A DNA stretch of 64,000 bases from Stenotrophomonas maltophilia (GTDB lineage: Bacteria > Pseudomonadota > Gammaproteobacteria > Xanthomonadales > Xanthomonadaceae), in the NCBI RefSeq assembly GCF_001676385.1, contig NZ_LYVJ01000014.1, positions 1 to 64,000 on the forward strand, written 5' to 3'. This document shows, piece by piece, positions 1-64,000 of this stretch (position 1 is its first letter; each line of letters begins with the position of its first letter). The notes beneath the pieces were generated by a model. It did no database searches, was not told the DNA's origin, and saw only the letters and a list, made by a program, of their open reading frames with translations. Both the position numbers and the translations under genes were made by a program.

Positions 1-20
1 GCCCCTGACAGTTCCTGCGG
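1..20 (-). repeat. Edge of a fourth copy of the 104-bp inverted-repeat element
   Basis: Read on the minus strand this is the CAGGAA-CTGTCAGG lead-in that precedes the left arm of the full copies at 201-304, 40722-40825 and 41057-41160. The rest of the element lies outside the window. The A/G-rich stretch at about 30-80, T/C-rich on the minus strand, resembles the tract upstream of the copy at 41057. Positions 1-392 hold no gene: only this edge, a GGGGTC palindrome, a small REP near 150-172, one complete 104-bp element and a run of ten C just past the stop of the transporter gene. Confidence 0.6.
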
Positions 21-90
21 CCGCCACCGCAGGAAGAGAAAGAAGAAGATCAAAAGCAAAGACAACAGCAACAGCCGCGCGCTTTGGGTT

Positions 91-131
91 GGGGTCGGAT
101 CCGTTTTCCGGAGGAAAACGGATCCGACCCC
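91..131. repeat. GGGGTC-type palindrome
   Basis: Two perfect 19-base arms (91-109 and 113-131) surround a 3-base loop. The arm starts GGGGTCGGATCC. Related palindromes sit at 2153, 35360, 63533 and 63591. It could fold into a strong hairpin on either strand. Confidence 0.9.
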
Positions 132-200
132 TTCTTGTTCTCCGATACACCTCATCCACGCATAGCGTGGAAAACCCACCGTCACCAGGAAATTGTCGGA

Positions 201-304
201 GGCGGTGAGGGGGCCGATGGCGGGACCGTCCACGGCATGGATGCCGGGGCCGAGCCTACAGGGACGTACTTGCGGCGTGTCCCGCCATCGGCCCCCTCAC
301 CGCC
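201..304 (+). repeat. 104-bp inverted-repeat element, copy 1
   Basis: A perfect 26-bp left arm (201-226) and right arm (279-304) flank a 52-nt core (227-278). The core contains CATGGATG inside a small inner hairpin, then CGAGC and TACAGGGACGTAC, and ends in GCGT. The lead-in CAGGAAATTGTCGGA lies just upstream. The arm sequence differs from the other copies while arm and core lengths are identical. Short open reading frames across it are by-products of the palindrome. Confidence 0.85.
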
Positions 305-392
305 AGACCAGCAGAAATCCAGAGCCGCTTTTGAAGTTGCTGTTGCCGTTGCTTGAGAAAAGCGGTGCAGCCGCAGGCGGCACCCCCCCCCC

Positions 393-1970
393 TCAATCCT
401 GATCGTGCACGCGCGCGGCCTCGGCCTGCGTCTCCTCCTGCGCCGCCATCTCGCGTGCGATCCACGCATCGATCATGTGCCGCTGGCGCTGCGCCTGCCG
501 CCGCTCGCGCGTGTATTCCTGGTCCAGCACCCGGTACAGCGACACCATCACCAGCACCATCAGCAGTGCGAATGGTAGTGCCGCGATGGTGATCATGCCC
601 TGCAGCGCCTCCAGGCCGCCGGCCAGCAGCAGCGCGCCAGCAATCAGCGCCACGCTCACGCCCCACGCCAGCTTGCGCCTGGAAGGGGGATCGCCGGCCT
701 CGTCGGTGGACATGCTGGCCAGCACCAGTACCGAGGAGTCGGCCGACGTCACGAAGAAGATCATCAGCAGCACCAGCGCGATGCCTGACAGCAAGAGTGG
801 CAACGGCATGCTGTCGAACATCGTGAACAGCACTGTCTCGTAGCCATTGCCCAGCGCCTGCAGCAGGTCGGCCTGGCCGAAGACCTGCATCCAGATCGCC
901 GTGCCGCCGAACACCGAGAACCAGAAGAAGCCCAGCAGCGTAGGTGCCAGCACCACGCCGATGACGAACTCGCGCACGCTGCGCCCGCGCGAGATGCGCG
1001 CGATGAACGAACCGACGAACGGCGCCCAGGAAATCCACCAGGCCCAGTAGAAGATCGTCCAGTCGGCCACCCAGGTGCTGGACGAGAACGGCGACATGCG
1101 CAGGCTCATCGTGATCAGCTGGTTGAGGTAGGAGCCCAGCGTGGTGGTGAAGGTGTTGAAGATCGCGCCCGTCGGGCCGAGCACCAGTACCAGCAGCAAG
1201 AGCAGGGCGGCCAGTGCGAGATTGAAGTTGGACAGCCACTTGACCCCGCGATCGACGCCGCTGAGGGTGGAGGCCATGTACAACACAAAGGCGACGGCGA
1301 TGACGGTCAGTTGCAGCGGGACGCCCGCGTGCAGGCCGAACACGCGTTCCATGCCGGCCGCGATCTGGATGGTTCCAAAACCAAGCGTGGTTGCCACGCC
1401 AATTGCGGTGGCAACCACGGCAGCGATGTTGACCACACGGCCGATCCAGCCGCGATGATGGCGGCCGATGATCGGCTGCAACATGTCGCTGACCAGTCCA
1501 CGGCCATTGCGGTTGAACTGGAACCAGGCCATCGCCAGGCCGATGAGGGCATAGACTGCCCACGGGTGCAGGCCCCAATGGAAGAACGCATAGCGCATGG
1601 CGGCGCGCGCGGCGTCCATGCTTTCAGGCGCCAGCCCTTCCGGTGGCTTGCTGAAGTGTGAAATGGGCTCGGCAGCACCCCAGAACACCAGGCCGATGCC
1701 CATGCCCGCGGCGAACAGCATCGACATCCAGCTGGCGCGCGAGAATTCCGGCTCGGCGTCTTCACCGCCGATGCGCAGGTTGCCGAAGCGGCCAAAGGCC
1801 AGATACATCAGGAACACGAGCGCCAGGAACACGACCAGCAGGTACAGCCAGCCGATGCCGCGGATCAGTTCACCGAGGATGCTCTGCACCACGGCATTGA
1901 AGGGACCGGGTGCAACACCGGCGAGCAGCACCAGCAGCAGAACCAGTGCGATGGAAACGCGAAACACCAT
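393..1970 (-). CDS. BCCT-family betaine/carnitine/choline transporter
   Basis: This 525-residue membrane protein has about 12 hydrophobic segments and belongs to the betaine-choline-carnitine transporter family, sodium- or proton-coupled importers of quaternary ammonium compounds used as osmoprotectants or carbon source. Visible family marks are GMGIGLVFWGAAEP (residues 89-102) and the Trp-rich segment WTIFYWAWWISWAPF followed by GSFIARISRGR, which forms the substrate box in this family. The start at 1970 gives MVFRVSIALVLLL, the first membrane helix. A longer open frame reaches 2129 but its extra residues are not protein-like. The C-terminal tail is short, so osmosensing through a long tail is unlikely. 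Substrate cannot be assigned from sequence alone. The gene stands alone, with repeats on both sides. Confidence 0.9.
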   Translation of the reverse strand: MVFRVSIALVLLLVLLAGVAPGPFNAVVQSILGELIRGIGWLYLLVVFLALVFLMYLAFGRFGNLRIGGEDAEPEFSRASWMSMLFAAGMGIGLVFWGAAEPISHFSKPPEGLAPESMDAARAAMRYAFFHWGLHPWAVYALIGLAMAWFQFNRNGRGLVSDMLQPIIGRHHRGWIGRVVNIAAVVATAIGVATTLGFGTIQIAAGMERVFGLHAGVPLQLTVIAVAFVLYMASTLSGVDRGVKWLSNFNLALAALLLLLVLVLGPTGAIFNTFTTTLGSYLNQLITMSLRMSPFSSSTWVADWTIFYWAWWISWAPFVGSFIARISRGRSVREFVIGVVLAPTLLGFFWFSVFGGTAIWMQVFGQADLLQALGNGYETVLFTMFDSMPLPLLLSGIALVLLMIFFVTSADSSVLVLASMSTDEAGDPPSRRKLAWGVSVALIAGALLLAGGLEALQGMITIAALPFALLMVLVMVSLYRVLDQEYTRERRQAQRQRHMIDAWIAREMAAQEETQAEAARVHDQD

Positions 1971-2152
1971 GGAGGAGCTTCTCCGATCAAAGGATTGAGG
2001 GGAGCGAGCAGAGCTTGCAGCGAAGGGCCGGCGGCAGGCGCCACCGGCCGGGCAGGGGTCGCGGGGCGACGATGGAAACACCGGTCGCAGCGACACGATG
2101 CGCGTGCACGTTACTGAATGCGATGTCATTGTTCTGTTAACGAATAGCGATT

Positions 2153-2193
2153 GGGGTCTGATCCGCTTTCCGCGGGAAAGCGGATCCGACCCC
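2153..2193. repeat. GGGGTC-type palindrome
   Basis: Arms of 19 bases with a single mismatch (T opposite C at the seventh base) flank a 3-base loop. It lies between the transporter gene and the thiC leader. Base changes relative to the copy at 91 are matched in the other arm. Confidence 0.85.
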
Positions 2194-2238
2194 GGGGCGA
2201 CTCCGGAGGCGGGCGGTCTATGCTCTAATGCACGCCAA

Positions 2239-4262
<2,024 letters not shown>

Positions 4263-4267
4263 CGGGT

Positions 4268-4300
4268 AACCGAGTGCCGGCCGCCGGCCGGCATTCGGTT
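4268..4300 (+). terminator. Hairpin after thiC (terminator-like, REP-derived)
   Basis: AACCGAGTGCCGGCC pairs with GGCCGGCATTCGGTT across a 3-base loop, with one G-T wobble, five bases past the thiC stop. No T-run follows, so Rho-independent termination would be weak. The core GTGCCGGCC/GGCCGGCAT matches the GTAG-type repeats at 18080 and 46596. Confidence 0.5.
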
Positions 4301-4399
4301 GTGCTGAGGGCCGGGGAGAGTGCTGGCCAGCGGCCGGCGCTACGCCTCATCACGCCGCTCCCGGCTATCCTCCGCCCATCTCCCTGGGGAAAGGACGCC

Positions 4400-5071
4400 A
4401 TGCCTGTTGCCATCACCACGCGTTGGCTGGCCATTGCCCGCCGCCATCCTTCGGCCTGGTTGCTGGGCGCGCAATTGCTGGCGGTGCTGTTGTATCCCGC
4501 GCTGGACGACACCGCTGCGGGCCGCGCCGTGCTGGGCATGTTCGGTATCGCGGTACTCGGTCTGGCGCTGTGGGTGGTCCAGCGCAGCCCGCTGGGTACC
4601 TGGCTGGCGCTGCTGGTGGCCATCCCGGCCGTCGTGCTCTCGCTGGCGGGTGCGTTGCTGGATCGCAGCACCCTGCTGACGGCGGCCCAGCTGCTGGAAA
4701 GCCTGCTGTATTTCTATACGGCGGGGGCGTTGATCGCCTATATGCTGGATGACCATAAAGTCACCCGCGATGAACTGTTTGCAGTCGGGGCGACCTTCAC
4801 CCTGCTGGCCTGGGCATTCGCCTTTGCATTCGCGGTGTGCCAGCAATGGTATCCAGGCAGTTTCCAGGCCACAGGCAGCAGCGTGCAGCGCAGCTGGATG
4901 GAACTGCTTTATCTGAGCTTCAGTTTGCTTTCCGGTGTCGGGCTGAGCGATGTGGTGCCCCTGCATCCGCAGGCCCGCGCACTGGTCATGCTGGAGCAGT
5001 TCGCAGGCGTGATGTATCTGGCTTTGGTGGTTTCGCGCCTGGTCGGGCTGACCATGCTCCGGCGCGTCTGA
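4400..5071 (+). CDS. Putative ion-channel-like membrane protein
   Basis: This 223-residue protein has about six or seven hydrophobic segments. The last pair brackets a pore-loop-like stretch, SGVGLSDVVP, which lines up with the potassium filter TVGYGDLYP but has Ser in place of the second filter glycine. This resembles two-helix ion-channel domains (Ion_trans_2), so a channel role is an inference. The start at 4400 (MPVAITTRW) follows GGGGAAAGGACGCC; the open frame upstream to 4139 overlaps thiC and reads as noise. It stands alone between thiC and a membrane regulator. Ion selectivity cannot be stated. Confidence 0.6.
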   Translation: MPVAITTRWLAIARRHPSAWLLGAQLLAVLLYPALDDTAAGRAVLGMFGIAVLGLALWVVQRSPLGTWLALLVAIPAVVLSLAGALLDRSTLLTAAQLLESLLYFYTAGALIAYMLDDHKVTRDELFAVGATFTLLAWAFAFAFAVCQQWYPGSFQATGSSVQRSWMELLYLSFSLLSGVGLSDVVPLHPQARALVMLEQFAGVMYLALVVSRLVGLTMLRRV

Positions 5072-5083
5072 AGATGAACGGCA

Positions 5084-5113
5084 GATAAAAATTTCGCGCC
5101 CCGAAAGGCGCGA
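5084..5113 (-). terminator. Minus-strand Rho-independent terminator without an assigned gene
   Basis: On the minus strand ATTCGCGCC pairs with GGCGCGAAA across a 6-base loop and is followed by TTTTT. No minus-strand gene ends here, while the plus-strand gene ends at 5071 and would have no T-run after this hairpin. A small transcript running from about 5.2-5.3 kb down to here is possible. Confidence 0.6.
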
Positions 5114-5323
5114 ATGGTGCTGCGGATTATGTGAATGCGTCGGCGAGAGAGAGCCTGATGTCGGCCACGCGATAGGCGAGGTAACCCACATAGGCTAGTA
5201 TTCGCCCGCTTCATTGTTTTTGCGGTATGCGCCGATGCTTTGTGCGGAGTCTGGCTTTTTGCTGTGCCAGGGACGGGAGGGTATCGATGGCAAACGCTGC
5301 CCCGGGCCTGTCTCTTCTACTGT

Positions 5324-7642
5324 ATGGCAAAAATGAACAGCAGTGAAATACAGCCGTCCGAGCATGATCGGATCCGGATCGGCGAGTGCATCGTCACGTT
5401 GTCTTCCCGCGAGGTAATGGCTGCGGGCGCGCGCCGCCCGCGAAGACTCACGCCCAAGGCACTGGCTGTGCTTCGCCTGCTGCTGCGGCAGCCCGGGCGC
5501 GTGGTGACACGGGACGAATTGTTTGCCGAAGTATGGCCGGACACGCTACCCACCAATGATGTGTTGACCCAGGCGGTCACGCAGTTGCGCAAGGCCTTCT
5601 CCCTCGACGGAGATAATGGCCAGGCCTATATTGAAACCATTGCCAAGACCGGCTATCGGCTGCTGGTGCCGGTGCAGGTGCTGGCCGAGCCGGGGCTGGA
5701 AGTGGATGGCACCCAGGCATCGCCGGCCAGTGATGCCGGTGGCGTCCTGCCCGCGATGGCGGCCATGCCCCCGGAGCCCCGCCGGCGCTGGCGGTACTGG
5801 CGGCGTCGCCTGCTGCTGGCACTGGGCGTGGCCATGCTGCTCGCACTGCTGGTGCTGACCGCGCTGCTGCTACGGCGTCCCGCTGGGCCCGGTTCAGCGG
5901 TCGATGCCGCCGTGGAGAACGGCACGCGGGTAATCGGCAGCCCGGAGCGGCCGTATCGCCTGATCACGGCGACGGCCGGGTTCGAGACTTATCCGACGCT
6001 GTCGCCCGATGGATCCCAGGTCGCGTACGAAGGGGCCAACGATGACGGCAACGGCGGCAGTGCCATCAAGGTGCAGACGTCCGGTAATGCGCCGGCGCGA
6101 CAACTGCTGGCACCGCCGGAAGGAGCCAACGACCGCTTCCCGAGCTGGTCGCCCGATGGCCGCGAGATCGCCTTTGCCCGCTTTGGCGCCAATGGCAGTT
6201 GCCAGGTGCTGATCGCAAGCGCCACCGGTGGCGCGCTGCGCCAGGCTACCCGCTGTGACGGCACCGAGCTGCTCAGCTTCGATTGGACGCCCGACGGCCA
6301 CGGCCTGGTGTTCGGCAGCATGTCGGGCCGATATGCCTATCGCGGCATCCGAGTGCTCGACCTGGCCAGCGGCCAGTGGCGTGCGCTTGATTACGACGTG
6401 GACGAGGATGATTTCGACTATGCGCCGCGTTATTCGCCCGACGGGCGCTGGCTCGTGTTCGTCCGCAACCCGCAGCTGGGCGACCTGTGGCGGGTGCCCG
6501 CTGGTGGTGGCACGGCCGAACAGCTGACCAACGAAGCGGCCGAGCTGCGGGGGTGGGCCTGGATCGGCGACGGCCGGCACATCGTCTTCGGCCGTCGCGT
6601 GGACAGCGAAGCGCGCCTGTATTACCTGGATGTGGCACAGCGCACGCTGCGCGACGCAGGCCTGGATGACGCGCAGTGGCCGGCGGTTTCGCGGCGTGGT
6701 GACATGCTTGCCTTCGTGCACCGGCGCGCCCAGTTCGGCGTGTTCAGGATGCCGCCCGGAGGGGAGGGCGAACGCCTCTTCGCATCCAGCGGCCGCGATG
6801 GGCAGCCGATGGTGGCCCCGGATGGACAGCAACTGGTCTTCAGTTCCGATCGTTCCGGCAGTTTCGCGCTGTGGTGGGCCGACATGCGGCGGCCCGATTC
6901 GCTGCGGTTGATCGAAGGGTTGCGCCCGGAGGGGCGGCAGGCACCGGATTGGTCGCTGGACAGCCGGCGCGTGCTGGTGGTCGGGCGTGACGAACACGGC
7001 CAGGCCGTGGTGTACGAGATCGCCCCACGCGATGAGCGCCTGCATCGGTTGCCGGTTCCGGTCGAGCAGCCGCTGCAGGCGCTGTACGGGGCATCGCCGG
7101 ACCAGGTACTGGTGCTGGAACGCGACGCCGGCCGGCACACCCGACTGAGCCTGTTCGACCGGAGCAGTGAGCCCTGGCGGCGGCTTGCCAGCCTTGACGG
7201 GGTGTCGCAGGCGCGCTTCGATCGCAGCAATGGACGGGTGCTGTTCACCCGCTTGGCCGCGGGCGGGCTGTGGTCGATCGATGCGGCCCTCAACGCTGCC
7301 AGTGTGCAGCAGGTCAGCCAGGAGCACCCCAGTCGCTGGCGCTACCGGACCTGGACCGTGGCGGGTAATGGCAGCATCGATTACCTCGGCAGTACCGCTG
7401 CTTGCGCCACCACGCTGGTCCGCCTGCAGGCGGGGCAGCAGCAGCCGGAGCGCTGCCTGGACGCGCAGCGGCTCAGCGCCAGCAATGGGTTGAGTGCCAG
7501 TGCTGATGGAAAGGACCTGTATCTGGCCCTGGCGGTCAACGATGGTGCCGACATTGGCGTGATGCGCCTGCCCGAAGCGCCGCCGGCCTTGTTCACGGCC
7601 TTCGGCAAGTTGTTGATTCTGGGCAGGAAAGGTCCTTCGTAA
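5324..7642 (+). CDS. CadC-like membrane-anchored transcriptional regulator with TolB-like propeller
   Basis: This 772-residue protein joins an N-terminal OmpR/PhoB-type winged helix (about residues 15-117, including RLTPKALAVLRLLL and the wing ETIAKTGYRLL), a basic linker, one membrane helix (about 163-184) and a long periplasmic part with repeated PD40-type motifs: TLSPDGSQVAY, SWSPDGREIAF, DWTPDGHGLVF, RYSPDGRWLVF and MVAPDGQQLVF. The architecture is that of one-component membrane regulators such as CadC, with a beta-propeller as probable sensor. Its signal is unknown. The start at 5324 (MAKMNSSE) or 5333 (MNSSE) is uncertain, as neither has a clear ribosome site; the open frame extends upstream to 5240. 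The adjacent AraC gene and TonB receptor could be targets, but nothing in the sequence proves it. Confidence 0.8.
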   Translation: MAKMNSSEIQPSEHDRIRIGECIVTLSSREVMAAGARRPRRLTPKALAVLRLLLRQPGRVVTRDELFAEVWPDTLPTNDVLTQAVTQLRKAFSLDGDNGQAYIETIAKTGYRLLVPVQVLAEPGLEVDGTQASPASDAGGVLPAMAAMPPEPRRRWRYWRRRLLLALGVAMLLALLVLTALLLRRPAGPGSAVDAAVENGTRVIGSPERPYRLITATAGFETYPTLSPDGSQVAYEGANDDGNGGSAIKVQTSGNAPARQLLAPPEGANDRFPSWSPDGREIAFARFGANGSCQVLIASATGGALRQATRCDGTELLSFDWTPDGHGLVFGSMSGRYAYRGIRVLDLASGQWRALDYDVDEDDFDYAPRYSPDGRWLVFVRNPQLGDLWRVPAGGGTAEQLTNEAAELRGWAWIGDGRHIVFGRRVDSEARLYYLDVAQRTLRDAGLDDAQWPAVSRRGDMLAFVHRRAQFGVFRMPPGGEGERLFASSGRDGQPMVAPDGQQLVFSSDRSGSFALWWADMRRPDSLRLIEGLRPEGRQAPDWSLDSRRVLVVGRDEHGQAVVYEIAPRDERLHRLPVPVEQPLQALYGASPDQVLVLERDAGRHTRLSLFDRSSEPWRRLASLDGVSQARFDRSNGRVLFTRLAAGGLWSIDAALNAASVQQVSQEHPSRWRYRTWTVAGNGSIDYLGSTAACATTLVRLQAGQQQPERCLDAQRLSASNGLSASADGKDLYLALAVNDGADIGVMRLPEAPPALFTAFGKLLILGRKGPS

Positions 7643-7757
7643 TTTTTTCGGGGGGATCTCGTCGCGAATTCGGGGCGATCTCGGCAGTCTTTCCTGACGC
7701 GGAGCCGCCTGATTGGGCAAAACGGGGGCCTGTACTTGGCAAATCCGTGGTGCCTCC

Positions 7758-8657
7758 ATGCGTCAAATCTCCCTGGCCGATCGCGGTCAATCCGTCTCCC
7801 TCGACAAGGCCGTCGACGAGTCGGCGCCCACCTGCCTGGGCGTCGCTCGGCTGGGCAGCCTGCAGACGGCGGGTACCAGCTTCACGGTGTGGATGCAGGT
7901 GCGGGGCACGTCCTGGGTGGAAGCGAAGGAAGGCCGGTTCCGGCTGCGCCAGGGGGAATGGATCGCGTTCGAGAAGGAATCGCGGCCCTTGGTGCAGGCC
8001 GGTCGCAATGGCTTGTGCGTGGGCCTGAACCTGAACGTCGAGGCGCTTCGTGTGCTGGCCGAGATGGCCGACTGCGGCCTGTACGCGGGCCGCGGGTTGA
8101 TGAGTCGCGCCGAACGCCGCGTCGGCCTGCGCCTGTGGCGTGACGCCCAGGCCAGTGGCCAGCCCGCGCAGGCGCTGCGCCCGCTCCTGCTGCACCTGGC
8201 CGGCCTGCAGCGCAGCCTGGCCGACAACGTGCAGCGCTGCCCGGGCCGCTCGCGCAGCCGCAAGCGCCAGGTGTTCGGTCGCATGCAGCGCGCGCGCCTG
8301 TACCTGGAAGGCAACAGCCACCGCGTGGTGCGCATCGGTGAGCTGGCCGAGCTGACCAACTTCTCCAGCTGGTACCTGTCCAAGACCTTCCAGAGCCTGT
8401 ACGAGGAAAGCCCGCAGTCGTTGTCGGCCCGCCTGCGCCTGGAGCGCGCTGCCGATCTGCTGCGCGACACCGACATGATGATCGGCGAGGTCGCTGCCGC
8501 CAGTGGCTTCGACAACTGCTGCAGCTTCGCGCGTGCGTTCCGCGCCCGTTACGGCCAGTCCGCATCACGCTTCCGTGAGAACGGCGGGGTGCTCCCGCCA
8601 CAATCTGCAAAGTCTCCCGTTGTGTCGCGCAAATACAGCGGTGCAACGCGGTCGTAA
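7758..8657 (+). CDS. AraC-family transcriptional regulator
   Basis: This 299-residue protein ends in a double helix-turn-helix of the AraC/XylS type (about residues 185-285), with the family features FSSWYLSKTFQSLYEESPQ in the first unit and IGEVAAASGFDNCCSFARAFRARYG in the second. The N-terminal half resembles no specific ligand domain to my eye. The start at 7758 gives MRQISLADRG; the open frame begins 45 bases earlier. It ends 49 bases before the TonB receptor gene on the same strand, so regulation of, or cotranscription with, that receptor is plausible but inferred. Confidence 0.85.
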   Translation: MRQISLADRGQSVSLDKAVDESAPTCLGVARLGSLQTAGTSFTVWMQVRGTSWVEAKEGRFRLRQGEWIAFEKESRPLVQAGRNGLCVGLNLNVEALRVLAEMADCGLYAGRGLMSRAERRVGLRLWRDAQASGQPAQALRPLLLHLAGLQRSLADNVQRCPGRSRSRKRQVFGRMQRARLYLEGNSHRVVRIGELAELTNFSSWYLSKTFQSLYEESPQSLSARLRLERAADLLRDTDMMIGEVAAASGFDNCCSFARAFRARYGQSASRFRENGGVLPPQSAKSPVVSRKYSGATRS

Positions 8658-8706
8658 CGTGCTACGGCGTTTTAACACGCTACTAACACGTACCTTGGAG
8701 AGATTG

Positions 8707-11577
8707 ATGAACGTTCGTATTCCTGCAGTGCGGCTGGGCTTGCTGCCCGCCGGCATTGCGCTGGCCTTGGCGCCGTCCTTCGCTTCGGCGCAGGACGCTG
8801 CCGCCAGCACCGGCACGACCGACCTGGACCGCATTTCGGTCACCGGTTCGCGCATCCGCCAGGCCAACATGGAAACCGCGCAGCCGGTGATCGCACTGCA
8901 GCGCGCGGACATCGAGAAGCAGGGCTTCACCAGCGTCGCCGACATCGTGCAGAACCTGGCTGCCACCGGTTCGCCGGCCATCAGCCGCGCTGATGCACTG
9001 TCCTCGGGCGAAGAAGTCGGTGGCCAGTACGTCGACCTGCGCAACCTCGGCCCGGAGCGCACCCTGGTGCTGCTGGACGGCAAGCGCATGGGCGTCAGCA
9101 CCGGCGGCTACACCGACCTGGCTGCGATTCCGACCTCGGTCATCGAGCGCGTCGAAGTGCTGACCGACGGCGCCTCGGCCATCTACGGTTCGGATGCCAT
9201 CGCCGGCGTGATCAACATCATCACCCGCAAGAACTTCGACGGCCTGGAAGCCAGCGTCTACGGCGGCCAGTACAGCAAGGGCGACGGCGAAAAGCAGGTC
9301 TACAACTTCGTCTACGGCCAGACCGGTGAGCGCGGTTCGATCACTTTCGGCGCCGAGTACAGCAAGGAAGATCCGGTCTGGGCGAAGGATCGTGCCTTCA
9401 GCCGCTACCCGAATGGCCAGTTCCACCCGAACCCGACGGATGCGGACGCCAATGGCTGGTCGCCGGCATCCAACCATGGCGTGCTGATCGACAGCAACGA
9501 CAATTGGTACACCCGCGCCAACAACGGCACGGGCAACACCATGGCCGATTTCCGTGAGTTCGGTACTGCCGACTACACCAATGCCAGCCAGGAAATGTGG
9601 CTGCAGAACAAGCTGACCCGTCGTTCGGTCTTCGCCAACGGCAACTACGACCTGACCGACAACATCCGCGCCACCGCGAACGTGCTGTACACCAAGCGTA
9701 CGGCGACCCAGCAGATTGCCGGCTACCCGTACCAGTCCGAGGTCTACGGCACTCCGCTGTCGGCCGACAGCATCTACAACCCGCTGGGCACGGAAGCGAA
9801 CTTCATCCGTCGGACCTCCGAAGTGCCGCGCCAGACCGAGTCCGAGCAGGAGACCTTCCGCTTCTCGGCCGGGCTGGAAGGCTCGTTCGAGTTCGGTGAC
9901 AAGTTCTGGGATTGGGACGTGGGCTACGTCTACAACCAGAACAAGGGTGTGAAGACCGGCACCGGCAACCTGTTCATCCCGAATGTGCAGAATGCCGTCG
10001 GCCCGTCGTTCATCGATGCCGGCGGCGTGGCCCGCTGCGGCACCGCCGACAAGGTCATCGCCGGCTGCACGCCGTGGAACCCGCTGGCACCGTACGGCAG
10101 CACCGGCAACGGCTCGCTGGCCGATCCGGCCCTGCAGGCGTACCTGTACCTGCCCAGCCACGACACCTACACCAACACCACCAAGGCCTACAGCGCCAAC
10201 ATCTCCGGCTCGCTGTTCTCGCTGCCGGCCGGTGACCTGTCGCTGGCTGCCGGTTACGAACACCGCGAAGAAAGCGGTGAGTACAGTCCGGATGCACTGC
10301 TGCAGTCCGGCCTGAGCACCGACCTGGCCGGCAAGCCGACCGAGGGCAGCTACAAGCTCGACGAGTTCTACGTCGAACTGAACGTGCCGGTGCTGGCCGA
10401 CATGCCGTTCGCCAAGGAGCTGTCGCTGGACGTGGCCGGTCGCTACTCCGACTACAACACCTTCGGTGACACCATCAACAGCAAGTTCGGCCTGAAGTGG
10501 AAGCCGATCGACGACCTGCTGGTGCGCGCGACCTACTCGACGGGCTTCCGTGCCCCGAGCATCGCCAACATGTACGGCGGCACCTCCCAGACCTTCGACT
10601 CCTACACCGATCCGTGCGACAGCAGCTTCGGTTCGGCGGCGCGCAACGCTGCCGTGGCCGCTGCCTGCCAGGCCGGTGGCGTGCCGGCCAACTTCCGCCA
10701 GATCACCTCGGGCGGTGCGCAGTCGACCGGTCCGGGCACCCAGTCCTACAGCGCGTTCGAGTCCGGCTCGAACCCGGAGCTGAAGCCGGAAACCTCCAAG
10801 ACCTGGACCGCTGGCCTGGTCTACAGCCCGAACTTCGTGCAGGGCCTGGACATCAGCCTGGACTGGTGGAAGATCCGCATCGACGACGTGATCGCCGCCG
10901 AGTCGGTGACCTCGATCCTCAACCAGTGCTATGTGCTGGGCGTGGAGTCGGCGTGTGACCGCTTCAGCCGTGGCACCGAGGGACGCACCACCAACCAGGT
11001 GGTCGACGTGACCCGTACGCTGATCAACGGCGGCTACCAGGAAACCGCCGGTTACGACCTGGGCGTCAAGTACCGCCTGCCGGAGTTCTCCTTCGGCCAG
11101 TTCGTGATCGACTGGAAGACCACCTACGTCGATTACCTCGAGTACAAGCGTGACAACGAGGCCGAGACCGCGGTCGAGCAGCACACCAGCTGGGCAACCG
11201 GCGACTGGGGTGCCAACTTCCGCGTCCGTTCGAACCTCAACGTCGATTGGAGCCTGGGCAACCTGGGCGTGAACTGGGCCGTGCGTTACTACTCGAGCAT
11301 GAAGGAGCCGTGCTCCTACGACACCGAGTGCAACCTGCCCGACTTCAGCTCGGCCTACACCCTGGCCCAGCCGACCCGCAAGGTGGGCTCGAACACCTTC
11401 CATGACCTGCAGGTCCGCTACACCCTGCCGTGGAAGGCCACTGTCGCTGTCGGTGCCAACAACGTGTTCAACCACGAAGGCCCGGTCATGTACAGCCAGC
11501 CGAACTCGAGCTTCTCGTACTACGGTGGCTTCGACATCGGTCGCTACTACTACATGAAGTACACCCAGCGCTTCTGA
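8707..11577 (+). CDS. TonB-dependent outer-membrane receptor
   Basis: This 956-residue outer-membrane protein has a signal peptide (MNVRIPAVRLGLLPAG, cleavage probably near ASA-QD), a plug domain beginning DRISVTGSRIRQANM and containing LDGKRMGV and GASAIYGSDAIAGVINII, then a long beta-barrel ending in an aromatic residue (YMKYTQRF). It lacks an N-terminal STN signalling domain, so it is a transporter rather than a transducer. The family takes up siderophores, vitamins or, in xanthomonads, plant sugars and peptides; the substrate here is unknown. GGAGAGATTG before ATG 8707 supports the start. A hairpin terminator follows at 11607. Confidence 0.92.
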   Translation: MNVRIPAVRLGLLPAGIALALAPSFASAQDAAASTGTTDLDRISVTGSRIRQANMETAQPVIALQRADIEKQGFTSVADIVQNLAATGSPAISRADALSSGEEVGGQYVDLRNLGPERTLVLLDGKRMGVSTGGYTDLAAIPTSVIERVEVLTDGASAIYGSDAIAGVINIITRKNFDGLEASVYGGQYSKGDGEKQVYNFVYGQTGERGSITFGAEYSKEDPVWAKDRAFSRYPNGQFHPNPTDADANGWSPASNHGVLIDSNDNWYTRANNGTGNTMADFREFGTADYTNASQEMWLQNKLTRRSVFANGNYDLTDNIRATANVLYTKRTATQQIAGYPYQSEVYGTPLSADSIYNPLGTEANFIRRTSEVPRQTESEQETFRFSAGLEGSFEFGDKFWDWDVGYVYNQNKGVKTGTGNLFIPNVQNAVGPSFIDAGGVARCGTADKVIAGCTPWNPLAPYGSTGNGSLADPALQAYLYLPSHDTYTNTTKAYSANISGSLFSLPAGDLSLAAGYEHREESGEYSPDALLQSGLSTDLAGKPTEGSYKLDEFYVELNVPVLADMPFAKELSLDVAGRYSDYNTFGDTINSKFGLKWKPIDDLLVRATYSTGFRAPSIANMYGGTSQTFDSYTDPCDSSFGSAARNAAVAAACQAGGVPANFRQITSGGAQSTGPGTQSYSAFESGSNPELKPETSKTWTAGLVYSPNFVQGLDISLDWWKIRIDDVIAAESVTSILNQCYVLGVESACDRFSRGTEGRTTNQVVDVTRTLINGGYQETAGYDLGVKYRLPEFSFGQFVIDWKTTYVDYLEYKRDNEAETAVEQHTSWATGDWGANFRVRSNLNVDWSLGNLGVNWAVRYYSSMKEPCSYDTECNLPDFSSAYTLAQPTRKVGSNTFHDLQVRYTLPWKATVAVGANNVFNHEGPVMYSQPNSSFSYYGGFDIGRYYYMKYTQRF

Positions 11578-11606
11578 TCCACCGAAGCGCAAGCGCAGTA
11601 CCAGGA

Positions 11607-11633
11607 GGGCGGGCCGCGAGGCCCGCCCTTCCT
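11607..11633 (+). terminator. Terminator of the TonB receptor gene
   Basis: GGGCGGGCC and GGCCCGCCC pair across a GCGA tetraloop, followed by TTCCTCGTT. It lies 29 bases past the receptor stop codon. Confidence 0.7.
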
Positions 11634-11661
11634 CGTTCTGCACGGCGGCCGACACGCGGCC

Positions 11662-11692
11662 AGCAAAAAGGGCAGGCCGACCGGCCTGCCCT
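11662..11692 (-). terminator. Terminator of the HDOD gene
   Basis: On the minus strand AAGGGCAGGCC pairs with GGCCTGCCCTT across a 3-base loop and runs into TTTTTGCTGG. It lies 24 bases past the stop of the minus-strand HDOD gene and converges with the receptor terminator. Confidence 0.85.
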
Positions 11693-11716
11693 TGGATCCG
11701 CGCAGTGCTGCCCGCC

Positions 11717-12838
11717 TCAGGCCTCGCTGGGAACCAGGCCCATCAAGGCGTTGGCGTGCTCGCGCCACTGCGGCAACCTGTTCAGCACGCCCGCACGCTG
11801 CAGGTAGTCCTCGTCCACCGGATCACCGTTGACCAGGGCCAGCGCCACGTGCACCGCACCGGTGACCCAGAAGCTGCGGGTGTTGGCGCGCTGCGGCTGC
11901 AGGTGGAACGCCACCGCCTCGATGATCGGCATCGGCAGGCCCCACAGGCCCAGCAGGTAGGCGCCGGCTTCGGCGTGGCCCGGGCGCATGTCGCCGGCCA
12001 GGGCCGGTTCACTGCGTTCGTTGCGCACGCCCGGCAGCAGCAGGCCGATGTCGGCCAGCAATGCGGCGGTCGCACCCAGTTCGGCACTGGACTGCGGCAG
12101 CAGGCGCGCTGCCAGCCGCGAGGCGAGCAGGGCCCGCTGCTGCAGCGAATTGCGCTCGGCCGCCGACAGCGTCGGCGCCGAAAAGACTTCGCTGGCCAGC
12201 ACCAGGTCGCGCAGCGTGGACAGGCCAAGGCGTGTCACCGCAGTGCGCAGGTCGGCAATGGTGCGGCCCTGGCTGAAGAACGCTGAATTGGACAGCTGCA
12301 GCACCTTCGCCGCGATCGCCGGATCGGCGGCGACCAGCTTGGCCACATCGGCGCTGTCGGCATCGTCGTCATGTTCCAGGGCCTGGGTCAGGCTCAGGTA
12401 CAGGTGCGGTGGCGAGGGCAGTTTCTCGATACGGCCGATGGCATCGCGCAGGCGCGGACTGTCCAGCACCTCGCGCAGTTCTTCCAGGCTGGTCAGTGCT
12501 TCGAGCAGCACTTCGGGCGCCAGCGGCAGCGGCAGGAAGCGGTGGGCGACACCGATCAGGCGCGCTGGCGGTGGCCGGTTGCCGTGTTGGCCATCGATCA
12601 GGGCGATGCGGATGGTCTCCGGGCGCAAGGTCCGGATCTGGCCCAACAGCGTGGTCGCGTTGAGATCCGGCAGCTGCGGACAGGCAATCACCGCGTCCAC
12701 CCCCTGGGTCGCCACCGCGGTCATCGCGGCCTGGCCATCGGTGGCGGTCAACGGTTGCCAGTCTTCCCCAAGATCGGCAATGAATTCGGTCAGCTCGGCC
12801 GGCAGGCTGGCTGCATCCCCAACAAGCAGAATACGCAC
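11717..12838 (-). CDS. Response-regulator-like HDOD domain protein
   Basis: This 373-residue protein has an N-terminal receiver-like fold (about residues 1-115, starting VRILLVGDAASL) and a C-terminal HDOD domain (about 140-340, with VAADPAIAAKVLQLSNSAFF and TAVTRLGLSTLRDLVL). HDOD proteins are signalling outputs related to HD domains and are linked in relatives to motility and cyclic-di-GMP networks. The receiver has VIACPQLPDLNA where the phosphorylated Asp would be, with Cys in that position, so normal phosphotransfer looks impossible. The start is a GTG at 12838 preceded by AGGGGAA; the open frame to 12895 has no ribosome site. A perfect terminator follows. Binding partner unknown. Confidence 0.8.
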   Translation of the reverse strand: MRILLVGDAASLPAELTEFIADLGEDWQPLTATDGQAAMTAVATQGVDAVIACPQLPDLNATTLLGQIRTLRPETIRIALIDGQHGNRPPPARLIGVAHRFLPLPLAPEVLLEALTSLEELREVLDSPRLRDAIGRIEKLPSPPHLYLSLTQALEHDDDADSADVAKLVAADPAIAAKVLQLSNSAFFSQGRTIADLRTAVTRLGLSTLRDLVLASEVFSAPTLSAAERNSLQQRALLASRLAARLLPQSSAELGATAALLADIGLLLPGVRNERSEPALAGDMRPGHAEAGAYLLGLWGLPMPIIEAVAFHLQPQRANTRSFWVTGAVHVALALVNGDPVDEDYLQRAGVLNRLPQWREHANALMGLVPSEA

Positions 12839-12990
12839 GACACATTCCCCTGGCTGTCTCGACGATGGATGTCGACGACGTGTGAAGTGACGCAATTTAC
12901 CTAATACGGCGGCCAGAGTGATATGCCACCGTCATGAAACGTGACCCGCATCGCTCCGGCGGGCTGCCACCGGAGCGATCCGGTTCAGGC

Positions 12991-13530
12991 TCAGGCCTTG
13001 TTGCCGTCGAGGTAGCGCTGGTGCGCTTCCTTCAGGATGGTCTTGGCCTCGGCAGCGCCGCCCCAACCGTCCAGCTTGACCCACTTGCCCTTCTCGAGGT
13101 CCTTGTAGTGCTCGAAGAAGTGGCCGATGCGCTCCAGCCAGTGGCTCGAGACCTGTTCGATGTCTTCCACGTGGGCATAGCCGCTGAAGATCTTCGCGAC
13201 CGGCACTGCCAGGATCTTCTCGTCGCTGCCTGCCTCATCGCTCATCTTCAGCACGCCCACCGGGCGGCAGCGCACGACCGAGCCCGGCACCAGCGGCAGC
13301 GGCAGCACCACCAGCACATCGGCCGGATCGCCGTCACCGCACAGGGTGCTCGGCACGTAGCCGTAGTTGCACGGATAGCGCATCGGGGTGGACAGGATGC
13401 GGTCGACGAAGATCGCACCGGTTTCCTTGTCCACTTCGTACTTCACCGGCTCCGAGTCCTTCGGGATCTCGATGATGACGTTGATTTCTTCCGGCGGGTT
13501 CTTGCCGGGCGAGACGAGTTCCAGACCCAT
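12991..13530 (-). CDS. ppa: Inorganic pyrophosphatase (soluble, family I)
   Basis: This 179-residue cytoplasmic enzyme hydrolyses pyrophosphate to phosphate and so pulls biosynthetic reactions forward. Family I marks are visible: EIPKDSEPVKYEVDKETG near residue 21, RYPCNYGYVPST near 51 and the metal site GDGDPADVLVV near 65. Length fits the bacterial hexameric enzyme. It is the first of three PPi-handling enzymes within 7 kb, with the membrane H+-pyrophosphatase at 15155 and PPi-dependent phosphofructokinase at 18618. A hairpin at 12950-12979 lies downstream but has no T-run. Confidence 0.95.
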   Translation of the reverse strand: MGLELVSPGKNPPEEINVIIEIPKDSEPVKYEVDKETGAIFVDRILSTPMRYPCNYGYVPSTLCGDGDPADVLVVLPLPLVPGSVVRCRPVGVLKMSDEAGSDEKILAVPVAKIFSGYAHVEDIEQVSSHWLERIGHFFEHYKDLEKGKWVKLDGWGGAAEAKTILKEAHQRYLDGNKA

Positions 13531-13719
13531 GGTGTGCTCCAGGTGGGGGTATAGACGGACGGGTAGCCCCCCATTTTATGCCTTTGCCGGGGGCTGTGCA
13601 GCGGGAGGGAGCCGACCTGCCGGTGCGGCAAGGCCCTACGGGGCGCACCGGCCTTGGCTGATGGGGGCCGAGGGGTGTGCCGGCGCAGGCTGGACGCCCA
13701 TTCCCAAGGAGTCCTGCCG

Positions 13720-14211
13720 ATGCCCTGGTATGCCCGATGCATGGCGGCCGTGCTGTTGCTGGCGTCCCTGCCTGCCTTCGCCCGCGGCCCGCACGTGGAC
13801 CTGATCGATTATCCCCGGCCCGAGGCCAACTGGGAGCGTGCCTATGGGCTGAAGGCCGTCTTGGCCAGGGAGTTCGACCGGCTCTGTGCCGATACCTGGT
13901 GCGAAGGTGAGTACAGCAATTACCGGGTGATGGAGTTCCGCTGCGCGGTGCTGGCTCATCGCGGAACGGTGCAGCGATGCGCCTGGGTGGTGGTGGCCAG
14001 CGAGCTGGCGGTGCAGGCCGATACCGGTGTGGTGCAGGTGGACAATGGTCGCTGGGTCTGTCCGGTGGAGCTGGGGCCGGGGGTGCCTGTCGAAACTTTC
14101 CATGCTGCCTTGGAGGCGCCGGATGGTCTGACGGCGCCCTTGCCAGGCCTCGACCGTGGTCTGTTCGACGTGTTGCCTGATTGCATCCGCAGGCCGGGGA
14201 GGGTGGGGTGA
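13720..14211 (+). CDS. Secreted protein of unknown function, first of a tandem pair
   Basis: This 163-residue protein has a signal peptide (MPWYARCMAAVLLLASLPAFA). I do not recognise the family. The mature part has conserved Cys residues and motifs shared with the next gene: DYPRP, REFDRLCADTWCEGEYSNYR, EFRCAV, QRCAW, VCPVEL, LPGLDR and a terminal DC. A Cys pattern like this suggests disulfides in the periplasm. AAGGAG lies eight bases before ATG 13720. Its stop overlaps the next start (TGATG), so the two are translationally coupled. Confidence 0.75.
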   Translation: MPWYARCMAAVLLLASLPAFARGPHVDLIDYPRPEANWERAYGLKAVLAREFDRLCADTWCEGEYSNYRVMEFRCAVLAHRGTVQRCAWVVVASELAVQADTGVVQVDNGRWVCPVELGPGVPVETFHAALEAPDGLTAPLPGLDRGLFDVLPDCIRRPGRVG

Positions 14212-14684
14212 TGCGCTTCTTCCCGGCACGATGGCTGGCCTGCGCGCTGCTGATGGCAGCCAACGCCCAGGCGACCCCTCACTTTGTCGATGCTCGTGAC
14301 TACCCCGATCCGGCAACCGGGCGCGAACGCTTCCTGGCGGCCGAACGCCTGTTGGTACGCGGCTTTGACGATATCTGTGGGGATACCTTCTGCGAAGGGC
14401 AGTATTACAACCTTCGAGCGATGCGCCTGCGCTGTTCGGTGCAACGGGCCACCGGCATTGTGGCCCGTTGTGTCTGGACGTTCGCCGGAAGCTACACCTG
14501 GGTCCAGCAGACCGGGCGGATCGATGTCGACCAGGGAAGCTATGCCTGCGCGCTGCCACTGGCGACGGGAACCCGTTTGGACGAGCTGCTGGCAGCGTGG
14601 GAGGGCGCCGGGCATGACGCTCTGCATGCCACCCTGCCCGGAACCGATACCCACGTTTACGAGGGGCTGACTGATTGCCTGTGA
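14211..14684 (+). CDS. Secreted protein of unknown function, second of a tandem pair
   Basis: This 157-residue protein has a signal peptide (MRFFPARWLACALLMAANAQA). It is clearly homologous to the preceding gene: VDARDYPDP, RGFDDICGDTFCEGQYYN, LRCSVQRATGIVARCVW, CALPLATGT, LPGTD and the C-terminal DCL. At least five Cys positions match between the two, pointing to a tandem duplication of a disulfide-stabilised periplasmic or exported protein. Function unknown. The start overlaps the upstream stop by one base. Confidence 0.75.
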   Translation: MRFFPARWLACALLMAANAQATPHFVDARDYPDPATGRERFLAAERLLVRGFDDICGDTFCEGQYYNLRAMRLRCSVQRATGIVARCVWTFAGSYTWVQQTGRIDVDQGSYACALPLATGTRLDELLAAWEGAGHDALHATLPGTDTHVYEGLTDCL

Positions 14685-14805
14685 TGACGTCGATAATGCC
14701 AGCAGTGTCATTCTTCCTGCGCGGGCGGTGACCGCACCGGCAACTCCCGGCAGCGTGCAGGCGTTATGCTTGTGCACGACCGTCAATGGAAGCGCGGAGG
14801 TTGGC

Positions 14806-15111
14806 ATGACGACACGGACGTTACGGGTGTTGGCCTGGTGCAGCGTGTTCCTGGCTGCATGCGTGGCCGTTCTTTCGCTGGCACCGTTCACGGCGGCGAT
14901 CATCTTCGCCTTGCCCTTGCTGGTGTTCGCTGCCTTCTGCATCTGGCGTGGTGCGTGGCTGCCCGGCGCCCTGTGCGCGTGGCTGGCCTCGCTCGCTTTC
15001 ATTGGTAGCCCGCTCAGCCTCTTCGATGGCTGGGACGGGCCGATCTATGCCTGCTGGGTGATCATGGTGGTGCTGCTTGTCATCCGGTGGATGAGGCGGT
15101 CGGGGCCGTAG
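14806..15111 (+). CDS. Small membrane protein of unknown function
   Basis: This 101-residue protein has three or four hydrophobic helices (for example VLAWCSVFLAACVAVLSLA and WVIMVVLLVIRWM) and no recognisable domain. GCGGAGG five bases before ATG 14806 supports the start over the longer open frame from 14728. The stop codon TAG (15109-15111) is part of a GTAG-type palindrome, so the last residues and stop may have been set by insertion of the repeat. It converges with hppA. Confidence 0.65.
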   Translation: MTTRTLRVLAWCSVFLAACVAVLSLAPFTAAIIFALPLLVFAAFCIWRGAWLPGALCAWLASLAFIGSPLSLFDGWDGPIYACWVIMVVLLVIRWMRRSGP

Positions 15112-15135
15112 AGTCGAGCAGGCTCGACTCTACGG
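15106..15135. repeat. GTAG-type (SMAG-like) palindrome supplying a stop codon
   Basis: CCGTAGAGTCGAGC pairs with GCTCGACTCTACGG across a 2-base loop. The TAG inside the first arm is the stop codon of the gene that ends at 15111. It sits 19 bases from the stop of hppA on the other strand. Confidence 0.9.
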
Positions 15136-15154
15136 GTTTACGCAGGGCGTGGAT

Positions 15155-17182
<2,028 letters not shown>

Positions 17183-17543
17183 TAGACCCCTCCGCAGAAT
17201 GGATGGACAAGCATCCAGTAGCGATGAACTTCACCACGAGGGGGACGACGGGCTGCAGCCTGGAACCAACCCGTACCGACCTTGGCGGTCGTCCGACGTA
17301 TGGCGGTGTTCAGCATTCCCTGGTGCCCGCAGTATGCGTGCCGCCACTTGTAGAGTCGAGCCATGCTCGACTGGCCTCTACGACCCGCGCCTCATGGTCC
17401 TGTGGGCGCCCTCAGGACGGAAGGCATCGCCATGCGCGCGGGCCCTGCCGCCGGGGCATGGGCACGATTCGAGAGCCACAGGCCTTTGCACCCCGTTAAG
17501 CCAGTCTCTGCAAGCCTGCGCACAGTCCCGTAGGAGATCTCCC
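17183..17543. other. Intergenic region with one GTAG-type repeat
   Basis: No convincing gene is visible in this 361-base gap between hppA and the secreted-protein gene, which are transcribed divergently, so both promoters should lie here. A GTAG-type imperfect palindrome occupies 17349-17382 (GTAGAGTCGAGC against GCTCGAC...CTCTAC). A weak long-range pairing GGACGAC/GTCGTCC spans about 17240-17292. I see no further motif. Confidence 0.5.
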
Positions 17544-18047
17544 ATGCGCCTGTCCCTGTTGATGCTTGCCGCCCTGGCCCCGGCCGTGCCGGCACTCGCC
17601 ACGGAAACCCCGGAGCTGCAGCGCGCCGTGGGTGCACCCCAGGCGGTGGGCGCGGTGCATACCCTGCGCCAGATTCCCGAGGCCTGCGCACGGCTGGAGG
17701 GGGCGTTCACCGGCGATGCCGCCGCGCCGTACCGCTTCTCTGCCGTGCGTACCAGCGAGCAGTGCCAGCCGCGCGCGCGCTTCGTCGATTACGCCAAGGC
17801 ACAGCCGAGCGTCGACAGGGGCTGGAAACTCAACGATGTGATCCGCGTGCCCAGTGCCGCGTGCCCGGCGCAGCAGGCGGTGGTGCGGGTGTGGCGCCTG
17901 CCGTCAAGCAACAAGGTCGAGCTGGATGGGCAGGGCCAGTCGCGCATCTATCTGGAGGAGGCGAAGAAGCAGGCGGCCGCCGGCAGGATTCCGCAGGTGA
18001 CGATGTTCGCCGCGCAGTTGCAGATGGAAGGCAAGGCCTGCAATTGA
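17544..18047 (+). CDS. Secreted protein of unknown function
   Basis: This 167-residue protein has a clear signal peptide (MRLSLLMLAALAPAVPALA). The rest shows no domain that I recognise; Cys residues occur around residues 50, 73, 110 and at the C-terminus (GKACN), compatible with periplasmic disulfides. TAGGAGATCTCCC precedes ATG 17544. The longer open frame from 17199 runs through a repeat and is not coding. It stands alone, with a GTAG-type repeat downstream at 18080. Confidence 0.7.
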   Translation: MRLSLLMLAALAPAVPALATETPELQRAVGAPQAVGAVHTLRQIPEACARLEGAFTGDAAAPYRFSAVRTSEQCQPRARFVDYAKAQPSVDRGWKLNDVIRVPSAACPAQQAVVRVWRLPSSNKVELDGQGQSRIYLEEAKKQAAAGRIPQVTMFAAQLQMEGKACN

Positions 18048-18079
18048 GATTGCGCTGGTGGCGCCGCCATCCACGAGCG

Positions 18080-18103
18080 GTAGTGCCGGCCGCTGGCCGG
18101 CAT
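18080..18103. repeat. GTAG-type (SMAG-like) repeat
   Basis: GTAGTGCCGGCC followed by GGCCGGCAT forms a small hairpin headed by GTAG. It lies between the convergent stops of the secreted-protein gene (18047) and the DUF488 gene (18111). Almost the same sequence occurs at 46596. Confidence 0.8.
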
Positions 18104-18110
18104 CCGGTGA

Positions 18111-18500
18111 TCAATCCGCCAGCTTCGCTCCCCGCGCCACCAGCAGCTCGCGCAGTGCCGTGCGATGGCAGTGCGCTTCGTCTTCGCAGTAGCAGCCCAC
18201 GCTGATGTCGCTGTGCTGCGACATCGCGGCCAGCAGGTCCAGCGCGTGGGCGGCATCGGGCGCCTTCATCTCGGCCTTGTAGTGGCGGAAGAACGCATTC
18301 CAGTCGGCGGCGGTCCTGGCCTCATGCGCCTGCTTCACCAGCACCGCGCTGGGCGACAGGGTTGGAAACCAGACGTCGTACCAGTCCTGCCGCGCGAATT
18401 CGCTGCGCGGCACGCCGCGCGGCGGGCGCCGCACCGTGCCGATGCGCAGGCCCTCGTCGGGCGCGCGCGGCGTGCCGAGTCGAACAACACGCAGTGCCAT
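18111..18500 (-). CDS. DUF488 family protein (YeaO-like)
   Basis: This 129-residue cytoplasmic protein matches the DUF488 family by its RLGTPRAPDEGLRIGTVRRPPRG start, the DWYDVWFPTLSPS segment and the Cys/His-rich GCYCEDEAHCHRTALRELL near the C-terminus. The biochemical role of the family is not established. It follows pfp on the same strand, separated by a long GGGGAC palindrome (18515-18613), which may end pfp transcription and so isolate this gene. Confidence 0.85.
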   Translation of the reverse strand: MALRVVRLGTPRAPDEGLRIGTVRRPPRGVPRSEFARQDWYDVWFPTLSPSAVLVKQAHEARTAADWNAFFRHYKAEMKAPDAAHALDLLAAMSQHSDISVGCYCEDEAHCHRTALRELLVARGAKLAD

Positions 18501-18514
18501 GGCATTGCTCCACG

Positions 18515-18613
18515 AAAAGGGGACGGAGGGGATTAAGTCGTATCCGGCCCATTGGTGACGCCGATGGGTTGACGAAGGGGCGCATGCGACTTAATCCCCT
18601 CCGTCCCCTTTTT
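18515..18613. repeat. GGGGAC-type long palindrome, likely bidirectional terminator
   Basis: AAAAGGGGACGGAGGGGATT (from 18515, continuing AAGTCG) is the exact reverse complement of the block ending TTTT at 18613, with a 46-base interior. On both strands the hairpin ends in a T-run. It stops four bases from the pfp stop codon. Part of its interior (GAAGGGGCG..ATGCG) is shared with the copy at 38013. Confidence 0.9.
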
Positions 18614-18617
18614 CGGT

Positions 18618-19874
18618 TCAGCCTTCGAAGGCCGGCAATTTCTTTTTTACCACCACATTCTTCAGCGTCACGTACTTGGGCAGGCCGTCGGCGCCGTACG
18701 GGAGCGGGGCCTCGCCCTTGATCAGCGGCGACAGGTAGGCGCGCGCCCTGGCGGAGATGCCGAATCCGTCCCGGCGGATGAAGCCGGCCGGCATCTTCTT
18801 TTCGTGGTTGGCGATCTTCGACAGCGGCGCCGCCTCGATCTTCCAGCGGTAGGGCGCATCGCTGCTGCGCACGATCACCGGCATCACGCCGTTCTGGCCC
18901 TTCAGTGCCAACTGCACCGCAGCCTTGCCGACCGCCTGCGCCTGCTCCCAGTCGGTCCTGCTGGCCAGGTGGCGGGCCGAGCGCTGCAGGTAGTCAGGCA
19001 ACGCCCAGTGCACCTTCAGGCCCAGCTGGTCCTTGACGCGGCCGGCCAGGTGCGCGGCCACGCCGCCGAGTTGCGCGTGCCCGAACGAGTCCTTGCCGCC
19101 ACCGGCGTCGGCGACGAAGCGGCCATCGGCGGTGGCGATACCCTCCGAGGCCACCACCACGCAGTAGCCGACGCGCTCGACCACGGCCTTGACCTTGGCC
19201 AGGAACGCGGCCTCGTCGTAGGCGCGCTCGGGCAGCAGGATGATGTGCGGCGCTTCGTCATCGCCGTTGCCGGCCAGGCCGGCGGCGGCAGCCAGCCAAC
19301 CTGCGTGGCGGCCCATCGCCTCGTAGATGAAGACACGGGTGGAGGTCTCGGCCATTGCCGCCACATCCAGTGCCGCCTCGCGTACCGAGACGGCGGTGTA
19401 CTTGGCCGCCGAGCCGAAGCCGGGGCAGGTGTCGGTCACCGCCAGGTCGTTGTCGATGGTCTTGGGCACGCCGATGCAGGTCAGGTCATAGCCGGACGCC
19501 TTGGCCAGCTGCGAGACCTTCAGTGCGGTATCGGCCGAGTCATTGCCACCGTTGTAGAGGAACCAGCGCACGCCGTGCGCGCGCAGCACCTCCAGCAGCC
19601 GGTCGTAGCGGGCACGGTCGGCGTCCAGCGATTTCAGCTTGACCCGGCACGAGCCGAAGGCGCCGCCCGGGGTATGGGCAAGGGCGCGGATCGCTGCGGC
19701 GCTCTCCTTGCTGGTGTCGATCAGCTCCTCGCGCAGTGCGCCAAGGATGCCGTTGCGGGCGGCCAGCACCTTGATGCCCTTGGCACGCGCCTGCTCGATC
19801 ACGGCCGCCGCGGTGGCGTTGATGACCGCAGTGACACCGCCGGACTGGGCATAGAGGAGGGTACCGTTGCGCAT
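18618..19874 (-). CDS. pfp: Pyrophosphate-dependent 6-phosphofructokinase
   Basis: This 418-residue enzyme interconverts fructose 6-phosphate and fructose 1,6-bisphosphate using PPi rather than ATP. The active-site motifs are GGNDS (residues 109-113) and PKTIDND (137-143). Lys in PKT and Asp after GGN are the residues that mark PPi use; ATP enzymes have PGTIDND and GGDG. Start at 19874 (MRNGTLLYAQSGG) leaves out 13 unsupported residues of the open frame. Xanthomonadaceae are known to rely on a PPi-type enzyme and the Entner-Doudoroff route. It is divergent from adk, and both lie near two pyrophosphatases. Confidence 0.92.
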   Translation of the reverse strand: MRNGTLLYAQSGGVTAVINATAAAVIEQARAKGIKVLAARNGILGALREELIDTSKESAAAIRALAHTPGGAFGSCRVKLKSLDADRARYDRLLEVLRAHGVRWFLYNGGNDSADTALKVSQLAKASGYDLTCIGVPKTIDNDLAVTDTCPGFGSAAKYTAVSVREAALDVAAMAETSTRVFIYEAMGRHAGWLAAAAGLAGNGDDEAPHIILLPERAYDEAAFLAKVKAVVERVGYCVVVASEGIATADGRFVADAGGGKDSFGHAQLGGVAAHLAGRVKDQLGLKVHWALPDYLQRSARHLASRTDWEQAQAVGKAAVQLALKGQNGVMPVIVRSSDAPYRWKIEAAPLSKIANHEKKMPAGFIRRDGFGISARARAYLSPLIKGEAPLPYGADGLPKYVTLKNVVVKKKLPAFEG

Positions 19875-20010
19875 GCTTCTACCTGCTGGGAGGAAAGGAC
19901 ATTGCAGGGACATTACCCGGATGCGGTAAAGTGGCGCTATTGCGGTGCAGCGATACCGGTCCGTCCGGGGCGCGAACCTTCTTTGTTTTCAACACGTTGG
20001 AGTCAGGTCG

Positions 20011-20574
20011 ATGCGATTGGTTCTGTTGGGACCGCCCGGTTCGGGCAAGGGGACACAGGCGACGCGCCTGAAGGAAAAGCTGGGCATTGCCCATATTTCG
20101 ACCGGTGACATGCTGCGCGCGGAAATCGCCGCGGGGACGGAGCTGGGCAAGCAGGCCAAGACGGTGATGGACGCCGGCAACCTGGTGTCGGACGACATCC
20201 TGCTGGGCATGCTGGAGTCGCGCCTGACCCAGGCTGATGTCGCCAAGGGCTTCATCCTCGACGGTTATCCGCGCAATGTGGCCCAGGCCAACGCGATGGA
20301 CGGCCTGCTGGCGAAGATCGGCCAGCCGCTGGACGCCGTGGTGCAGCTGGACGTGCCCACCGAACTGCTGGTCGAGCGCATCGCCGGCCGCGCCAAGGAG
20401 CAGGGCCGCGCCGATGACACGCCCGAAGCGGTGCGCCAGCGCCTGCAGGTCTACAACGACCAGACCGCCCCGGTGGTCGACTTCTATGCCGGCCGTGGCA
20501 CCCTGGCCCGCGTCGATGGCGTCGGCGAGTTGGACGAGATCGAAGCCCGCATCCTGGCGGTGATCAAGGCCTGA
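20011..20574 (+). CDS. adk: Adenylate kinase
   Basis: This 187-residue enzyme catalyses ATP + AMP = 2 ADP. The P-loop GPPGSGKGT is at residues 7-15, followed by STGDMLRAEI and GFILDGYPRN. Its length shows the short form, without the long zinc-binding LID. TTGGAG nine bases upstream supports ATG 20011. It is divergently oriented from pfp. A strong 15-bp hairpin follows at 20611. Confidence 0.97.
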   Translation: MRLVLLGPPGSGKGTQATRLKEKLGIAHISTGDMLRAEIAAGTELGKQAKTVMDAGNLVSDDILLGMLESRLTQADVAKGFILDGYPRNVAQANAMDGLLAKIGQPLDAVVQLDVPTELLVERIAGRAKEQGRADDTPEAVRQRLQVYNDQTAPVVDFYAGRGTLARVDGVGELDEIEARILAVIKA

Positions 20575-20610
20575 TCCGGCCGGCGTGCCGTCGCTGCCTC
20601 GGCCGGAACA

Positions 20611-20651
20611 ACACAGGCCTGGTCCGTGCGGACCAGGCCTGTGTCGTTTGA
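20611..20651 (+). terminator. Terminator-like hairpin after adk
   Basis: ACACAGGCCTGGTCC pairs perfectly with GGACCAGGCCTGTGT around a GTGC tetraloop, 37 bases past the adk stop. The following CGTTTG is only weakly T-rich. Confidence 0.75.
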
Positions 20652-20897
20652 TAGGCGCCAGCGGAGGGCTTGCTCAGGGCCCCCGCAGCATGAGCTCCCT
20701 TGGGGATGGCCTCTTGGGGAGTAGGACCGGTTCGGGTACTGCGGCTGGCAGGTTGAATTGTGTCCGGGTTCACAGAACATCGCTATCGGGAATTCCCCGA
20801 CAGTTGATTGGAGTTTTCTCACATCCCGTGTAGGAGTTGTCTTACCCGGCAGCGGACATTGGCCCTATACAGCCGTCATCAGTCACAATCTTCGGTC
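20652..20897 (+). other. Intergenic region before mpl
   Basis: No gene is visible. The stretch has a few G/C-rich inverted segments. A weak promoter-like pair, TTACCC (20842) and TATACA (20866) with an 18-base spacer, lies just before mpl. A small RNA cannot be excluded, but nothing specific supports one. Confidence 0.35.
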
Positions 20898-22262
20898 ATG
20901 AGCAGCGTACATATCCTTGCAATCGCCGGTACCTTCATGGGCGGCGTAGCCGCCCTGGCGCGTGAACTGGGCCATTCGGTCAGCGGCAGCGACCAGGCCA
21001 TCTATCCGCCGATGTCGACCCAGCTCGAGCAGCTGGGCATCCGCCTGGACCAGGGCTACCGCGCCGACAGCGTACCGGCCGGTACCGACCAGGTCGTGAT
21101 CGGCAACGCGCTTTCGCGCGGAAATCCGGCCGTGGAGGCTGTACTGGACGCCGGCCAGCGCTACATCTCCGGTGCGCAGTGGCTGTCCGAGCAGGTGCTT
21201 CCGGGCCGCGACACGCTGGCGGTGGCTGGTACCCATGGCAAGACCACCACCACCACCATCCTGACCTGGCTGCTGGAAAACGCCGGGCGCTCGCCGGGCT
21301 TCCTGATCGGGGGCGTCGCGGAGGATTTCGGCGTCTCCGCCCGCCTGGGCCAGGGGCGCGAATTCGTGGTCGAGGCCGATGAGTACGACACGGCCTTCTT
21401 CGACAAGCGCAGCAAGTTCGTGCACTACCGGCCTTTGGTGGCCATCCTCAACAACCTTGAGTACGACCACGCCGACATCTTCCCGGACGTGGCCGCGATC
21501 CAGCGCCAGTTCCACCATCTGGTGCGGACGGTGCCGGCCCGCGGTCGCCTGATCGTCAACGGCGAGGATCCGCACCTGGCCGAAGTCCTGGCGATGGGCT
21601 GCTGGACCCCGGTCGAGCGTTTCGGTTTCGATCCGGCGCTGGAATGGCATGCCGAACTGCTGGCGGCCGACGGCAGCGCGTTCCGCGTGCACCACCGTGG
21701 GCAGGCATTGGGCGATGTGCGGTGGCCGCTGCTGGGCCGCCACAACGTGCTCAATGGCCTGGCTGCGCTGGCCGCCGCGCATGCGGTAGGCGTGGCACCG
21801 GTCGAGGTGATCCCGGCACTGGCCCGCTTCCGCAGCGTCAAGCGTCGCATGGAAGTGATTGGCAGCCACGACGGCATTACCGTCTACGACGATTTCGCCC
21901 ATCATCCGACCGCGATCGCCACTACGCTGGAGGGGCTGCGCGCCCGGGTTGGCGAGGCGCGCATCGTGGTTGCGATGGAACCGCGCAGCAATTCGATGCG
22001 GCTGGGCGCGCATGCGCAGGCCCTGGCTCCGTCGCTGGCGCAGGCCGACGAGGTGGTGTTCCTGCATCGGCCGGAACTGGCCTGGGACGCGGCGGCGGTG
22101 ATCCACGCAGTGCGCGGCGAGGCACATGCCGTGCCCGATACCGATGCACTGCTGGCCCAGCTGCAGTCCAGCGTGCGCAGCGGCGACCACGTGGTGTTCA
22201 TGTCCAACGGAGGTTTCGACGGCGCACCGCGCCGCTTCCTGGCCGCCCTTCAGTCCCGATGA
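20898..22262 (+). CDS. mpl: UDP-N-acetylmuramate:L-alanyl-gamma-D-glutamyl-meso-diaminopimelate ligase
   Basis: This 454-residue Mur-ligase family enzyme joins the recycled tripeptide to UDP-MurNAc in peptidoglycan recycling. Visible are the N-terminal nucleotide fold (HILAIAGTFMGGVAALA), the Mur P-loop GTHGKTTTT (residues 111-119), YDDFAHHPTAI and MEPRSNSMRLG. The IAGTFMGG start distinguishes Mpl from MurC. ATG 20898 is chosen; the frame from 20808 adds non-homologous residues. Its stop overlaps the start of the next gene (ATGA), so the two are coupled. Confidence 0.95.
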   Translation: MSSVHILAIAGTFMGGVAALARELGHSVSGSDQAIYPPMSTQLEQLGIRLDQGYRADSVPAGTDQVVIGNALSRGNPAVEAVLDAGQRYISGAQWLSEQVLPGRDTLAVAGTHGKTTTTTILTWLLENAGRSPGFLIGGVAEDFGVSARLGQGREFVVEADEYDTAFFDKRSKFVHYRPLVAILNNLEYDHADIFPDVAAIQRQFHHLVRTVPARGRLIVNGEDPHLAEVLAMGCWTPVERFGFDPALEWHAELLAADGSAFRVHHRGQALGDVRWPLLGRHNVLNGLAALAAAHAVGVAPVEVIPALARFRSVKRRMEVIGSHDGITVYDDFAHHPTAIATTLEGLRARVGEARIVVAMEPRSNSMRLGAHAQALAPSLAQADEVVFLHRPELAWDAAAVIHAVRGEAHAVPDTDALLAQLQSSVRSGDHVVFMSNGGFDGAPRRFLAALQSR

Positions 22263-22834
22263 GCGTTGGCTCGCTGCCATTGTTTCCGCTGCACACTACG
22301 CTGGTGCCGGGTGCCGCCGTGGGCCTGCGTGTGTTCGAGCGGCGCTACCTGGACCTGATCCGTGAGTGCGGGCATGGCGGTGAGGGCTTTGGCGTCTGCC
22401 TGATCCTCGACGGCCAGGAAGTGGGCGCTCCGGCAACGCCGGCTGCTTTTGGCGTGCAGGTACGCATCGAGGACTTCGATGTCGGCGCCGACGGCGTGCT
22501 GCAGCTGCGCCTGCGTGGTACCCGTCGCTTCCATGTCGAGCGCACCCGGGTGCGCGACAACGGCCTGGTGGTGGCGGATGTGCGCTGGTGCGATGAAGAC
22601 CCCGACGATGAACTTCGGCCGCAGCATGCGCTGCTGGCCACCGTGCTGGGGCACATCATCGAACAGGCTGGCGAGGCCTACGCGCCGGCCAATCCGGCGC
22701 TGCTCGACCAGGCCAGCTGGGTCGGCTGGCGGCTGGCCGAACTGCTGCCGCTGAGCGACCAGCAACGGTTGCAGCTGCTGCAGATGGACGACCCGCACCA
22801 GCGCCTGCAGCAGTTGCTGGGCTGGATGCCGTAG
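22259..22834 (+). CDS. Lon N-terminal (substrate-binding) domain protein
   Basis: This 191-residue protein consists of a single Lon-substrate-binding (PUA-like) domain: LPLFPLHTTLVPGAAVGLRVFERRYLDLI at the start and an all-helical end (WRLAELLPLSDQQRLQLLQM). It has neither ATPase nor protease domain, so it is not Lon itself; such stand-alone proteins have no firm function. It overlaps the mpl stop by four bases. GTAG-type repeats follow from 22839. Confidence 0.85.
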   Translation: MSVGSLPLFPLHTTLVPGAAVGLRVFERRYLDLIRECGHGGEGFGVCLILDGQEVGAPATPAAFGVQVRIEDFDVGADGVLQLRLRGTRRFHVERTRVRDNGLVVADVRWCDEDPDDELRPQHALLATVLGHIIEQAGEAYAPANPALLDQASWVGWRLAELLPLSDQQRLQLLQMDDPHQRLQQLLGWMP

Positions 22835-22838
22835 CAGC

Positions 22839-22930
22839 CATCCACGCATGGCGTGGATCCGCTGTAGAGCCGAGCCTATGCTCGGCTTGATGGATCCGGC
22901 GAAGCGCAGCCGAGCATCGGCTCGGCTCTA
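22839..22930. repeat. Cluster of GTAG-type (SMAG-like) repeats
   Basis: Three units follow the Lon-like gene: ATCCACGCATGGCGTGGAT (about 22840-22858), then GTAGAGCCGAGC..GCTCGGC from 22864, then its inverted partner ending GGCTCGGCTCTAC at 22930. The last two form a head-to-head pair able to fold as one long hairpin between convergent genes. Confidence 0.85.
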
Positions 22931-22957
22931 CAGTGGGTGATCGCGCACCGATACCCG

Positions 22958-24955
22958 TCAGGGTGTGGTGGTCTGCAACCGCAGCACTGGCAGCCCGGTT
23001 TCGCTGTGCACGTCCTCACGCTGCGGCAGGCCCTGCACGGCCCCCTTCAGCGCATTCAATGCCGGGTCGACCCCACGCAGCGGGTGCCACATGCCGATCC
23101 ACTCGAAATGGCGCTGGTAGCGCAGGGTCTGCGCGCTGCCCAGCCACAGTGGCGTGTTGCCGGGTTGCAGCCGTGCCGGCGCCGGCCACAGGCGCAGCAC
23201 GTAGCGCTCATCCGGCTGCGCGCCCTCGCGCACCATCAGCAGCGCTTCCACTCGTGTTTCCAGTGTTGCCGGCAGTACCGGCAGTTCGTCGGCGCCGGTA
23301 TTCTTGTCGAGCATCAGCAGGGCCTGCTGCCAGCCGGCCTGCTCCTGCCGTTTCCAACCGTGCGCTTCCAGCTGCGCCTGCAGCGGCGCCAGCGGGCCAG
23401 CGACCTGCACGTCCAGCGGCCAGCGCTGGTCATCGTCGAACTCGTTGCGGCGCGCCGGCAGCTGTGACCAGTCGTTCTGCCACCACGCCTGCATCTCCAT
23501 CGCCTGCGGTGGGGGCAGGTTGGGCTCGAAGCGCTCCAGCTTTACCGGGATGTTTCGCGGCGCATACCCCATCGCTGCCACTGCGAAGACACCATAGAAC
23601 AGCCACGTCACCGGCTTCACCCAGAACGAGCGGTTGAAACGCCGGCGGTAGGCGATGCCCAGCACCAGCAGCCAGAACGTGCCGAACAGCATGCCGCCGA
23701 TCACGTCGCTCAGCCAATGCGCGCCCAGGTACAGGCGCGCGAAGCCGATCAGGCTGACCACGATGCCGGAGACCAGGTACGGCCAGACACGGGTGCGGCC
23801 AGGCATCTCGCGCGCGATCAGCACCGCGAAGAAGCCGAAGGTGATGGTGGCCATGGTCACCGACACCGACGGGAAGCCGAAGCCGCTGCTTGCATCGAGC
23901 GGGCGCACCACATCCACGGTGGCCCCGAGCAGCAGCGTCAGCGCCAGTCCGAAGGCCAGTGCCGCCAGCCAGTGTGCAGCCGCCATCCAGCGCCGGCGCC
24001 AGATCAGGTAGCCCATCGCGGCAGCGGTGGCCGGCAACAACACCTGCCAGGCACCGAGCGAGGCCAGTGCCGCCATCGGGTAGTCCGCCAGCGGGTTGCG
24101 CAGCGCCAGCATGGCCTGGTGCACCAGCAGGTCGACCGCCAGCGGTTCGCCATGCGCGACCACCACGGTCAGCAGCGCGAACCAGCCCCAGCCGAGCAAC
24201 AGCAGCATGAGTGCCAGCATCGCCAGCGGCACCGACTCGCGACGCCTGGGGTCCAGTACGCCCACCGTATAGCGGCCGAGCGTCGGATGCCGGTTGGACC
24301 AGTCCAGCAGGCGCGCGAGCCAGTTGTCCATGCGTGCGGCAGACCAGCGGTAACCGTACAGCACGATGGCCCAGACCAGGCCGAGGATCACTGCGAGCAG
24401 GCCGACCACCACGACCAGCCGCCCGGCCACTGCCGCGACCGCGTCATAGGCCTCGCCGAGGATCCAGCCCGGCGCCAGGAACAGCACGGCCCACGAAATG
24501 CTGGCGATGCCGCTGGCCTGCACGTAGCGGCCGGCCGGCATCTTCATCATGCCGGCGATGGCCGGCACGAATGGACGGATGGCGCCCACGTAGCGCGCGA
24601 TCAGGATGCTCTTGAACGCATTGCGCCGGAACAGGTTTTCGCCACGATCGAGCAGTTGTGGATAGCGGCTGAACGGCCAGATGCCACGCAGGCGGTCACC
24701 CCAGCGGCGTCCGATCCAGTAACTGATGCCGTCGCCGGCGAAGGCGCCAAGTGCCGCGGCAGCCACCGCGTATGGCCCGGAAATCTGGCCCAGGCCGATG
24801 AACACGCCGACCGCGAACAGCAGTGGCAGGGCCGGCACGATGGCGCCGAGAATGATGACCGCATCGCAGAAGGCGATGAGGAAGATAACGGCGCCCGCCA
24901 GCACGGGGTGGGCGGCAATCCACGCGAGGGTGGCGTCGATCCATGAAGAGTCCAT
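22958..24955 (-). CDS. DedA / PAP2-like / LssY-type fusion membrane protein
   Basis: This 665-residue protein has three parts. Residues about 1-200 are a DedA (SNARE-associated) membrane domain with GDGISYWIGRRWGDRLRG and RYVGAIRPFVPAIAGM. Residues about 240-440 resemble a PAP2 phosphatase: TVDVVRP, GFGFPSVSVTMA and ARLYLGAHWLSDVIGG. Residues about 460-665 form a soluble region like the LssY C-terminus. In the PAP2 part the motif-1 Lys and the motif-2 His (PSGH) are missing while the motif-3 His remains, so phosphatase activity is doubtful. DedA proteins are thought to flip lipid carriers. Start at 24955 (MDSSWIDATLAW) is better than the extra 23 residues upstream. It is divergent from the kinase-like gene. 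Confidence 0.85.
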   Translation of the reverse strand: MDSSWIDATLAWIAAHPVLAGAVIFLIAFCDAVIILGAIVPALPLLFAVGVFIGLGQISGPYAVAAAALGAFAGDGISYWIGRRWGDRLRGIWPFSRYPQLLDRGENLFRRNAFKSILIARYVGAIRPFVPAIAGMMKMPAGRYVQASGIASISWAVLFLAPGWILGEAYDAVAAVAGRLVVVVGLLAVILGLVWAIVLYGYRWSAARMDNWLARLLDWSNRHPTLGRYTVGVLDPRRRESVPLAMLALMLLLLGWGWFALLTVVVAHGEPLAVDLLVHQAMLALRNPLADYPMAALASLGAWQVLLPATAAAMGYLIWRRRWMAAAHWLAALAFGLALTLLLGATVDVVRPLDASSGFGFPSVSVTMATITFGFFAVLIAREMPGRTRVWPYLVSGIVVSLIGFARLYLGAHWLSDVIGGMLFGTFWLLVLGIAYRRRFNRSFWVKPVTWLFYGVFAVAAMGYAPRNIPVKLERFEPNLPPPQAMEMQAWWQNDWSQLPARRNEFDDDQRWPLDVQVAGPLAPLQAQLEAHGWKRQEQAGWQQALLMLDKNTGADELPVLPATLETRVEALLMVREGAQPDERYVLRLWPAPARLQPGNTPLWLGSAQTLRYQRHFEWIGMWHPLRGVDPALNALKGAVQGLPQREDVHSETGLPVLRLQTTTP

Positions 24956-25040
24956 TGCCGGATTATAGGGGCGTGCAGGTGACTGGTTCCCCGCCGCTGG
25001 CTGGCCGTTCGCGACCTGCGGCATCGCCTAGAATGGCGCC

Positions 25041-25703
25041 ATGCCGCATATGCCAGACGCTCCAGCGCACGCCCTGAAGGCCGACAGCTTTGGCCGCATC
25101 CTTCTCGTGGAAGGACCGGATGGCCTCTTCGTTCGCCGTGACCTGGGCGCCACGCCGCTGTGGCTGCGGCTACCGGCCTGGTGGCTGGCCCGCCGCGAAG
25201 CGCGCGCGCTGCAGCACATCCGCGGCATGGCGGATGTACCGGAACTGCTGGCCTGGGACGGCCGCCATCTGGACCGCAGCTTCATGGCAGGCGACGCCCT
25301 GTACCAGCGCCCACCACGGGGTGACCTCGCCTGGTTCCGCGCAGCGCGGCGCCTGCTGCAGCAGCTGCATCGCAGGGGTGTGGCTCACAACGACCTGGCC
25401 AAGGAAGCCAACTGGCTGGTGACCGAGGACGGCCGCCCGGCACTGATCGATTTCCAGCTTGCGGTGATCGGCAACCCGCGATCACGCTGGATGCGCCTGC
25501 TGGCCCGCGAGGATCTGCGCCACCTGCTCAAGCACAAGCGCATGTATTGCCGGGAATCGCTGACCCCCGTGGAGAAGCGCGTGCTCAAGCGCACCTCCTG
25601 GGTGCGCGAACTATGGTTCGCCACCGGCAAGCCGGTCTACCGCTTCGTGACCCGTCGCATCCTGCGTTGGGAGGACAACGAGGGGCAGGGGCCGAAGCCG
25701 TGA
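25041..25703 (+). CDS. RIO/LPS-kinase-like protein kinase fold protein
   Basis: This 220-residue cytoplasmic protein has a small kinase fold: a catalytic loop GVAHNDLAKEANWLV (about residues 112-126; HNDLxKxxN pattern) and the metal-binding segment ALIDFQLAV where DFG is DFQ. The N-lobe is short, as in RIO1-type and lipopolysaccharide-core kinases. The substrate could be a lipid or sugar acceptor or a protein; this cannot be decided. It is divergent from the DedA fusion, which also suggests envelope work. Confidence 0.75.
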   Translation: MPHMPDAPAHALKADSFGRILLVEGPDGLFVRRDLGATPLWLRLPAWWLARREARALQHIRGMADVPELLAWDGRHLDRSFMAGDALYQRPPRGDLAWFRAARRLLQQLHRRGVAHNDLAKEANWLVTEDGRPALIDFQLAVIGNPRSRWMRLLAREDLRHLLKHKRMYCRESLTPVEKRVLKRTSWVRELWFATGKPVYRFVTRRILRWEDNEGQGPKP

Positions 25704-25828
25704 GTCCATCAGCGGTGGTGACCGCCGCGCCGAGTGCGGGCAGCGTCCTGCGACCGCACATGTAGCTGGTTGCGCCTGTACATCGATTGATCGTGCCGCA
25801 CCTGCTGAGGAAGTAGGTGCAGTTGTAC

Positions 25829-25902
25829 CAATAGATCCACGCCATGCGTGGATGCCCGGCGGAATCGCGTTGCAGAGCCGGGCTTGGCTCGGCTCTACAG
25901 AG
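25829..25902. repeat. Two GTAG-type repeats
   Basis: ATCCACGCCATGCGTGGAT (about 25830-25848) and AGAGCCGGGC..GGCTCGGCTCTACAG (about 25874-25902) lie between convergent gene ends. They resemble the units at 22839-22930. Confidence 0.7.
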
Positions 25903-25912
25903 GTCGGTGACC

Positions 25913-26596
25913 TTACGGCGTCGCCGGCACCACCTGCTGGCCAATGAAGTTGCGTTTGGCGTCGAAATCGTAGGCAATCTGCAGCTGGCCTACATCCGGG
26001 CAGGCGTGACAGTCGCGCAGTGGCGTGCGGTACAGCAGTCGGATGCCGCCGTTTTCCAGCGGCGACGCGCCGGCTGATTGCGCAGGCGCGAACGGCGTTG
26101 CCTGGGGGTGCGCCTTCAGCACGTCCTGTACGGCCGGGTCGGCCCGCAGGGTGTCGTCCAGCTGCACCGCGTCGACGTCGATGCGCTTGCCGCTGGCGTC
26201 GACCAGGCGGGTGCCTTCGTTGGTGTTCGCCCGGAACGGGTATTCGATCGTGGCGACGCCCAGGCCTTCGTTCTCATGCCAGGCGGTGACGTAGGCCAGT
26301 TCCCCCGCACTGGACAACTGCTCGGCCGCGGTGATCGCCTCGGCACTGGCCCCGCCGGCGCGCATGGCATCGCGCAGGCAGTCGCGGGTGGCTGCACTCT
26401 CGCCCTGGCGGCAGGCATTGAGGTCGCCATCCCAGACCACGGCCTCGCTCCAGCGCATCCTGCCGTCGGCGGCAGCCTTTTCCGCGCCCGGCGTATCGCC
26501 TGCGGCGGGCTCCTTGCCGGGTTCCGATGGTCGGTCCTGGCACGCGGTCAACAGGGCAAATCCCAGGACAGGCAGCAACAGGCGGGAACGGCGCAT
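25913..26596 (-). CDS. Lipoprotein of unknown function
   Basis: This 227-residue protein has a lipoprotein signal peptide ending in the lipobox LLTAC (Cys at residue 19), then a Pro/Glu/Ala-rich linker and a folded part with six Cys (for example NACRQGESAATRDCL and DCHACPDVGQLQIAY). No family is recognised. It stands alone between repeats and the SDR gene, which is divergent. Confidence 0.75.
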   Translation of the reverse strand: MRRSRLLLPVLGFALLTACQDRPSEPGKEPAAGDTPGAEKAAADGRMRWSEAVVWDGDLNACRQGESAATRDCLRDAMRAGGASAEAITAAEQLSSAGELAYVTAWHENEGLGVATIEYPFRANTNEGTRLVDASGKRIDVDAVQLDDTLRADPAVQDVLKAHPQATPFAPAQSAGASPLENGGIRLLYRTPLRDCHACPDVGQLQIAYDFDAKRNFIGQQVVPATP

Positions 26597-26704
26597 GGCG
26601 TGGGCCTCGTGTGTTGGCTGGAAACCCGAGTATCGTCAAGGCAGGGTGAACCCGGCGTCGGCGCGGCATACTAGTGGCTCATTGCATACGCTGGAGTGTG
26701 GAAC

Positions 26705-27523
26705 GTGGGCAGTCTGCAGGGCAAAACGCTGTTCATCACCGGGGCCTCGCGTGGCATCGGCCTGGCCATCGCGCTGCGCGCCGCGCGTGATGGTGCCAAC
26801 GTCGCCATCGCCGCCAAGTCGTCGGTGCCCAATCCGAAGTTGCCGGGCACCATCCATACCGCAGCCGAAGCGGTGAATGCGGCAGGTGGCCAGGGCCTGG
26901 CCCTGAAGTGCGATATCCGCGAGGAAGACCAGGTAAAGGCGGCGGTTGCGGCCACGGTCGATACGTTCGGTGGCATCGACATCCTGATCAACAACGCCAG
27001 CGCTATCTGGCTGCGCGGCACGCTGGATACGCCGATGAAGCGCTTCGACCTGATGCAGCAGGTCAATTCGCGTGGCAGCTTCCTGTGCGCGCAGGCCTGC
27101 CTGCCGTACCTGCTGCAGGCGCCGAACCCGCACATCCTCACACTGGCACCTCCGCCCAGCCTGGAGCCGAAGTGGTGGGGCGCTCATACCGGCTACACGC
27201 TGGCCAAGATGGGCATGAGTTTCGTCACCCTGGGGTTGGCAGCGGAGTTCGGCCCGCAGGGCGTAGCAGTCAATGCACTGTGGCCACGTACGGTGATCGC
27301 CACCGATGCGATCAACATGATTCCCGGCGTGGAGGCGGCTGGCTGCCGCACGCCGCAGATCATGGCGGACGCTGCACATGCGGTGCTGGTGCGCGACGCG
27401 GCGGGCTTCCACGGGCGGTTCCTGATCGACGATGAAGTGCTGGGGCAGGCCGGTGTCACCGATCTGTCCGCTTACGCGGTGGATCCGTCGCGCCCGCTGC
27501 TGCCTGACCTGTTCCTGGACTGA
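26705..27523 (+). CDS. Short-chain dehydrogenase/reductase (HSDL2-like)
   Basis: This 272-residue NAD(P)-dependent oxidoreductase has the cofactor motif TGASRGIG (residues 10-17), NNAS in the structural site and the active-site YTLAK. A long insertion after the first strand (SSVPNPKLPGTIHTAAEAV) and the LAPPPSLEPKWWGAHTGYTLAK segment resemble the HSDL2 subgroup of SDRs. Ser of the usual Ser-Tyr-Lys triad is not obvious at its normal place. The start is GTG 26705, with GGAG eight bases upstream. Substrate unknown, possibly an acyl or sterol-like ketone in relatives. Confidence 0.85.
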   Translation: MGSLQGKTLFITGASRGIGLAIALRAARDGANVAIAAKSSVPNPKLPGTIHTAAEAVNAAGGQGLALKCDIREEDQVKAAVAATVDTFGGIDILINNASAIWLRGTLDTPMKRFDLMQQVNSRGSFLCAQACLPYLLQAPNPHILTLAPPPSLEPKWWGAHTGYTLAKMGMSFVTLGLAAEFGPQGVAVNALWPRTVIATDAINMIPGVEAAGCRTPQIMADAAHAVLVRDAAGFHGRFLIDDEVLGQAGVTDLSAYAVDPSRPLLPDLFLD

Positions 27524-27615
27524 ACGGGACCGGCAGCGCGGACCCAGGGCTGCCGCCTCCGGCGCACTACGCTAGAATGCACGGCTGTAATCGTTTCCAG
27601 CAAAGATGTGAGCAC

Positions 27616-28611
27616 ATGCCCCGTACCCTCTCCACTGCGGCACTGGCCGCCGCCCTGTCGTTGATCCTGGCCGCCTGTGGTGGCAAGGCACCCGCAACCG
27701 CAGGCAGTTCGGAAGGCACCGCCAGGCAGGAGGCCGGGGACGCGTCGACCGCCAATGCGCAGCAGCAGCTGACCGTCAAGCTCAATGCCTATATCGGCTG
27801 CTTCAATGCGGTCGATTCGGACGTGCAGGGCAGCATTCGTTCCTACACCGGCTGGGTCAAGGACCTGGATGCCGGCCCCACCGGGCGCGAAACGCGCGTG
27901 TATGCGCCGAGCGAGATCGGCGACTACGACCTGAAGCAGTGCGACGGGCCGATCACCGAGGCGATCGCAGCCAAGCCGGCCCTGCCCGGACTGGACGCGG
28001 CGGCGGGCCGGTATCTGCAGGCGCTGAAGGCGCTGGCACCGGTCAGCCATCAAGCGCATGACTACTACGAGCGCCAGGATTACGAAGACGATCAGTTCGC
28101 CAAGGGCAAGCAGCTGCACGCGCCGTTGATGGCTGCGTTCAAGGACTTCGCCGGTGCCAGCGAGGCTTTCAGCGCCGAGCTTGAGCGCCAGAACGATGCG
28201 GCCCAGCGTGAGCAGCTGAAGATCCTGGAGCAGGCGGAGGGGCGCACCCGTGAGTACTACCGGCTGGCGATGATGCTGGAGGCCAAGGCGATCATGGACC
28301 TGATGAGCAAGGACGACTTCGATGTGGCCCAGGCCCGCGAGCGCCTGGACGCCTTCAACCGTATTTCCGACGAAGCCCACGCCAAAGTGGCTGACCAGGA
28401 GCCGGGCAAGCTGGACTGGAACAGCTTCGAGCGCGAGGCCGAGCGGTTCCGCCGCGAAGGCAAGGAACGCCTGCAGCGGGTGAGCGAAAAGACCCCATAC
28501 ACGGATTTCGAACGACGCATGCTGGACTCGCCGTCGATGGGCCCGCGTGGTTCGGCTGCGCGCCTTCTGGACGTCTACAACACCCTGGTTTTCCAGAGCA
28601 ACCGCCAGTAG
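27616..28611 (+). CDS. DUF3829 (YiiG-like) lipoprotein
   Basis: This 331-residue protein has a lipobox ILAAC (Cys about residue 21) and a long helical body (KLNAYIGCFNAVDSDVQGSI, SKDDFDVAQARERLDAFN, YNTLVFQSNRQ at the end) matching the YiiG/DUF3829 family, whose function is unknown. It should sit in the outer or inner membrane facing the periplasm. Start 27616 (MPRTLSTAALAAAL) begins the signal peptide. It converges with the potassium-channel gene. Confidence 0.85.
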   Translation: MPRTLSTAALAAALSLILAACGGKAPATAGSSEGTARQEAGDASTANAQQQLTVKLNAYIGCFNAVDSDVQGSIRSYTGWVKDLDAGPTGRETRVYAPSEIGDYDLKQCDGPITEAIAAKPALPGLDAAAGRYLQALKALAPVSHQAHDYYERQDYEDDQFAKGKQLHAPLMAAFKDFAGASEAFSAELERQNDAAQREQLKILEQAEGRTREYYRLAMMLEAKAIMDLMSKDDFDVAQARERLDAFNRISDEAHAKVADQEPGKLDWNSFEREAERFRREGKERLQRVSEKTPYTDFERRMLDSPSMGPRGSAARLLDVYNTLVFQSNRQ

Positions 28612-28724
28612 TCGAGGCGTTGCCTGCATCGGCCAGGCTGCAGTCGAACCGCTTGGCTGCGACGGGGTGCAGCTGATCCGGAAGTGCCCGTGCAACCGAC
28701 GGGGAGCAGGCCCGGCGTGGCGCC

Positions 28725-29597
28725 TCAGTGGTTGAATGCATCCGGTAGTCCACCGCCGCACCTGCGGCAGTGGCGGGCGTCTGGCTCATGGCCTTCCAGC
28801 CCGCAGTTCGGGCAGCCGCGGGCATCACGGCGCGCGGCCAGCTCGGCTTCGCGCATGGTGCTGGCCAGCTCGGCGGTATAGATGCCGGTGGGCACGGCGA
28901 TGATGCTGTAGCCGATCAGGATCAGCACCGAGGTCACGAAGCGGCCGAGCACGGTCTGCGGCACGATATCGCCGAAGCCGACCGTGGCCATGGTCACCAC
29001 TGCCCAGTACATGCTGGCCGGGATGTTGGTGAAGCCGTGCTCGGGGCCTTCGATCACGTACATCAGCGCGCCGGCGATGATGGTGATGGTGATCACCGTG
29101 AACAGGAAGACCAGCACCTTGCGCCGGCTGCGCCACAGCGATGTCATCAGGACACCGCTTTCTTCGATGTAGCGGGTCAGCTTGAGGATGCGGAACACCC
29201 GCAGGATGCGCAGCGCACGCACCACCAGCAGGCTCTGGGCGCCGGGGATGAACATCGACAGGTAAGCCGGCAGGATCGACAGCAGGTCGATGATGCCCCA
29301 GACGCTCACCGCGTAGCGCAGCGGGCGCCTGACCACCGCCAGCCGCAGCAGGTATTCGGCGGTGAAGAGAATGGTGAAACCCCATTCGACCACGTACAAC
29401 CAGGAAGACCACTCGGCATGCAGGCGCTGCACGCTGTCGATCATCACCACCAGGATGCTGGCGATGATCGCCACCACCAGGATCAGGTCGAAGTTGCGCG
29501 AGGGCCGGGTGTCATGGCGGTAGATGATGTCGAACCACGTACGACGCCAGCCGGTGTCGGTGGCGGGGTTGAGCTGGGGGGCGGAAAACGGTCGCAT
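28725..29597 (-). CDS. Voltage-gated potassium channel
   Basis: This 290-residue protein has six membrane segments. S4 carries the arginine ladder RALRILRVFRILKLTRY and the pore has the canonical filter TVGFGD (MATVGFGDIVPQT). The C-terminus ends in a small zinc-ribbon-like tail, CPNCGLEGHEPDARHCRRCGGG, uncommon in simple Kv channels. The start at 29597 (MRPFSAPQLNP) is chosen; the longer frame to 30506 is antisense to the aminotransferase gene. It is divergent from that gene with a short shared promoter region. Confidence 0.92.
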   Translation of the reverse strand: MRPFSAPQLNPATDTGWRRTWFDIIYRHDTRPSRNFDLILVVAIIASILVVMIDSVQRLHAEWSSWLYVVEWGFTILFTAEYLLRLAVVRRPLRYAVSVWGIIDLLSILPAYLSMFIPGAQSLLVVRALRILRVFRILKLTRYIEESGVLMTSLWRSRRKVLVFLFTVITITIIAGALMYVIEGPEHGFTNIPASMYWAVVTMATVGFGDIVPQTVLGRFVTSVLILIGYSIIAVPTGIYTAELASTMREAELAARRDARGCPNCGLEGHEPDARHCRRCGGGLPDAFNH

Positions 29598-29660
29598 GGG
29601 CGCATTGTGCCGCAGGGGTTCCGGCGCGAGAATGGGGATTCCTGAATCCTGCCGACCGCC

Positions 29661-30887
29661 ATGACCGCCGCTACCGATCCGCTGATCTCCCTTTCGAACT
29701 ATTACCTGCCGGTCTACAAGCCCCGCCAGGTGGTACTGGAGCGGGGCCAGGGTGCCCGCGTATGGGACAGCCAGGGCCGCGAGTTCATCGACCTGGCCGC
29801 CGGCATCGCCGTGTGCGGCCTGGGCCACAACGACCCGGACCTGGTGGCCGCGCTGGTCGAGCAGGCCGGCAAGCTCTGGCACACCAGCAACGTGTTCTAC
29901 AGCGCGCCGCCGCTGCACCTGGCCGAGGAGCTGGTGAAGGCCAGTCGCTTCGCCGAGCGCGTGTTCCTGTGCAATTCCGGTGCCGAAGCCAACGAAGTGG
30001 CGATCAAGATGGTCCGCAAGTGGGCTTCCAGCCAGGGTCGGCCGGCCGACAAGCGGGTGATCATCACCTTCCGTGGCAGCTTCCACGGCCGCACCCTGGG
30101 CGCGGTGACCGCCACCGCCCAGCCGAAGTACCAGGAAGGCTATGAGCCGCTGCCCGGTGGCTTCCGCTACATCGATTTCAACGATGAGGTGCAGCTGGAA
30201 ACCGCGATGGCCGCCGGTGACGTGGCGGCGGTGATGCTGGAGCCGATCCAGGGCGAGGGCGGCGTGATGCCGGCCAAGTCCGGTTTCCTCAAGCGCGTGC
30301 GCGAACTGTGCGACCAGCACAATGCGCTGCTGGTGCTGGACGAGATCCAGGCTGGCATGGGCCGCACCGGTACGCTGTTCGCGCACTGGCAGGATGACGT
30401 GGTGCCGGACATGGTGACCCTGGCCAAGGCACTCGGCGGTGGCTTCCCGATCGGTGCGATGCTGGCCGGCCCGAAGGTGGCCGAGACCATGCAGTTCGGC
30501 GCGCACGGCACCACCTTCGGTGGCAATCCGCTGGCCGCCGCGGTTGCCCGCGTGGCGCTGCGCAAGCTGGCCTCGGCAGAGATCGCCGCCAATGTCAGCC
30601 GCCAGTCGAAGGCGCTGCGCGATGGCTTCACCCGCATCAACGACGAGTTCGGCGTGTTCAGTGAGGTGCGGGGCCGTGGCCTGATGCTGGGGGCGGTACT
30701 AAGCAAGGATTTCGCCGGCCAGGCCGGTGTGATTCTCGACCACGCTGCCGAGCAGGGCCTGCTGACCCTGCAGGCCGGCCCGGACGTGCTGCGCTTCGTG
30801 CCGTCCCTGAACATCACCGACGAAGAAGTGGCCGAAGGCCTGAAGCGCCTGCGCGCAGCGATTGCTGCGTTCATCGCAGCGCGCTGA
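29661..30887 (+). CDS. argD: Class-III aminotransferase, acetylornithine aminotransferase type
   Basis: This 408-residue PLP enzyme matches ArgD/AstC-type aminotransferases: NSGAEANEVAIKM (about residues 103-115), TFRGSFHGRTLGAVTAT, VLDEIQAGMGRTG and the PLP lysine in TLAKALGGGFPIGAML near residue 257. The likely reaction is N-acetylornithine transamination in arginine synthesis or succinylornithine in arginine breakdown; the two cannot be told apart by sequence. The gene stands outside an arg operon. GTAG-type repeats follow. Confidence 0.85.
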   Translation: MTAATDPLISLSNYYLPVYKPRQVVLERGQGARVWDSQGREFIDLAAGIAVCGLGHNDPDLVAALVEQAGKLWHTSNVFYSAPPLHLAEELVKASRFAERVFLCNSGAEANEVAIKMVRKWASSQGRPADKRVIITFRGSFHGRTLGAVTATAQPKYQEGYEPLPGGFRYIDFNDEVQLETAMAAGDVAAVMLEPIQGEGGVMPAKSGFLKRVRELCDQHNALLVLDEIQAGMGRTGTLFAHWQDDVVPDMVTLAKALGGGFPIGAMLAGPKVAETMQFGAHGTTFGGNPLAAAVARVALRKLASAEIAANVSRQSKALRDGFTRINDEFGVFSEVRGRGLMLGAVLSKDFAGQAGVILDHAAEQGLLTLQAGPDVLRFVPSLNITDEEVAEGLKRLRAAIAAFIAAR

Positions 30888-30903
30888 CGCCGCAGCGACA
30901 TCT

Positions 30904-30973
30904 GTAGAGCCGAGCCCATGCTCGGCTGCTGTTGCCTGAAAGCGCGGTGAGCCGAGCATGGGCTCGGCTCTAC
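30904..30973. repeat. Inverted pair of GTAG-type (SMAG-like) repeats
   Basis: GTAGAGCCGAGCCCATGCTC begins the first unit and GAGCATGGGCTCGGCTCTAC ends the second. The two are exact reverse complements separated by 30 bases. The pair lies between the convergent aminotransferase (30887) and HAD (30980) stops and could form a long stem on either strand. Confidence 0.9.
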
Positions 30974-30979
30974 AGTGGT

Positions 30980-31582
30980 TCACGCAATCCGGTAGCGCTT
31001 CAACACTTTGCCCAGGCCGCGGCCATCGCGCACGGTTTCCGCGTGCAGGCCGGCGGCGCGCGCGCCGCGCACATTGGCGAACAGGTCATCGACGAACAGC
31101 GTGCGCGCCGGGCTCACGCCGAGCACCTCAAGCGTGCGCAGGAACACGGCCGGTGCGGGCTTGCGCAGGCCGAAATCCGCGCTGCAGAACACGCGGCCCT
31201 GCAGGGCAGGGAACAGCTCCGGCAGCACGATGGGCAGCATCTCCACCATCAGCGCACCGTTGTTGGTCAGTACCGCCATTGGCAGCTGCAGGGCCTGCAG
31301 CCGCTGCAGCACGGCCGCCTGAGGATGGCTGGCAGCCCGCCGTGCCGCGATCCATGTAGCGACGTCGACGGTCCTGCCCAGATGTGCTCCCAGCCTTGCC
31401 AGGTAAGACGGGCCATCCAGCGCGCCGCTGTCGTGCGCGGCTTCCAGCCCACTGTCGTACAGCGCGGCCCGCACGGCCTGCGTTGGCACGTCCAGTGCCC
31501 GTGCCAGGTGCAGGACGCGCTGCGCGCGCTGGTACTGAACCAGCACGCCATCCACATCCAGCAGCAACAGGTCGATCGGCAT
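30980..31582 (-). CDS. HAD-superfamily hydrolase
   Basis: This 200-residue enzyme has the HAD motif 1 DVDGVL (residues 9-14; nucleophile Asp), motif 2 TNNG near 109, motif 3 Lys in RKPAP near 140 and motif 4 FVDDLFANV. A helical cap between motifs 1 and 2 points to a subfamily IA phosphatase. Substrate unknown. Divergent from the azurin gene. Confidence 0.88.
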   Translation of the reverse strand: MPIDLLLLDVDGVLVQYQRAQRVLHLARALDVPTQAVRAALYDSGLEAAHDSGALDGPSYLARLGAHLGRTVDVATWIAARRAASHPQAAVLQRLQALQLPMAVLTNNGALMVEMLPIVLPELFPALQGRVFCSADFGLRKPAPAVFLRTLEVLGVSPARTLFVDDLFANVRGARAAGLHAETVRDGRGLGKVLKRYRIA

Positions 31583-31703
31583 CGTTCGAGCATGCCATCG
31601 ACGGGCGTGCTCGCAAACCCTGCAACGGCCGTGCGACAGACGGTCGCAGCCGTGGTTTCCCGGGCCTGCCTAGAATGGCGCCTGATCTCCAGGAGACGCG
31701 ACG

Positions 31704-32153
31704 ATGAAGGCTTGGAAGGTGGCAGTGGGATTGGGTGCGCTGATGCTGGCGCCGTCGGCGTTGGCGCGGGTGTGTGCGGTGAGCATCGACAGCACCGATC
31801 AGATGAGCTTCAGCAGCCGCGAGATCAAGATCGCGGCTGATTGCAGTGCCGTGGACCTGACCCTGCGCCACACCGGCAAGCTCGCCGCCACCGCGATGGG
31901 CCACAACTGGGTACTGACGCGCACTGCCGATTACCCGCCGGTGGCGATGGCAGGCATGCGTATGACCCTGGCGGACAGCTACCTGCCGAAGGCCGACAAG
32001 CGCGTGCTGGCGCATACCCGGGTGATCGGCGGCGGCGAGACCACGCGCGTGCGTTTCTCTACCCAGGGCCTGCAGAAAGGTGGCGATTACACCTTCTTCT
32101 GTTCGTTCCCCGGCCACTTCGCGATGATGAAGGGCAAATTCGTCTTCGGTTAA
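31704..32153 (+). CDS. azu: Azurin (blue copper protein)
   Basis: This 149-residue periplasmic electron carrier has a signal peptide (MKAWKVAVGLGALMLAPSALA). The copper ligands are visible: His in MGHNW, and Cys, His and Met in CSFPGHFAMMKG at the C-terminus; the azurin disulfide Cys residues (RVCAVSID, AADCSAV) are also present. It carries single electrons between respiratory complexes. CAGGAGACGCGACG lies before the ATG. Its TAA stop runs directly into a perfect 66-base palindrome that can terminate transcription. Confidence 0.95.
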   Translation: MKAWKVAVGLGALMLAPSALARVCAVSIDSTDQMSFSSREIKIAADCSAVDLTLRHTGKLAATAMGHNWVLTRTADYPPVAMAGMRMTLADSYLPKADKRVLAHTRVIGGGETTRVRFSTQGLQKGGDYTFFCSFPGHFAMMKGKFVFG

Positions 32154-32154
32154 A

Positions 32155-32220
32155 AAAAAGGGGACGGAGGGGATTAAGTCGTTTGTGCACAAACGACTTA
32201 ATCCCCTCCGTCCCCTTTTT
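32155..32220. repeat. Perfect 66-bp GGGGAC-type palindrome, bidirectional terminator
   Basis: From AAAAAGGGGACGGAGGGGAT through the central GTGCAC to ATCCCCTCCGTCCCCTTTTT the sequence is a continuous perfect palindrome. It fills the gap between the azurin stop (32153) and the hemL stop (32225), so each transcript ends in a very long hairpin plus T-run. Confidence 0.95.
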
Positions 32221-32224
32221 GCGA

Positions 32225-33514
32225 TCAGCCCTTGGCGGCCTTGAACGCCACGCGGGCAGCGGCGAGTGTCGCTTCGATCACGGCATCGTCGTGCGCGCTG
32301 GACAGGAAGCCGGCCTCGTAGGCCGATGGCGCCAGGAACACGCCCTGTTCCAGCATTGCGTGGAAGAAGCGGTTGAATGCCGGGATGTCACAGGCAGTGG
32401 CCTGCGCATAGGTCTCGACCTTCTCACTGGTGAAGAACAGACCGAACATCGCGCCCACGCGGGTGGTGGTCACCGCTACGCCGGCTTCGGCGGCGGCCGT
32501 TTCAAGGCCAGCACACAGACGCCCAGTCCGCTCAGCCAGATCGGCGTGGAAGCCCGGTTGCTGGATCAGCTCCAGCATTGCCAGGCCCGCAGCCATCGCC
32601 ACCGGGTTGCCGCTCAGCGTGCCGGCCTGGTAGATCGGGCCGGCCGGGGCGATCTGCTGCATCAGCTCGCGGCGACCGCCATAGGCACCTACCGGCATGC
32701 CACCGCCGATGATCTTGCCAAAGGTGGTCAGGTCCGGAGTGATGCCGTAGTGCGCCTGCGCACCGCCGAGGGCGACGCGGAAGCCAGTCATCACTTCGTC
32801 GAAGATCAGCAGCGCGCCATGCTGCGTGCACAGTGCGCGCAGGTGCTGCAGGTAACCTTCGCGCGGCGGAATGCAGTTGGCATTGCCGACCACCGGCTCG
32901 ATGATCAGGCCGGCGATGTCATCGCCCTGCTGTTCGAACAGCGCGGTGGCCGCTTCGAAGTCGTTGTAGGGCAGGGTCAGGGTCAGTTCGCTCAGCCCGG
33001 CCGGGACGCCCGGGGAGGTCGGCACGCCCAGGGTCAGCATGCCGCTGCCGGCCTTGACCAGGAACGAGTCGCCGTGGCCGTGGTAGCAGCCTTCGAACTT
33101 GACGATGCGGCTGCGGCCGGTGGCGCCGCGCGCCAGGCGGATCGCCGACAGCGTGGCCTCGGTGCCGGAGTTGACCATGCGCACCATCTCGCACGATGGC
33201 ACCAGGCGGGTGATGGTCTCGGCCATGGTGACTTCGGCCGCGCACGGCGCACCGAAGGACAGGCCATTGTCGATCGCCTTCTTCACCGCCTGGCGTACGG
33301 CCGGATGGTTGTGGCCGACGATCATCGGTCCCCAGGAGCCGACGTAGTCGATGTAGCGGTTGCCGTCGACGTCGTAGAGGTAGGCGCCATCGGCGCGCTC
33401 GACGAAGAACGGCTCGCCGCCGACCGACTTGAACGCGCGCACCGGCGAATTGACGCCGCCCGGCAGCAGCTGCTGGGCGCGGGAGAACAGGGCATGGGAC
33501 TGGTCGTGGTTCAT
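32225..33514 (-). CDS. hemL: Glutamate-1-semialdehyde 2,1-aminomutase
   Basis: This 429-residue PLP enzyme makes 5-aminolevulinate from glutamate-1-semialdehyde in the C5 route to haem. Marks include [43 protein letters not shown] and the PLP lysine in [17 protein letters not shown]. Start 33514 ([14 protein letters not shown]) has AGGAAAG upstream; the frame to 33643 overlaps thiE. It lies 16 bases after thiE on the same strand, an apparent thiE-hemL operon seen in related bacteria. Confidence 0.96.
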
Positions 33515-33530
33515 GGGGCTTTCCTGGGCA

Positions 33531-34157
33531 TTACGCGAACTGGGCGAGGAAGGCGCGCTGGGCCGCGACCGGGTCCGGCGCAGCGAACACGCTGCTGACC
33601 ACGGCGACCAGATCGGCGCCGGCGTCGATGATGGGGCCGACATTGTTCGGCGTCAGCCCGCCGATCGCCACCCGCGGCACGCCCAGTGCGGCGGTCTGAC
33701 GCAGCAGGTCGGTATGGGCGCGGCTGCTGGTGATCTTGGTGGTGGTCGGGAAGAACGCGCCGAAGGCCACGTAGCTGGCGCCGGCCGCTACGGCCTTCTC
33801 GGCATTGGCCAGCTGGTCATAGCAGGAGGCGCCGATGATCGCGCCAGGGCCGAGCAGCGCGCGCGCGCTGGGGATGTCGCCGTCGGTGCCGCCCAGATGC
33901 ACCCCCGCTGCGCCAACGGCCTTGGCCAGCGCCGGGTCGTCGTTGACGATCAGCGGCACGCGGTGTTCCGCGCACAGCGCCTGCAGCGCCGCCGCCTGCT
34001 CCCGTCGCAGCGCGTCACTGGCAGTCTTGTTGCGGTACTGCAGCCAGGTGGCGCCGGCAGCCAGCAGCGGCGCGGTGCGGCCCAGCAGGCGCGCCGTATC
34101 GGGCTCGTCCGGGGTGATCAGGTAGACGCCGCGGGGCGCCGGGGAAGCAGAAGTCAT
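33531..34157 (-). CDS. thiE: Thiamine-phosphate synthase
   Basis: This 208-residue TIM-barrel enzyme joins hydroxymethylpyrimidine-PP and thiazole phosphate to thiamine phosphate. Family marks are WLQYRNK (residues 38-44), [34 protein letters not shown] and [10 protein letters not shown]. It is cotranscribed with hemL and divergent from the rubredoxin gene. I see no TPP riboswitch in front of it, in contrast to thiC. Confidence 0.95.
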
Positions 34158-34224
34158 CGATGGCTACCGGTGCGTGGACCGCGATGGGACAATGGCGGCC
34201 CGTGATTCCAGCCCTGATTATCCG

Positions 34225-34416
34225 ATGAGCGATGCCACCCCCACCACCTTGCGCACCTGGATGTGCGTGGTTTGCGGCTTTCTTTACAGCGAAGCGGAAG
34301 GCTTGCCGGAGGAGGGCATCGCGCCGGGGACACGTTGGGAGGACATCCCCGAGACGTGGACCTGCCCGGATTGCGGGGTGACCAAGGCCGACTTCGAGAT
34401 GGTCGAGGCCGATTGA
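34225..34416 (+). CDS. Rubredoxin
   Basis: This 63-residue cytoplasmic iron protein carries the two CxxC pairs that bind one Fe: MCVVCGF near residue 11 and [12 protein letters not shown] near 47, with the standard spacing and the [11 protein letters not shown] segment. It transfers electrons to partner oxygenases or reductases, not identified here. Start 34225 ([12 protein letters not shown]) is taken as the natural one. It is divergent from thiE, with 67 bases between starts. A palindrome at 34426-34446 follows the stop. Confidence 0.95.
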
Positions 34417-34425
34417 CGTGGGTGG

Positions 34426-34446
34426 GTGCGGACCGTTGGTCCGCAC
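34426..34446. repeat. Short palindrome after rubredoxin gene
   Basis: GTGCGGACC and GGTCCGCAC surround GTT. The same layout with GTGCCGACC arms is at 40853. It lies ten bases past the rubredoxin stop, between convergent genes. Confidence 0.75.
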
Positions 34447-34456
34447 ACCGACAATC

Positions 34457-35302
34457 TCAATGCAGCCGCGGCACCGGTCCACCGATGTCGATGAGCTTCT
34501 CGCGCAGCCATTGTGCATCGCTGGCATCGGGATTGCGCTTCAGGTACTGCCCCAGGTCGTGGCGGGCACCGGCCAGGTATTCCAGCTGCAGGTAGGCCAG
34601 ACCGCGGTCGCGCAGCGCGTCGTCCTGTTCCGGGGCCAGCTTGAGCAGGCGATCGGCACTGCGCGCGGCGCGGTCCCATTCGCTCGCCTCGGCGTATACG
34701 CCGTGCAGGTTGCGCAGCATGCGCATCAGGATCGCACGGGCCGGTGCCGGGTCGAGGATCTGGGCCAGCACCTGATCGTCAGGCATCTGCCCGCCCAGGT
34801 GTGACTTTGCCCGCTCGCGCAGCTCGTCCACATCGAGGGGTCGGCCACCATTGAACGGGTCCATCACCAGTACGCCGTCATCCACTGGCAGGCGCACCAG
34901 GAAGTGGCCAGGGAACGAGACGCCGTCGAGCGGAATGCCCAGCCGGCGCGAGACTTCCATCTGCACCAGGGCGAGCGAGATCGGATTGCCCAGGCGGCGC
35001 TCGAAGACCTGGTTGAGATAGCTGTTGCGCGGGTCGTAATACTTGTCGTGGTCGCCGCTATAGCCCAGCTCGTCGAACAGGTGGCGGTTGATCGCCGCCA
35101 TCTTCAGGGGGCTGGGCTCGAGGCTGTCCACTTCCGGCCGGAGATGGTCGACATGGCTCTGGATCAGCGCATCGTAGGTCGAAGGCTGCAGATCGGGGTA
35201 TTCATCGCGCGCGATCAGCAGCGCGGTCGGCAGCAACGGCAACGCCTCGTCTTCGAGGTCGGCCAGTGCATCCCAGTCGGGGAGTGTGATCCGGTCCTGC
35301 AT
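34457..35302 (-). CDS. SirB1 / transglutaminase-like TPR protein
   Basis: This 281-residue protein matches the SirB1 family: a transglutaminase-like core with YYDPRNSYLNQVFERRLGNP and GVSFPGHFLVRL, then a C-terminal tetratricopeptide-like helical part (ADRLLKLAPEQDDALRDRG). The usual catalytic Cys of transglutaminases is not evident (the RLGNPISLALV segment), as in other SirB1 proteins. Function unknown. Separated from the DUF192 gene upstream by a GGGGTC palindrome. Confidence 0.85.
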   Translation of the reverse strand: MQDRITLPDWDALADLEDEALPLLPTALLIARDEYPDLQPSTYDALIQSHVDHLRPEVDSLEPSPLKMAAINRHLFDELGYSGDHDKYYDPRNSYLNQVFERRLGNPISLALVQMEVSRRLGIPLDGVSFPGHFLVRLPVDDGVLVMDPFNGGRPLDVDELRERAKSHLGGQMPDDQVLAQILDPAPARAILMRMLRNLHGVYAEASEWDRAARSADRLLKLAPEQDDALRDRGLAYLQLEYLAGARHDLGQYLKRNPDASDAQWLREKLIDIGGPVPRLH

Positions 35303-35359
35303 GATTACAGACTGGCGTCATTTGCAGGCGGTTTCAAGCGGTGGCGCGTGAAAAACCCA

Positions 35360-35398
35360 GGGGTCAGATCCCTTTCGCGTGCGAAAGGATCCGACCCC
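35360..35398. repeat. GGGGTC-type palindrome
   Basis: GGGGTCAGATCCCTTTCGC and GCGAAAGGATCCGACCCC surround a 2-base loop, with one extra base and one mismatch. It lies between the DUF192 gene end and the SirB1 gene start on the minus strand. Confidence 0.85.
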
Positions 35399-35462
35399 CG
35401 ATCGGGTTGCCGGTCAGCCACGGGGATGACCACGGGCGCCGGGCGCAGCCCGGCTGACCTTG

Positions 35463-35906
35463 TTATTCGATGCCCGGGCCGAATTTCAGCTCGGTGCCGT
35501 CCTTGAGCTGCAGCTTCTCGGCCTGGCCGGCGTTGAGCTCCAGCACATACCGGGCAGGGCCACCGCTGGGATAGGGCGGGCACATGTCGCCCGCCGAGCA
35601 GGGGGGGACGTCGCGCTGCTGGCTGACCAGCCTGCGCTGGCTGTCGAAGTACAGGATGTCCAGCGCGATCCTGGTGTTCTTCATCCAGTAGGCCTGCATA
35701 TCCTCGCGGTCATGGATGAACAGCATGCCGTGGTCGGCCGGCATCTGGTCGCGGAACATCAGCCCGCGCGCGCGCGCTTCATCGCTGGTGGCCAGTTCCA
35801 CGTGGTAGCGGGCACCGTCCAGCTCGACCCAGTGGCGGGCCGCATCGGTGGCACAGCCGGCCAGGGCCAGCAGCGGAAGTATCAGCAGTGAACGCAACAG
35901 CGACAT
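35463..35906 (-). CDS. DUF192 family lipoprotein
   Basis: This 147-residue protein has a signal peptide with a lipobox (LALAGC, Cys about residue 18), followed by the DUF192 fold: ARGLMFRDQMPADHGMLFIH, MKNTRIALDILY and a C-terminal VLELNAGQAEKLQLKDG. DUF192 proteins are small secreted proteins of unknown function. It follows rpiA by 21 bases on the same strand. Confidence 0.88.
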   Translation of the reverse strand: MSLLRSLLILPLLALAGCATDAARHWVELDGARYHVELATSDEARARGLMFRDQMPADHGMLFIHDREDMQAYWMKNTRIALDILYFDSQRRLVSQQRDVPPCSAGDMCPPYPSGGPARYVLELNAGQAEKLQLKDGTELKFGPGIE

Positions 35907-35927
35907 CGTCAGGATCCTTTGAAAGAG

Positions 35928-36575
35928 TCAGAGCACGACCGGCGGCTCTGCGCCGACGATCACCACATCGGCGCGGCGGCGCGCGAACAGGCCCACGCAG
36001 ACCACGCCCGGCAGCTGGTTGAGCTCGCGTTCCAGCTTCTCTGGATCGGTGATCTGCAGGTTGTGGATGTCCAGGATCTGGTTGCCGTTGTCGGTGACGA
36101 CACCCTCGCGCCAGGTCGGCTGGCCGCCGGTCATGTCGCGGATCTGGCGGGCAACCAGGCTGCGCGCCATCGGGATCACCTCCACCGGCAGTGGGAACCT
36201 GCCCAGCACCGGCACCTGCTTGCTCGGGTCGATGATGCAGATGAAGCGCTCGCTGGCTTCGGCGATGATTTTCTCGCGGGTCAGTGCAGCGCCACCGCCC
36301 TTGATCAGGCACTTGTTCGGGTCGCACTCGTCGGCGCCGTCCACGTACAGCGACAGGTTGCCGCTGTGATTCAGCTCGATCACCTCGATGCCATGCTGTT
36401 TCAGGCGCGCGGTGCTCTGCTCGGAGCTGGACACGGCGCCCTTGATGCGGTGCTGGATGCGGGCCAGGGCATCGATGAAATAGGCCACGGTGGATCCGGT
36501 GCCGACACCGACGATCATGCCGTCTTCAACGTACTCGATGGCTTTCTCGGCGGCCAGGCGCTTGGCTTCGGACAT
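35928..36575 (-). CDS. rpiA: Ribose-5-phosphate isomerase A
   Basis: This 215-residue enzyme interconverts ribose 5-phosphate and ribulose 5-phosphate in the pentose phosphate pathway. Marks are [16 protein letters not shown] (about residues 21-36), [25 protein letters not shown] and the C-terminal [16 protein letters not shown]. It follows the EVE gene by 22 bases and probably belongs to the fau-EVE-rpiA-DUF192 transcription unit. Confidence 0.96.
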
Positions 36576-36597
36576 GGGAGAACTCTCAGGCAGGGAA

Positions 36598-37077
36598 TCA
36601 GGATTTCTTTTCCAGCGACAGCAGCAGCTTCCACTGCGCGGCGGTCACCGGGAACACCGACAGGCGGTTGCCCTTGGCAACCAGCGGGAAGCCTTCACCC
36701 AGTTCCTCGGCGTGCAGCTTGATCTCGTCCAGCGCGATCACCTGCCTGAGCTTGCGCTCGAATGCCACGTCCACCAGCATCCAGCGCGGATTCTCGCGCG
36801 TGCTCCTGGGGTCGTAATAGTCCGACTTCGGATCGAACTGGGTGTCGTCCGGGTAGGCCGTGCTGGCCACGGTGGCCAGGCCGACGATGCCCGGCACCTT
36901 GGTGTTGGAATGATAGAACAGGATGCCGTCGCCGACCTGCATGCCGTCGCGCATGAAATTGCGCGCCTGGTAGTTGCGCACCCCGTTCCAGGGTTCGACC
37001 TTGACCCTGGCCAGGTCATCAATGGAGAAGGCGTCCGGTTCGGACTTCATCAGCCAGTAGCGCTTGCGGGCGGTCAT
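36598..37077 (-). CDS. EVE domain protein
   Basis: This 159-residue cytoplasmic protein is a single EVE (PUA-like) domain: [53 protein letters not shown] and a C-terminal [14 protein letters not shown] domains bind modified bases in RNA or DNA. The ATG at 37077 overlaps the fau stop (ATGA), so the two are coupled; the open frame to 37149 is within fau. Confidence 0.92.
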
Positions 37078-37667
37078 GCGTTCACAGGGGCAGCGGAGGG
37101 AAACAGGGGGCCGGCTTCGGTGCAGATCGCGTCCACCGGCACGTCCCACGACGCCACCGGCAAGGACTCGACCTGCTGCACCGCGAAGGCGGCACCGACC
37201 AGCCAGGGCGGCGCCGGCCGATCATGGCGGAAGGCGAAGCTGCGATCATACCAGCCGCCCCCCATGCCCAGCCGCCGGCACTGCGCATCGAAGCCCACCA
37301 GCGGGGCCACCACCAGCGCCATCTGTGCCGCGTCCAGCGTCTCTTCCAGCGCCACATCCGGCTCGGGAATGCCGTAGCGGTTGTGGGTCAGCGGCTGGCC
37401 GGGCCGCCATGGCGCGAAGCGCAGCACTTCGCCGGCCAGCACCGGCAGGCAGTAGGTGAGTCCTGGGGGCAATTGCAGTTGCCAGCGATGCAGGGCGATT
37501 TCGCCATCCAGCGCCCAGTAGCCGGCCACGGCACCTTCGCGCGGGGCGAATGGCAGGGCCAGCAGGGCATCGGCGAGGGATTCGGCGGCGGCGATACGCG
37601 CACCGGCGGAAAGCTCGCGGCGGCGTTGCCGCAGGTCGTGGCGCAGGGCCTGGCGCGGGTCGGTCAT
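37074..37667 (-). CDS. fau: 5-formyltetrahydrofolate cyclo-ligase
   Basis: This 197-residue enzyme converts 5-formyl-THF to 5,10-methenyl-THF using ATP. Family marks are RQRRRELS near residue 14, the ligand segment NRYGIPEP and the signature GMGGGWYDRSF. It lies immediately after the 6S RNA gene and zapA, the order conserved in gammaproteobacteria (zapA-ssrS-ygfA), which supports the identity. Start 37667 is preferred to the five-residue longer version. Confidence 0.92.
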   Translation of the reverse strand: MTDPRQALRHDLRQRRRELSAGARIAAAESLADALLALPFAPREGAVAGYWALDGEIALHRWQLQLPPGLTYCLPVLAGEVLRFAPWRPGQPLTHNRYGIPEPDVALEETLDAAQMALVVAPLVGFDAQCRRLGMGGGWYDRSFAFRHDRPAPPWLVGAAFAVQQVESLPVASWDVPVDAICTEAGPLFPSAAPVNA

Positions 37668-37704
37668 GGCAGCGTGCGGCAAGGATCAGCCACCATTGTG
37701 CCGG

Positions 37705-37740
37705 AAAGAACAAGGGCGACGCCCGAAGACGCCGCCCTTG
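37705..37740 (-). terminator. Terminator of the 6S RNA gene
   Basis: On the minus strand CAAGGGCG..GCGTC pairs with GGCGT..CGCCCTTG around a TTCG tetraloop, followed by TTCTTT. It lies just past the 3' end of the 6S RNA and before fau. Confidence 0.75.
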
Positions 37741-37748
37741 CCGGAATA

Positions 37749-37937
37749 TTGCATTCTCCGCAATGTCGATGCATGCGAAACGACCTTGAACCCGGGGGCT
37801 CAAGTGGGAACGCTGGAGAACCATCGGGCTTCCCGCTACAAGGCGGACCTGCACTCCCGGCGCTGTCGCGCTCCCGGTGTCGTTCTTAAGGGACAAGGCG
37901 AATGTTTGCACATGCCGTCGAGTACCGCAGAGAACGC
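37749..37937 (-). ncRNA. ssrS: 6S RNA
   Basis: This is a small RNA of about 189 bases that binds sigma-70 RNA polymerase and mimics an open promoter. Seen on the minus strand: a closing helix of GCGTTCTCTGCGGT (from 37937) with ATTGCGGAGAATGC (ending about 37751), and the 3' landmark CTTGAGCCCCCGGGTTCAAG, which matches the CCTTGAACCAAGGGTTCAAG block of E. coli 6S RNA. A perfect -10 element, TATAAT, lies at 37944-37949, seven bases before the proposed start. The position between zapA and fau is the conserved one. The ends are accurate to a few bases only. Confidence 0.87.
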
Positions 37938-37943
37938 GACGCC

Positions 37944-37949
37944 ATTATA
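37944..37949 (-). promoter_or_regulatory. -10 box of the 6S RNA promoter
   Basis: TATAAT on the minus strand, matching the sigma-70 consensus exactly. The -35 region is poor (CTATCC at a 17-base spacing). Confidence 0.6.
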
Positions 37950-38012
37950 GCCAGCGCACAGGATCTGGATAGGCCGTTCGTCGGCAACAGTCCGTGCCAA
38001 TTCAGATATGCG

Positions 38013-38090
38013 AAAAAGGGGACGGAGGGGATTAAGCCGTTTCCAGCACGGAAGGGGCGAATGCGCCTTAATTCCCTCCGTCCCCTTTTT
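38013..38090. repeat. GGGGAC-type long palindrome abutting zapA
   Basis: AAAAAGGGGACGGAGGGGATTAAG-type arm (from 38013) pairs with the imperfect arm ending CCGTCCCCTTTTT at 38090. The final T is also the first base of the zapA stop triplet (tta, 38090-38092). Its interior shares GGAAGGGGCG.ATGCG with the copy at 18515. Confidence 0.88.
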
Positions 38091-38386
38091 TACGGGGTGC
38101 CGTCGATTGCGCGGTCCAGGCGCCGGTTCAGGTCGGCCAGCGTCTGCTGCAGGGCCACCGCCTGGCGGGCGTTCTCGTCGCGCAGCAGCTGCAGTTCGTG
38201 CGCCAGGTTCAGCGCGGCCAGCACGGCCACGCGGTCGACCGCGGCCATGCGGTTGCTGCCGCGGATCTCGCGCATGCGGGCGTCGAGCAGGCGTGCGGCG
38301 GCCATCAGGCTGTCGCGCTCATCGCCGCCGACGCCCACGGTGTATTCACGATCGAGGATGCGGACACTGACCGGTTCGGCGCTCAT
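38090..38386 (-). CDS. zapA: Cell division protein ZapA
   Basis: This 98-residue cytoplasmic protein bundles FtsZ filaments. It shows the ZapA pattern VSVRILDREYTVGVGGDE, the Ala-rich helix LMAAARLLDARM and a long C-terminal coiled coil (about residues 45-93). The start overlaps the stop of the upstream coiled-coil gene by four bases. The stop overlaps the T-run of a palindromic repeat, and 6S RNA follows. Confidence 0.93.
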   Translation of the reverse strand: MSAEPVSVRILDREYTVGVGGDERDSLMAAARLLDARMREIRGSNRMAAVDRVAVLAALNLAHELQLLRDENARQAVALQQTLADLNRRLDRAIDGTP

Positions 38387-38604
38387 GTGTGCTGCTCCAG
38401 GGATTTGAGCCGGCTGATCATCGCTTCCACCCGCGAGCGCGCCTGTTCGTTCTTGGCCAGCAGCGTGGAACGCTCGGCCACCAGCTGTTCCTGCTGGTGG
38501 CGCAGGCTGCGATTCTCCTCGGCCAGGCGCTGGTTGCGTTCAAGCAACGCTTCCACGCGGGCGGCGAAGTCCTGCAGCTGGGCAAGGGGGTCGGCGGGTT
38601 CCAT
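38383..38604 (-). CDS. Small coiled-coil protein (TIGR02449/ZapB-like)
   Basis: This 73-residue protein is one coiled coil from end to end (DFAARVEALLERNQRLAEEN and the following heptads). Such proteins are regularly found before zapA in Xanthomonadales and pseudomonads and may assist cell division, which is inferred from position. Start 38604 (MEPADPLAQLQ) fits; the longer frame to 38727 is unlikely. It overlaps zapA (ATGA). Confidence 0.85.
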   Translation of the reverse strand: MEPADPLAQLQDFAARVEALLERNQRLAEENRSLRHQQEQLVAERSTLLAKNEQARSRVEAMISRLKSLEQHT

Positions 38605-38757
38605 GCAGGCACGATAGGCAAGCCGGGTAAGGGCGGTCAAGCGTTGTCGCAGCAAGGCCTGACGGCCGCAGAGAGGATGTCGTCGGGTTGCTACACTACG
38701 GGGTCTCACGGGCGCGCGCGTACGCACCCCGGGTTTCCTTTCCGAACGAGCCGCACG

Positions 38758-39306
38758 ATGACCGAACTACCCTCCGTCGACGACGTTACCCGCGCCAGCC
38801 AGGCGCTGGGCCTGGGCGCTACCGCTGCCGAGCTGCACGGTGCGCTGTGTGGCTGGCTGGCCGCCGGCGGTGCCCCCGGCAACGACTGGCCGGCGCGCGT
38901 GCTGGCCGACGACAACCTGCCGCCGGTGCCCGCCGACAGCGTGCTGGGGCAGCTGCTGCAGGCCACCATCAAGCAGCTGGAAGACCGCGACTTCGCCTTC
39001 GAGCTGTTGCTGACCGACAGCGACGACGTCTCCGCGCAGGCCGATGCCATGTTCAGCTGGACCCGTTCCTTCCTGGGCGGCTTCGGCCTGGGCAGCGGCG
39101 GCCGCCGCCCGGCCCTGTCCGAAGAGGGCGAAGAAGCGCTGACCGACATGGCCAGCCTGGCGCGCGCCTCCAGCGAGGATTTCGAGGCCGGTGGCGATGA
39201 TGACGACGAAGCCCTGTCGGAGATCGAGGAATTCATCCGCGTGGCGGTGCTGCTGCTGCACGGTGACGTGGTGCTGGCCTCGCGCCATCGGCAGCGCCTG
39301 AACTGA
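38758..39306 (+). CDS. ygfB: UPF0149 (YgfB/YecA-like) family protein
   Basis: This 182-residue protein matches the YgfB family: ATAAELHGALCGWLAAGG near residue 21, SWTRSFLGGFGLGSGG near 100 and the acidic EALSEIEEFIRVAVLLL. YgfB represses ampDh3 expression in Pseudomonas; the role elsewhere is uncertain. It is divergent from zapA, as in E. coli, and its stop overlaps the pepP start (TGATG). Confidence 0.88.
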   Translation: MTELPSVDDVTRASQALGLGATAAELHGALCGWLAAGGAPGNDWPARVLADDNLPPVPADSVLGQLLQATIKQLEDRDFAFELLLTDSDDVSAQADAMFSWTRSFLGGFGLGSGGRRPALSEEGEEALTDMASLARASSEDFEAGGDDDDEALSEIEEFIRVAVLLLHGDVVLASRHRQRLN

Positions 39307-40634
39307 TGGACATCAAGCAGCGCACCGGCATCGCGGCCGGCGAATACAAGCGTCGCCGCCGCCAGCTGATGGACATGGCCGGCGAAGAAGCGATCCTGGT
39401 ATTGCCGGCGGCAGCGGAGAAAGTGCGCAGCCTCGACACCCACTATCCGTACCGGCAGGACTCCGACTTCCAGTACCTCAGTGGCTTTCCGGAACCGGAA
39501 GCGGTGCTGGTGCTGATCCCCGGCCGCCGCCACGGTGAGGCCATCCTGTTCTGCCGCGAGCGCGACGCCGAGCGTGAGGCCTGGGACGGCAGCCGTGCCG
39601 GCCAGGAAGGCGCGGTGGCGCAGTACGGCATGGACGATGCGTATCCGATCGATGATCTGGATGACATCCTGCCGGGCCTGCTGGAAGGGCGCTCGCGCGT
39701 CTACTATCACTTCGGGCGTGATGCAGAGTTCGACCTGAAGTTGATCGGTTGGGTCAATCGTGTGCGCTCGCAGGTGCGCCACGGTGCGCAGCCGCCGCAT
39801 GAGTTCCTGGAACTGGGCCATCTGCTGCATGAGCAGCGCCTGTTCAAGTCCGGTGCGGAAGTGGCGCTGATGCAACACGCCGCACAGATCAGCGTGCGTG
39901 CCCACCTGGCGGCGATGCGTGCGGCGAAGGCGGGTATCCACGAGTACGAACTGCAGGCCGAGCTGGAACGGGTGTTCCGTGCCAACGATGCGGTGCCGGC
40001 GTACTGCAGCATTGTCGGTGCCGGCCGCAACGGCTGCATCCTGCATTACCGCGACAACAACGCGCGTTCGCGTGACGGTGAGCTGGTGCTGATCGATGCC
40101 GGCGCTGAGTACCGTGGCTACGCCAGCGACATCACCCGTACCTTCCCGGTGAACGGGCGCTTCAGTACCGAGCAGCGCGCGCTGCACGACCTGGTCGGCC
40201 AGGCGCAGGCCGCAGCCCTGGCCGAGGCGAGGCCGGGCGTGCCATACGAGGCCGGCCACCTGGCTGCGGTGCAGACCCTCACCGAGGGCCTGCTGCGGCT
40301 GGGCCTGCTGAAGGGCACGCTGGAAAAGAACCTGTCCGAAGGCCTGTACCAGCGCTTCTACCGGCACAAGACCGGCCACTGGATCGGGTTGGACGTGCAC
40401 GATGTGGGCGATTACCGCCTCGCCGGTGATTCGCGCCTGCTGGAGCCGGGCATGGCGTTCACCATCGAACCGGGGCTGTACATCGGCGTGGATGACACGA
40501 CCGTGGAGCCGCGCTGGCGTGGCATCGGCATCCGTACCGAAGATGACGTGGTGATCACTGATGATGGCCATCGCGTGCTGACCGAGGGGCTGGCGCGCAG
40601 CGCCGATGAGATCGAAGCGGTGATGGCGGGGTAG
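39306..40634 (+). CDS. pepP: Xaa-Pro aminopeptidase
   Basis: This 442-residue M24 metallopeptidase removes N-terminal residues preceding proline. The N-terminal domain contains RQDSDFQYLSGFPEPEAVL. The dinuclear metal ligands lie in LIDAGAEYRGYASDITRTFP, HWIGLDVHDVGDY, FTIEPGLYIG and GIRTEDDVVITD. Start 39306 overlaps the ygfB stop by one base. In E. coli ubiH and visC follow pepP, but here repeats follow instead. Confidence 0.95.
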   Translation: MDIKQRTGIAAGEYKRRRRQLMDMAGEEAILVLPAAAEKVRSLDTHYPYRQDSDFQYLSGFPEPEAVLVLIPGRRHGEAILFCRERDAEREAWDGSRAGQEGAVAQYGMDDAYPIDDLDDILPGLLEGRSRVYYHFGRDAEFDLKLIGWVNRVRSQVRHGAQPPHEFLELGHLLHEQRLFKSGAEVALMQHAAQISVRAHLAAMRAAKAGIHEYELQAELERVFRANDAVPAYCSIVGAGRNGCILHYRDNNARSRDGELVLIDAGAEYRGYASDITRTFPVNGRFSTEQRALHDLVGQAQAAALAEARPGVPYEAGHLAAVQTLTEGLLRLGLLKGTLEKNLSEGLYQRFYRHKTGHWIGLDVHDVGDYRLAGDSRLLEPGMAFTIEPGLYIGVDDTTVEPRWRGIGIRTEDDVVITDDGHRVLTEGLARSADEIEAVMAG

Positions 40635-40721
40635 GGGGTGTTCTGCAGGGCTTGCAGCCCTGCACCCGCTGCAAGCCGAAGCAACGGCAACGGCCAAAGC
40701 AAGAGCGGCACTGCGTGGGAT

Positions 40722-40825
40722 GGCGGGGCGGTGTGGGTGGTCAGGACACGCCGTAAACCCATCCTTGGGGGCTCGATGGCGCCATCCATGGCGCCAACGG
40801 TCCTGCCCACCCACATCGCCCCACC
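40722..40825 (-). repeat. 104-bp inverted-repeat element, copy 2
   Basis: In minus orientation: left arm 40825-40800, core 40799-40748 (52 nt) and right arm 40747-40722. The arms (26 bases) have three mismatches or wobbles. The first part of the core, CGTTGGCGCCATGGATGGCG then CCATCGAGC, equals copy 3 exactly; the second half differs, but the terminal GCGT is kept. The CAGGAATCTGTCAGG lead-in is at about 40827-40841. The stretch 40635-41199 holds no gene, only this copy, copy 3 and three small palindromes. Confidence 0.88.
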
Positions 40826-40852
40826 CCTGACAGATTCCTGTGGCTGTTGGTG

Positions 40853-40978
40853 GGTGCCGACCGTTGGTCGGCACATCTGTCAGATATCGAATGAATCATC
40901 CACGCATGGCGTGGATCTACTGGCAACTGCGATTGTTGGGGCGGGCGGCTATTGGTAGGTGTCGACCTTGGTCGACAC
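40853..40978. repeat. Three short palindromes in the pepP-prolidase gap
   Basis: GTGCCGACC/GGTCGGCAC at 40853-40873, ATCCACGCATGGCGTGGAT at 40898-40916 and GTAGGTGTCGACC/GGTCGACAC at 40955-40978. They are REP-like units of the kinds found throughout the window, packed between two larger elements. Confidence 0.8.
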
Positions 40979-41056
40979 AGAGCGAGCGCAGCGAACGACC
41001 CGCTTTTGCTTTTCTTTCTTCTTTCCGTGGTTGGACGCGCGCAGGAAACTGTCAGA

Positions 41057-41160
41057 GGTGGGGCGGGTGGGCCATGCAGGGGCGTTGGCGCCATGGATGG
41101 CGCCATCGAGCTTACAGGGACGTACCTGCAGCGTCCCCTGCATGGCCCACCCGCCCCACC
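41057..41160 (+). repeat. 104-bp inverted-repeat element, copy 3
   Basis: Perfect 26-base arms (41057-41082 and 41135-41160) flank a 52-nt core (41083-41134) with an inner hairpin TGGCGCCA-TGGA-TGGCGCCA, then CGAGCTTACAGGGACGTAC and terminal GCGT. An outer perfect 12-base inverted repeat GTGGTTGGACGC (41027-41038) / GCGTCCAACCAC (41181-41192) encloses the whole, giving 166 bases in all. Confidence 0.9.
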
Positions 41161-41199
41161 AAGCGCGGCTTTTGCTCTGAGCGTCCAACCACGAGGGGC

Positions 41200-42531
<1,332 letters not shown>

Positions 42532-42606
42532 TGCGGTGGCTCGACACGGAAAACGGCCCTAGATTCTGCCGCATACCGGGAAAAACCGCTGTGCCGGAAC
42601 CGGCAC

Positions 42607-42981
42607 TCAGGCCGTCGAAACCGGCCCGTCGTCGCTGTCTTCGCCGACCCACTGGCGCAGCAGCTGCCGATGCTCGCGCGACAGGGTGAGGAACCGGAAG
42701 CCGGTCCAGCTCTGGCCCGGCGCATGCGCCGGTTCGCTCCACAGCAGGTGCACGCCCACGTCGATGTCCTGGTGGCGGCCGTCGCCCATCGGCAGCGGAA
42801 AGCGGAGCTGGTACAGCGCATCCTCGCGCAGCGGCGTGCTGGCCAGCATCAGCATGCCGGTCTCGGATACATTGCCTAGCCGGCCCACCACGCATTCGCG
42901 CATCTGGTCGGTAACCGGCACCAGGTCCGAGACCTGGCGGCGCGGGGCACGGCGTGTCTCTTTGGGAGGGGCGGGCTTCAT
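42607..42981 (-). CDS. PilZ domain protein
   Basis: This 124-residue protein is a single PilZ domain. The cyclic-di-GMP binding pattern appears as an Arg cluster ETRRAPRRQVSD (about residues 8-19) and NVSETG (about 38-43; the D/NxSxxG motif). It is therefore probably able to bind c-di-GMP. Its ATG overlaps the DUF1631 stop (ATGA), so the two products are made together and may act together. Confidence 0.88.
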   Translation of the reverse strand: MKPAPPKETRRAPRRQVSDLVPVTDQMRECVVGRLGNVSETGMLMLASTPLREDALYQLRFPLPMGDGRHQDIDVGVHLLWSEPAHAPGQSWTGFRFLTLSREHRQLLRQWVGEDSDDGPVSTA

Positions 42982-45257
42982 GCATGGGTCTCCCGGGTGG
43001 GACCGGAGGCCAGTGCGCGCAGCGTACCGAGGCTGGCTTCCCAGGCGCGGTCGACCAACCGGCCCTGATCTTCAGTGACAAGCTGCGCGTGGCCGGCGCT
43101 GATCCGCCGGGCCAGCGTGTCCAGGTCGGTATCGGCAACTTTCTGCCCGCGTGGGTTGACCAGCAGCGCATGGCCGGTCAGCAGGCTGTACCAGGACAGC
43201 CGCTGCCGGCGCAGCGTGCCGTCGCCCTGGTCGATGTCCAACCAGCTGCCGAACGGCAGCGTGCACAGTTGCTGGTAGGCCGCTTCTTCGGCGCTGCTGC
43301 GCGGCGTGGCGGGAGCGGCAGCGGCGACCGTGCCGGCATGCTCGCCCAGCCGCGCCCGCGCCTTCAGCCGTGCGCTGAGTTCGGTGCGCGACGTGCTTTC
43401 GTCCTCACCGCCGGGCGTGGCCAGGCGGCGGGCAACGGCGGCAGCTTCCTCGGCATGGTAGCCGACCTGCACGAGAGCGGATTCCACGTCGCTGGCCAGT
43501 GCGGCATCGGTGCCGCCGGGGGCACCGGCGGCCTGCGCCGTCACCGCAGCGATGCGCTCGGTCTGTTGCAGGCGTTCCTGCCACTGCGGCGAATCGTCGC
43601 CATGGCGCAGGCGGGTCAAGGTCAGTGCATCTGCCCAGGCCTGGCGCAGCAGGGTCTGCACGAAGCGTGGTGGTTGCCGCGCATCGCAGCACTGGTCGAT
43701 CCGTGCGTTGGCCTGGCGGCGTGCCAGTTCCAGGCGTTCCTTGCCGCGGGCGGCTTCGACGTGGCGGCGCTCGGCCAGTTCGGCGCGATGGGCTGCCGCG
43801 CGCTGGTGCTGCTGCACCTCCTCGCTGGCGCTGGCGAAAGCCTCGGGCGAACGCACGTCCTGGCCGAGCAGGCCCTGCACGCTCTGCGCCATGCGCTGCA
43901 GCAGCTGCGGATCCACATCATCGTCGGCCAGCCAGTGGGCGCCGACTTCGGCAATCTGGTTGAGCAGTTCGCGCGCGGGATGCTGGTCACGAACGAAGAA
44001 GCCGGGGTCGGCCATCGCCGCACGTGCCAGCGGCACCTGCAGGCGGGCCAGCAGCGCGGCCGGTACCGGATCGGGGCGCTGCTGCTGCTGTACCTGTTGC
44101 ATCAGCAGGCGCAGCAGGTCGAGGTTGTCGCGGTCGTGGCTGCCCAGCTCGGCCTGCGCGCCATGCTCGCTGCGCAGCTGGGCGACCACTGCGGTCTGCA
44201 GATCGGCGACGCCGGTGGCTGCGCTGGACTGGGCCTGCAGGCGTGCGAGGACGGCATCGACCGCCGCGCTGGGTACGGCGGTGGTTTCGGCAGGGGCCGT
44301 CGTGGCATGGCGGGCCTGCTGCAGCAGCGCGTGCAGTGCGCCGCCGGTGGATGTGGTCATGCCGGGGACCGCAGAGCCCGCGCTGCCCGCGTCGTTGACG
44401 GCGTCCTGCACCAGGTTCGACCAGGAGCCGGCGGGAGCGGAACCATTCCAACCGGTCAACGGTGCGCGGGCACGTTGGACGGGCTGGGTCGTGCGGCCTC
44501 CCCCGACCGACTGGGTGATGATCCGCCGGGTGCTCGACGAGCGCGCGAGATACGGTGTGTAGACCAGCCCCGGCAGCACACCGTGCTGGGCCAGCAGCGC
44601 GTTGGCGCGGTCCAGTACATCACCCAGGCGCTCCAGCACCTGCCGCTCGAAGCTGCGGAACAGTGCCAGCTGCACCTCCACGCCGAGCGCGTCGTGCTCG
44701 GCGATCCGGCGTAGCATCGCGCACAGCGCCTGGGGCGCCAGCGGCAGCGCGTCCGCCTCGAAGGCTGGCGCTGCGGCGAGGACGCCCAGGCGCTGGCCCA
44801 GCAGGTTCAGCGAATTGGTCGAACGCAGCGTCTCCCGCCGCACCATCTCGGCCAGCAGCAGGTTGCGATCCACTTCATGCTCGTCGACCAGCGACAGGCC
44901 GAGCATGCCCGGCAGCGGCGGCGGCGTGGAACCGGCGGCGATCGCGGGCGGCGGTTCGCGCAGCCGTGCCAGGGCGTCGGCCAGGGCATCGAGCATGCGA
45001 TCGGCGAAGTGGCCGGCAAAGGCATGCAGTTGCCCGCGCTGCGCCATCAGCTCCGCCTGCTGCTGCGGATTGCGGGCACGATCGGCGTCGAGCATCAGGG
45101 TCTGTTCCAGCGCCTCCACGGTCAGGATCAGCGGGGCGGCCAGTGTCTGCCGGCACAGGCCGATCAGGGCGCCCAGCAGGTCGCGCACCCGCGGTGGCAG
45201 GTCGGCGGCAGCCAGGCGGTCCTTGTCGGCAGGAAGAATGGAGAAGACAGCTGACAT
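42978..45257 (-). CDS. DUF1631 family protein
   Basis: This 759-residue, mostly helical cytoplasmic protein matches the DUF1631 family: SLVDEHEVDRNLLLAEMVRR near residue 122, a low-complexity Ser/Gly/Pro-rich middle (about 240-330) and a C-terminal WLDIDQGDGTLRRQRLSWYS that resembles a PilZ-like beta segment. Function unknown. Coupling to a PilZ gene suggests a role in c-di-GMP signalling. A few bases separate it from no other gene upstream; hemW ends 100 bases before its start. Confidence 0.85.
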   Translation of the reverse strand: MSAVFSILPADKDRLAAADLPPRVRDLLGALIGLCRQTLAAPLILTVEALEQTLMLDADRARNPQQQAELMAQRGQLHAFAGHFADRMLDALADALARLREPPPAIAAGSTPPPLPGMLGLSLVDEHEVDRNLLLAEMVRRETLRSTNSLNLLGQRLGVLAAAPAFEADALPLAPQALCAMLRRIAEHDALGVEVQLALFRSFERQVLERLGDVLDRANALLAQHGVLPGLVYTPYLARSSSTRRIITQSVGGGRTTQPVQRARAPLTGWNGSAPAGSWSNLVQDAVNDAGSAGSAVPGMTTSTGGALHALLQQARHATTAPAETTAVPSAAVDAVLARLQAQSSAATGVADLQTAVVAQLRSEHGAQAELGSHDRDNLDLLRLLMQQVQQQQRPDPVPAALLARLQVPLARAAMADPGFFVRDQHPARELLNQIAEVGAHWLADDDVDPQLLQRMAQSVQGLLGQDVRSPEAFASASEEVQQHQRAAAHRAELAERRHVEAARGKERLELARRQANARIDQCCDARQPPRFVQTLLRQAWADALTLTRLRHGDDSPQWQERLQQTERIAAVTAQAAGAPGGTDAALASDVESALVQVGYHAEEAAAVARRLATPGGEDESTSRTELSARLKARARLGEHAGTVAAAAPATPRSSAEEAAYQQLCTLPFGSWLDIDQGDGTLRRQRLSWYSLLTGHALLVNPRGQKVADTDLDTLARRISAGHAQLVTEDQGRLVDRAWEASLGTLRALASGPTRETHA

Positions 45258-45357
45258 CGGCAGGCGGTATCCGGAATCCCGCGGATCGTTCTGGTGAATC
45301 TACCGTGTCGGCCCGGGCTGGCGCTACTTTAGGGTGAACGCGCGTGCTGTTCGCGGC

Positions 45358-46593
45358 TCACTCCTCCAGGAACAGGCTCACCACATCGTTGGTGAATCGT
45401 CGGCCCAGTTCGGTCGGCTGCACATGGCCATCCGTCACGTCCAGCCAGCCGCGCTGCACGGCCTCGGCCAGCGGTGCGTCGAGCACGCTGCGCGGCAGCC
45501 CGGTGCGCGACTCGAAATCGCGCAGGCCGAAGCCTTCGTGCAGGCGCAGCAGGTTCAGCATGTACTCGAACGGCAGCCGCTCCGGCGCGATCACATCGTC
45601 GCCACCGAACGAGGCCGGGGTGCCCGCGCTGTCCAGGTAGGCCTGCGGGTGCTTCAGCTTCCAGCGGCGCAGCACGTGTTCTTCGGCACCCGAGCTGATC
45701 TTGCCGTGCGCGCCAGCACCGATGCCCAGATAGTCACCGAAACGCCAGTAGTTCAGGTTGTGCGCACTCTGCCGGCCGGGGCGCGCGTAGGCGCTGACCT
45801 CGTACTGGCCGAAACCGGCCTGCGCCAGCAGCGCCTGGCAGTGCTCCTGCATGTCCCAGGCGTTGTCTTCATCGGGAATGCCCTGCGGCGGACGCGCGAA
45901 GAACACCGTGTTCGGTTCCAGGGTCAGCTGGTAGTGCGAGATATGCGCCGGTTGCAGTGCAAATGCACGTTCCAGGTCGGCCTCGGCACCGGCCAGGGTC
46001 TGTTCCGGCAGCGCGTACATCAGGTCGATGTTGACGTTGTCGTAGCCCGCGTCCTGCGCCATCTTCACTGCGCGCTCGGCTTCGCCACTGTCGTGGATGC
46101 GGCCCAGGCGCTTGAGCATCGCGTCGTCGAAACTCTGGATGCCGAAGCTGAGGCGGTTCACGCCGGCCGCGCGGTAGCGGTCGAAACGGCCATGCTCGGC
46201 GGTGCCCGGGTTGGTTTCCAGAGTGATCTCGGCATTGGGCGCAAAGCGCAGGCGTGCGCTGGCCTGCTGCAGGAAGCGGTCGATCGCTTCGGGTGGAAAC
46301 AGGCTGGGCGTTCCGCCGCCGAAGAACACGCTGTGCACCACCCGGCCCCAGACCAGCGGAAGGTCCTGGTCGAGGTCGCGCAGCAGTGCGTCGATGTAGG
46401 CGTCGAACGGCAGCTCGCCCTTGGCCTGGTGCGAATTGAAATCGCAGTACGGGCACTTGCGCACGCACCACGGCAGGTGCACGTACAACGACAGCGGTGG
46501 CGGCACCAGCCGCGGCGGGCTGTCGTGGCCAGCGGAGCAGGCTTCGCCGGGCAGGTGGTTGCAGTGGTCGTGGGCGTGCGGCATGGGGTTCAT
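45358..46593 (-). CDS. hemW: Haem chaperone HemW (radical SAM)
   Basis: This protein, 411 residues from 46593, has the radical SAM cluster motif CVRKCPYC in SLYVHLPWCVRKCPYCDF, FFGGGTPSLF, and SFGIQSFDD. The HemW-type sequence lacks HemN features needed for coproporphyrinogen oxidation, so it is a haem-trafficking chaperone by family. The start is unclear: ATG 46593 lies two bases from a GTAG-type hairpin and no ribosome site is visible, and the first about 30 residues (PHAHDHCNH...) are weakly conserved, so a GTG nearer LVPPPLSLYVH is possible. Probably last gene of the rph-VOC-rdgB-hemW unit. Confidence 0.9.
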   Translation of the reverse strand: MNPMPHAHDHCNHLPGEACSAGHDSPPRLVPPPLSLYVHLPWCVRKCPYCDFNSHQAKGELPFDAYIDALLRDLDQDLPLVWGRVVHSVFFGGGTPSLFPPEAIDRFLQQASARLRFAPNAEITLETNPGTAEHGRFDRYRAAGVNRLSFGIQSFDDAMLKRLGRIHDSGEAERAVKMAQDAGYDNVNIDLMYALPEQTLAGAEADLERAFALQPAHISHYQLTLEPNTVFFARPPQGIPDEDNAWDMQEHCQALLAQAGFGQYEVSAYARPGRQSAHNLNYWRFGDYLGIGAGAHGKISSGAEEHVLRRWKLKHPQAYLDSAGTPASFGGDDVIAPERLPFEYMLNLLRLHEGFGLRDFESRTGLPRSVLDAPLAEAVQRGWLDVTDGHVQPTELGRRFTNDVVSLFLEE

Positions 46594-46595
46594 CG

Positions 46596-46617
46596 GTAGT
46601 GCCGGCCGCTGGCCGGC
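46596..46617. repeat. GTAG-type repeat between rdgB and hemW
   Basis: GTAGTGCCGGCC and GGCCGGC form a hairpin that ends two bases before the annotated hemW ATG and occupies the place of its ribosome binding site. Confidence 0.85.
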
Positions 46618-46642
46618 TTCCCTGGCTCGATCAGGTGGGGCG

Positions 46643-47239
46643 TCAGTACAGTGTCGCCAGCTGCTGCTTGAGCTGCTGCAGGGCAATGGCACGGTGGCTG
46701 ATGGCGTTCTTCAGGGCTGGCTCCATTTCCGCGGCGGTGAGGCCGTGGGTGGTATCCAGGAACACCGGGTTGTAGCCAAAGCCATTGGTGCCACGCAGCT
46801 CGCGGATGATCTGCCCTTCCCAGCGGCCCTCGCAGATCAGCGGCTGCGGGTCGGTGGCGTGGCGCAGCAGCACGATCACCGCGTAGAAGCGGGCGCTGCG
46901 CTGGCCGTCGGGAACGTCGGCCATTTCCTCCAGCAGCTTGGCGTTGTTGGCCGCGGCATTGGTCGGATGGCCGGCATAGCGCGCGCTGTACAGGCCGGGC
47001 GCGCCGCCGAGGGCGTCGACGATCAGGCCCGAGTCATCGGCGAGCGCCGGCAGCCCGGTCGCTTCGCAGGCCGCGCGTGCCTTCAGCAGCGCGTTCTCGA
47101 CGAAGGTCAGCCCGGTCTCTTCCACGTCGCCCAGGCCCAGCTCGGCGGCCGAGGTGATCTGCAGCGGCAGGTCGGCGAGGATCTCCTGCATCTCCACCAG
47201 CTTGCCGGCGTTGTGGCTGGCCAGTACCAGTTTCTTCAT
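46643..47239 (-). CDS. rdgB: XTP/dITP diphosphatase
   Basis: This 198-residue enzyme removes non-canonical purine nucleotides (dITP, XTP), keeping them out of DNA. It starts [17 protein letters not shown], and shows TFVENALLKARA, LPALADDSGLIVDALGGAPG, and GFGYNPVF. It overlaps the VOC gene by four bases (ATGA). The unit rph-VOC-rdgB resembles the rph-rdgB pairing of many proteobacteria. Confidence 0.96.
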   Translation of the reverse strand: MKKLVLASHNAGKLVEMQEILADLPLQITSAAELGLGDVEETGLTFVENALLKARAACEATGLPALADDSGLIVDALGGAPGLYSARYAGHPTNAAANNAKLLEEMADVPDGQRSARFYAVIVLLRHATDPQPLICEGRWEGQIIRELRGTNGFGYNPVFLDTTHGLTAAEMEPALKNAISHRAIALQQLKQQLATLY

Positions 47240-47625
47240 TGACGGGGCTCCAGCAGATCCCAGGTGTTGCCATAGAGATCGCGGAACACCGCGACCGTTG
47301 CATAGGGTTCTTCGCGCGGCGCTTCCAGGAACTCGACGCCTGCGGCCAGCATGGCCGCATGGTCGCGGTGGAAGTCGTCGGTGTTGAGGAAGAAGGCGAC
47401 GCGGCCCCCGGTCTGGTTGCCGATACGGCTGCGCTGCTCCTCGTTGCTGGCGCGCGCCAGCAGCAGCGCTGCGGCGCTGCCGTCGGTCGGGCCGACCACT
47501 ACCCAGCGCTTGTGGCCCTGGTCGATGTCCTCCAGCAGCGTGAAGCCGAGCTTGCCGGTGTACCAGGCAATGGCTTCGTCGTAGTCGGCCACCACCAGGG
47601 TGGTCAGGGCAAGGCGCCGGTTCAT
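47236..47625 (-). CDS. VOC family (glyoxalase-like) protein
   Basis: This 129-residue protein has the beta-alpha-beta-beta-beta modules of the vicinal oxygen chelate fold ([21 protein letters not shown] and [21 protein letters not shown], ending [14 protein letters not shown]). The first metal ligand position is not an obvious His, so it may be an antibiotic-binding or non-catalytic member. Overlaps both rph (upstream) and rdgB (downstream) by four bases. Confidence 0.88.
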
Positions 47626-48347
47626 GCCGACAGCGCCGCCTGCTGCGCGGCGAGCAGTTCAGCCACGCCCTTTTCGGCCAGGCCCAGCAGCGCATCCAGT
47701 TCGTCGCGGCGGAAGGCATGGCCTTCGGCCGTGCCCTGCAGCTCGATGAAGCCACCGCCGTCGTTCATCACCACGTTCATGTCGGTGTCGCAGTCGCTGT
47801 CTTCGGCGTAGTCCAGGTCCAGCACCGGGGTGCCGCGGTACACGCCCACCGACACCGCCGCCACTGCGCCCAGGATCGGATTCCGCTTGATGTCGCCGCG
47901 CTTGATCAGCACGTTCACCGCATCGACCAGCGCCACGTAGGCGCCGGTGATGGCGGCGGTGCGGGTTCCACCGTCGGCCTGCAGCACGTCGCAGTCGAGG
48001 GTGATGGTGCGCTCGCCCAGCGCGTTGCGGTCCACGCAGGCGCGCAGGCTGCGGCCGATCAGGCGCTGGATCTCCAGCGTGCGGCCGCCCTGCTTGCCGC
48101 GGGCGGCTTCACGATCGCTACGGGTGTGGGTGGCACGCGGCAGCATGCCGTACTCGGCGGTCACCCAGCCTTCGCCCTTGCCCCGCAGGAAACCCGGCAC
48201 GCGGTTCTCGACGCTGGCGGTGCACAGCACGCGGGTTTCACCGAAGCACACCAGTACCGACCCTTCGGCATGGCGGGTGAAGCCGCGTTGGATGACGACC
48301 GGGCGGAGCTGGTCGGGCTGGCGGCCGCTGGGGCGGGAATCGGACAT
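47622..48347 (-). CDS. rph: Ribonuclease PH
   Basis: This 241-residue phosphorolytic 3'-5' exoribonuclease trims tRNA 3' ends. Marks are [55 protein letters not shown], and [19 protein letters not shown]. Start at 48347 ([16 protein letters not shown]) avoids the unrelated extension to 48485. It is divergent from yicC, an arrangement conserved in E. coli. Confidence 0.97.
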
Positions 48348-48471
48348 GGTGCGGGTTCCGTAATGGCGAGGGAGTACGCCGCCACGCCCGCGGCCTTCAC
48401 GGGGCGGGCAAGGGGGCTCTGGTGAGGGCGCTAGGGTACCATTCCCCCTTTGCACGCACCGGACACATTCC

Positions 48472-49332
48472 ATGATTCGAAGCATGACCGCCTATGCCGG
48501 CGGCGAGCGGGTCACCCCGTGGGGCACGCTGGGCTGCGAGCTGCGCTCGGTCAACCACCGTTTCCTGGAGGTCGGCACGCGCCTGCCCGAGGAACTGCGG
48601 GCGCTGGAACCGCAGCTGCGCGAGCGCATCGCCGCACGCCTGAGCCGCGGCAAGCTGGATCTGGTGATGCGCCTGCGCGCGCCGGAAGCGGCGGCCAACC
48701 TGCAGGTGGACGAGGCCCTGCTGGGCCAGCTGGGTCGCCTGGCCCACCGCCTGGCGTCCGATTTCCCCAACCTGCAGGTCAGCTTCACCGATCTGCTGCA
48801 GCTTCCGGGCGTGACCCGCGGCGAGGCCACCGATGCCGCGGCCCTGCAGGCCGAGGCGCTGGCCCTGCTGGAGCAGGTGCTGGACGGCTTTGTCGAAGCG
48901 CGTGGACGCGAAGGCGGCAAGCTGGCTGCGGCCATCGCCGAGCGTGTGGACGGCATCGAGCGCATCGCCACCGAGGTCCGCAGCCTGATTCCGGCCATCC
49001 GCGACGGCCAGCGCGCCAAGCTGGCCGCGCGCCTGGCCGACCTGCCGCACCCGGTCGACCCCGGTCGCGCCGAGCAGGAACTGGTGCTGTGGCTGCAGAA
49101 GCTGGACGTGGACGAAGAACTGGACCGCCTCGGCAGCCACATCGTTGAAATCCGCCGCGTGCTCAAGCAGCGCGAGCCGGTCGGCCGCCGCCTGGACTTC
49201 CTGCTGCAGGAATTCAACCGCGAGGCCAACACGCTGGGATCGAAGTCGGTGGACAGCCGCACGTCCAACGCTGCGGTCGAGCTGAAGGTGCTGATCGACC
49301 AGATCCGCGAGCAGGTGCAGAACATCGAGTGA
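48472..49332 (+). CDS. yicC: YicC-family endoribonuclease
   Basis: This 286-residue protein matches YicC: start [14 protein letters not shown], the YicC-like helix [20 protein letters not shown], and a C-terminal DUF1732 part with [20 protein letters not shown] and [18 protein letters not shown]. YicC proteins have been reported as RNA endonucleases; the sequence itself shows no catalytic motif to me. Divergent from rph; a TTCG-loop terminator follows. Confidence 0.93.
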
Positions 49333-49354
49333 GGCTGCGCCCGGCGATGCAGCA

Positions 49355-49379
49355 GGGGCGCCTTCGGGGCGCCTTCTTC
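49355..49379 (+). terminator. Terminator after yicC
   Basis: GGCGCC repeats enclose TTCGG with outer G-T pairs and are followed by TTCTTC. It is 22 bases past the yicC stop, before the converging selD stop. Confidence 0.6.
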
Positions 49380-49390
49380 GCATCAGCGCA

Positions 49391-50470
49391 TCAGCGTACG
49401 CGGACGCCGGGAGTTCCCTTGCCCAACCGCCCGACCACGGCCGCCTGGGCGAACCCGGCATCGCGGAAACAGGCCAGCACCGCATCCACCGCTTCCGGGG
49501 CGCAGGACACCAGCAGGCCGCCGCTGGTCTGCGGGTCGGTCAGCAGCGGCTGCCAGTGGGCTGCCACGCCTTCGGCGAAGCGAACCTCGGTGCCATACGA
49601 AGCCCAGTTGCGGTTGGAGGCGCCAGTCACGCAGCCACGCTGAAGCAGCTGCAGCGCCTGTGGCAGCAGCGGCACCTGTACGCTGTCCACTTCGGCGGCA
49701 ACACCACTGGCGCGGCACACTTCCAGCAGGTGGCCGAGCAGGCCGAAGCCGGTGACGTCGGTCATCGCGTGCACGCCCTCCAGCGCGGCCAGCGGCACGC
49801 CGACGGTATTCAGCCGGGTGGTTGAATCAAGCATCTGCCGATAGCCCTCGGCATCAAGCAGTTCCTTCTTCAGCGCCGACGAGTACACGCCCACGCCGAG
49901 CGGCTTGCCCAGCACCAGCACATCGCCGGCGCGCGCATCGGCGTTGCGCTTGAGCCGCTGCGGGTCGAGTACGCCGATCGCGGCCAGGCCATAGATGGGT
50001 TCCATCGAGTCGATGCTGTGGCCGCCGGCAACGACGATGCCGGCATCGGCGCAGGCACGCTCGCCGCCCTGCAGGATGCCGCGGATGGTGTCCTGGGGCA
50101 GGGTGCTGATCGGCATGCCGACGATGGCGAGTGCGAACAGCGGGCGCGCGCCCATCGCATACAGATCGGACAGCGCATTGGTGGCGGCGATACGGCCGAA
50201 GTCGACGGGGTCGTCGACAATGGGCATGAAGAAATCGGTGGTGGCGACGATCGCTTGGCGGTCACCCAGGCGATATACCGCAGCGTCATCACTGTGCTCG
50301 CGGCCGACCAGCAGTTCGGCCGGTGCCGGAAGCGCTGGAACGCCACGCAGCAGTTCGGACAGCACCCCCGGTGCGATCTTGCAGCCGCAGCCGCCGCCGT
50401 GGGCCAGCGAGGTCAATCGCTGCGGGGCATCGGCCGTAGAAGGGGCGGGGGACGGTGCGTGCATGGCCAT
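49391..50470 (-). CDS. selD: Selenide, water dikinase (selenophosphate synthase)
   Basis: This 359-residue enzyme makes selenophosphate, the Se donor for SelA, from selenide and ATP. The catalytic GGGCGCKI (about residues 26-33) keeps the Cys-x-Cys-Lys with Cys, not selenocysteine, in the active site. Metal and ATP regions include SDDAAVYRL, VATTDFFMPIVDDP, and AGGHSIDSMEP. GCAGGAG lies eight bases before ATG 50470. It lies 26 bases after the tRNA(Sec) gene and closes the fdn-sel gene row. Confidence 0.96.
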   Translation of the reverse strand: MAMHAPSPAPSTADAPQRLTSLAHGGGCGCKIAPGVLSELLRGVPALPAPAELLVGREHSDDAAVYRLGDRQAIVATTDFFMPIVDDPVDFGRIAATNALSDLYAMGARPLFALAIVGMPISTLPQDTIRGILQGGERACADAGIVVAGGHSIDSMEPIYGLAAIGVLDPQRLKRNADARAGDVLVLGKPLGVGVYSSALKKELLDAEGYRQMLDSTTRLNTVGVPLAALEGVHAMTDVTGFGLLGHLLEVCRASGVAAEVDSVQVPLLPQALQLLQRGCVTGASNRNWASYGTEVRFAEGVAAHWQPLLTDPQTSGGLLVSCAPEAVDAVLACFRDAGFAQAAVVGRLGKGTPGVRVR

Positions 50471-50496
50471 GCCGGCATCTCCTGCGGAAACACGAG

Positions 50497-50592
50497 TGGC
50501 GGAAGGCAGCAGGAGTCGAACCTACCAGGGAACGATCGACGCCCCCTACTGGGTTTGAAGCCCAGCCGCATGCCCGGATGCGCATGCCTTCC
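50497..50592 (-). tRNA. selC: tRNA-Sec (anticodon UCA)
   Basis: On the minus strand the gene starts GGAAGGCA and ends TGCCTTCC-G-CCA, so CCA is encoded and the acceptor stem is the long 8-bp form. The anticodon arm CTGGGCTTCAAACCCAG carries TCA; a long variable arm (AGGGGGCG with TCGTTCCCT) and a T-arm GTAGG-TTCGACT-CCTGC follow. Same layout as E. coli SelC; the total length is 96. It lies between selB and selD on the same strand (24 bases after selB, 26 before selD) and so appears part of the sel operon. Confidence 0.97.
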
Positions 50593-50616
50593 GAAGGTAC
50601 GGCGGTGCCGGTGGGC

Positions 50617-52544
<1,928 letters not shown>

Positions 52545-52548
<4 letters not shown>

Positions 52549-53969
52549 GACCGCAGCATGCCCCACTGGGCGAGGAAGCATGCTTCGTCCGCAGGCTCCA
52601 GGCAGCGCAGGTCCAGCCAAAGGGCATCATCGGTGATATGGCCCAGGACCGGCCGTGGCAGCTTCCGCAGTTGCCCGGCCAGGCGGTCCAGTCCGCCACG
52701 GCGCGCGGTCGTGATGCGCAGCCCGGCACTGCCAAGCTGCGCCTGTGGCTGCGCGCCGCTGCCGACCTGGCTGTGCATCGATGCCCGTTCAAGGACGTAC
52801 TCGGCCGCCAGCGCCGAACGCATCGGCTGCAGAAGGCGCTGAGCCTGTGCATCAATGTCCTGCTGCGTGCGCGAGAGCGTGCGCAGGGTCGGCAACCGCT
52901 GGGCCAGCAGCTCTGGTTCGCGGTACAGGGCCAACACCGCTTCCAGTGCGGCCAGGCCCATCTTGTCCATGCGCAGCGCGCGCTTGAGTGGGTTGCGGTT
53001 GATCCGCCCGATCAGGTCGGCGCGCCCGGCGATGATGCCGGCCTGAGGCCCGCCGAGCAGCTTGTCGCCACTGAACGAGACCAGGTCGGCACCCGCCGCC
53101 AGCGCTTCCTGCACGGTGGGTTCATGCGGCAGGCCGAACGCCGCCAGGTCGCACAGGCTGCCACTGCCCAGGTCCACCGCCAGCGGCAGGCCATGCTGGT
53201 GCGCGATGGTCGCCATTGCAGCGGTGTCGACCTTGGCGGTGAAGCCGGTGATCGCGTAGTTGCTGGCGTGCACCTCCATCAGCAGCGCCGTGCGCGCGCT
53301 GATGGCGTTGGCGAAGTCAGCCGGATGGGTACGGTTGGTGGTGCCTACTTCCAGCAGGCGCGCGCCAGCGCTGCGCATCACATCGGGGATGCGGAAGGCG
53401 CCACCGATTTCCACCAGCTCACCGCGCGACACCACCACTTCGCGGCGGTTGGCCAGGCTGTTGAGCAGCAGCAGGACCGCAGCGGCGTTGTTGTTGACCA
53501 CGGTCGCAGCTTCGGCGCCGGTCAGCTCGCAGACCAGGGCCTGCACCCGTGCATCGCGGTCGCCGCGGCGGCCACGGGTGATGTCGAATTCCAGGTCGAC
53601 CGGCGCGGTCATCGCACGCGCAACCGCCTGCACTGCGGCGTCGGGCAGCAGTGCACGACCCAGGTTGGTATGCAGTACGGTGCCGGTCAGGTTGAACATG
53701 GGCTGCAGGTCCCGCCGTGCATCGACGGCCAGCGCGGCTTCCAGCGCCGTGGACAGCGCCGGGCCGTCGAGGGCCTGCTGCAGCGCTTCGGCCGAGAACT
53801 GCCCTGCGTTGATTCGATCACGCAGCATCTGCACGTGCGAACGCAGCAGCCCGGCGATGCGGCTGCGGCCGTGGCCTTCGATCAGTGCCGACAACGCCGG
53901 CAGGCGCAGCAGCCGGTCGAGCGAGGGCAGGGCGGCGGCCGATGCCGGGTTGGGGGACGAGCGTGGCAT
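52545..53969 (-). CDS. selA: L-seryl-tRNA(Sec) selenium transferase
   Basis: This 474-residue PLP enzyme converts Ser-tRNA(Sec) to Sec-tRNA(Sec) using selenophosphate. It has [51 protein letters not shown] and the PLP lysine in [15 protein letters not shown] near residue 303. The start at 53969 lies only three bases after the fdhE stop, and its stop overlaps selB, so translation is linked through fdhE-selA-selB. Confidence 0.97.
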
Positions 53970-53972
53970 CGT

Positions 53973-54956
53973 TCAGTCGCCGCCCGATTGCCAGAGCAGC
54001 GGGTTCTGGCTGGCACGGGCGTAGCCTTCCTCGCCCAGCAGCAGGTCCAGCGCCAGGGTGCCGAGGTCATCGGCCACCGGTTCCAGCGACGGGTCCTTCT
54101 CCAGATAGAGGATCTTGCGGTAGCTGTGGCAGCGATCGCAGGTCTCGGCACGCACCGCGCTTTCGCGCACCGCCTCGCCGGAGTCGCCGTCCACATCGGC
54201 CAGGGCGCGGTAGGCGATGTCCGGGCCAGCGGCGCCACACTGGCTGCACTGCACCCGCACGTAGTGCCACTGGCAGGCGCACAGCGAGCACGACAGGTAG
54301 CGGTAGGAGGCATACGGCGGGCGGGCCTGCACCACGCTGGTCACCGGCAGGGTGCCGCACAGCGGGCACAGGCCGGGCGCATCGGCCAGCGGCCTGAGGT
54401 CGCCGGGGTGGAAGCCGGCCGCGAGTAGGGCCCAGTACACCTGCAGTGCATTCATCACCAGCAGTGCAGCCACTGCGTCCAACGAGGGGGCGTCATCGCG
54501 TTCGAGCACGGCGTGCGCCTGGGCATCCAGCCAGGCGTCATCGGCAGCGGCGACGCGCAGCAGCTCCTGCCGTGTTTCCGCCGGCAGCCCGGCTTCGTCG
54601 GCACAGTGCTGGCACAGCGTGCGCAGCCAGCCGCGCCAGCGCCCATCCAGTTGCAGCGTGTTGGCCGGCCGCAGCGGCATGCCGGCACCGGCGGCCGCAC
54701 TCGACTGCTGCGCGCGCGCATGAACCTGCAGTTCCTCGCGTTGCTGCTGCGTCAGCTCGTCCAACAGCGCCTGCTGCGCGTCGGCCAGCGCGGCCAGCAG
54801 CTGCAGGTAGCCGCCGATGGCACTGTGCGCGGCAAGGCTGCGCAGTCGCGCAGCGCGCCCGGTGAACAATGACGCGGTATCGGGCAGGATGATGCGCGGC
54901 ACGTCGCGCGAGGCGAGCGTCTCGATCTCACCGGGTTCAAGGATGCGTTGCGCCAT
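53973..54956 (-). CDS. fdhE: Formate dehydrogenase accessory protein FdhE
   Basis: This 327-residue cytoplasmic protein is needed for assembly of active formate dehydrogenase-N. It carries several CxxC pairs for iron/zinc: LCPLCGTLPVTSVVQ, SCSLCACQWHYVRVQCSQCG and TCDRCHSYRKI. The start could be 54956 (MAQRILEPGEIETLA, which resembles the E. coli N-terminus) or 54986; I prefer the former, though no strong ribosome site is visible. About 258 bases with REP-like repeats separate it from fdnI. Confidence 0.93.
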   Translation of the reverse strand: MAQRILEPGEIETLASRDVPRIILPDTASLFTGRAARLRSLAAHSAIGGYLQLLAALADAQQALLDELTQQQREELQVHARAQQSSAAAGAGMPLRPANTLQLDGRWRGWLRTLCQHCADEAGLPAETRQELLRVAAADDAWLDAQAHAVLERDDAPSLDAVAALLVMNALQVYWALLAAGFHPGDLRPLADAPGLCPLCGTLPVTSVVQARPPYASYRYLSCSLCACQWHYVRVQCSQCGAAGPDIAYRALADVDGDSGEAVRESAVRAETCDRCHSYRKILYLEKDPSLEPVADDLGTLALDLLLGEEGYARASQNPLLWQSGGD

Positions 54957-55043
54957 GCAGGGCCAGCCGGAAGAACCAGCCCCCATCCTCGCCGTTGTCA
55001 GCGCTGGCGTCCAGCGGGTTCAAACAACGCAGTCGAGCAAAGC

Positions 55044-55130
55044 AGTCGAGCATGGCTCGACTCTACAAAAGTGGATCCCGACCGTTGGTCGGGATTCGAT
55101 CAATGCCGACCAACGGTCGGCACCCACCGT
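55044..55130. repeat. REP-like palindromes between fdnI and fdhE
   Basis: GTCGAGCATGGCTCGACTCTAC at about 55045-55066 is a GTAG-type unit; ATCCCGACCGTTGGTCGGGAT follows at about 55075-55095, and GCCGACCAACGGTCGGC at about 55103-55120. They may loosen transcription of the structural genes from that of fdhE and sel. Confidence 0.75.
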
Positions 55131-55214
55131 CAGATTGCAGAAACCCGCCGCCCCAGGCAGCCAGCTTTTGACGTTGACGTTGATCCAGCAGGTACAGGGC
55201 CGCAGGCCCTGCCG

Positions 55215-55862
55215 CTACCCCTCTTCCCGGCGCCCGCGCAGGATGTCCCGGAACCACTGCCGATGGTGCTTGTATGCCCACCCGTAGGTGACCTTTCCCT
55301 GGGTCATCGCCCGCACCGAGCCCTTGATCCAGAGCGCCGCATAGATGTGCACCACGATCGCGCAGACCAGCACCCAGCCGAACAGCGCGTGCGCCAGCAC
55401 CGAGAACCGGATCACGCCGATCGGGAAGAAGTGGCTGAAATACTGCCGCCAGATCACGAAGCCGGTGAGCAGCAGCGCCGACAGGCAACCGATGATGGCC
55501 CAGAACAGCAGCTTCTGGCCGGCATTGAAGCGCCCCACCGGCGGCAGCTTCTCGTCCTCGTTGCGCAGCACATCGCGCATGCCGCGCAGCCATGCGCGAT
55601 CATCGGCGGCCGGCAGGTTGTCGCGCCACATGCGTATCGCCAGCAGGGCGAAGCCCAGCACCATCACCAGGCCGATGAACGGATGCAGGATGCGCGTCCA
55701 CGGCCCGCCACCGAACAGCTGGGTGAGCGGAAACAGGGCCGGGTGGAACAGCGCCAGCCCGGACAATGCGGTCAGCACGAAGCAGATCGCCACGATCCAG
55801 TGGTTGATGCGGGTCGGCGCGCGGTAGCGGATGATCTGCCGGGGGTGCGGGGCGTACTTCAT
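55215..55862 (-). CDS. fdnI: Formate dehydrogenase-N gamma subunit (cytochrome b)
   Basis: This 215-residue membrane subunit carries two haem b groups and passes electrons from the beta subunit to quinone. Four membrane helices are visible, with His candidates in [34 protein letters not shown] and [16 protein letters not shown]. The length matches E. coli FdnI. It overlaps the fdnH stop by four bases (ATGA). Confidence 0.95.
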
Positions 55863-56776
55863 GGCCGCTGCTCCTCTTCGATCTTCTTCGCGTCCTGTTC
55901 GGCCTGTTCCTCTTCCTCATCGTTCACGGTATTGCGGCCGATGCCGATGTAATGCAGGAAGCCGGCGAAGGCCGTGGCGGCGATCGCCAGCACGCCCAGC
56001 GGCTTGGCGACACCCTTCCAGACTTCCACCATCGGGCTGATGCGTGGGTCCTTGGGAAGGTCGGCGTACAGCTCCGGCTTGTCCACGTGCTGCAGCACGT
56101 ACATCACATGGGTACCACCGACGCCCTGCGGGTCGTACAGGCCAGCGTTCTCGTAGCCCCGCGATTTCAGGTCTTCCACGCGCCCAGCCGCATGCTCGGT
56201 CATCGCCTGCTTGCTGCCGAAAGTGATCGCGCCGGTGGGGCAGGTCTTCACGCAGGCCGGTTCCTGGCCCACCGCCACCCGGTCCGAGCAGAGCGTGCAT
56301 TTGTAGGCCTTGTGATCCTTCTTGGAAATGCGCGGCACATCGAACGGGCAGCCAGTCACGCAATAGCCGCAGCCGATGCAGTTCTCTTCCTGGAAGTCGA
56401 CGATGCCGTTGGCGTACTGGATGATCGCGCCCGGCGACGGGCAGGCCTTCAGGCAGCCCGGGTCGGCGCAGTGCATGCAGCCTTCCTTGCGGATCAACCA
56501 CTCCAGCTTGCCCTTCTCGTCCTCGTACTCGCGGAACTTCATCACCGTCCAGGACTGGTCGCTCAGGTCGGGCGGGTTGTCGTAGCTGCCGACGCAGCTG
56601 CCAACCTCATCGCGCAGGTCGTTCCATTCCATGCAGGCGACCTGGCACGCCTTGCAGCCGATGCACTTGCTCACATCGATCAATTTGGCGACCTGGCCGG
56701 TATGCGCGCCCCGCGCTTCCGGCGAAGGCGTGGTGGTGGCCGAGCGGCGGATGATGTCCAGCGATTGCAGTGACAT
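55859..56776 (-). CDS. fdnH: Formate dehydrogenase-N beta subunit (4Fe-4S)
   Basis: This 305-residue subunit holds four [4Fe-4S] clusters: [38 protein letters not shown], and [22 protein letters not shown] single C-terminal membrane helix (about residues 254-275) anchors it, followed by a very acidic tail ([17 protein letters not shown]). AGGAG seven bases before ATG 56776 overlaps the fdnG stop codon. It links the catalytic alpha subunit to the cytochrome. Confidence 0.95.
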
Positions 56777-56786
56777 GGCGTGTCTC

Positions 56787-59700
56787 CTACACCTTCTCGA
56801 CCTTGACCAGGATGCACTTCGATTCGGGCGTCTGCGAGTTGCCGTCACCGATGGCGTTGGTCAGCGTATTGGCGATGTAGCCGGGCCTGGCTGCACCGAG
56901 GAAGCCCCAGTGGATCGGAACACCCACCTGGTGCACGGTCCGGCCATCGATCTGCAGGGCCTTGATGCGTTTGGTCACCATGGCCACCGCTTCGATGTGG
57001 CCGCGCTTGGAACTGACGCGCACCCGGCTGCCGTTGTCGATGCCCAGCTCGTCGGCCAGCGCGGCGCCGATCTCGACGAACTGCTCGGGCTGGATGATGG
57101 CGTTGAGCTTGCCGTGCTTGGTCCAGAAGTGGAAATGCTCGGTCAGGCGGTAGGTAGTGGCGACATGCGGGAACTCATCCGGCGAACCGATCTGTGCCCG
57201 GTCACTGGCGAACACGCGTGCGGCCGGGTTGTTCAGCGTCAGTGCCTGGCCGGGGCTGAGCGGGTTGCTGCGCAGCGGCGTATCGAAGGGTTCGTAGTGC
57301 TCCGGGAATGGTCCCTCGGCCATGCCGGCCTTGGCGAAGAAGCGGGCGATGCCTTCCGGGTTCATGATGAACGGGCCCATGCCGCCCGCCGGGTCTTCAT
57401 CCGCCTTGAAGTCGGGCACGTCGATGTTGCCCCAGTTCTTCCCGTTCCACGCAAGCAGCGTGCGGCGCGGATCGAACGGCTTGCCGGCCACGTCGCACGA
57501 CGCGCGGTTGTACATCACGCGGCGGTTGGCCGGCCATGCCCAGGCCCAGCCCAGCGTGTTGCCGATACCGGTGGGGTCACTGTTGTCGCGCCGCGCCATC
57601 ATGTTGCCGGTCGGGCCCCAGGCGCCGACGTAGATCCAGCAGCCCGAGGCCGTGCTGCCATCATCACGCAGCTCGCCGAACGCGGCCAGCTGCTCGCCGG
57701 CCTTGCGTACCAGCCTGGTCGGATCCTTCGGATCGAACACATCGGCCAGCGCCTTGCCGTTGTACTCCATCGCCAGCTCTTCGGGCGTAGGCACTTCCGG
57801 ATTGGCGTATTTCCAGGCCAGGTCGCGTACCGGGTCCCACCAGGCGCCGCCGTCCTTCTCGTACAGCGCTTTGATGCGGTGGAACAGCTCGGACATGATC
57901 TCGATGTCGCTGCGCGCCTCGCCCGGCGGATTGGCACCTTTCCAGTGCCACTGCAGCCAGCGCGATGAATTGACCACCGCGCCGTTCTCCTCGGCGAAGG
58001 AGGTGGTCGGCAGGCGGAACACCTCGGTCTGGATCGTGCTCGGGTCGACGTCGTTCAGCGCGCCATGGTTCTGCCAGAACGCGATGGTCTCGGTTTCCAG
58101 CGGGTCCATGCTGACCATGAACTTCAGCTTGGAGAACGCACTGATCAGCTTGCCCTTGTTCGGTGCCGATGCCAGCGGGTTGAAACCCTGGCAGATGTAG
58201 CCGTGGATCTTGCCCTCGTTCATCAGCTCGTAGGCCTGCAGCATGTCGTACGGCTTGTCGAGCTTGGGCAGGTAATCGAAGCACCAGTTGTTGTCGGCGG
58301 TGGCGGCATCGCCCCACCACGATTTCATCAGGCTGACATGGAACTTCGGATAGTTCTGCCAGAACGACATCTGGTTGGGACGCAGCGGCTTCTGCGTGCG
58401 CTTGGCGATGTAGGCGCCGTAGTCCTGCTCGTCCTGCCTGGGCAATGTCAGGTAGCCGGGCAACAGGTCCGACATCAAGCCGATGTCGGTCAGGCCCTGG
58501 ATGTTGGAATGCCCGCGCAGCGCGTTCATTCCGCCGCCGGCCACGCCGATGTTGCCCAGCAACAGCTGCACCATGGTGCCGGCACGCACGTTCTGGGCAC
58601 CGATCGAGTGCTGTGTCCAGCCCAGTGCGTAGAGGATGGTCATCGCCTTGTCGCGGCCGGCGGTGGACGCGATCATCTCCCAGACCTGGCGGATGCTGTC
58701 GGCCGGCGTGCCGCAGATGCGCTCGACCATCTCCACCGTGTAGCGCGCATAGTGCTGCTTGAGCAGGTTGTAGACGCAGCGCGGGTCCTTCAGCGTCGGG
58801 TCGCTGCGCACGAAGCCATCGTCACCATAGGCGTAGTCCCAGCTGGAACGGTCGTAGCTGCGCTTTTCCTCGTTGTAGCCCGAGTACAGGCCGTCCTTGA
58901 AGGCGAATTCGTCCTTCACCAGGAACGACATGTCCGTGTAGTTCAGCACGTATTCGTGCTGGATGCGGTCCTCGGTCAACAGGTAGTTGATCAGGCCGCC
59001 CAAGAACACGATATCGGTGCCGGTGCGGATCGGCGCGTACACATCGGCCACCGCGGCCGAGCGGTTGAAGCGCGGATCGACCACGATCAGCCGGGCCTTG
59101 TTGTGTGCCTTGGCCTCGGTCACCCATTTGAACCCGCACGGGTGTGCCTCGGCGGCATTGCCACCCATGATCAGGATCAGGTCGGCATTCTTGATGTCGA
59201 CCCAGTGATTCGTCATCGCACCACGGCCTAGCGTCGGGGCAAGACCTGCCACCGTCGGGCCGTGTCAGACACGTGCCTGGTTGTCGAATGCCAGCATGCC
59301 AAGGGAGCGGACGACCTTGTGGGTCAGCACCGCGGTTTCATTGCTCGTGGCCGAGGCCGCCAGCATGCCGGTGGTCAGCCAGCGGTTGACCGTCTGCCCG
59401 GCTTCGTTCTTCTGCACGAAGTTGGCATCGCGGTCTTCCTTCATCAGCCGCGCGATGCGATCCAGTGCATCGTCCCAGCTCAGCCGCTTCCACTCGTTCG
59501 AGCCCGGCGCGCGGTACTCGGGGTAGAGCAGGCGCGACTTGCTGTGGATGATGTCGGCGAGGCCGGCACCCTTCGGGCACAGCGTGCCGCGGTTGACCGG
59601 ATGGTCCGGATCGCCTTCGATATGGAAGATGCTCGGCTCGGCGTTCCTGGCGCCATCGCCGAGGCTGTACATCAGGATGCCGCAGGCCACCGAACAGTAC

Positions 59701-59855
59701 GTGCAGGTGTTGCGGGTCTCGGTCGCGCGGGTCAGCTTGTACTGCCGGACCTCCGCGAGTGCGATGCCGGGCGCGAAGCCCATCAATGCCAGACTGGAGC
59801 CGACCAGGGTTGTCCCGGTCACTTTCAGGAACTGGCGGCGGCTCATCGAGGGCAT
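56787..59855 (-). CDS. fdnG: Formate dehydrogenase-N alpha subunit, selenoprotein
   Basis: This molybdopterin enzyme oxidises formate to CO2 on the periplasmic side. The product is 1022 residues if the in-frame TGA at 59265-59267 is read as selenocysteine (residue 197), as context ...[20 protein letters not shown] matches E. coli FdnG closely. The N-terminus has a Tat signal ([11 protein letters not shown], Arg-Arg at 5-6 from ATG 59855), then a [4Fe-4S] site ([16 protein letters not shown]...LCPKG). AGGAG six bases upstream supports the start. A SECIS-like hairpin follows the TGA. A gene finder unaware of Sec would split it at 59265. Confidence 0.97.
59229..59267 (-). promoter_or_regulatory. 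SECIS element in fdnG mRNA
   Basis: Just after the TGA codon the minus strand reads CACGGCCCGACGGTGGCAGG and continues TCTTGCCCCGACG. GGCA (59250-59247) and TGCC (59241-59238) pair around the loop GGTCT, the loop that SelB recognises in E. coli fdhF. It is inside the coding sequence, as expected for bacteria. Confidence 0.85.
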
Positions 59856-59915
59856 GCCGTTCTCCTGGGATGGCGGGGAGGCGCGGGCCTCCGGGCTGTC
59901 GGTGGGTACGGCCCG

Positions 59916-59924
59916 GTTATAGCA
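59916..59924 (-). promoter_or_regulatory. Possible extended -10 promoter of fdnG
   Basis: On the minus strand TGCTATAAC is an extended -10 type sequence 61 bases before the fdnG start. No good -35 or Fnr box is seen. The 290-base gap to gmk has no other gene. Confidence 0.3.
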
Positions 59925-60145
59925 CAGCCCGCCGCATGCCCCTGTGGCACAAGGCCCGGGGGCCGCGAGGCGGGCGCGGAAAGGGGCCGCTCTGGTAAAG
60001 TTGCGTGCCCGCACCCCGGGGAGCCGTCTGCCGGGCCTGGTTCCAGGATGTTCCGCGCAGCCCCCGCCGTCCTGGCGCGATCCTCCGCGCCGGATCTGGA
60101 ACATCGAGGAAAAACTTTGCCAAATCAACCAGTTGGGTTCCGTGC

Positions 60146-60811
60146 ATGAGTGCCCCGTCCACGTCGTCGGCCGCCACTGCGCGCGGTACGCTGTACATCG
60201 TTGCCGCCCCCTCCGGTGCGGGCAAGAGCAGCATCGTCAATGCCACCCTCGCGCGTGACCCGCAGATCGCGCTGTCGATTTCCTTTACCTCCCGCGCCAT
60301 GCGCCCCGGCGAAGTGAACGGCCAGCACTACCACTTCGTCAGTGCCGAAAAGTTCGAGGAGATGATCGCCGCCGGTGATTTCTTCGAGCATGCCTGGGTG
60401 CATGGCGACTGGAAGGGCACTGCCCGGCAGTCGGTGGAACCGCAGCTGGCCGCCGGCCAGGACGTATTGCTGGAAATCGACTGGCAGGGCGCGCAGCAGG
60501 TCCGCCAGCTGGTGCCGGGCACGGTCACCGTGTTCATCCTGCCGCCGTCCAAGCAGGCCCTGCAGGACCGCATGCGCAAGCGTGGCCAGGACAGCGAGGT
60601 GGTCATCGCCCAGCGCCTGGGGGCAGCCCGCGATGAAATGCTGCACTTCAACGAGTTCGACTATGTGATCGTCAACGAGGTGTTCGAGACGGCCGTGGAC
60701 GAGCTGTGCGCGATCTTCACCGCCAGCCGCCTGCGCCGCGAGGCGCAGAAGGTCCGCCATGCCGCGCTCATCCAAGCGCTGCTCACCCCCGACCCGGGCG
60801 CAACTGACTGA
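60146..60811 (+). CDS. gmk: Guanylate kinase
   Basis: This 221-residue enzyme makes GDP from GMP and ATP. P-loop APSGAGKSS is at residues 21-29, followed by SISFTSRAMRPGEVNGQHYHF and DWKGTARQSVEPQLAAG. Start 60146 (MSAPSTSSAATARGTLYIV) is the first Met in register; the long frame from 60005 is not homologous. It leads the gmk-rpoZ-spoT row conserved in gammaproteobacteria. Confidence 0.96.
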   Translation: MSAPSTSSAATARGTLYIVAAPSGAGKSSIVNATLARDPQIALSISFTSRAMRPGEVNGQHYHFVSAEKFEEMIAAGDFFEHAWVHGDWKGTARQSVEPQLAAGQDVLLEIDWQGAQQVRQLVPGTVTVFILPPSKQALQDRMRKRGQDSEVVIAQRLGAARDEMLHFNEFDYVIVNEVFETAVDELCAIFTASRLRREAQKVRHAALIQALLTPDPGATD

Positions 60812-60838
60812 TTACAAAAGAAACGGGCAGGGGTTGGC

Positions 60839-60868
60839 TTGATTTTGTCCAGTCCCTGCCGGTACACT
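60839..60868 (+). promoter_or_regulatory. Candidate rpoZ promoter
   Basis: TTGATT (60839-60844) and TACACT (60863-60868) with an 18-base spacer, 54 bases before the rpoZ start. Fits sigma-70, unproven. Confidence 0.4.
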
Positions 60869-60921
60869 CCGCACCCTTTCCCTCATTCGACTGAGCGGCC
60901 GATCGGTCGCCGGGAGCCCGT

Positions 60922-61221
60922 ATGGCCCGCATCACCGTAGAAGATTGCCTGGAAGTCGTTAACAACCGTTTCGAGCTGGTCATGATGGCCTCCAAGCGTG
61001 CCCGCCAGCTTGCCAATGGCGTGCAGGCCACGCTGGACAACAGCGAGACCGAAGACAAGCCGACCGTGCTGGCGCTGCGCGAAATCGCCGCCCGCAAGAT
61101 CGACAACGCCCTGATCGACGAGGTCGAGAAGGCCGAGCGCGAGCGCGCCGAGCGCGAAGCGCTGGAGTGGGCGGCCGCGGAAGTGGTTGCCGACGAAGAC
61201 ATGTCCAAGAACGACGATTGA
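60922..61221 (+). CDS. rpoZ: RNA polymerase omega subunit
   Basis: This 99-residue subunit helps assemble RNA polymerase and forms part of a ppGpp site. It starts [20 protein letters not shown] and has ASKRARQL and [11 protein letters not shown], typical of omega. Lies between gmk and spoT. A terminator at 61255 separates it from spoT. Confidence 0.97.
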
Positions 61222-61254
61222 TCGGATCGATCAACGCAATCGTTGGATGTGCCG

Positions 61255-61282
61255 AACAGCCCGCCCCGCGCGGGCTGTTTCG
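61255..61282 (+). terminator. Terminator after rpoZ
   Basis: AACAGCCCGC and GCGGGCTGTT pair perfectly across a 5-base loop, followed by TCGC. It lies 33 bases past rpoZ and 46 bases before spoT. Confidence 0.65.
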
Positions 61283-61327
61283 CATTCAGGATTTGCCGTA
61301 AACGTCGCGCTGGAATAGGCTTCGGGC

Positions 61328-63490
61328 ATGAACCCAGGCCCCACTGCCAAGGTAGCCGTGTCCACCGCCGCGGCCGTACCTGATTACGTCCTCCAGCTTG
61401 AGCGCGCCGCCCATTACCTGCCGCCGGAACAGCTGCCGCTGCTGCGCCGTGCCTGGGAGGTCGGGGCCGCCGCGCACGCGGGGCAGACGCGCAAGTCGGG
61501 CGAGCCCTACATCACCCATCCGGTCGCCGTGGCCCAGGTGCTGGCGGAGCTCGGCCTGGACGTGGAAGCGCTGATCGCCGCGATCCTGCACGACACCATC
61601 GAAGACACCCCGCTGACCCGCGAGGCGCTGGCCGCCGAGTTCGGCGAAGCCGTGGCCGAACTGGTCGACGGCGTGACCAAGCTGGACAAGCTGAAATTCC
61701 GCGATCGCCAGGAAGCGGCCGCAGAGAGCTTCCGCAAGATGCTGCTGGCGATGTCGCGCGACCTGCGGGTGATCATGATCAAGCTGGCCGACCGCCTGCA
61801 CAACATGCGCACGCTGGGCGCACAGAGCCGCGAAGCGCGCGGCCGCATCGCCCGCGAGACACTGGAGATCTACGCCCCCATCGCCCAGCGACTGGGCATG
61901 AGCCTGGTCAAGAGCGAGCTGCAGAACCTCGGCTTCAAGGCGCTGTACCCGTGGCGCCATGCCATCATCGAAAAGCACATCCGCAGCCAGCCGGTGGTGC
62001 GGCGCGAGGCGATGGCCCAGGTGGAAGTGCAGCTGTCGCAGCGCCTGGCCAAGGAGGGCATCGAGCACCGCCTGGTCAGCCGCATCAAGACACCGTGGAG
62101 CATCTACAACAAGATGCGCGACGAGAACAAGACGTTCGATCAGGTCATGGACGTGTTCGGCTTCCGCCTGGTCGTGCGCACGGTGCCCAGCTGCTATCAC
62201 GCGCTCGGCGCGGTGCACGCCACGTTCAAGCCGCTGGACGGCCGTTTCCGCGATTTCATCGCCATTCCCAAGGCCAACGGTTACCAGTCGCTGCACACCG
62301 TGCTGTTCGGGCCGTATGGTTCGCCGATCGAAGTGCAGATCCGCACCGAGGAAATGGACCTGATCGCCGAGCGCGGCGTGGCCGCGCACTGGACCTACAA
62401 GTTCGGCGGCGATTCGCCCAACAGCGCGCAGAGCCGTGCGCATGCATGGATCGTCGAACTGATCGACTCGCAGCGTGCGGCCGGCTCTTCGCTGGAGTTC
62501 CTCGACAACGTCAAGGTCGACCTGTTCCCCGACGAGGTCTACCTGTTCACCCCGAAGGGCAAGATCCTGGCCCTGCCACGCAACTCCACCGCGCTTGATT
62601 TCGCCTACGCCGTGCACACCGACGTCGGCAACATGGCGGTGGCCTCGCGCGTGGACAAGAAACTGGTGCCACTGCGCACCAAGCTGGCGTCGGGGCAGTC
62701 GGTGGAGATCATCACCGCACGCTCGGCCACGCCGAAACCGCAGTGGCTGGAATTCGTGGTCACCAGCAAGGCACGCACCGCCATCCGCCACCAGCTCAAG
62801 CAGCTGGAGCACGAGGATGCCGTGCAGCTGGGCCACCGCATGCTCGACCGTGCGCTGGAAGCGATGGACTCCTCGCTGGAGCGCCTGCCGAAGGGACGAC
62901 TGGATGCCTTCCTGGCCGAACACCGCTTCCCTCGCCTGGAGGCGCTGCTGGCGGAGGTTGCACTGGGCAACTGGATGCCGACCCAGGCCGCACAGGCCCT
63001 GATGGCCTATGCCGAGCTGCGCGGCGGCCCGCACTCGCGCCAGCGCTCGCAGGAAAAGATCCTGATCAATGGCAGCGAACGTGGCGTGGTCACGTTTGCC
63101 GGCTGCTGCCAGCCGATTCCCGGCGACGAGATCATGGGCTACCACACGGCCGGCAAGGGCATCGTAGTGCACCGCATGGACTGCCCGAACCTGGCCGAGC
63201 TGCGCAAGTCGCCGGAGCGCTGGGTGCCGATCGGCTGGGATACCACCGTCTCGGGCGACTATGACACCTCGCTGGTCGTGGAAGTGGAGAACGGCACCGG
63301 CGTACTGGCGCAATTGGCTGCCGCGATCGCCCAGAGCCATTCCAACATCGAACGCGTGGATTACCTGGACCGCGACTTCAACGCGGCCGTGCTGGCGTTC
63401 AACATCCAGGTGCGCGACCGCAACCATCTGGCCGAAGTGATGCGCCGCCTGCGCCGCCTGTCGGTCGTGCAGTCGGTACGCCGGCAGTAG
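61328..63490 (+). CDS. spoT: Bifunctional (p)ppGpp synthetase/hydrolase SpoT
   Basis: This 720-residue enzyme makes and degrades the alarmone (p)ppGpp. The hydrolase HD domain has HDTIED (residues 88-93) with HAGQTRKSGEPYITHP; the synthetase has SRIKTPWSIYNKM, DVFGFRLVV, GYQSLHT and EVQIRTEEMDLIAERGVAAH. TGS (LFTPKGKILALPRNSTALDF) and C-terminal ACT domains follow. Both catalytic domains look intact, so it is bifunctional. Near rpoZ, whose product is one of the ppGpp targets. Confidence 0.97.
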   Translation: MNPGPTAKVAVSTAAAVPDYVLQLERAAHYLPPEQLPLLRRAWEVGAAAHAGQTRKSGEPYITHPVAVAQVLAELGLDVEALIAAILHDTIEDTPLTREALAAEFGEAVAELVDGVTKLDKLKFRDRQEAAAESFRKMLLAMSRDLRVIMIKLADRLHNMRTLGAQSREARGRIARETLEIYAPIAQRLGMSLVKSELQNLGFKALYPWRHAIIEKHIRSQPVVRREAMAQVEVQLSQRLAKEGIEHRLVSRIKTPWSIYNKMRDENKTFDQVMDVFGFRLVVRTVPSCYHALGAVHATFKPLDGRFRDFIAIPKANGYQSLHTVLFGPYGSPIEVQIRTEEMDLIAERGVAAHWTYKFGGDSPNSAQSRAHAWIVELIDSQRAAGSSLEFLDNVKVDLFPDEVYLFTPKGKILALPRNSTALDFAYAVHTDVGNMAVASRVDKKLVPLRTKLASGQSVEIITARSATPKPQWLEFVVTSKARTAIRHQLKQLEHEDAVQLGHRMLDRALEAMDSSLERLPKGRLDAFLAEHRFPRLEALLAEVALGNWMPTQAAQALMAYAELRGGPHSRQRSQEKILINGSERGVVTFAGCCQPIPGDEIMGYHTAGKGIVVHRMDCPNLAELRKSPERWVPIGWDTTVSGDYDTSLVVEVENGTGVLAQLAAAIAQSHSNIERVDYLDRDFNAAVLAFNIQVRDRNHLAEVMRRLRRLSVVQSVRRQ

Positions 63491-63625
63491 GTCCACGCCG
63501 TGCGTGGATGACGTTCCGCGTACACGACGCATGGGGTCGGAGCCGTTTCCCGCCGGGAAATGGATCCGACCCCGGCCGCATCACGCACGAGGTCAGAGCC
63601 CTCTCCGACGGAGAGGGCTCTGACC
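63490..63625. repeat. REP and two GGGGTC-type palindromes between spoT and ridA
   Basis: GTCCACGCCGTGCGTGGATG (about 63491-63510) is a small REP. At 63533-63573 GGGGTCGGAGCCGTTTCCC pairs with GGGAAATGGATCCGACCCC across 3 bases. At 63591-63625 GGTCAGAGCCCTCTCC pairs perfectly with GGAGAGGGCTCTGACC. Two members of one family with unlike arms lie 17 bases apart. Confidence 0.88.
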
Positions 63626-63692
63626 CCAGCCGATGCCGCCCCCAGCCGGTACAATCACCGCTCTGTTTTCCCCCAAAGCACCGGAGCGACCC

Positions 63693-64000
<308 letters not shown>

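Follow-up and report, generated by a model that had tools for sequence, protein, structure and literature searches.

Two 104-nt palindromic elements stand head to head between two convergent M24 peptidase genes of Stenotrophomonas maltophilia, raising the question of whether such elements are structured RNAs or non-autonomous mobile palindromes. The preliminary description offered both readings and knew no name for the element, whose closest name proved to be TwoAYGGAY RNA (RF01731). The window analyzed here is the whole stretch of DNA from base 1 to base 64000 of contig C14 (genome of 4.12 Mb in 51 contigs). It contains the three full copies and the edge of a fourth that had been described, at the positions given in Table 1. 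The full copies also fold much better than shuffled sequences (z of −8.6, −7.3, and −11.8 for copies 1, 2, and 3, respectively; 200 shuffles each). A hairpin scan of the window at a score of ≥20 returned seven hairpins, including copies 1 and 3, both of the 26-52-26 type (arm, core, arm). Copy 2 scored 17, under the threshold, because its arms carry mismatches. No hairpin reached a score of 20 in three Markov-resampled windows.

Table 1. Elements of the window and their parts
Feature	Position	Strand	Details
Edge of fourth copy	1..20	-	Lead-in CAGGAACTGTCAGGGG, cut by the contig end (window starts at C14 base 1)
Copy 1	201..304	+	26-bp arms, 52-nt core 227-278; R1 106.4 bits
Copy 1 loops	237-242, 260-265	+	ATGGAT, AGGGAC
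Copy 2	40722..40825	- (GGA-bearing sense)	Core 40748-40799; R1 110.2 bits, RF01731 24 bits
Copy 2 loops	40789-40784, 40766-40761	-	ATGGAT, AAGGAT
Spacer of head-to-head pair	40826..41056	.	Lead-ins of copies 2 and 3; short GTAG-type palindromes (SMAG-like, by eye)
Copy 3	41057..41160	+	Arms 41057-41082 / 41135-41160; R1 114.5 bits
Copy 3 hairpins	41083-41108, 41110-41132	+	P2, P3
Copy 3 hexaloop 1	41093..41098	+	ATGGAT, CsrA-type ANGGAY
Copy 3 hexaloop 2	41116..41121	+	AGGGAC, CsrA-type ANGGAY
Copy 3, RF01731 match	41050-41171		29.5 bits

Other features of the window include strong hairpins with long arms at 18515-18612, 22862-22933, 30902-30975, 32155-32220, and 38013-38090, all five of which fall outside the element family by the size of their loops (20 to 30 nt). 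A further palindrome (GGGGTCGGATCCGTTTTCC / GGAAAACGGATCCGACCCC) occupies positions 88-131 in the spacer before copy 1, and palindromes resembling it are found behind rapZ in relatives. Rfam gathering matches correspond to 6S RNA (37751-37936, minus strand), sX11 (20603-20751, minus strand), and a TPP riboswitch (2234-2335, plus strand). A selenocysteine locus is represented by tRNA-Sec (50501-50592) and SECIS_3 (59212-59270), both on the minus strand.

Copy number, layout, and stem covariation

Covariance model R1 was built from 68 aligned copies of this genome (alignment A1). From 86 rows, 16 were excluded by a rule on the core ends and the closing C, namely, near-canonical copies (L024:1049, L035:724, and L037:707), truncated or degenerate rows (L022, L023:763, and L059:1001), and ten other hairpins; two contig-end duplicates (L031) were also left out, and long-insert variants stand outside the alignment. 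R1 detected 106 matches in the genome at E ≤0.01, including 83 with scores of ≥78 bits. Dropping two matches that repeat others at contig ends (C6 and C13) left 81 strong copies (≥78 bits), and 94 matches of any strength remained upon removal of contig C13 and of overlapping, mostly antisense, matches.

In the insert variants (L009, L050, L033, L047, L049, L043, L044, and L040), a multi-hairpin insert of ~80 to 90 nt that recurs among them takes the place of loop 1 or 2 (by eye), with L049 carrying inserts in both loops. Contig ends fall in or within ~800 bp of elements at window position 1 and in C4, C6, C13, C15, C17, and C19, and the same element pair is found at the ends of C6 and C13.

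The exact 26-52-26 layout proposed earlier holds for the core, which is the constant, but not for the arms. A scan without sequence criteria for hairpins with loops of 20 to 90 nt, performed on 63 genome loci that had themselves been fetched as element matches, found a loop of exactly 52 nt in 61 of the 80 hairpins scoring ≥20. The arms of these 61 hairpins ranged from 21 to 31 bp, with a mode of 26 (19 hairpins). Arm sequences differ with pairing kept, as had been noticed, but they are not random, since recurring types occur in addition to many unique ones (by eye). The shared core words are present, those of copy 2 standing as the reverse complement because this copy lies on the minus strand. 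The outer 12-bp inverted repeat of copy 3 (GTGGTTGGACGC / GCGTCCAACCAC) is real but is conserved only in part in the orthologous loci printed.

Of the 2,788 cells of the full structure in the 68 copies, 96.8% are paired, versus 73.7% upon shuffling and 47.0% at most in slid controls, controls that do not fully correct for relatedness. Both sides change in 37 of the 42 pairs, and none of the five measures observed was attained in 500 shuffles. Thus, the loss of lengths and the lack of compensation in the arms that the preliminary description named as signs of chance were not borne out, and a chance origin of the layout is rejected by the covariation measures and by the resampled windows devoid of hairpins. 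The core consists of hairpin P2 (positions 0 to 25), one A, hairpin P3 (positions 27 to 49, with a 5-nt bulge), and GT. The outermost pair of P2 covaries (C-G/T-A, 41:27), and positions 3-4/21-22 of P2 form two Watson-Crick pairs in 50 of the 68 copies and a tandem G-A in 15. Each element may be pictured as a structured RNA of ~104 nt, putatively a Xanthomonadales branch of TwoAYGGAY, in which a long stem of free sequence (P1) would lead to a three-way junction with P2 and P3.

Strand asymmetry, hexaloops, and the TwoAYGGAY model

A palindrome acting only as double-stranded DNA should display G-T and A-C mismatches equally often in the arms of the GGA-bearing strand. In P1 of 116 distinct elements (75 from this genome and 41 from other fetched genomes of the genus, order, and class), G-U mismatches outnumbered A-C mismatches 54 to 16, or 43 to 16 when only context-unique mismatches were considered (p 6e-4). 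In this genome alone, the counts were 27 and 11 (p 0.014). Additional elements, Stenotrophomonas included, were retrieved with a pattern of 20 bases that does not cover the arms. Among the matches listed, the context-unique G-U:A-C ratio was 75:7 (p ~2e-15) for non-viral matches with the 52-nt core in register and 49:2 with stricter arms. This bias indicates that a structure forms in the GGA-bearing strand, most simply as RNA, and is the strongest single result for single-stranded structure. It rules out a DNA-only palindrome read symmetrically, as a double strand or cruciform, although hairpin loops of single-stranded DNA could also generate an excess of G-T over A-C. The asymmetry points to a repeat acting as a single strand, and this REP-looking repeat is probably RNA.

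Each hairpin of the core ends in a hexaloop, C[AUGGAU]G in one and C[A-N-GGA-Y]G in the other, with N free and A and GGA nearly fixed. The copies were oriented by counting A.GGA, which makes the loop count partly dependent on the orientation chosen. Loop 1 reads ANGGAT in 68 of 68 copies (ATGGAT in 66, AAGGAT in 1, and ACGGAT in 1), and loop 2 reads ANGGA in 66 and ANGGAY in 64. The N of loop 2 is the most variable loop site (G in 30 copies, T in 27, C in 7, and A in 4), and the 2 copies without ANGGA in loop 2 carry AGGAAT and AGCGGC. Outside the alignment, L059:1001 has AAGAAT in loop 1. The 116 distinct elements give a similar picture, with few shifted or altered loops. Paired hairpin loops with GGA, by which RNAs that bind CsrA/RsmA are recognized, are present, and we take the hexaloop motif to be the CsrA/RsmA site consensus. 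Sites ~20 nt apart can be bridged by a CsrA dimer. The hexaloops, separated by about this distance, are candidate CsrA/RsmA docking sites that one CsrA dimer could bridge. The csrA gene is present in this genome and in 17 of 17 RF01731-positive genomes, versus 235 of 274 genomes overall, a weak association because csrA is so common (~0.07 by chance).

The RF01731 model produced 11 matches in the genome, all of which coincide with R1 matches in place and strand, and finds only these elements. Since the best match scored 38.9 bits, under the cut-off of 43, we refer to a related branch rather than to a member recognized by Rfam. R1 recovered 7 of 12 RF01731 loci of other families at E ≤1, including 6 at E <1e-4. 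The RF01731 gathering score was reached in none of 12 other Xanthomonadales sources, and RF01731 was absent from 10 other Xanthomonadales sources at E ≤0.05, which counts against a TwoAYGGAY assignment. The AYGGAY loop of that family is found in loop 1, where N is T or C in 67 of the 68 copies; in loop 2, 34 of the 68 have A or G at N, which is wider than the Y of TwoAYGGAY. The shared profile and the tandem G-A were both found. There is good support for an element that is of the TwoAYGGAY type and works at the RNA level, and the structured RNA of the preliminary description has gained support from the covariation, the excess of G-U over A-C, and this family relation. We read the elements as a branch of TwoAYGGAY that is present in high copy number, is often paired, and displays CsrA-type loops.

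Pairing, gene context, and distribution

Pairs are frequent but not the rule. Forty-six of the 81 strong copies form 23 pairs with members <700 bp apart, 22 in the (-,+) orientation and one in the (-,-) orientation; the other 35 have no strong partner within 700 bp. Inclusion of weak matches led to 58 paired copies out of 94. An independent finder reported 20 (-,+) pairs out of 21, with core starts 236 to 361 bp apart. In the (-,-) pair (also L052), one core looks reversed within its arms; at L052:718-821, the core is seemingly inverted relative to its flanks, the lead-in being on the other side. Pair members were no more alike than random pairs (0.683 versus 0.703), and identity exceeded 0.85 in 0 of 21 pairs versus 9.8% of random pairs, a difference that is not significant. 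Among the pattern matches listed, neighbors within 1.5 kb formed 15 pairs, comprising 10 (-,+) pairs, 4 (+,-) pairs, 2 of which lie inside longer strings, and 1 (-,-) pair. As a consequence of head-to-head pairing, a transcript crossing in either direction carries one sense element near its far end.

The codon model called both neighboring genes for 44 of 54 clusters, which were convergent in 19 cases, co-directional in 20, and divergent in 5; the window's own 53 gaps comprise 8, 36, and 9, respectively. Between co-directional genes, single elements had no sense bias according to this model (5 sense and 5 antisense). This result led us to drop a sense-only rule for single elements (7 of 7) obtained with a crude GC3 rule, whose context count (15 convergent, 14 co-directional, and 0 divergent of 29) was likewise superseded. 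Many elements are located 30 to 130 bp past a stop codon. Where an element abuts the 3′ end of a gene, it often lies antisense to that gene, and of 25 loci with a GC content below 58%, 15 have a downstream antisense gene, so that the sense strand of such elements would be reached only in read-through or separate transcripts.

The site of the window pair was recovered in 30 loci of the genus, containing both elements in 14 cases, one in 6, and none in 10 (two of the 6 and two of the 10 are cut short, and in L123, one of the 14, the left arm scored weakly). In most of the ten orthologous sequences printed, flanks and spacers are largely alike but the strains differ in their arm and core types, a pattern suggestive of exchange among copies, presumably by gene conversion. 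At this site, genomes G002 and G014 carry a pair with unrelated arms and stems, and in the G002 ortholog the P2 hairpin has a stem rich in A and U (TGTCAAAAAC / GTTTTTGACA) and retains its loop. At the site behind rapZ, a recognized element occupies 7 of 30 loci, with two arm types represented, and at least one further locus carries a degenerate element (by eye). Inspection of these two orthologous loci by eye revealed neither a precise empty site nor a target duplication. The elements there give the impression of long-standing residents that changed type without moving.

R1 was run on this genome and 60 relatives and matched 32 of the 61 at E ≤0.001. In the genus sample, 28 of 37 genomes had matches, 14 of them at the scoring maximum of 65, and 9 had none. 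At E ≤1e-4, matches were found in 57 of 198 genomes and 17 of 54 genera of the family. RF01731 was detected in 17 of 274 genomes of the class, with 13 over the cut-off. The core pattern occurs in at least 118 stretches, versus ~0.5 expected by chance according to our estimate; records titled Stenotrophomonas and Xanthomonas are among those that contain it. The 80 titles shown include Shewanella, Marinobacter, Alteromonas, Idiomarina, Halomonas, Vibrio, and Pseudomonas, and those naming a genus or class presumably all belong to the Gammaproteobacteria. The 133 pattern matches listed include 4 in viral contigs and 98 with ≥18 of 22 arm pairs under the core length and shift that fitted best among several tried; among these 98 listed matches, the core is exactly 52 nt in 74 and 53 nt in 18. 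Three IMG/VR contigs with the core pattern (L295, L296, and L297) could represent host flanks, and L297 has two opposed cores 2.4 kb apart near an open reading frame resembling a phage repressor (by eye). A blastn search with one 161-base copy, which diverged copies would escape, found nothing among 50,697 phage and 72,556 plasmid records. A repeat borne by phages or plasmids is not supported by this search, but the core pattern does occur in the three IMG/VR contigs.

Interpretation and comparison with known systems

Judging from sequence, we consider it moderately probable that the elements are structured RNAs of the TwoAYGGAY branch that hold CsrA. The RNAs would be the 3′ parts of read-through transcripts, or pieces cut at the long stem, and by holding CsrA they would tune the level of the free protein or the fate of the host mRNA. 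Against this reading stand the frequent antisense position of the elements, the equal numbers of sense and antisense single elements between co-directional genes, the copies with altered or insert-bearing loops, and the absence of RF01731 from 10 other Xanthomonadales sources at E ≤0.05.

The elements might instead be non-autonomous mobile palindromes, similar to REPs/REPINs or MITEs, forming single-stranded DNA hairpins recognized by a transposase in trans, with the head-to-head pair as the mobile unit. This would fit the patchy, high-copy distribution (28 of 37 genomes in the genus and 57 of 198 in the family), the orientation common to 22 of the 23 strong pairs, the core-to-core spacing of 236 to 361 bp in 21 pairs, and the SMAG-type REPs seen by eye in spacers. 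We nonetheless regard it as unlikely, since the two loci inspected by eye gave no precise empty site or target duplication, the pair was kept in place at 14 of 30 orthologous loci while its type was swapped, and one copy had no blastn match in phage or plasmid records, diverged copies escaping this search. In addition, a search spanning 8 nt outside and 4 nt inside the element ends found a 5′ GTAG tag in 0 of 68 copies, a 5′ CGTC tag in 5, and a 3′ CTAC tag in 4, and a transposase site would not be expected to vary freely at the N of ANGGA only. The mobile palindrome proposed at the outset keeps a low probability, with the patchy, high-copy distribution speaking for it and the apparent long residence of the elements at the two orthologous loci examined speaking against it.

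Somewhat less likely again are bidirectional transcript-end structures, in which the long stem would end or protect mRNAs from both sides and the loops would be incidental. The enrichment in convergent flanking genes (19 of 44 clusters versus 8 of 53 window gaps) and the position of many elements 30 to 130 bp past a stop codon are expected in this case. However, a stem alone needs neither a 52-nt core nor two junction hairpins nor a fixed GGA, the 86 rows display no T-run directly after the elements (by eye), and 20 of the 44 clusters are co-directional and 5 divergent. The hexaloops could also be read by an RNA-binding protein other than CsrA, the case for CsrA being the sequence resemblance of the loops. 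This appears very unlikely, as the excerpts of PMC4333381 treat paired hairpin loops carrying GGA as the motif for CsrA binding.

A bold, genome-wide extension of the CsrA reading is a distributed sponge, which we put forward tentatively as a possibility. It would be composed of ~80 dispersed two-loop RNAs (~160 CsrA-type sites) located between genes, many as symmetric pairs, whose sites would be exposed by read-through either way, with concerted exchange keeping layout, not sequence, alike. The elements may form a large reservoir of regulator-binding sites.

Among known repeats, the SMAG/GTAG REPs of S. maltophilia are described in the excerpts of PMC2613905 as abundant palindromes, single or paired. 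SMAGs measure ~24 bp and have a GTAG end, whereas the elements measure 104 nt and have a conserved two-hairpin core. A classical REP or REPIN was rejected because the tag is missing in most copies and the unit is 104 nt long. Many microRNA families matched the long stem in Rfam at a loose threshold, several of them with better E values than RF01731 (0.015 and 0.27); they were dismissed as palindrome artifacts. Yersinia Ysr224 (RF02770), annotated as an sRNA of that genus unlike the elements, matches them at 26.8 to 33.7 bits (cut-off of 70), in 5 of 5 cases on the strand opposite the GGA sense (window positions 40696-40803, plus strand, and 41079-41169, minus strand). We infer that Ysr224 resembles the antisense of the TwoAYGGAY core, and its strand may be misassigned.

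CsrA/RsmA-sequestering sRNAs are produced from single or few loci and contain several GGA motifs each. The elements share GGA-loop hairpins with CsrB/C, RsmX/Y/Z, and RsmU but have two loops per unit and 81 strong units. According to the excerpts of PMC7694677, RsmU is cut from a 3′ UTR, binds RsmA, and is reported in no bacteria but Xanthomonas, and no sequenced Xanthomonas genome has a homologue of the classical sequestering sRNAs. If transcribed and bound by CsrA, the elements could be the missing counterweight in Stenotrophomonas and its relatives.

TwoAYGGAY RNAs share with the elements an outer stem and two AYGGAY-like hairpins, the tandem G-A, named as a feature of the family in the excerpts of PMC4333381, and dispersed copies; loop position 2 is any base in the elements, which is a difference. 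Members of RF01731 in other families are also (-,+) neighbors (G218 and G328, 225 to 280 bp apart in each, and L100), and genome G150 has a (+,+) neighbor pair. We found no description of TwoAYGGAY as a paired, high-copy repeat in the open-licence literature. A table in the excerpts of PMC2864571 lists TwoAYGGAY as probably RNA with "n" for cis-regulatory, Rfam types RF01731 as Cis-reg, and the excerpts of PMC11661157 call TwoAYGGAY relatively unexplored. The excerpts of PMC4333381 propose that TwoAYGGAY binds CsrA, in a framework of Clostridia. Transcription of the elements and CsrA binding would provide TwoAYGGAY with a function.
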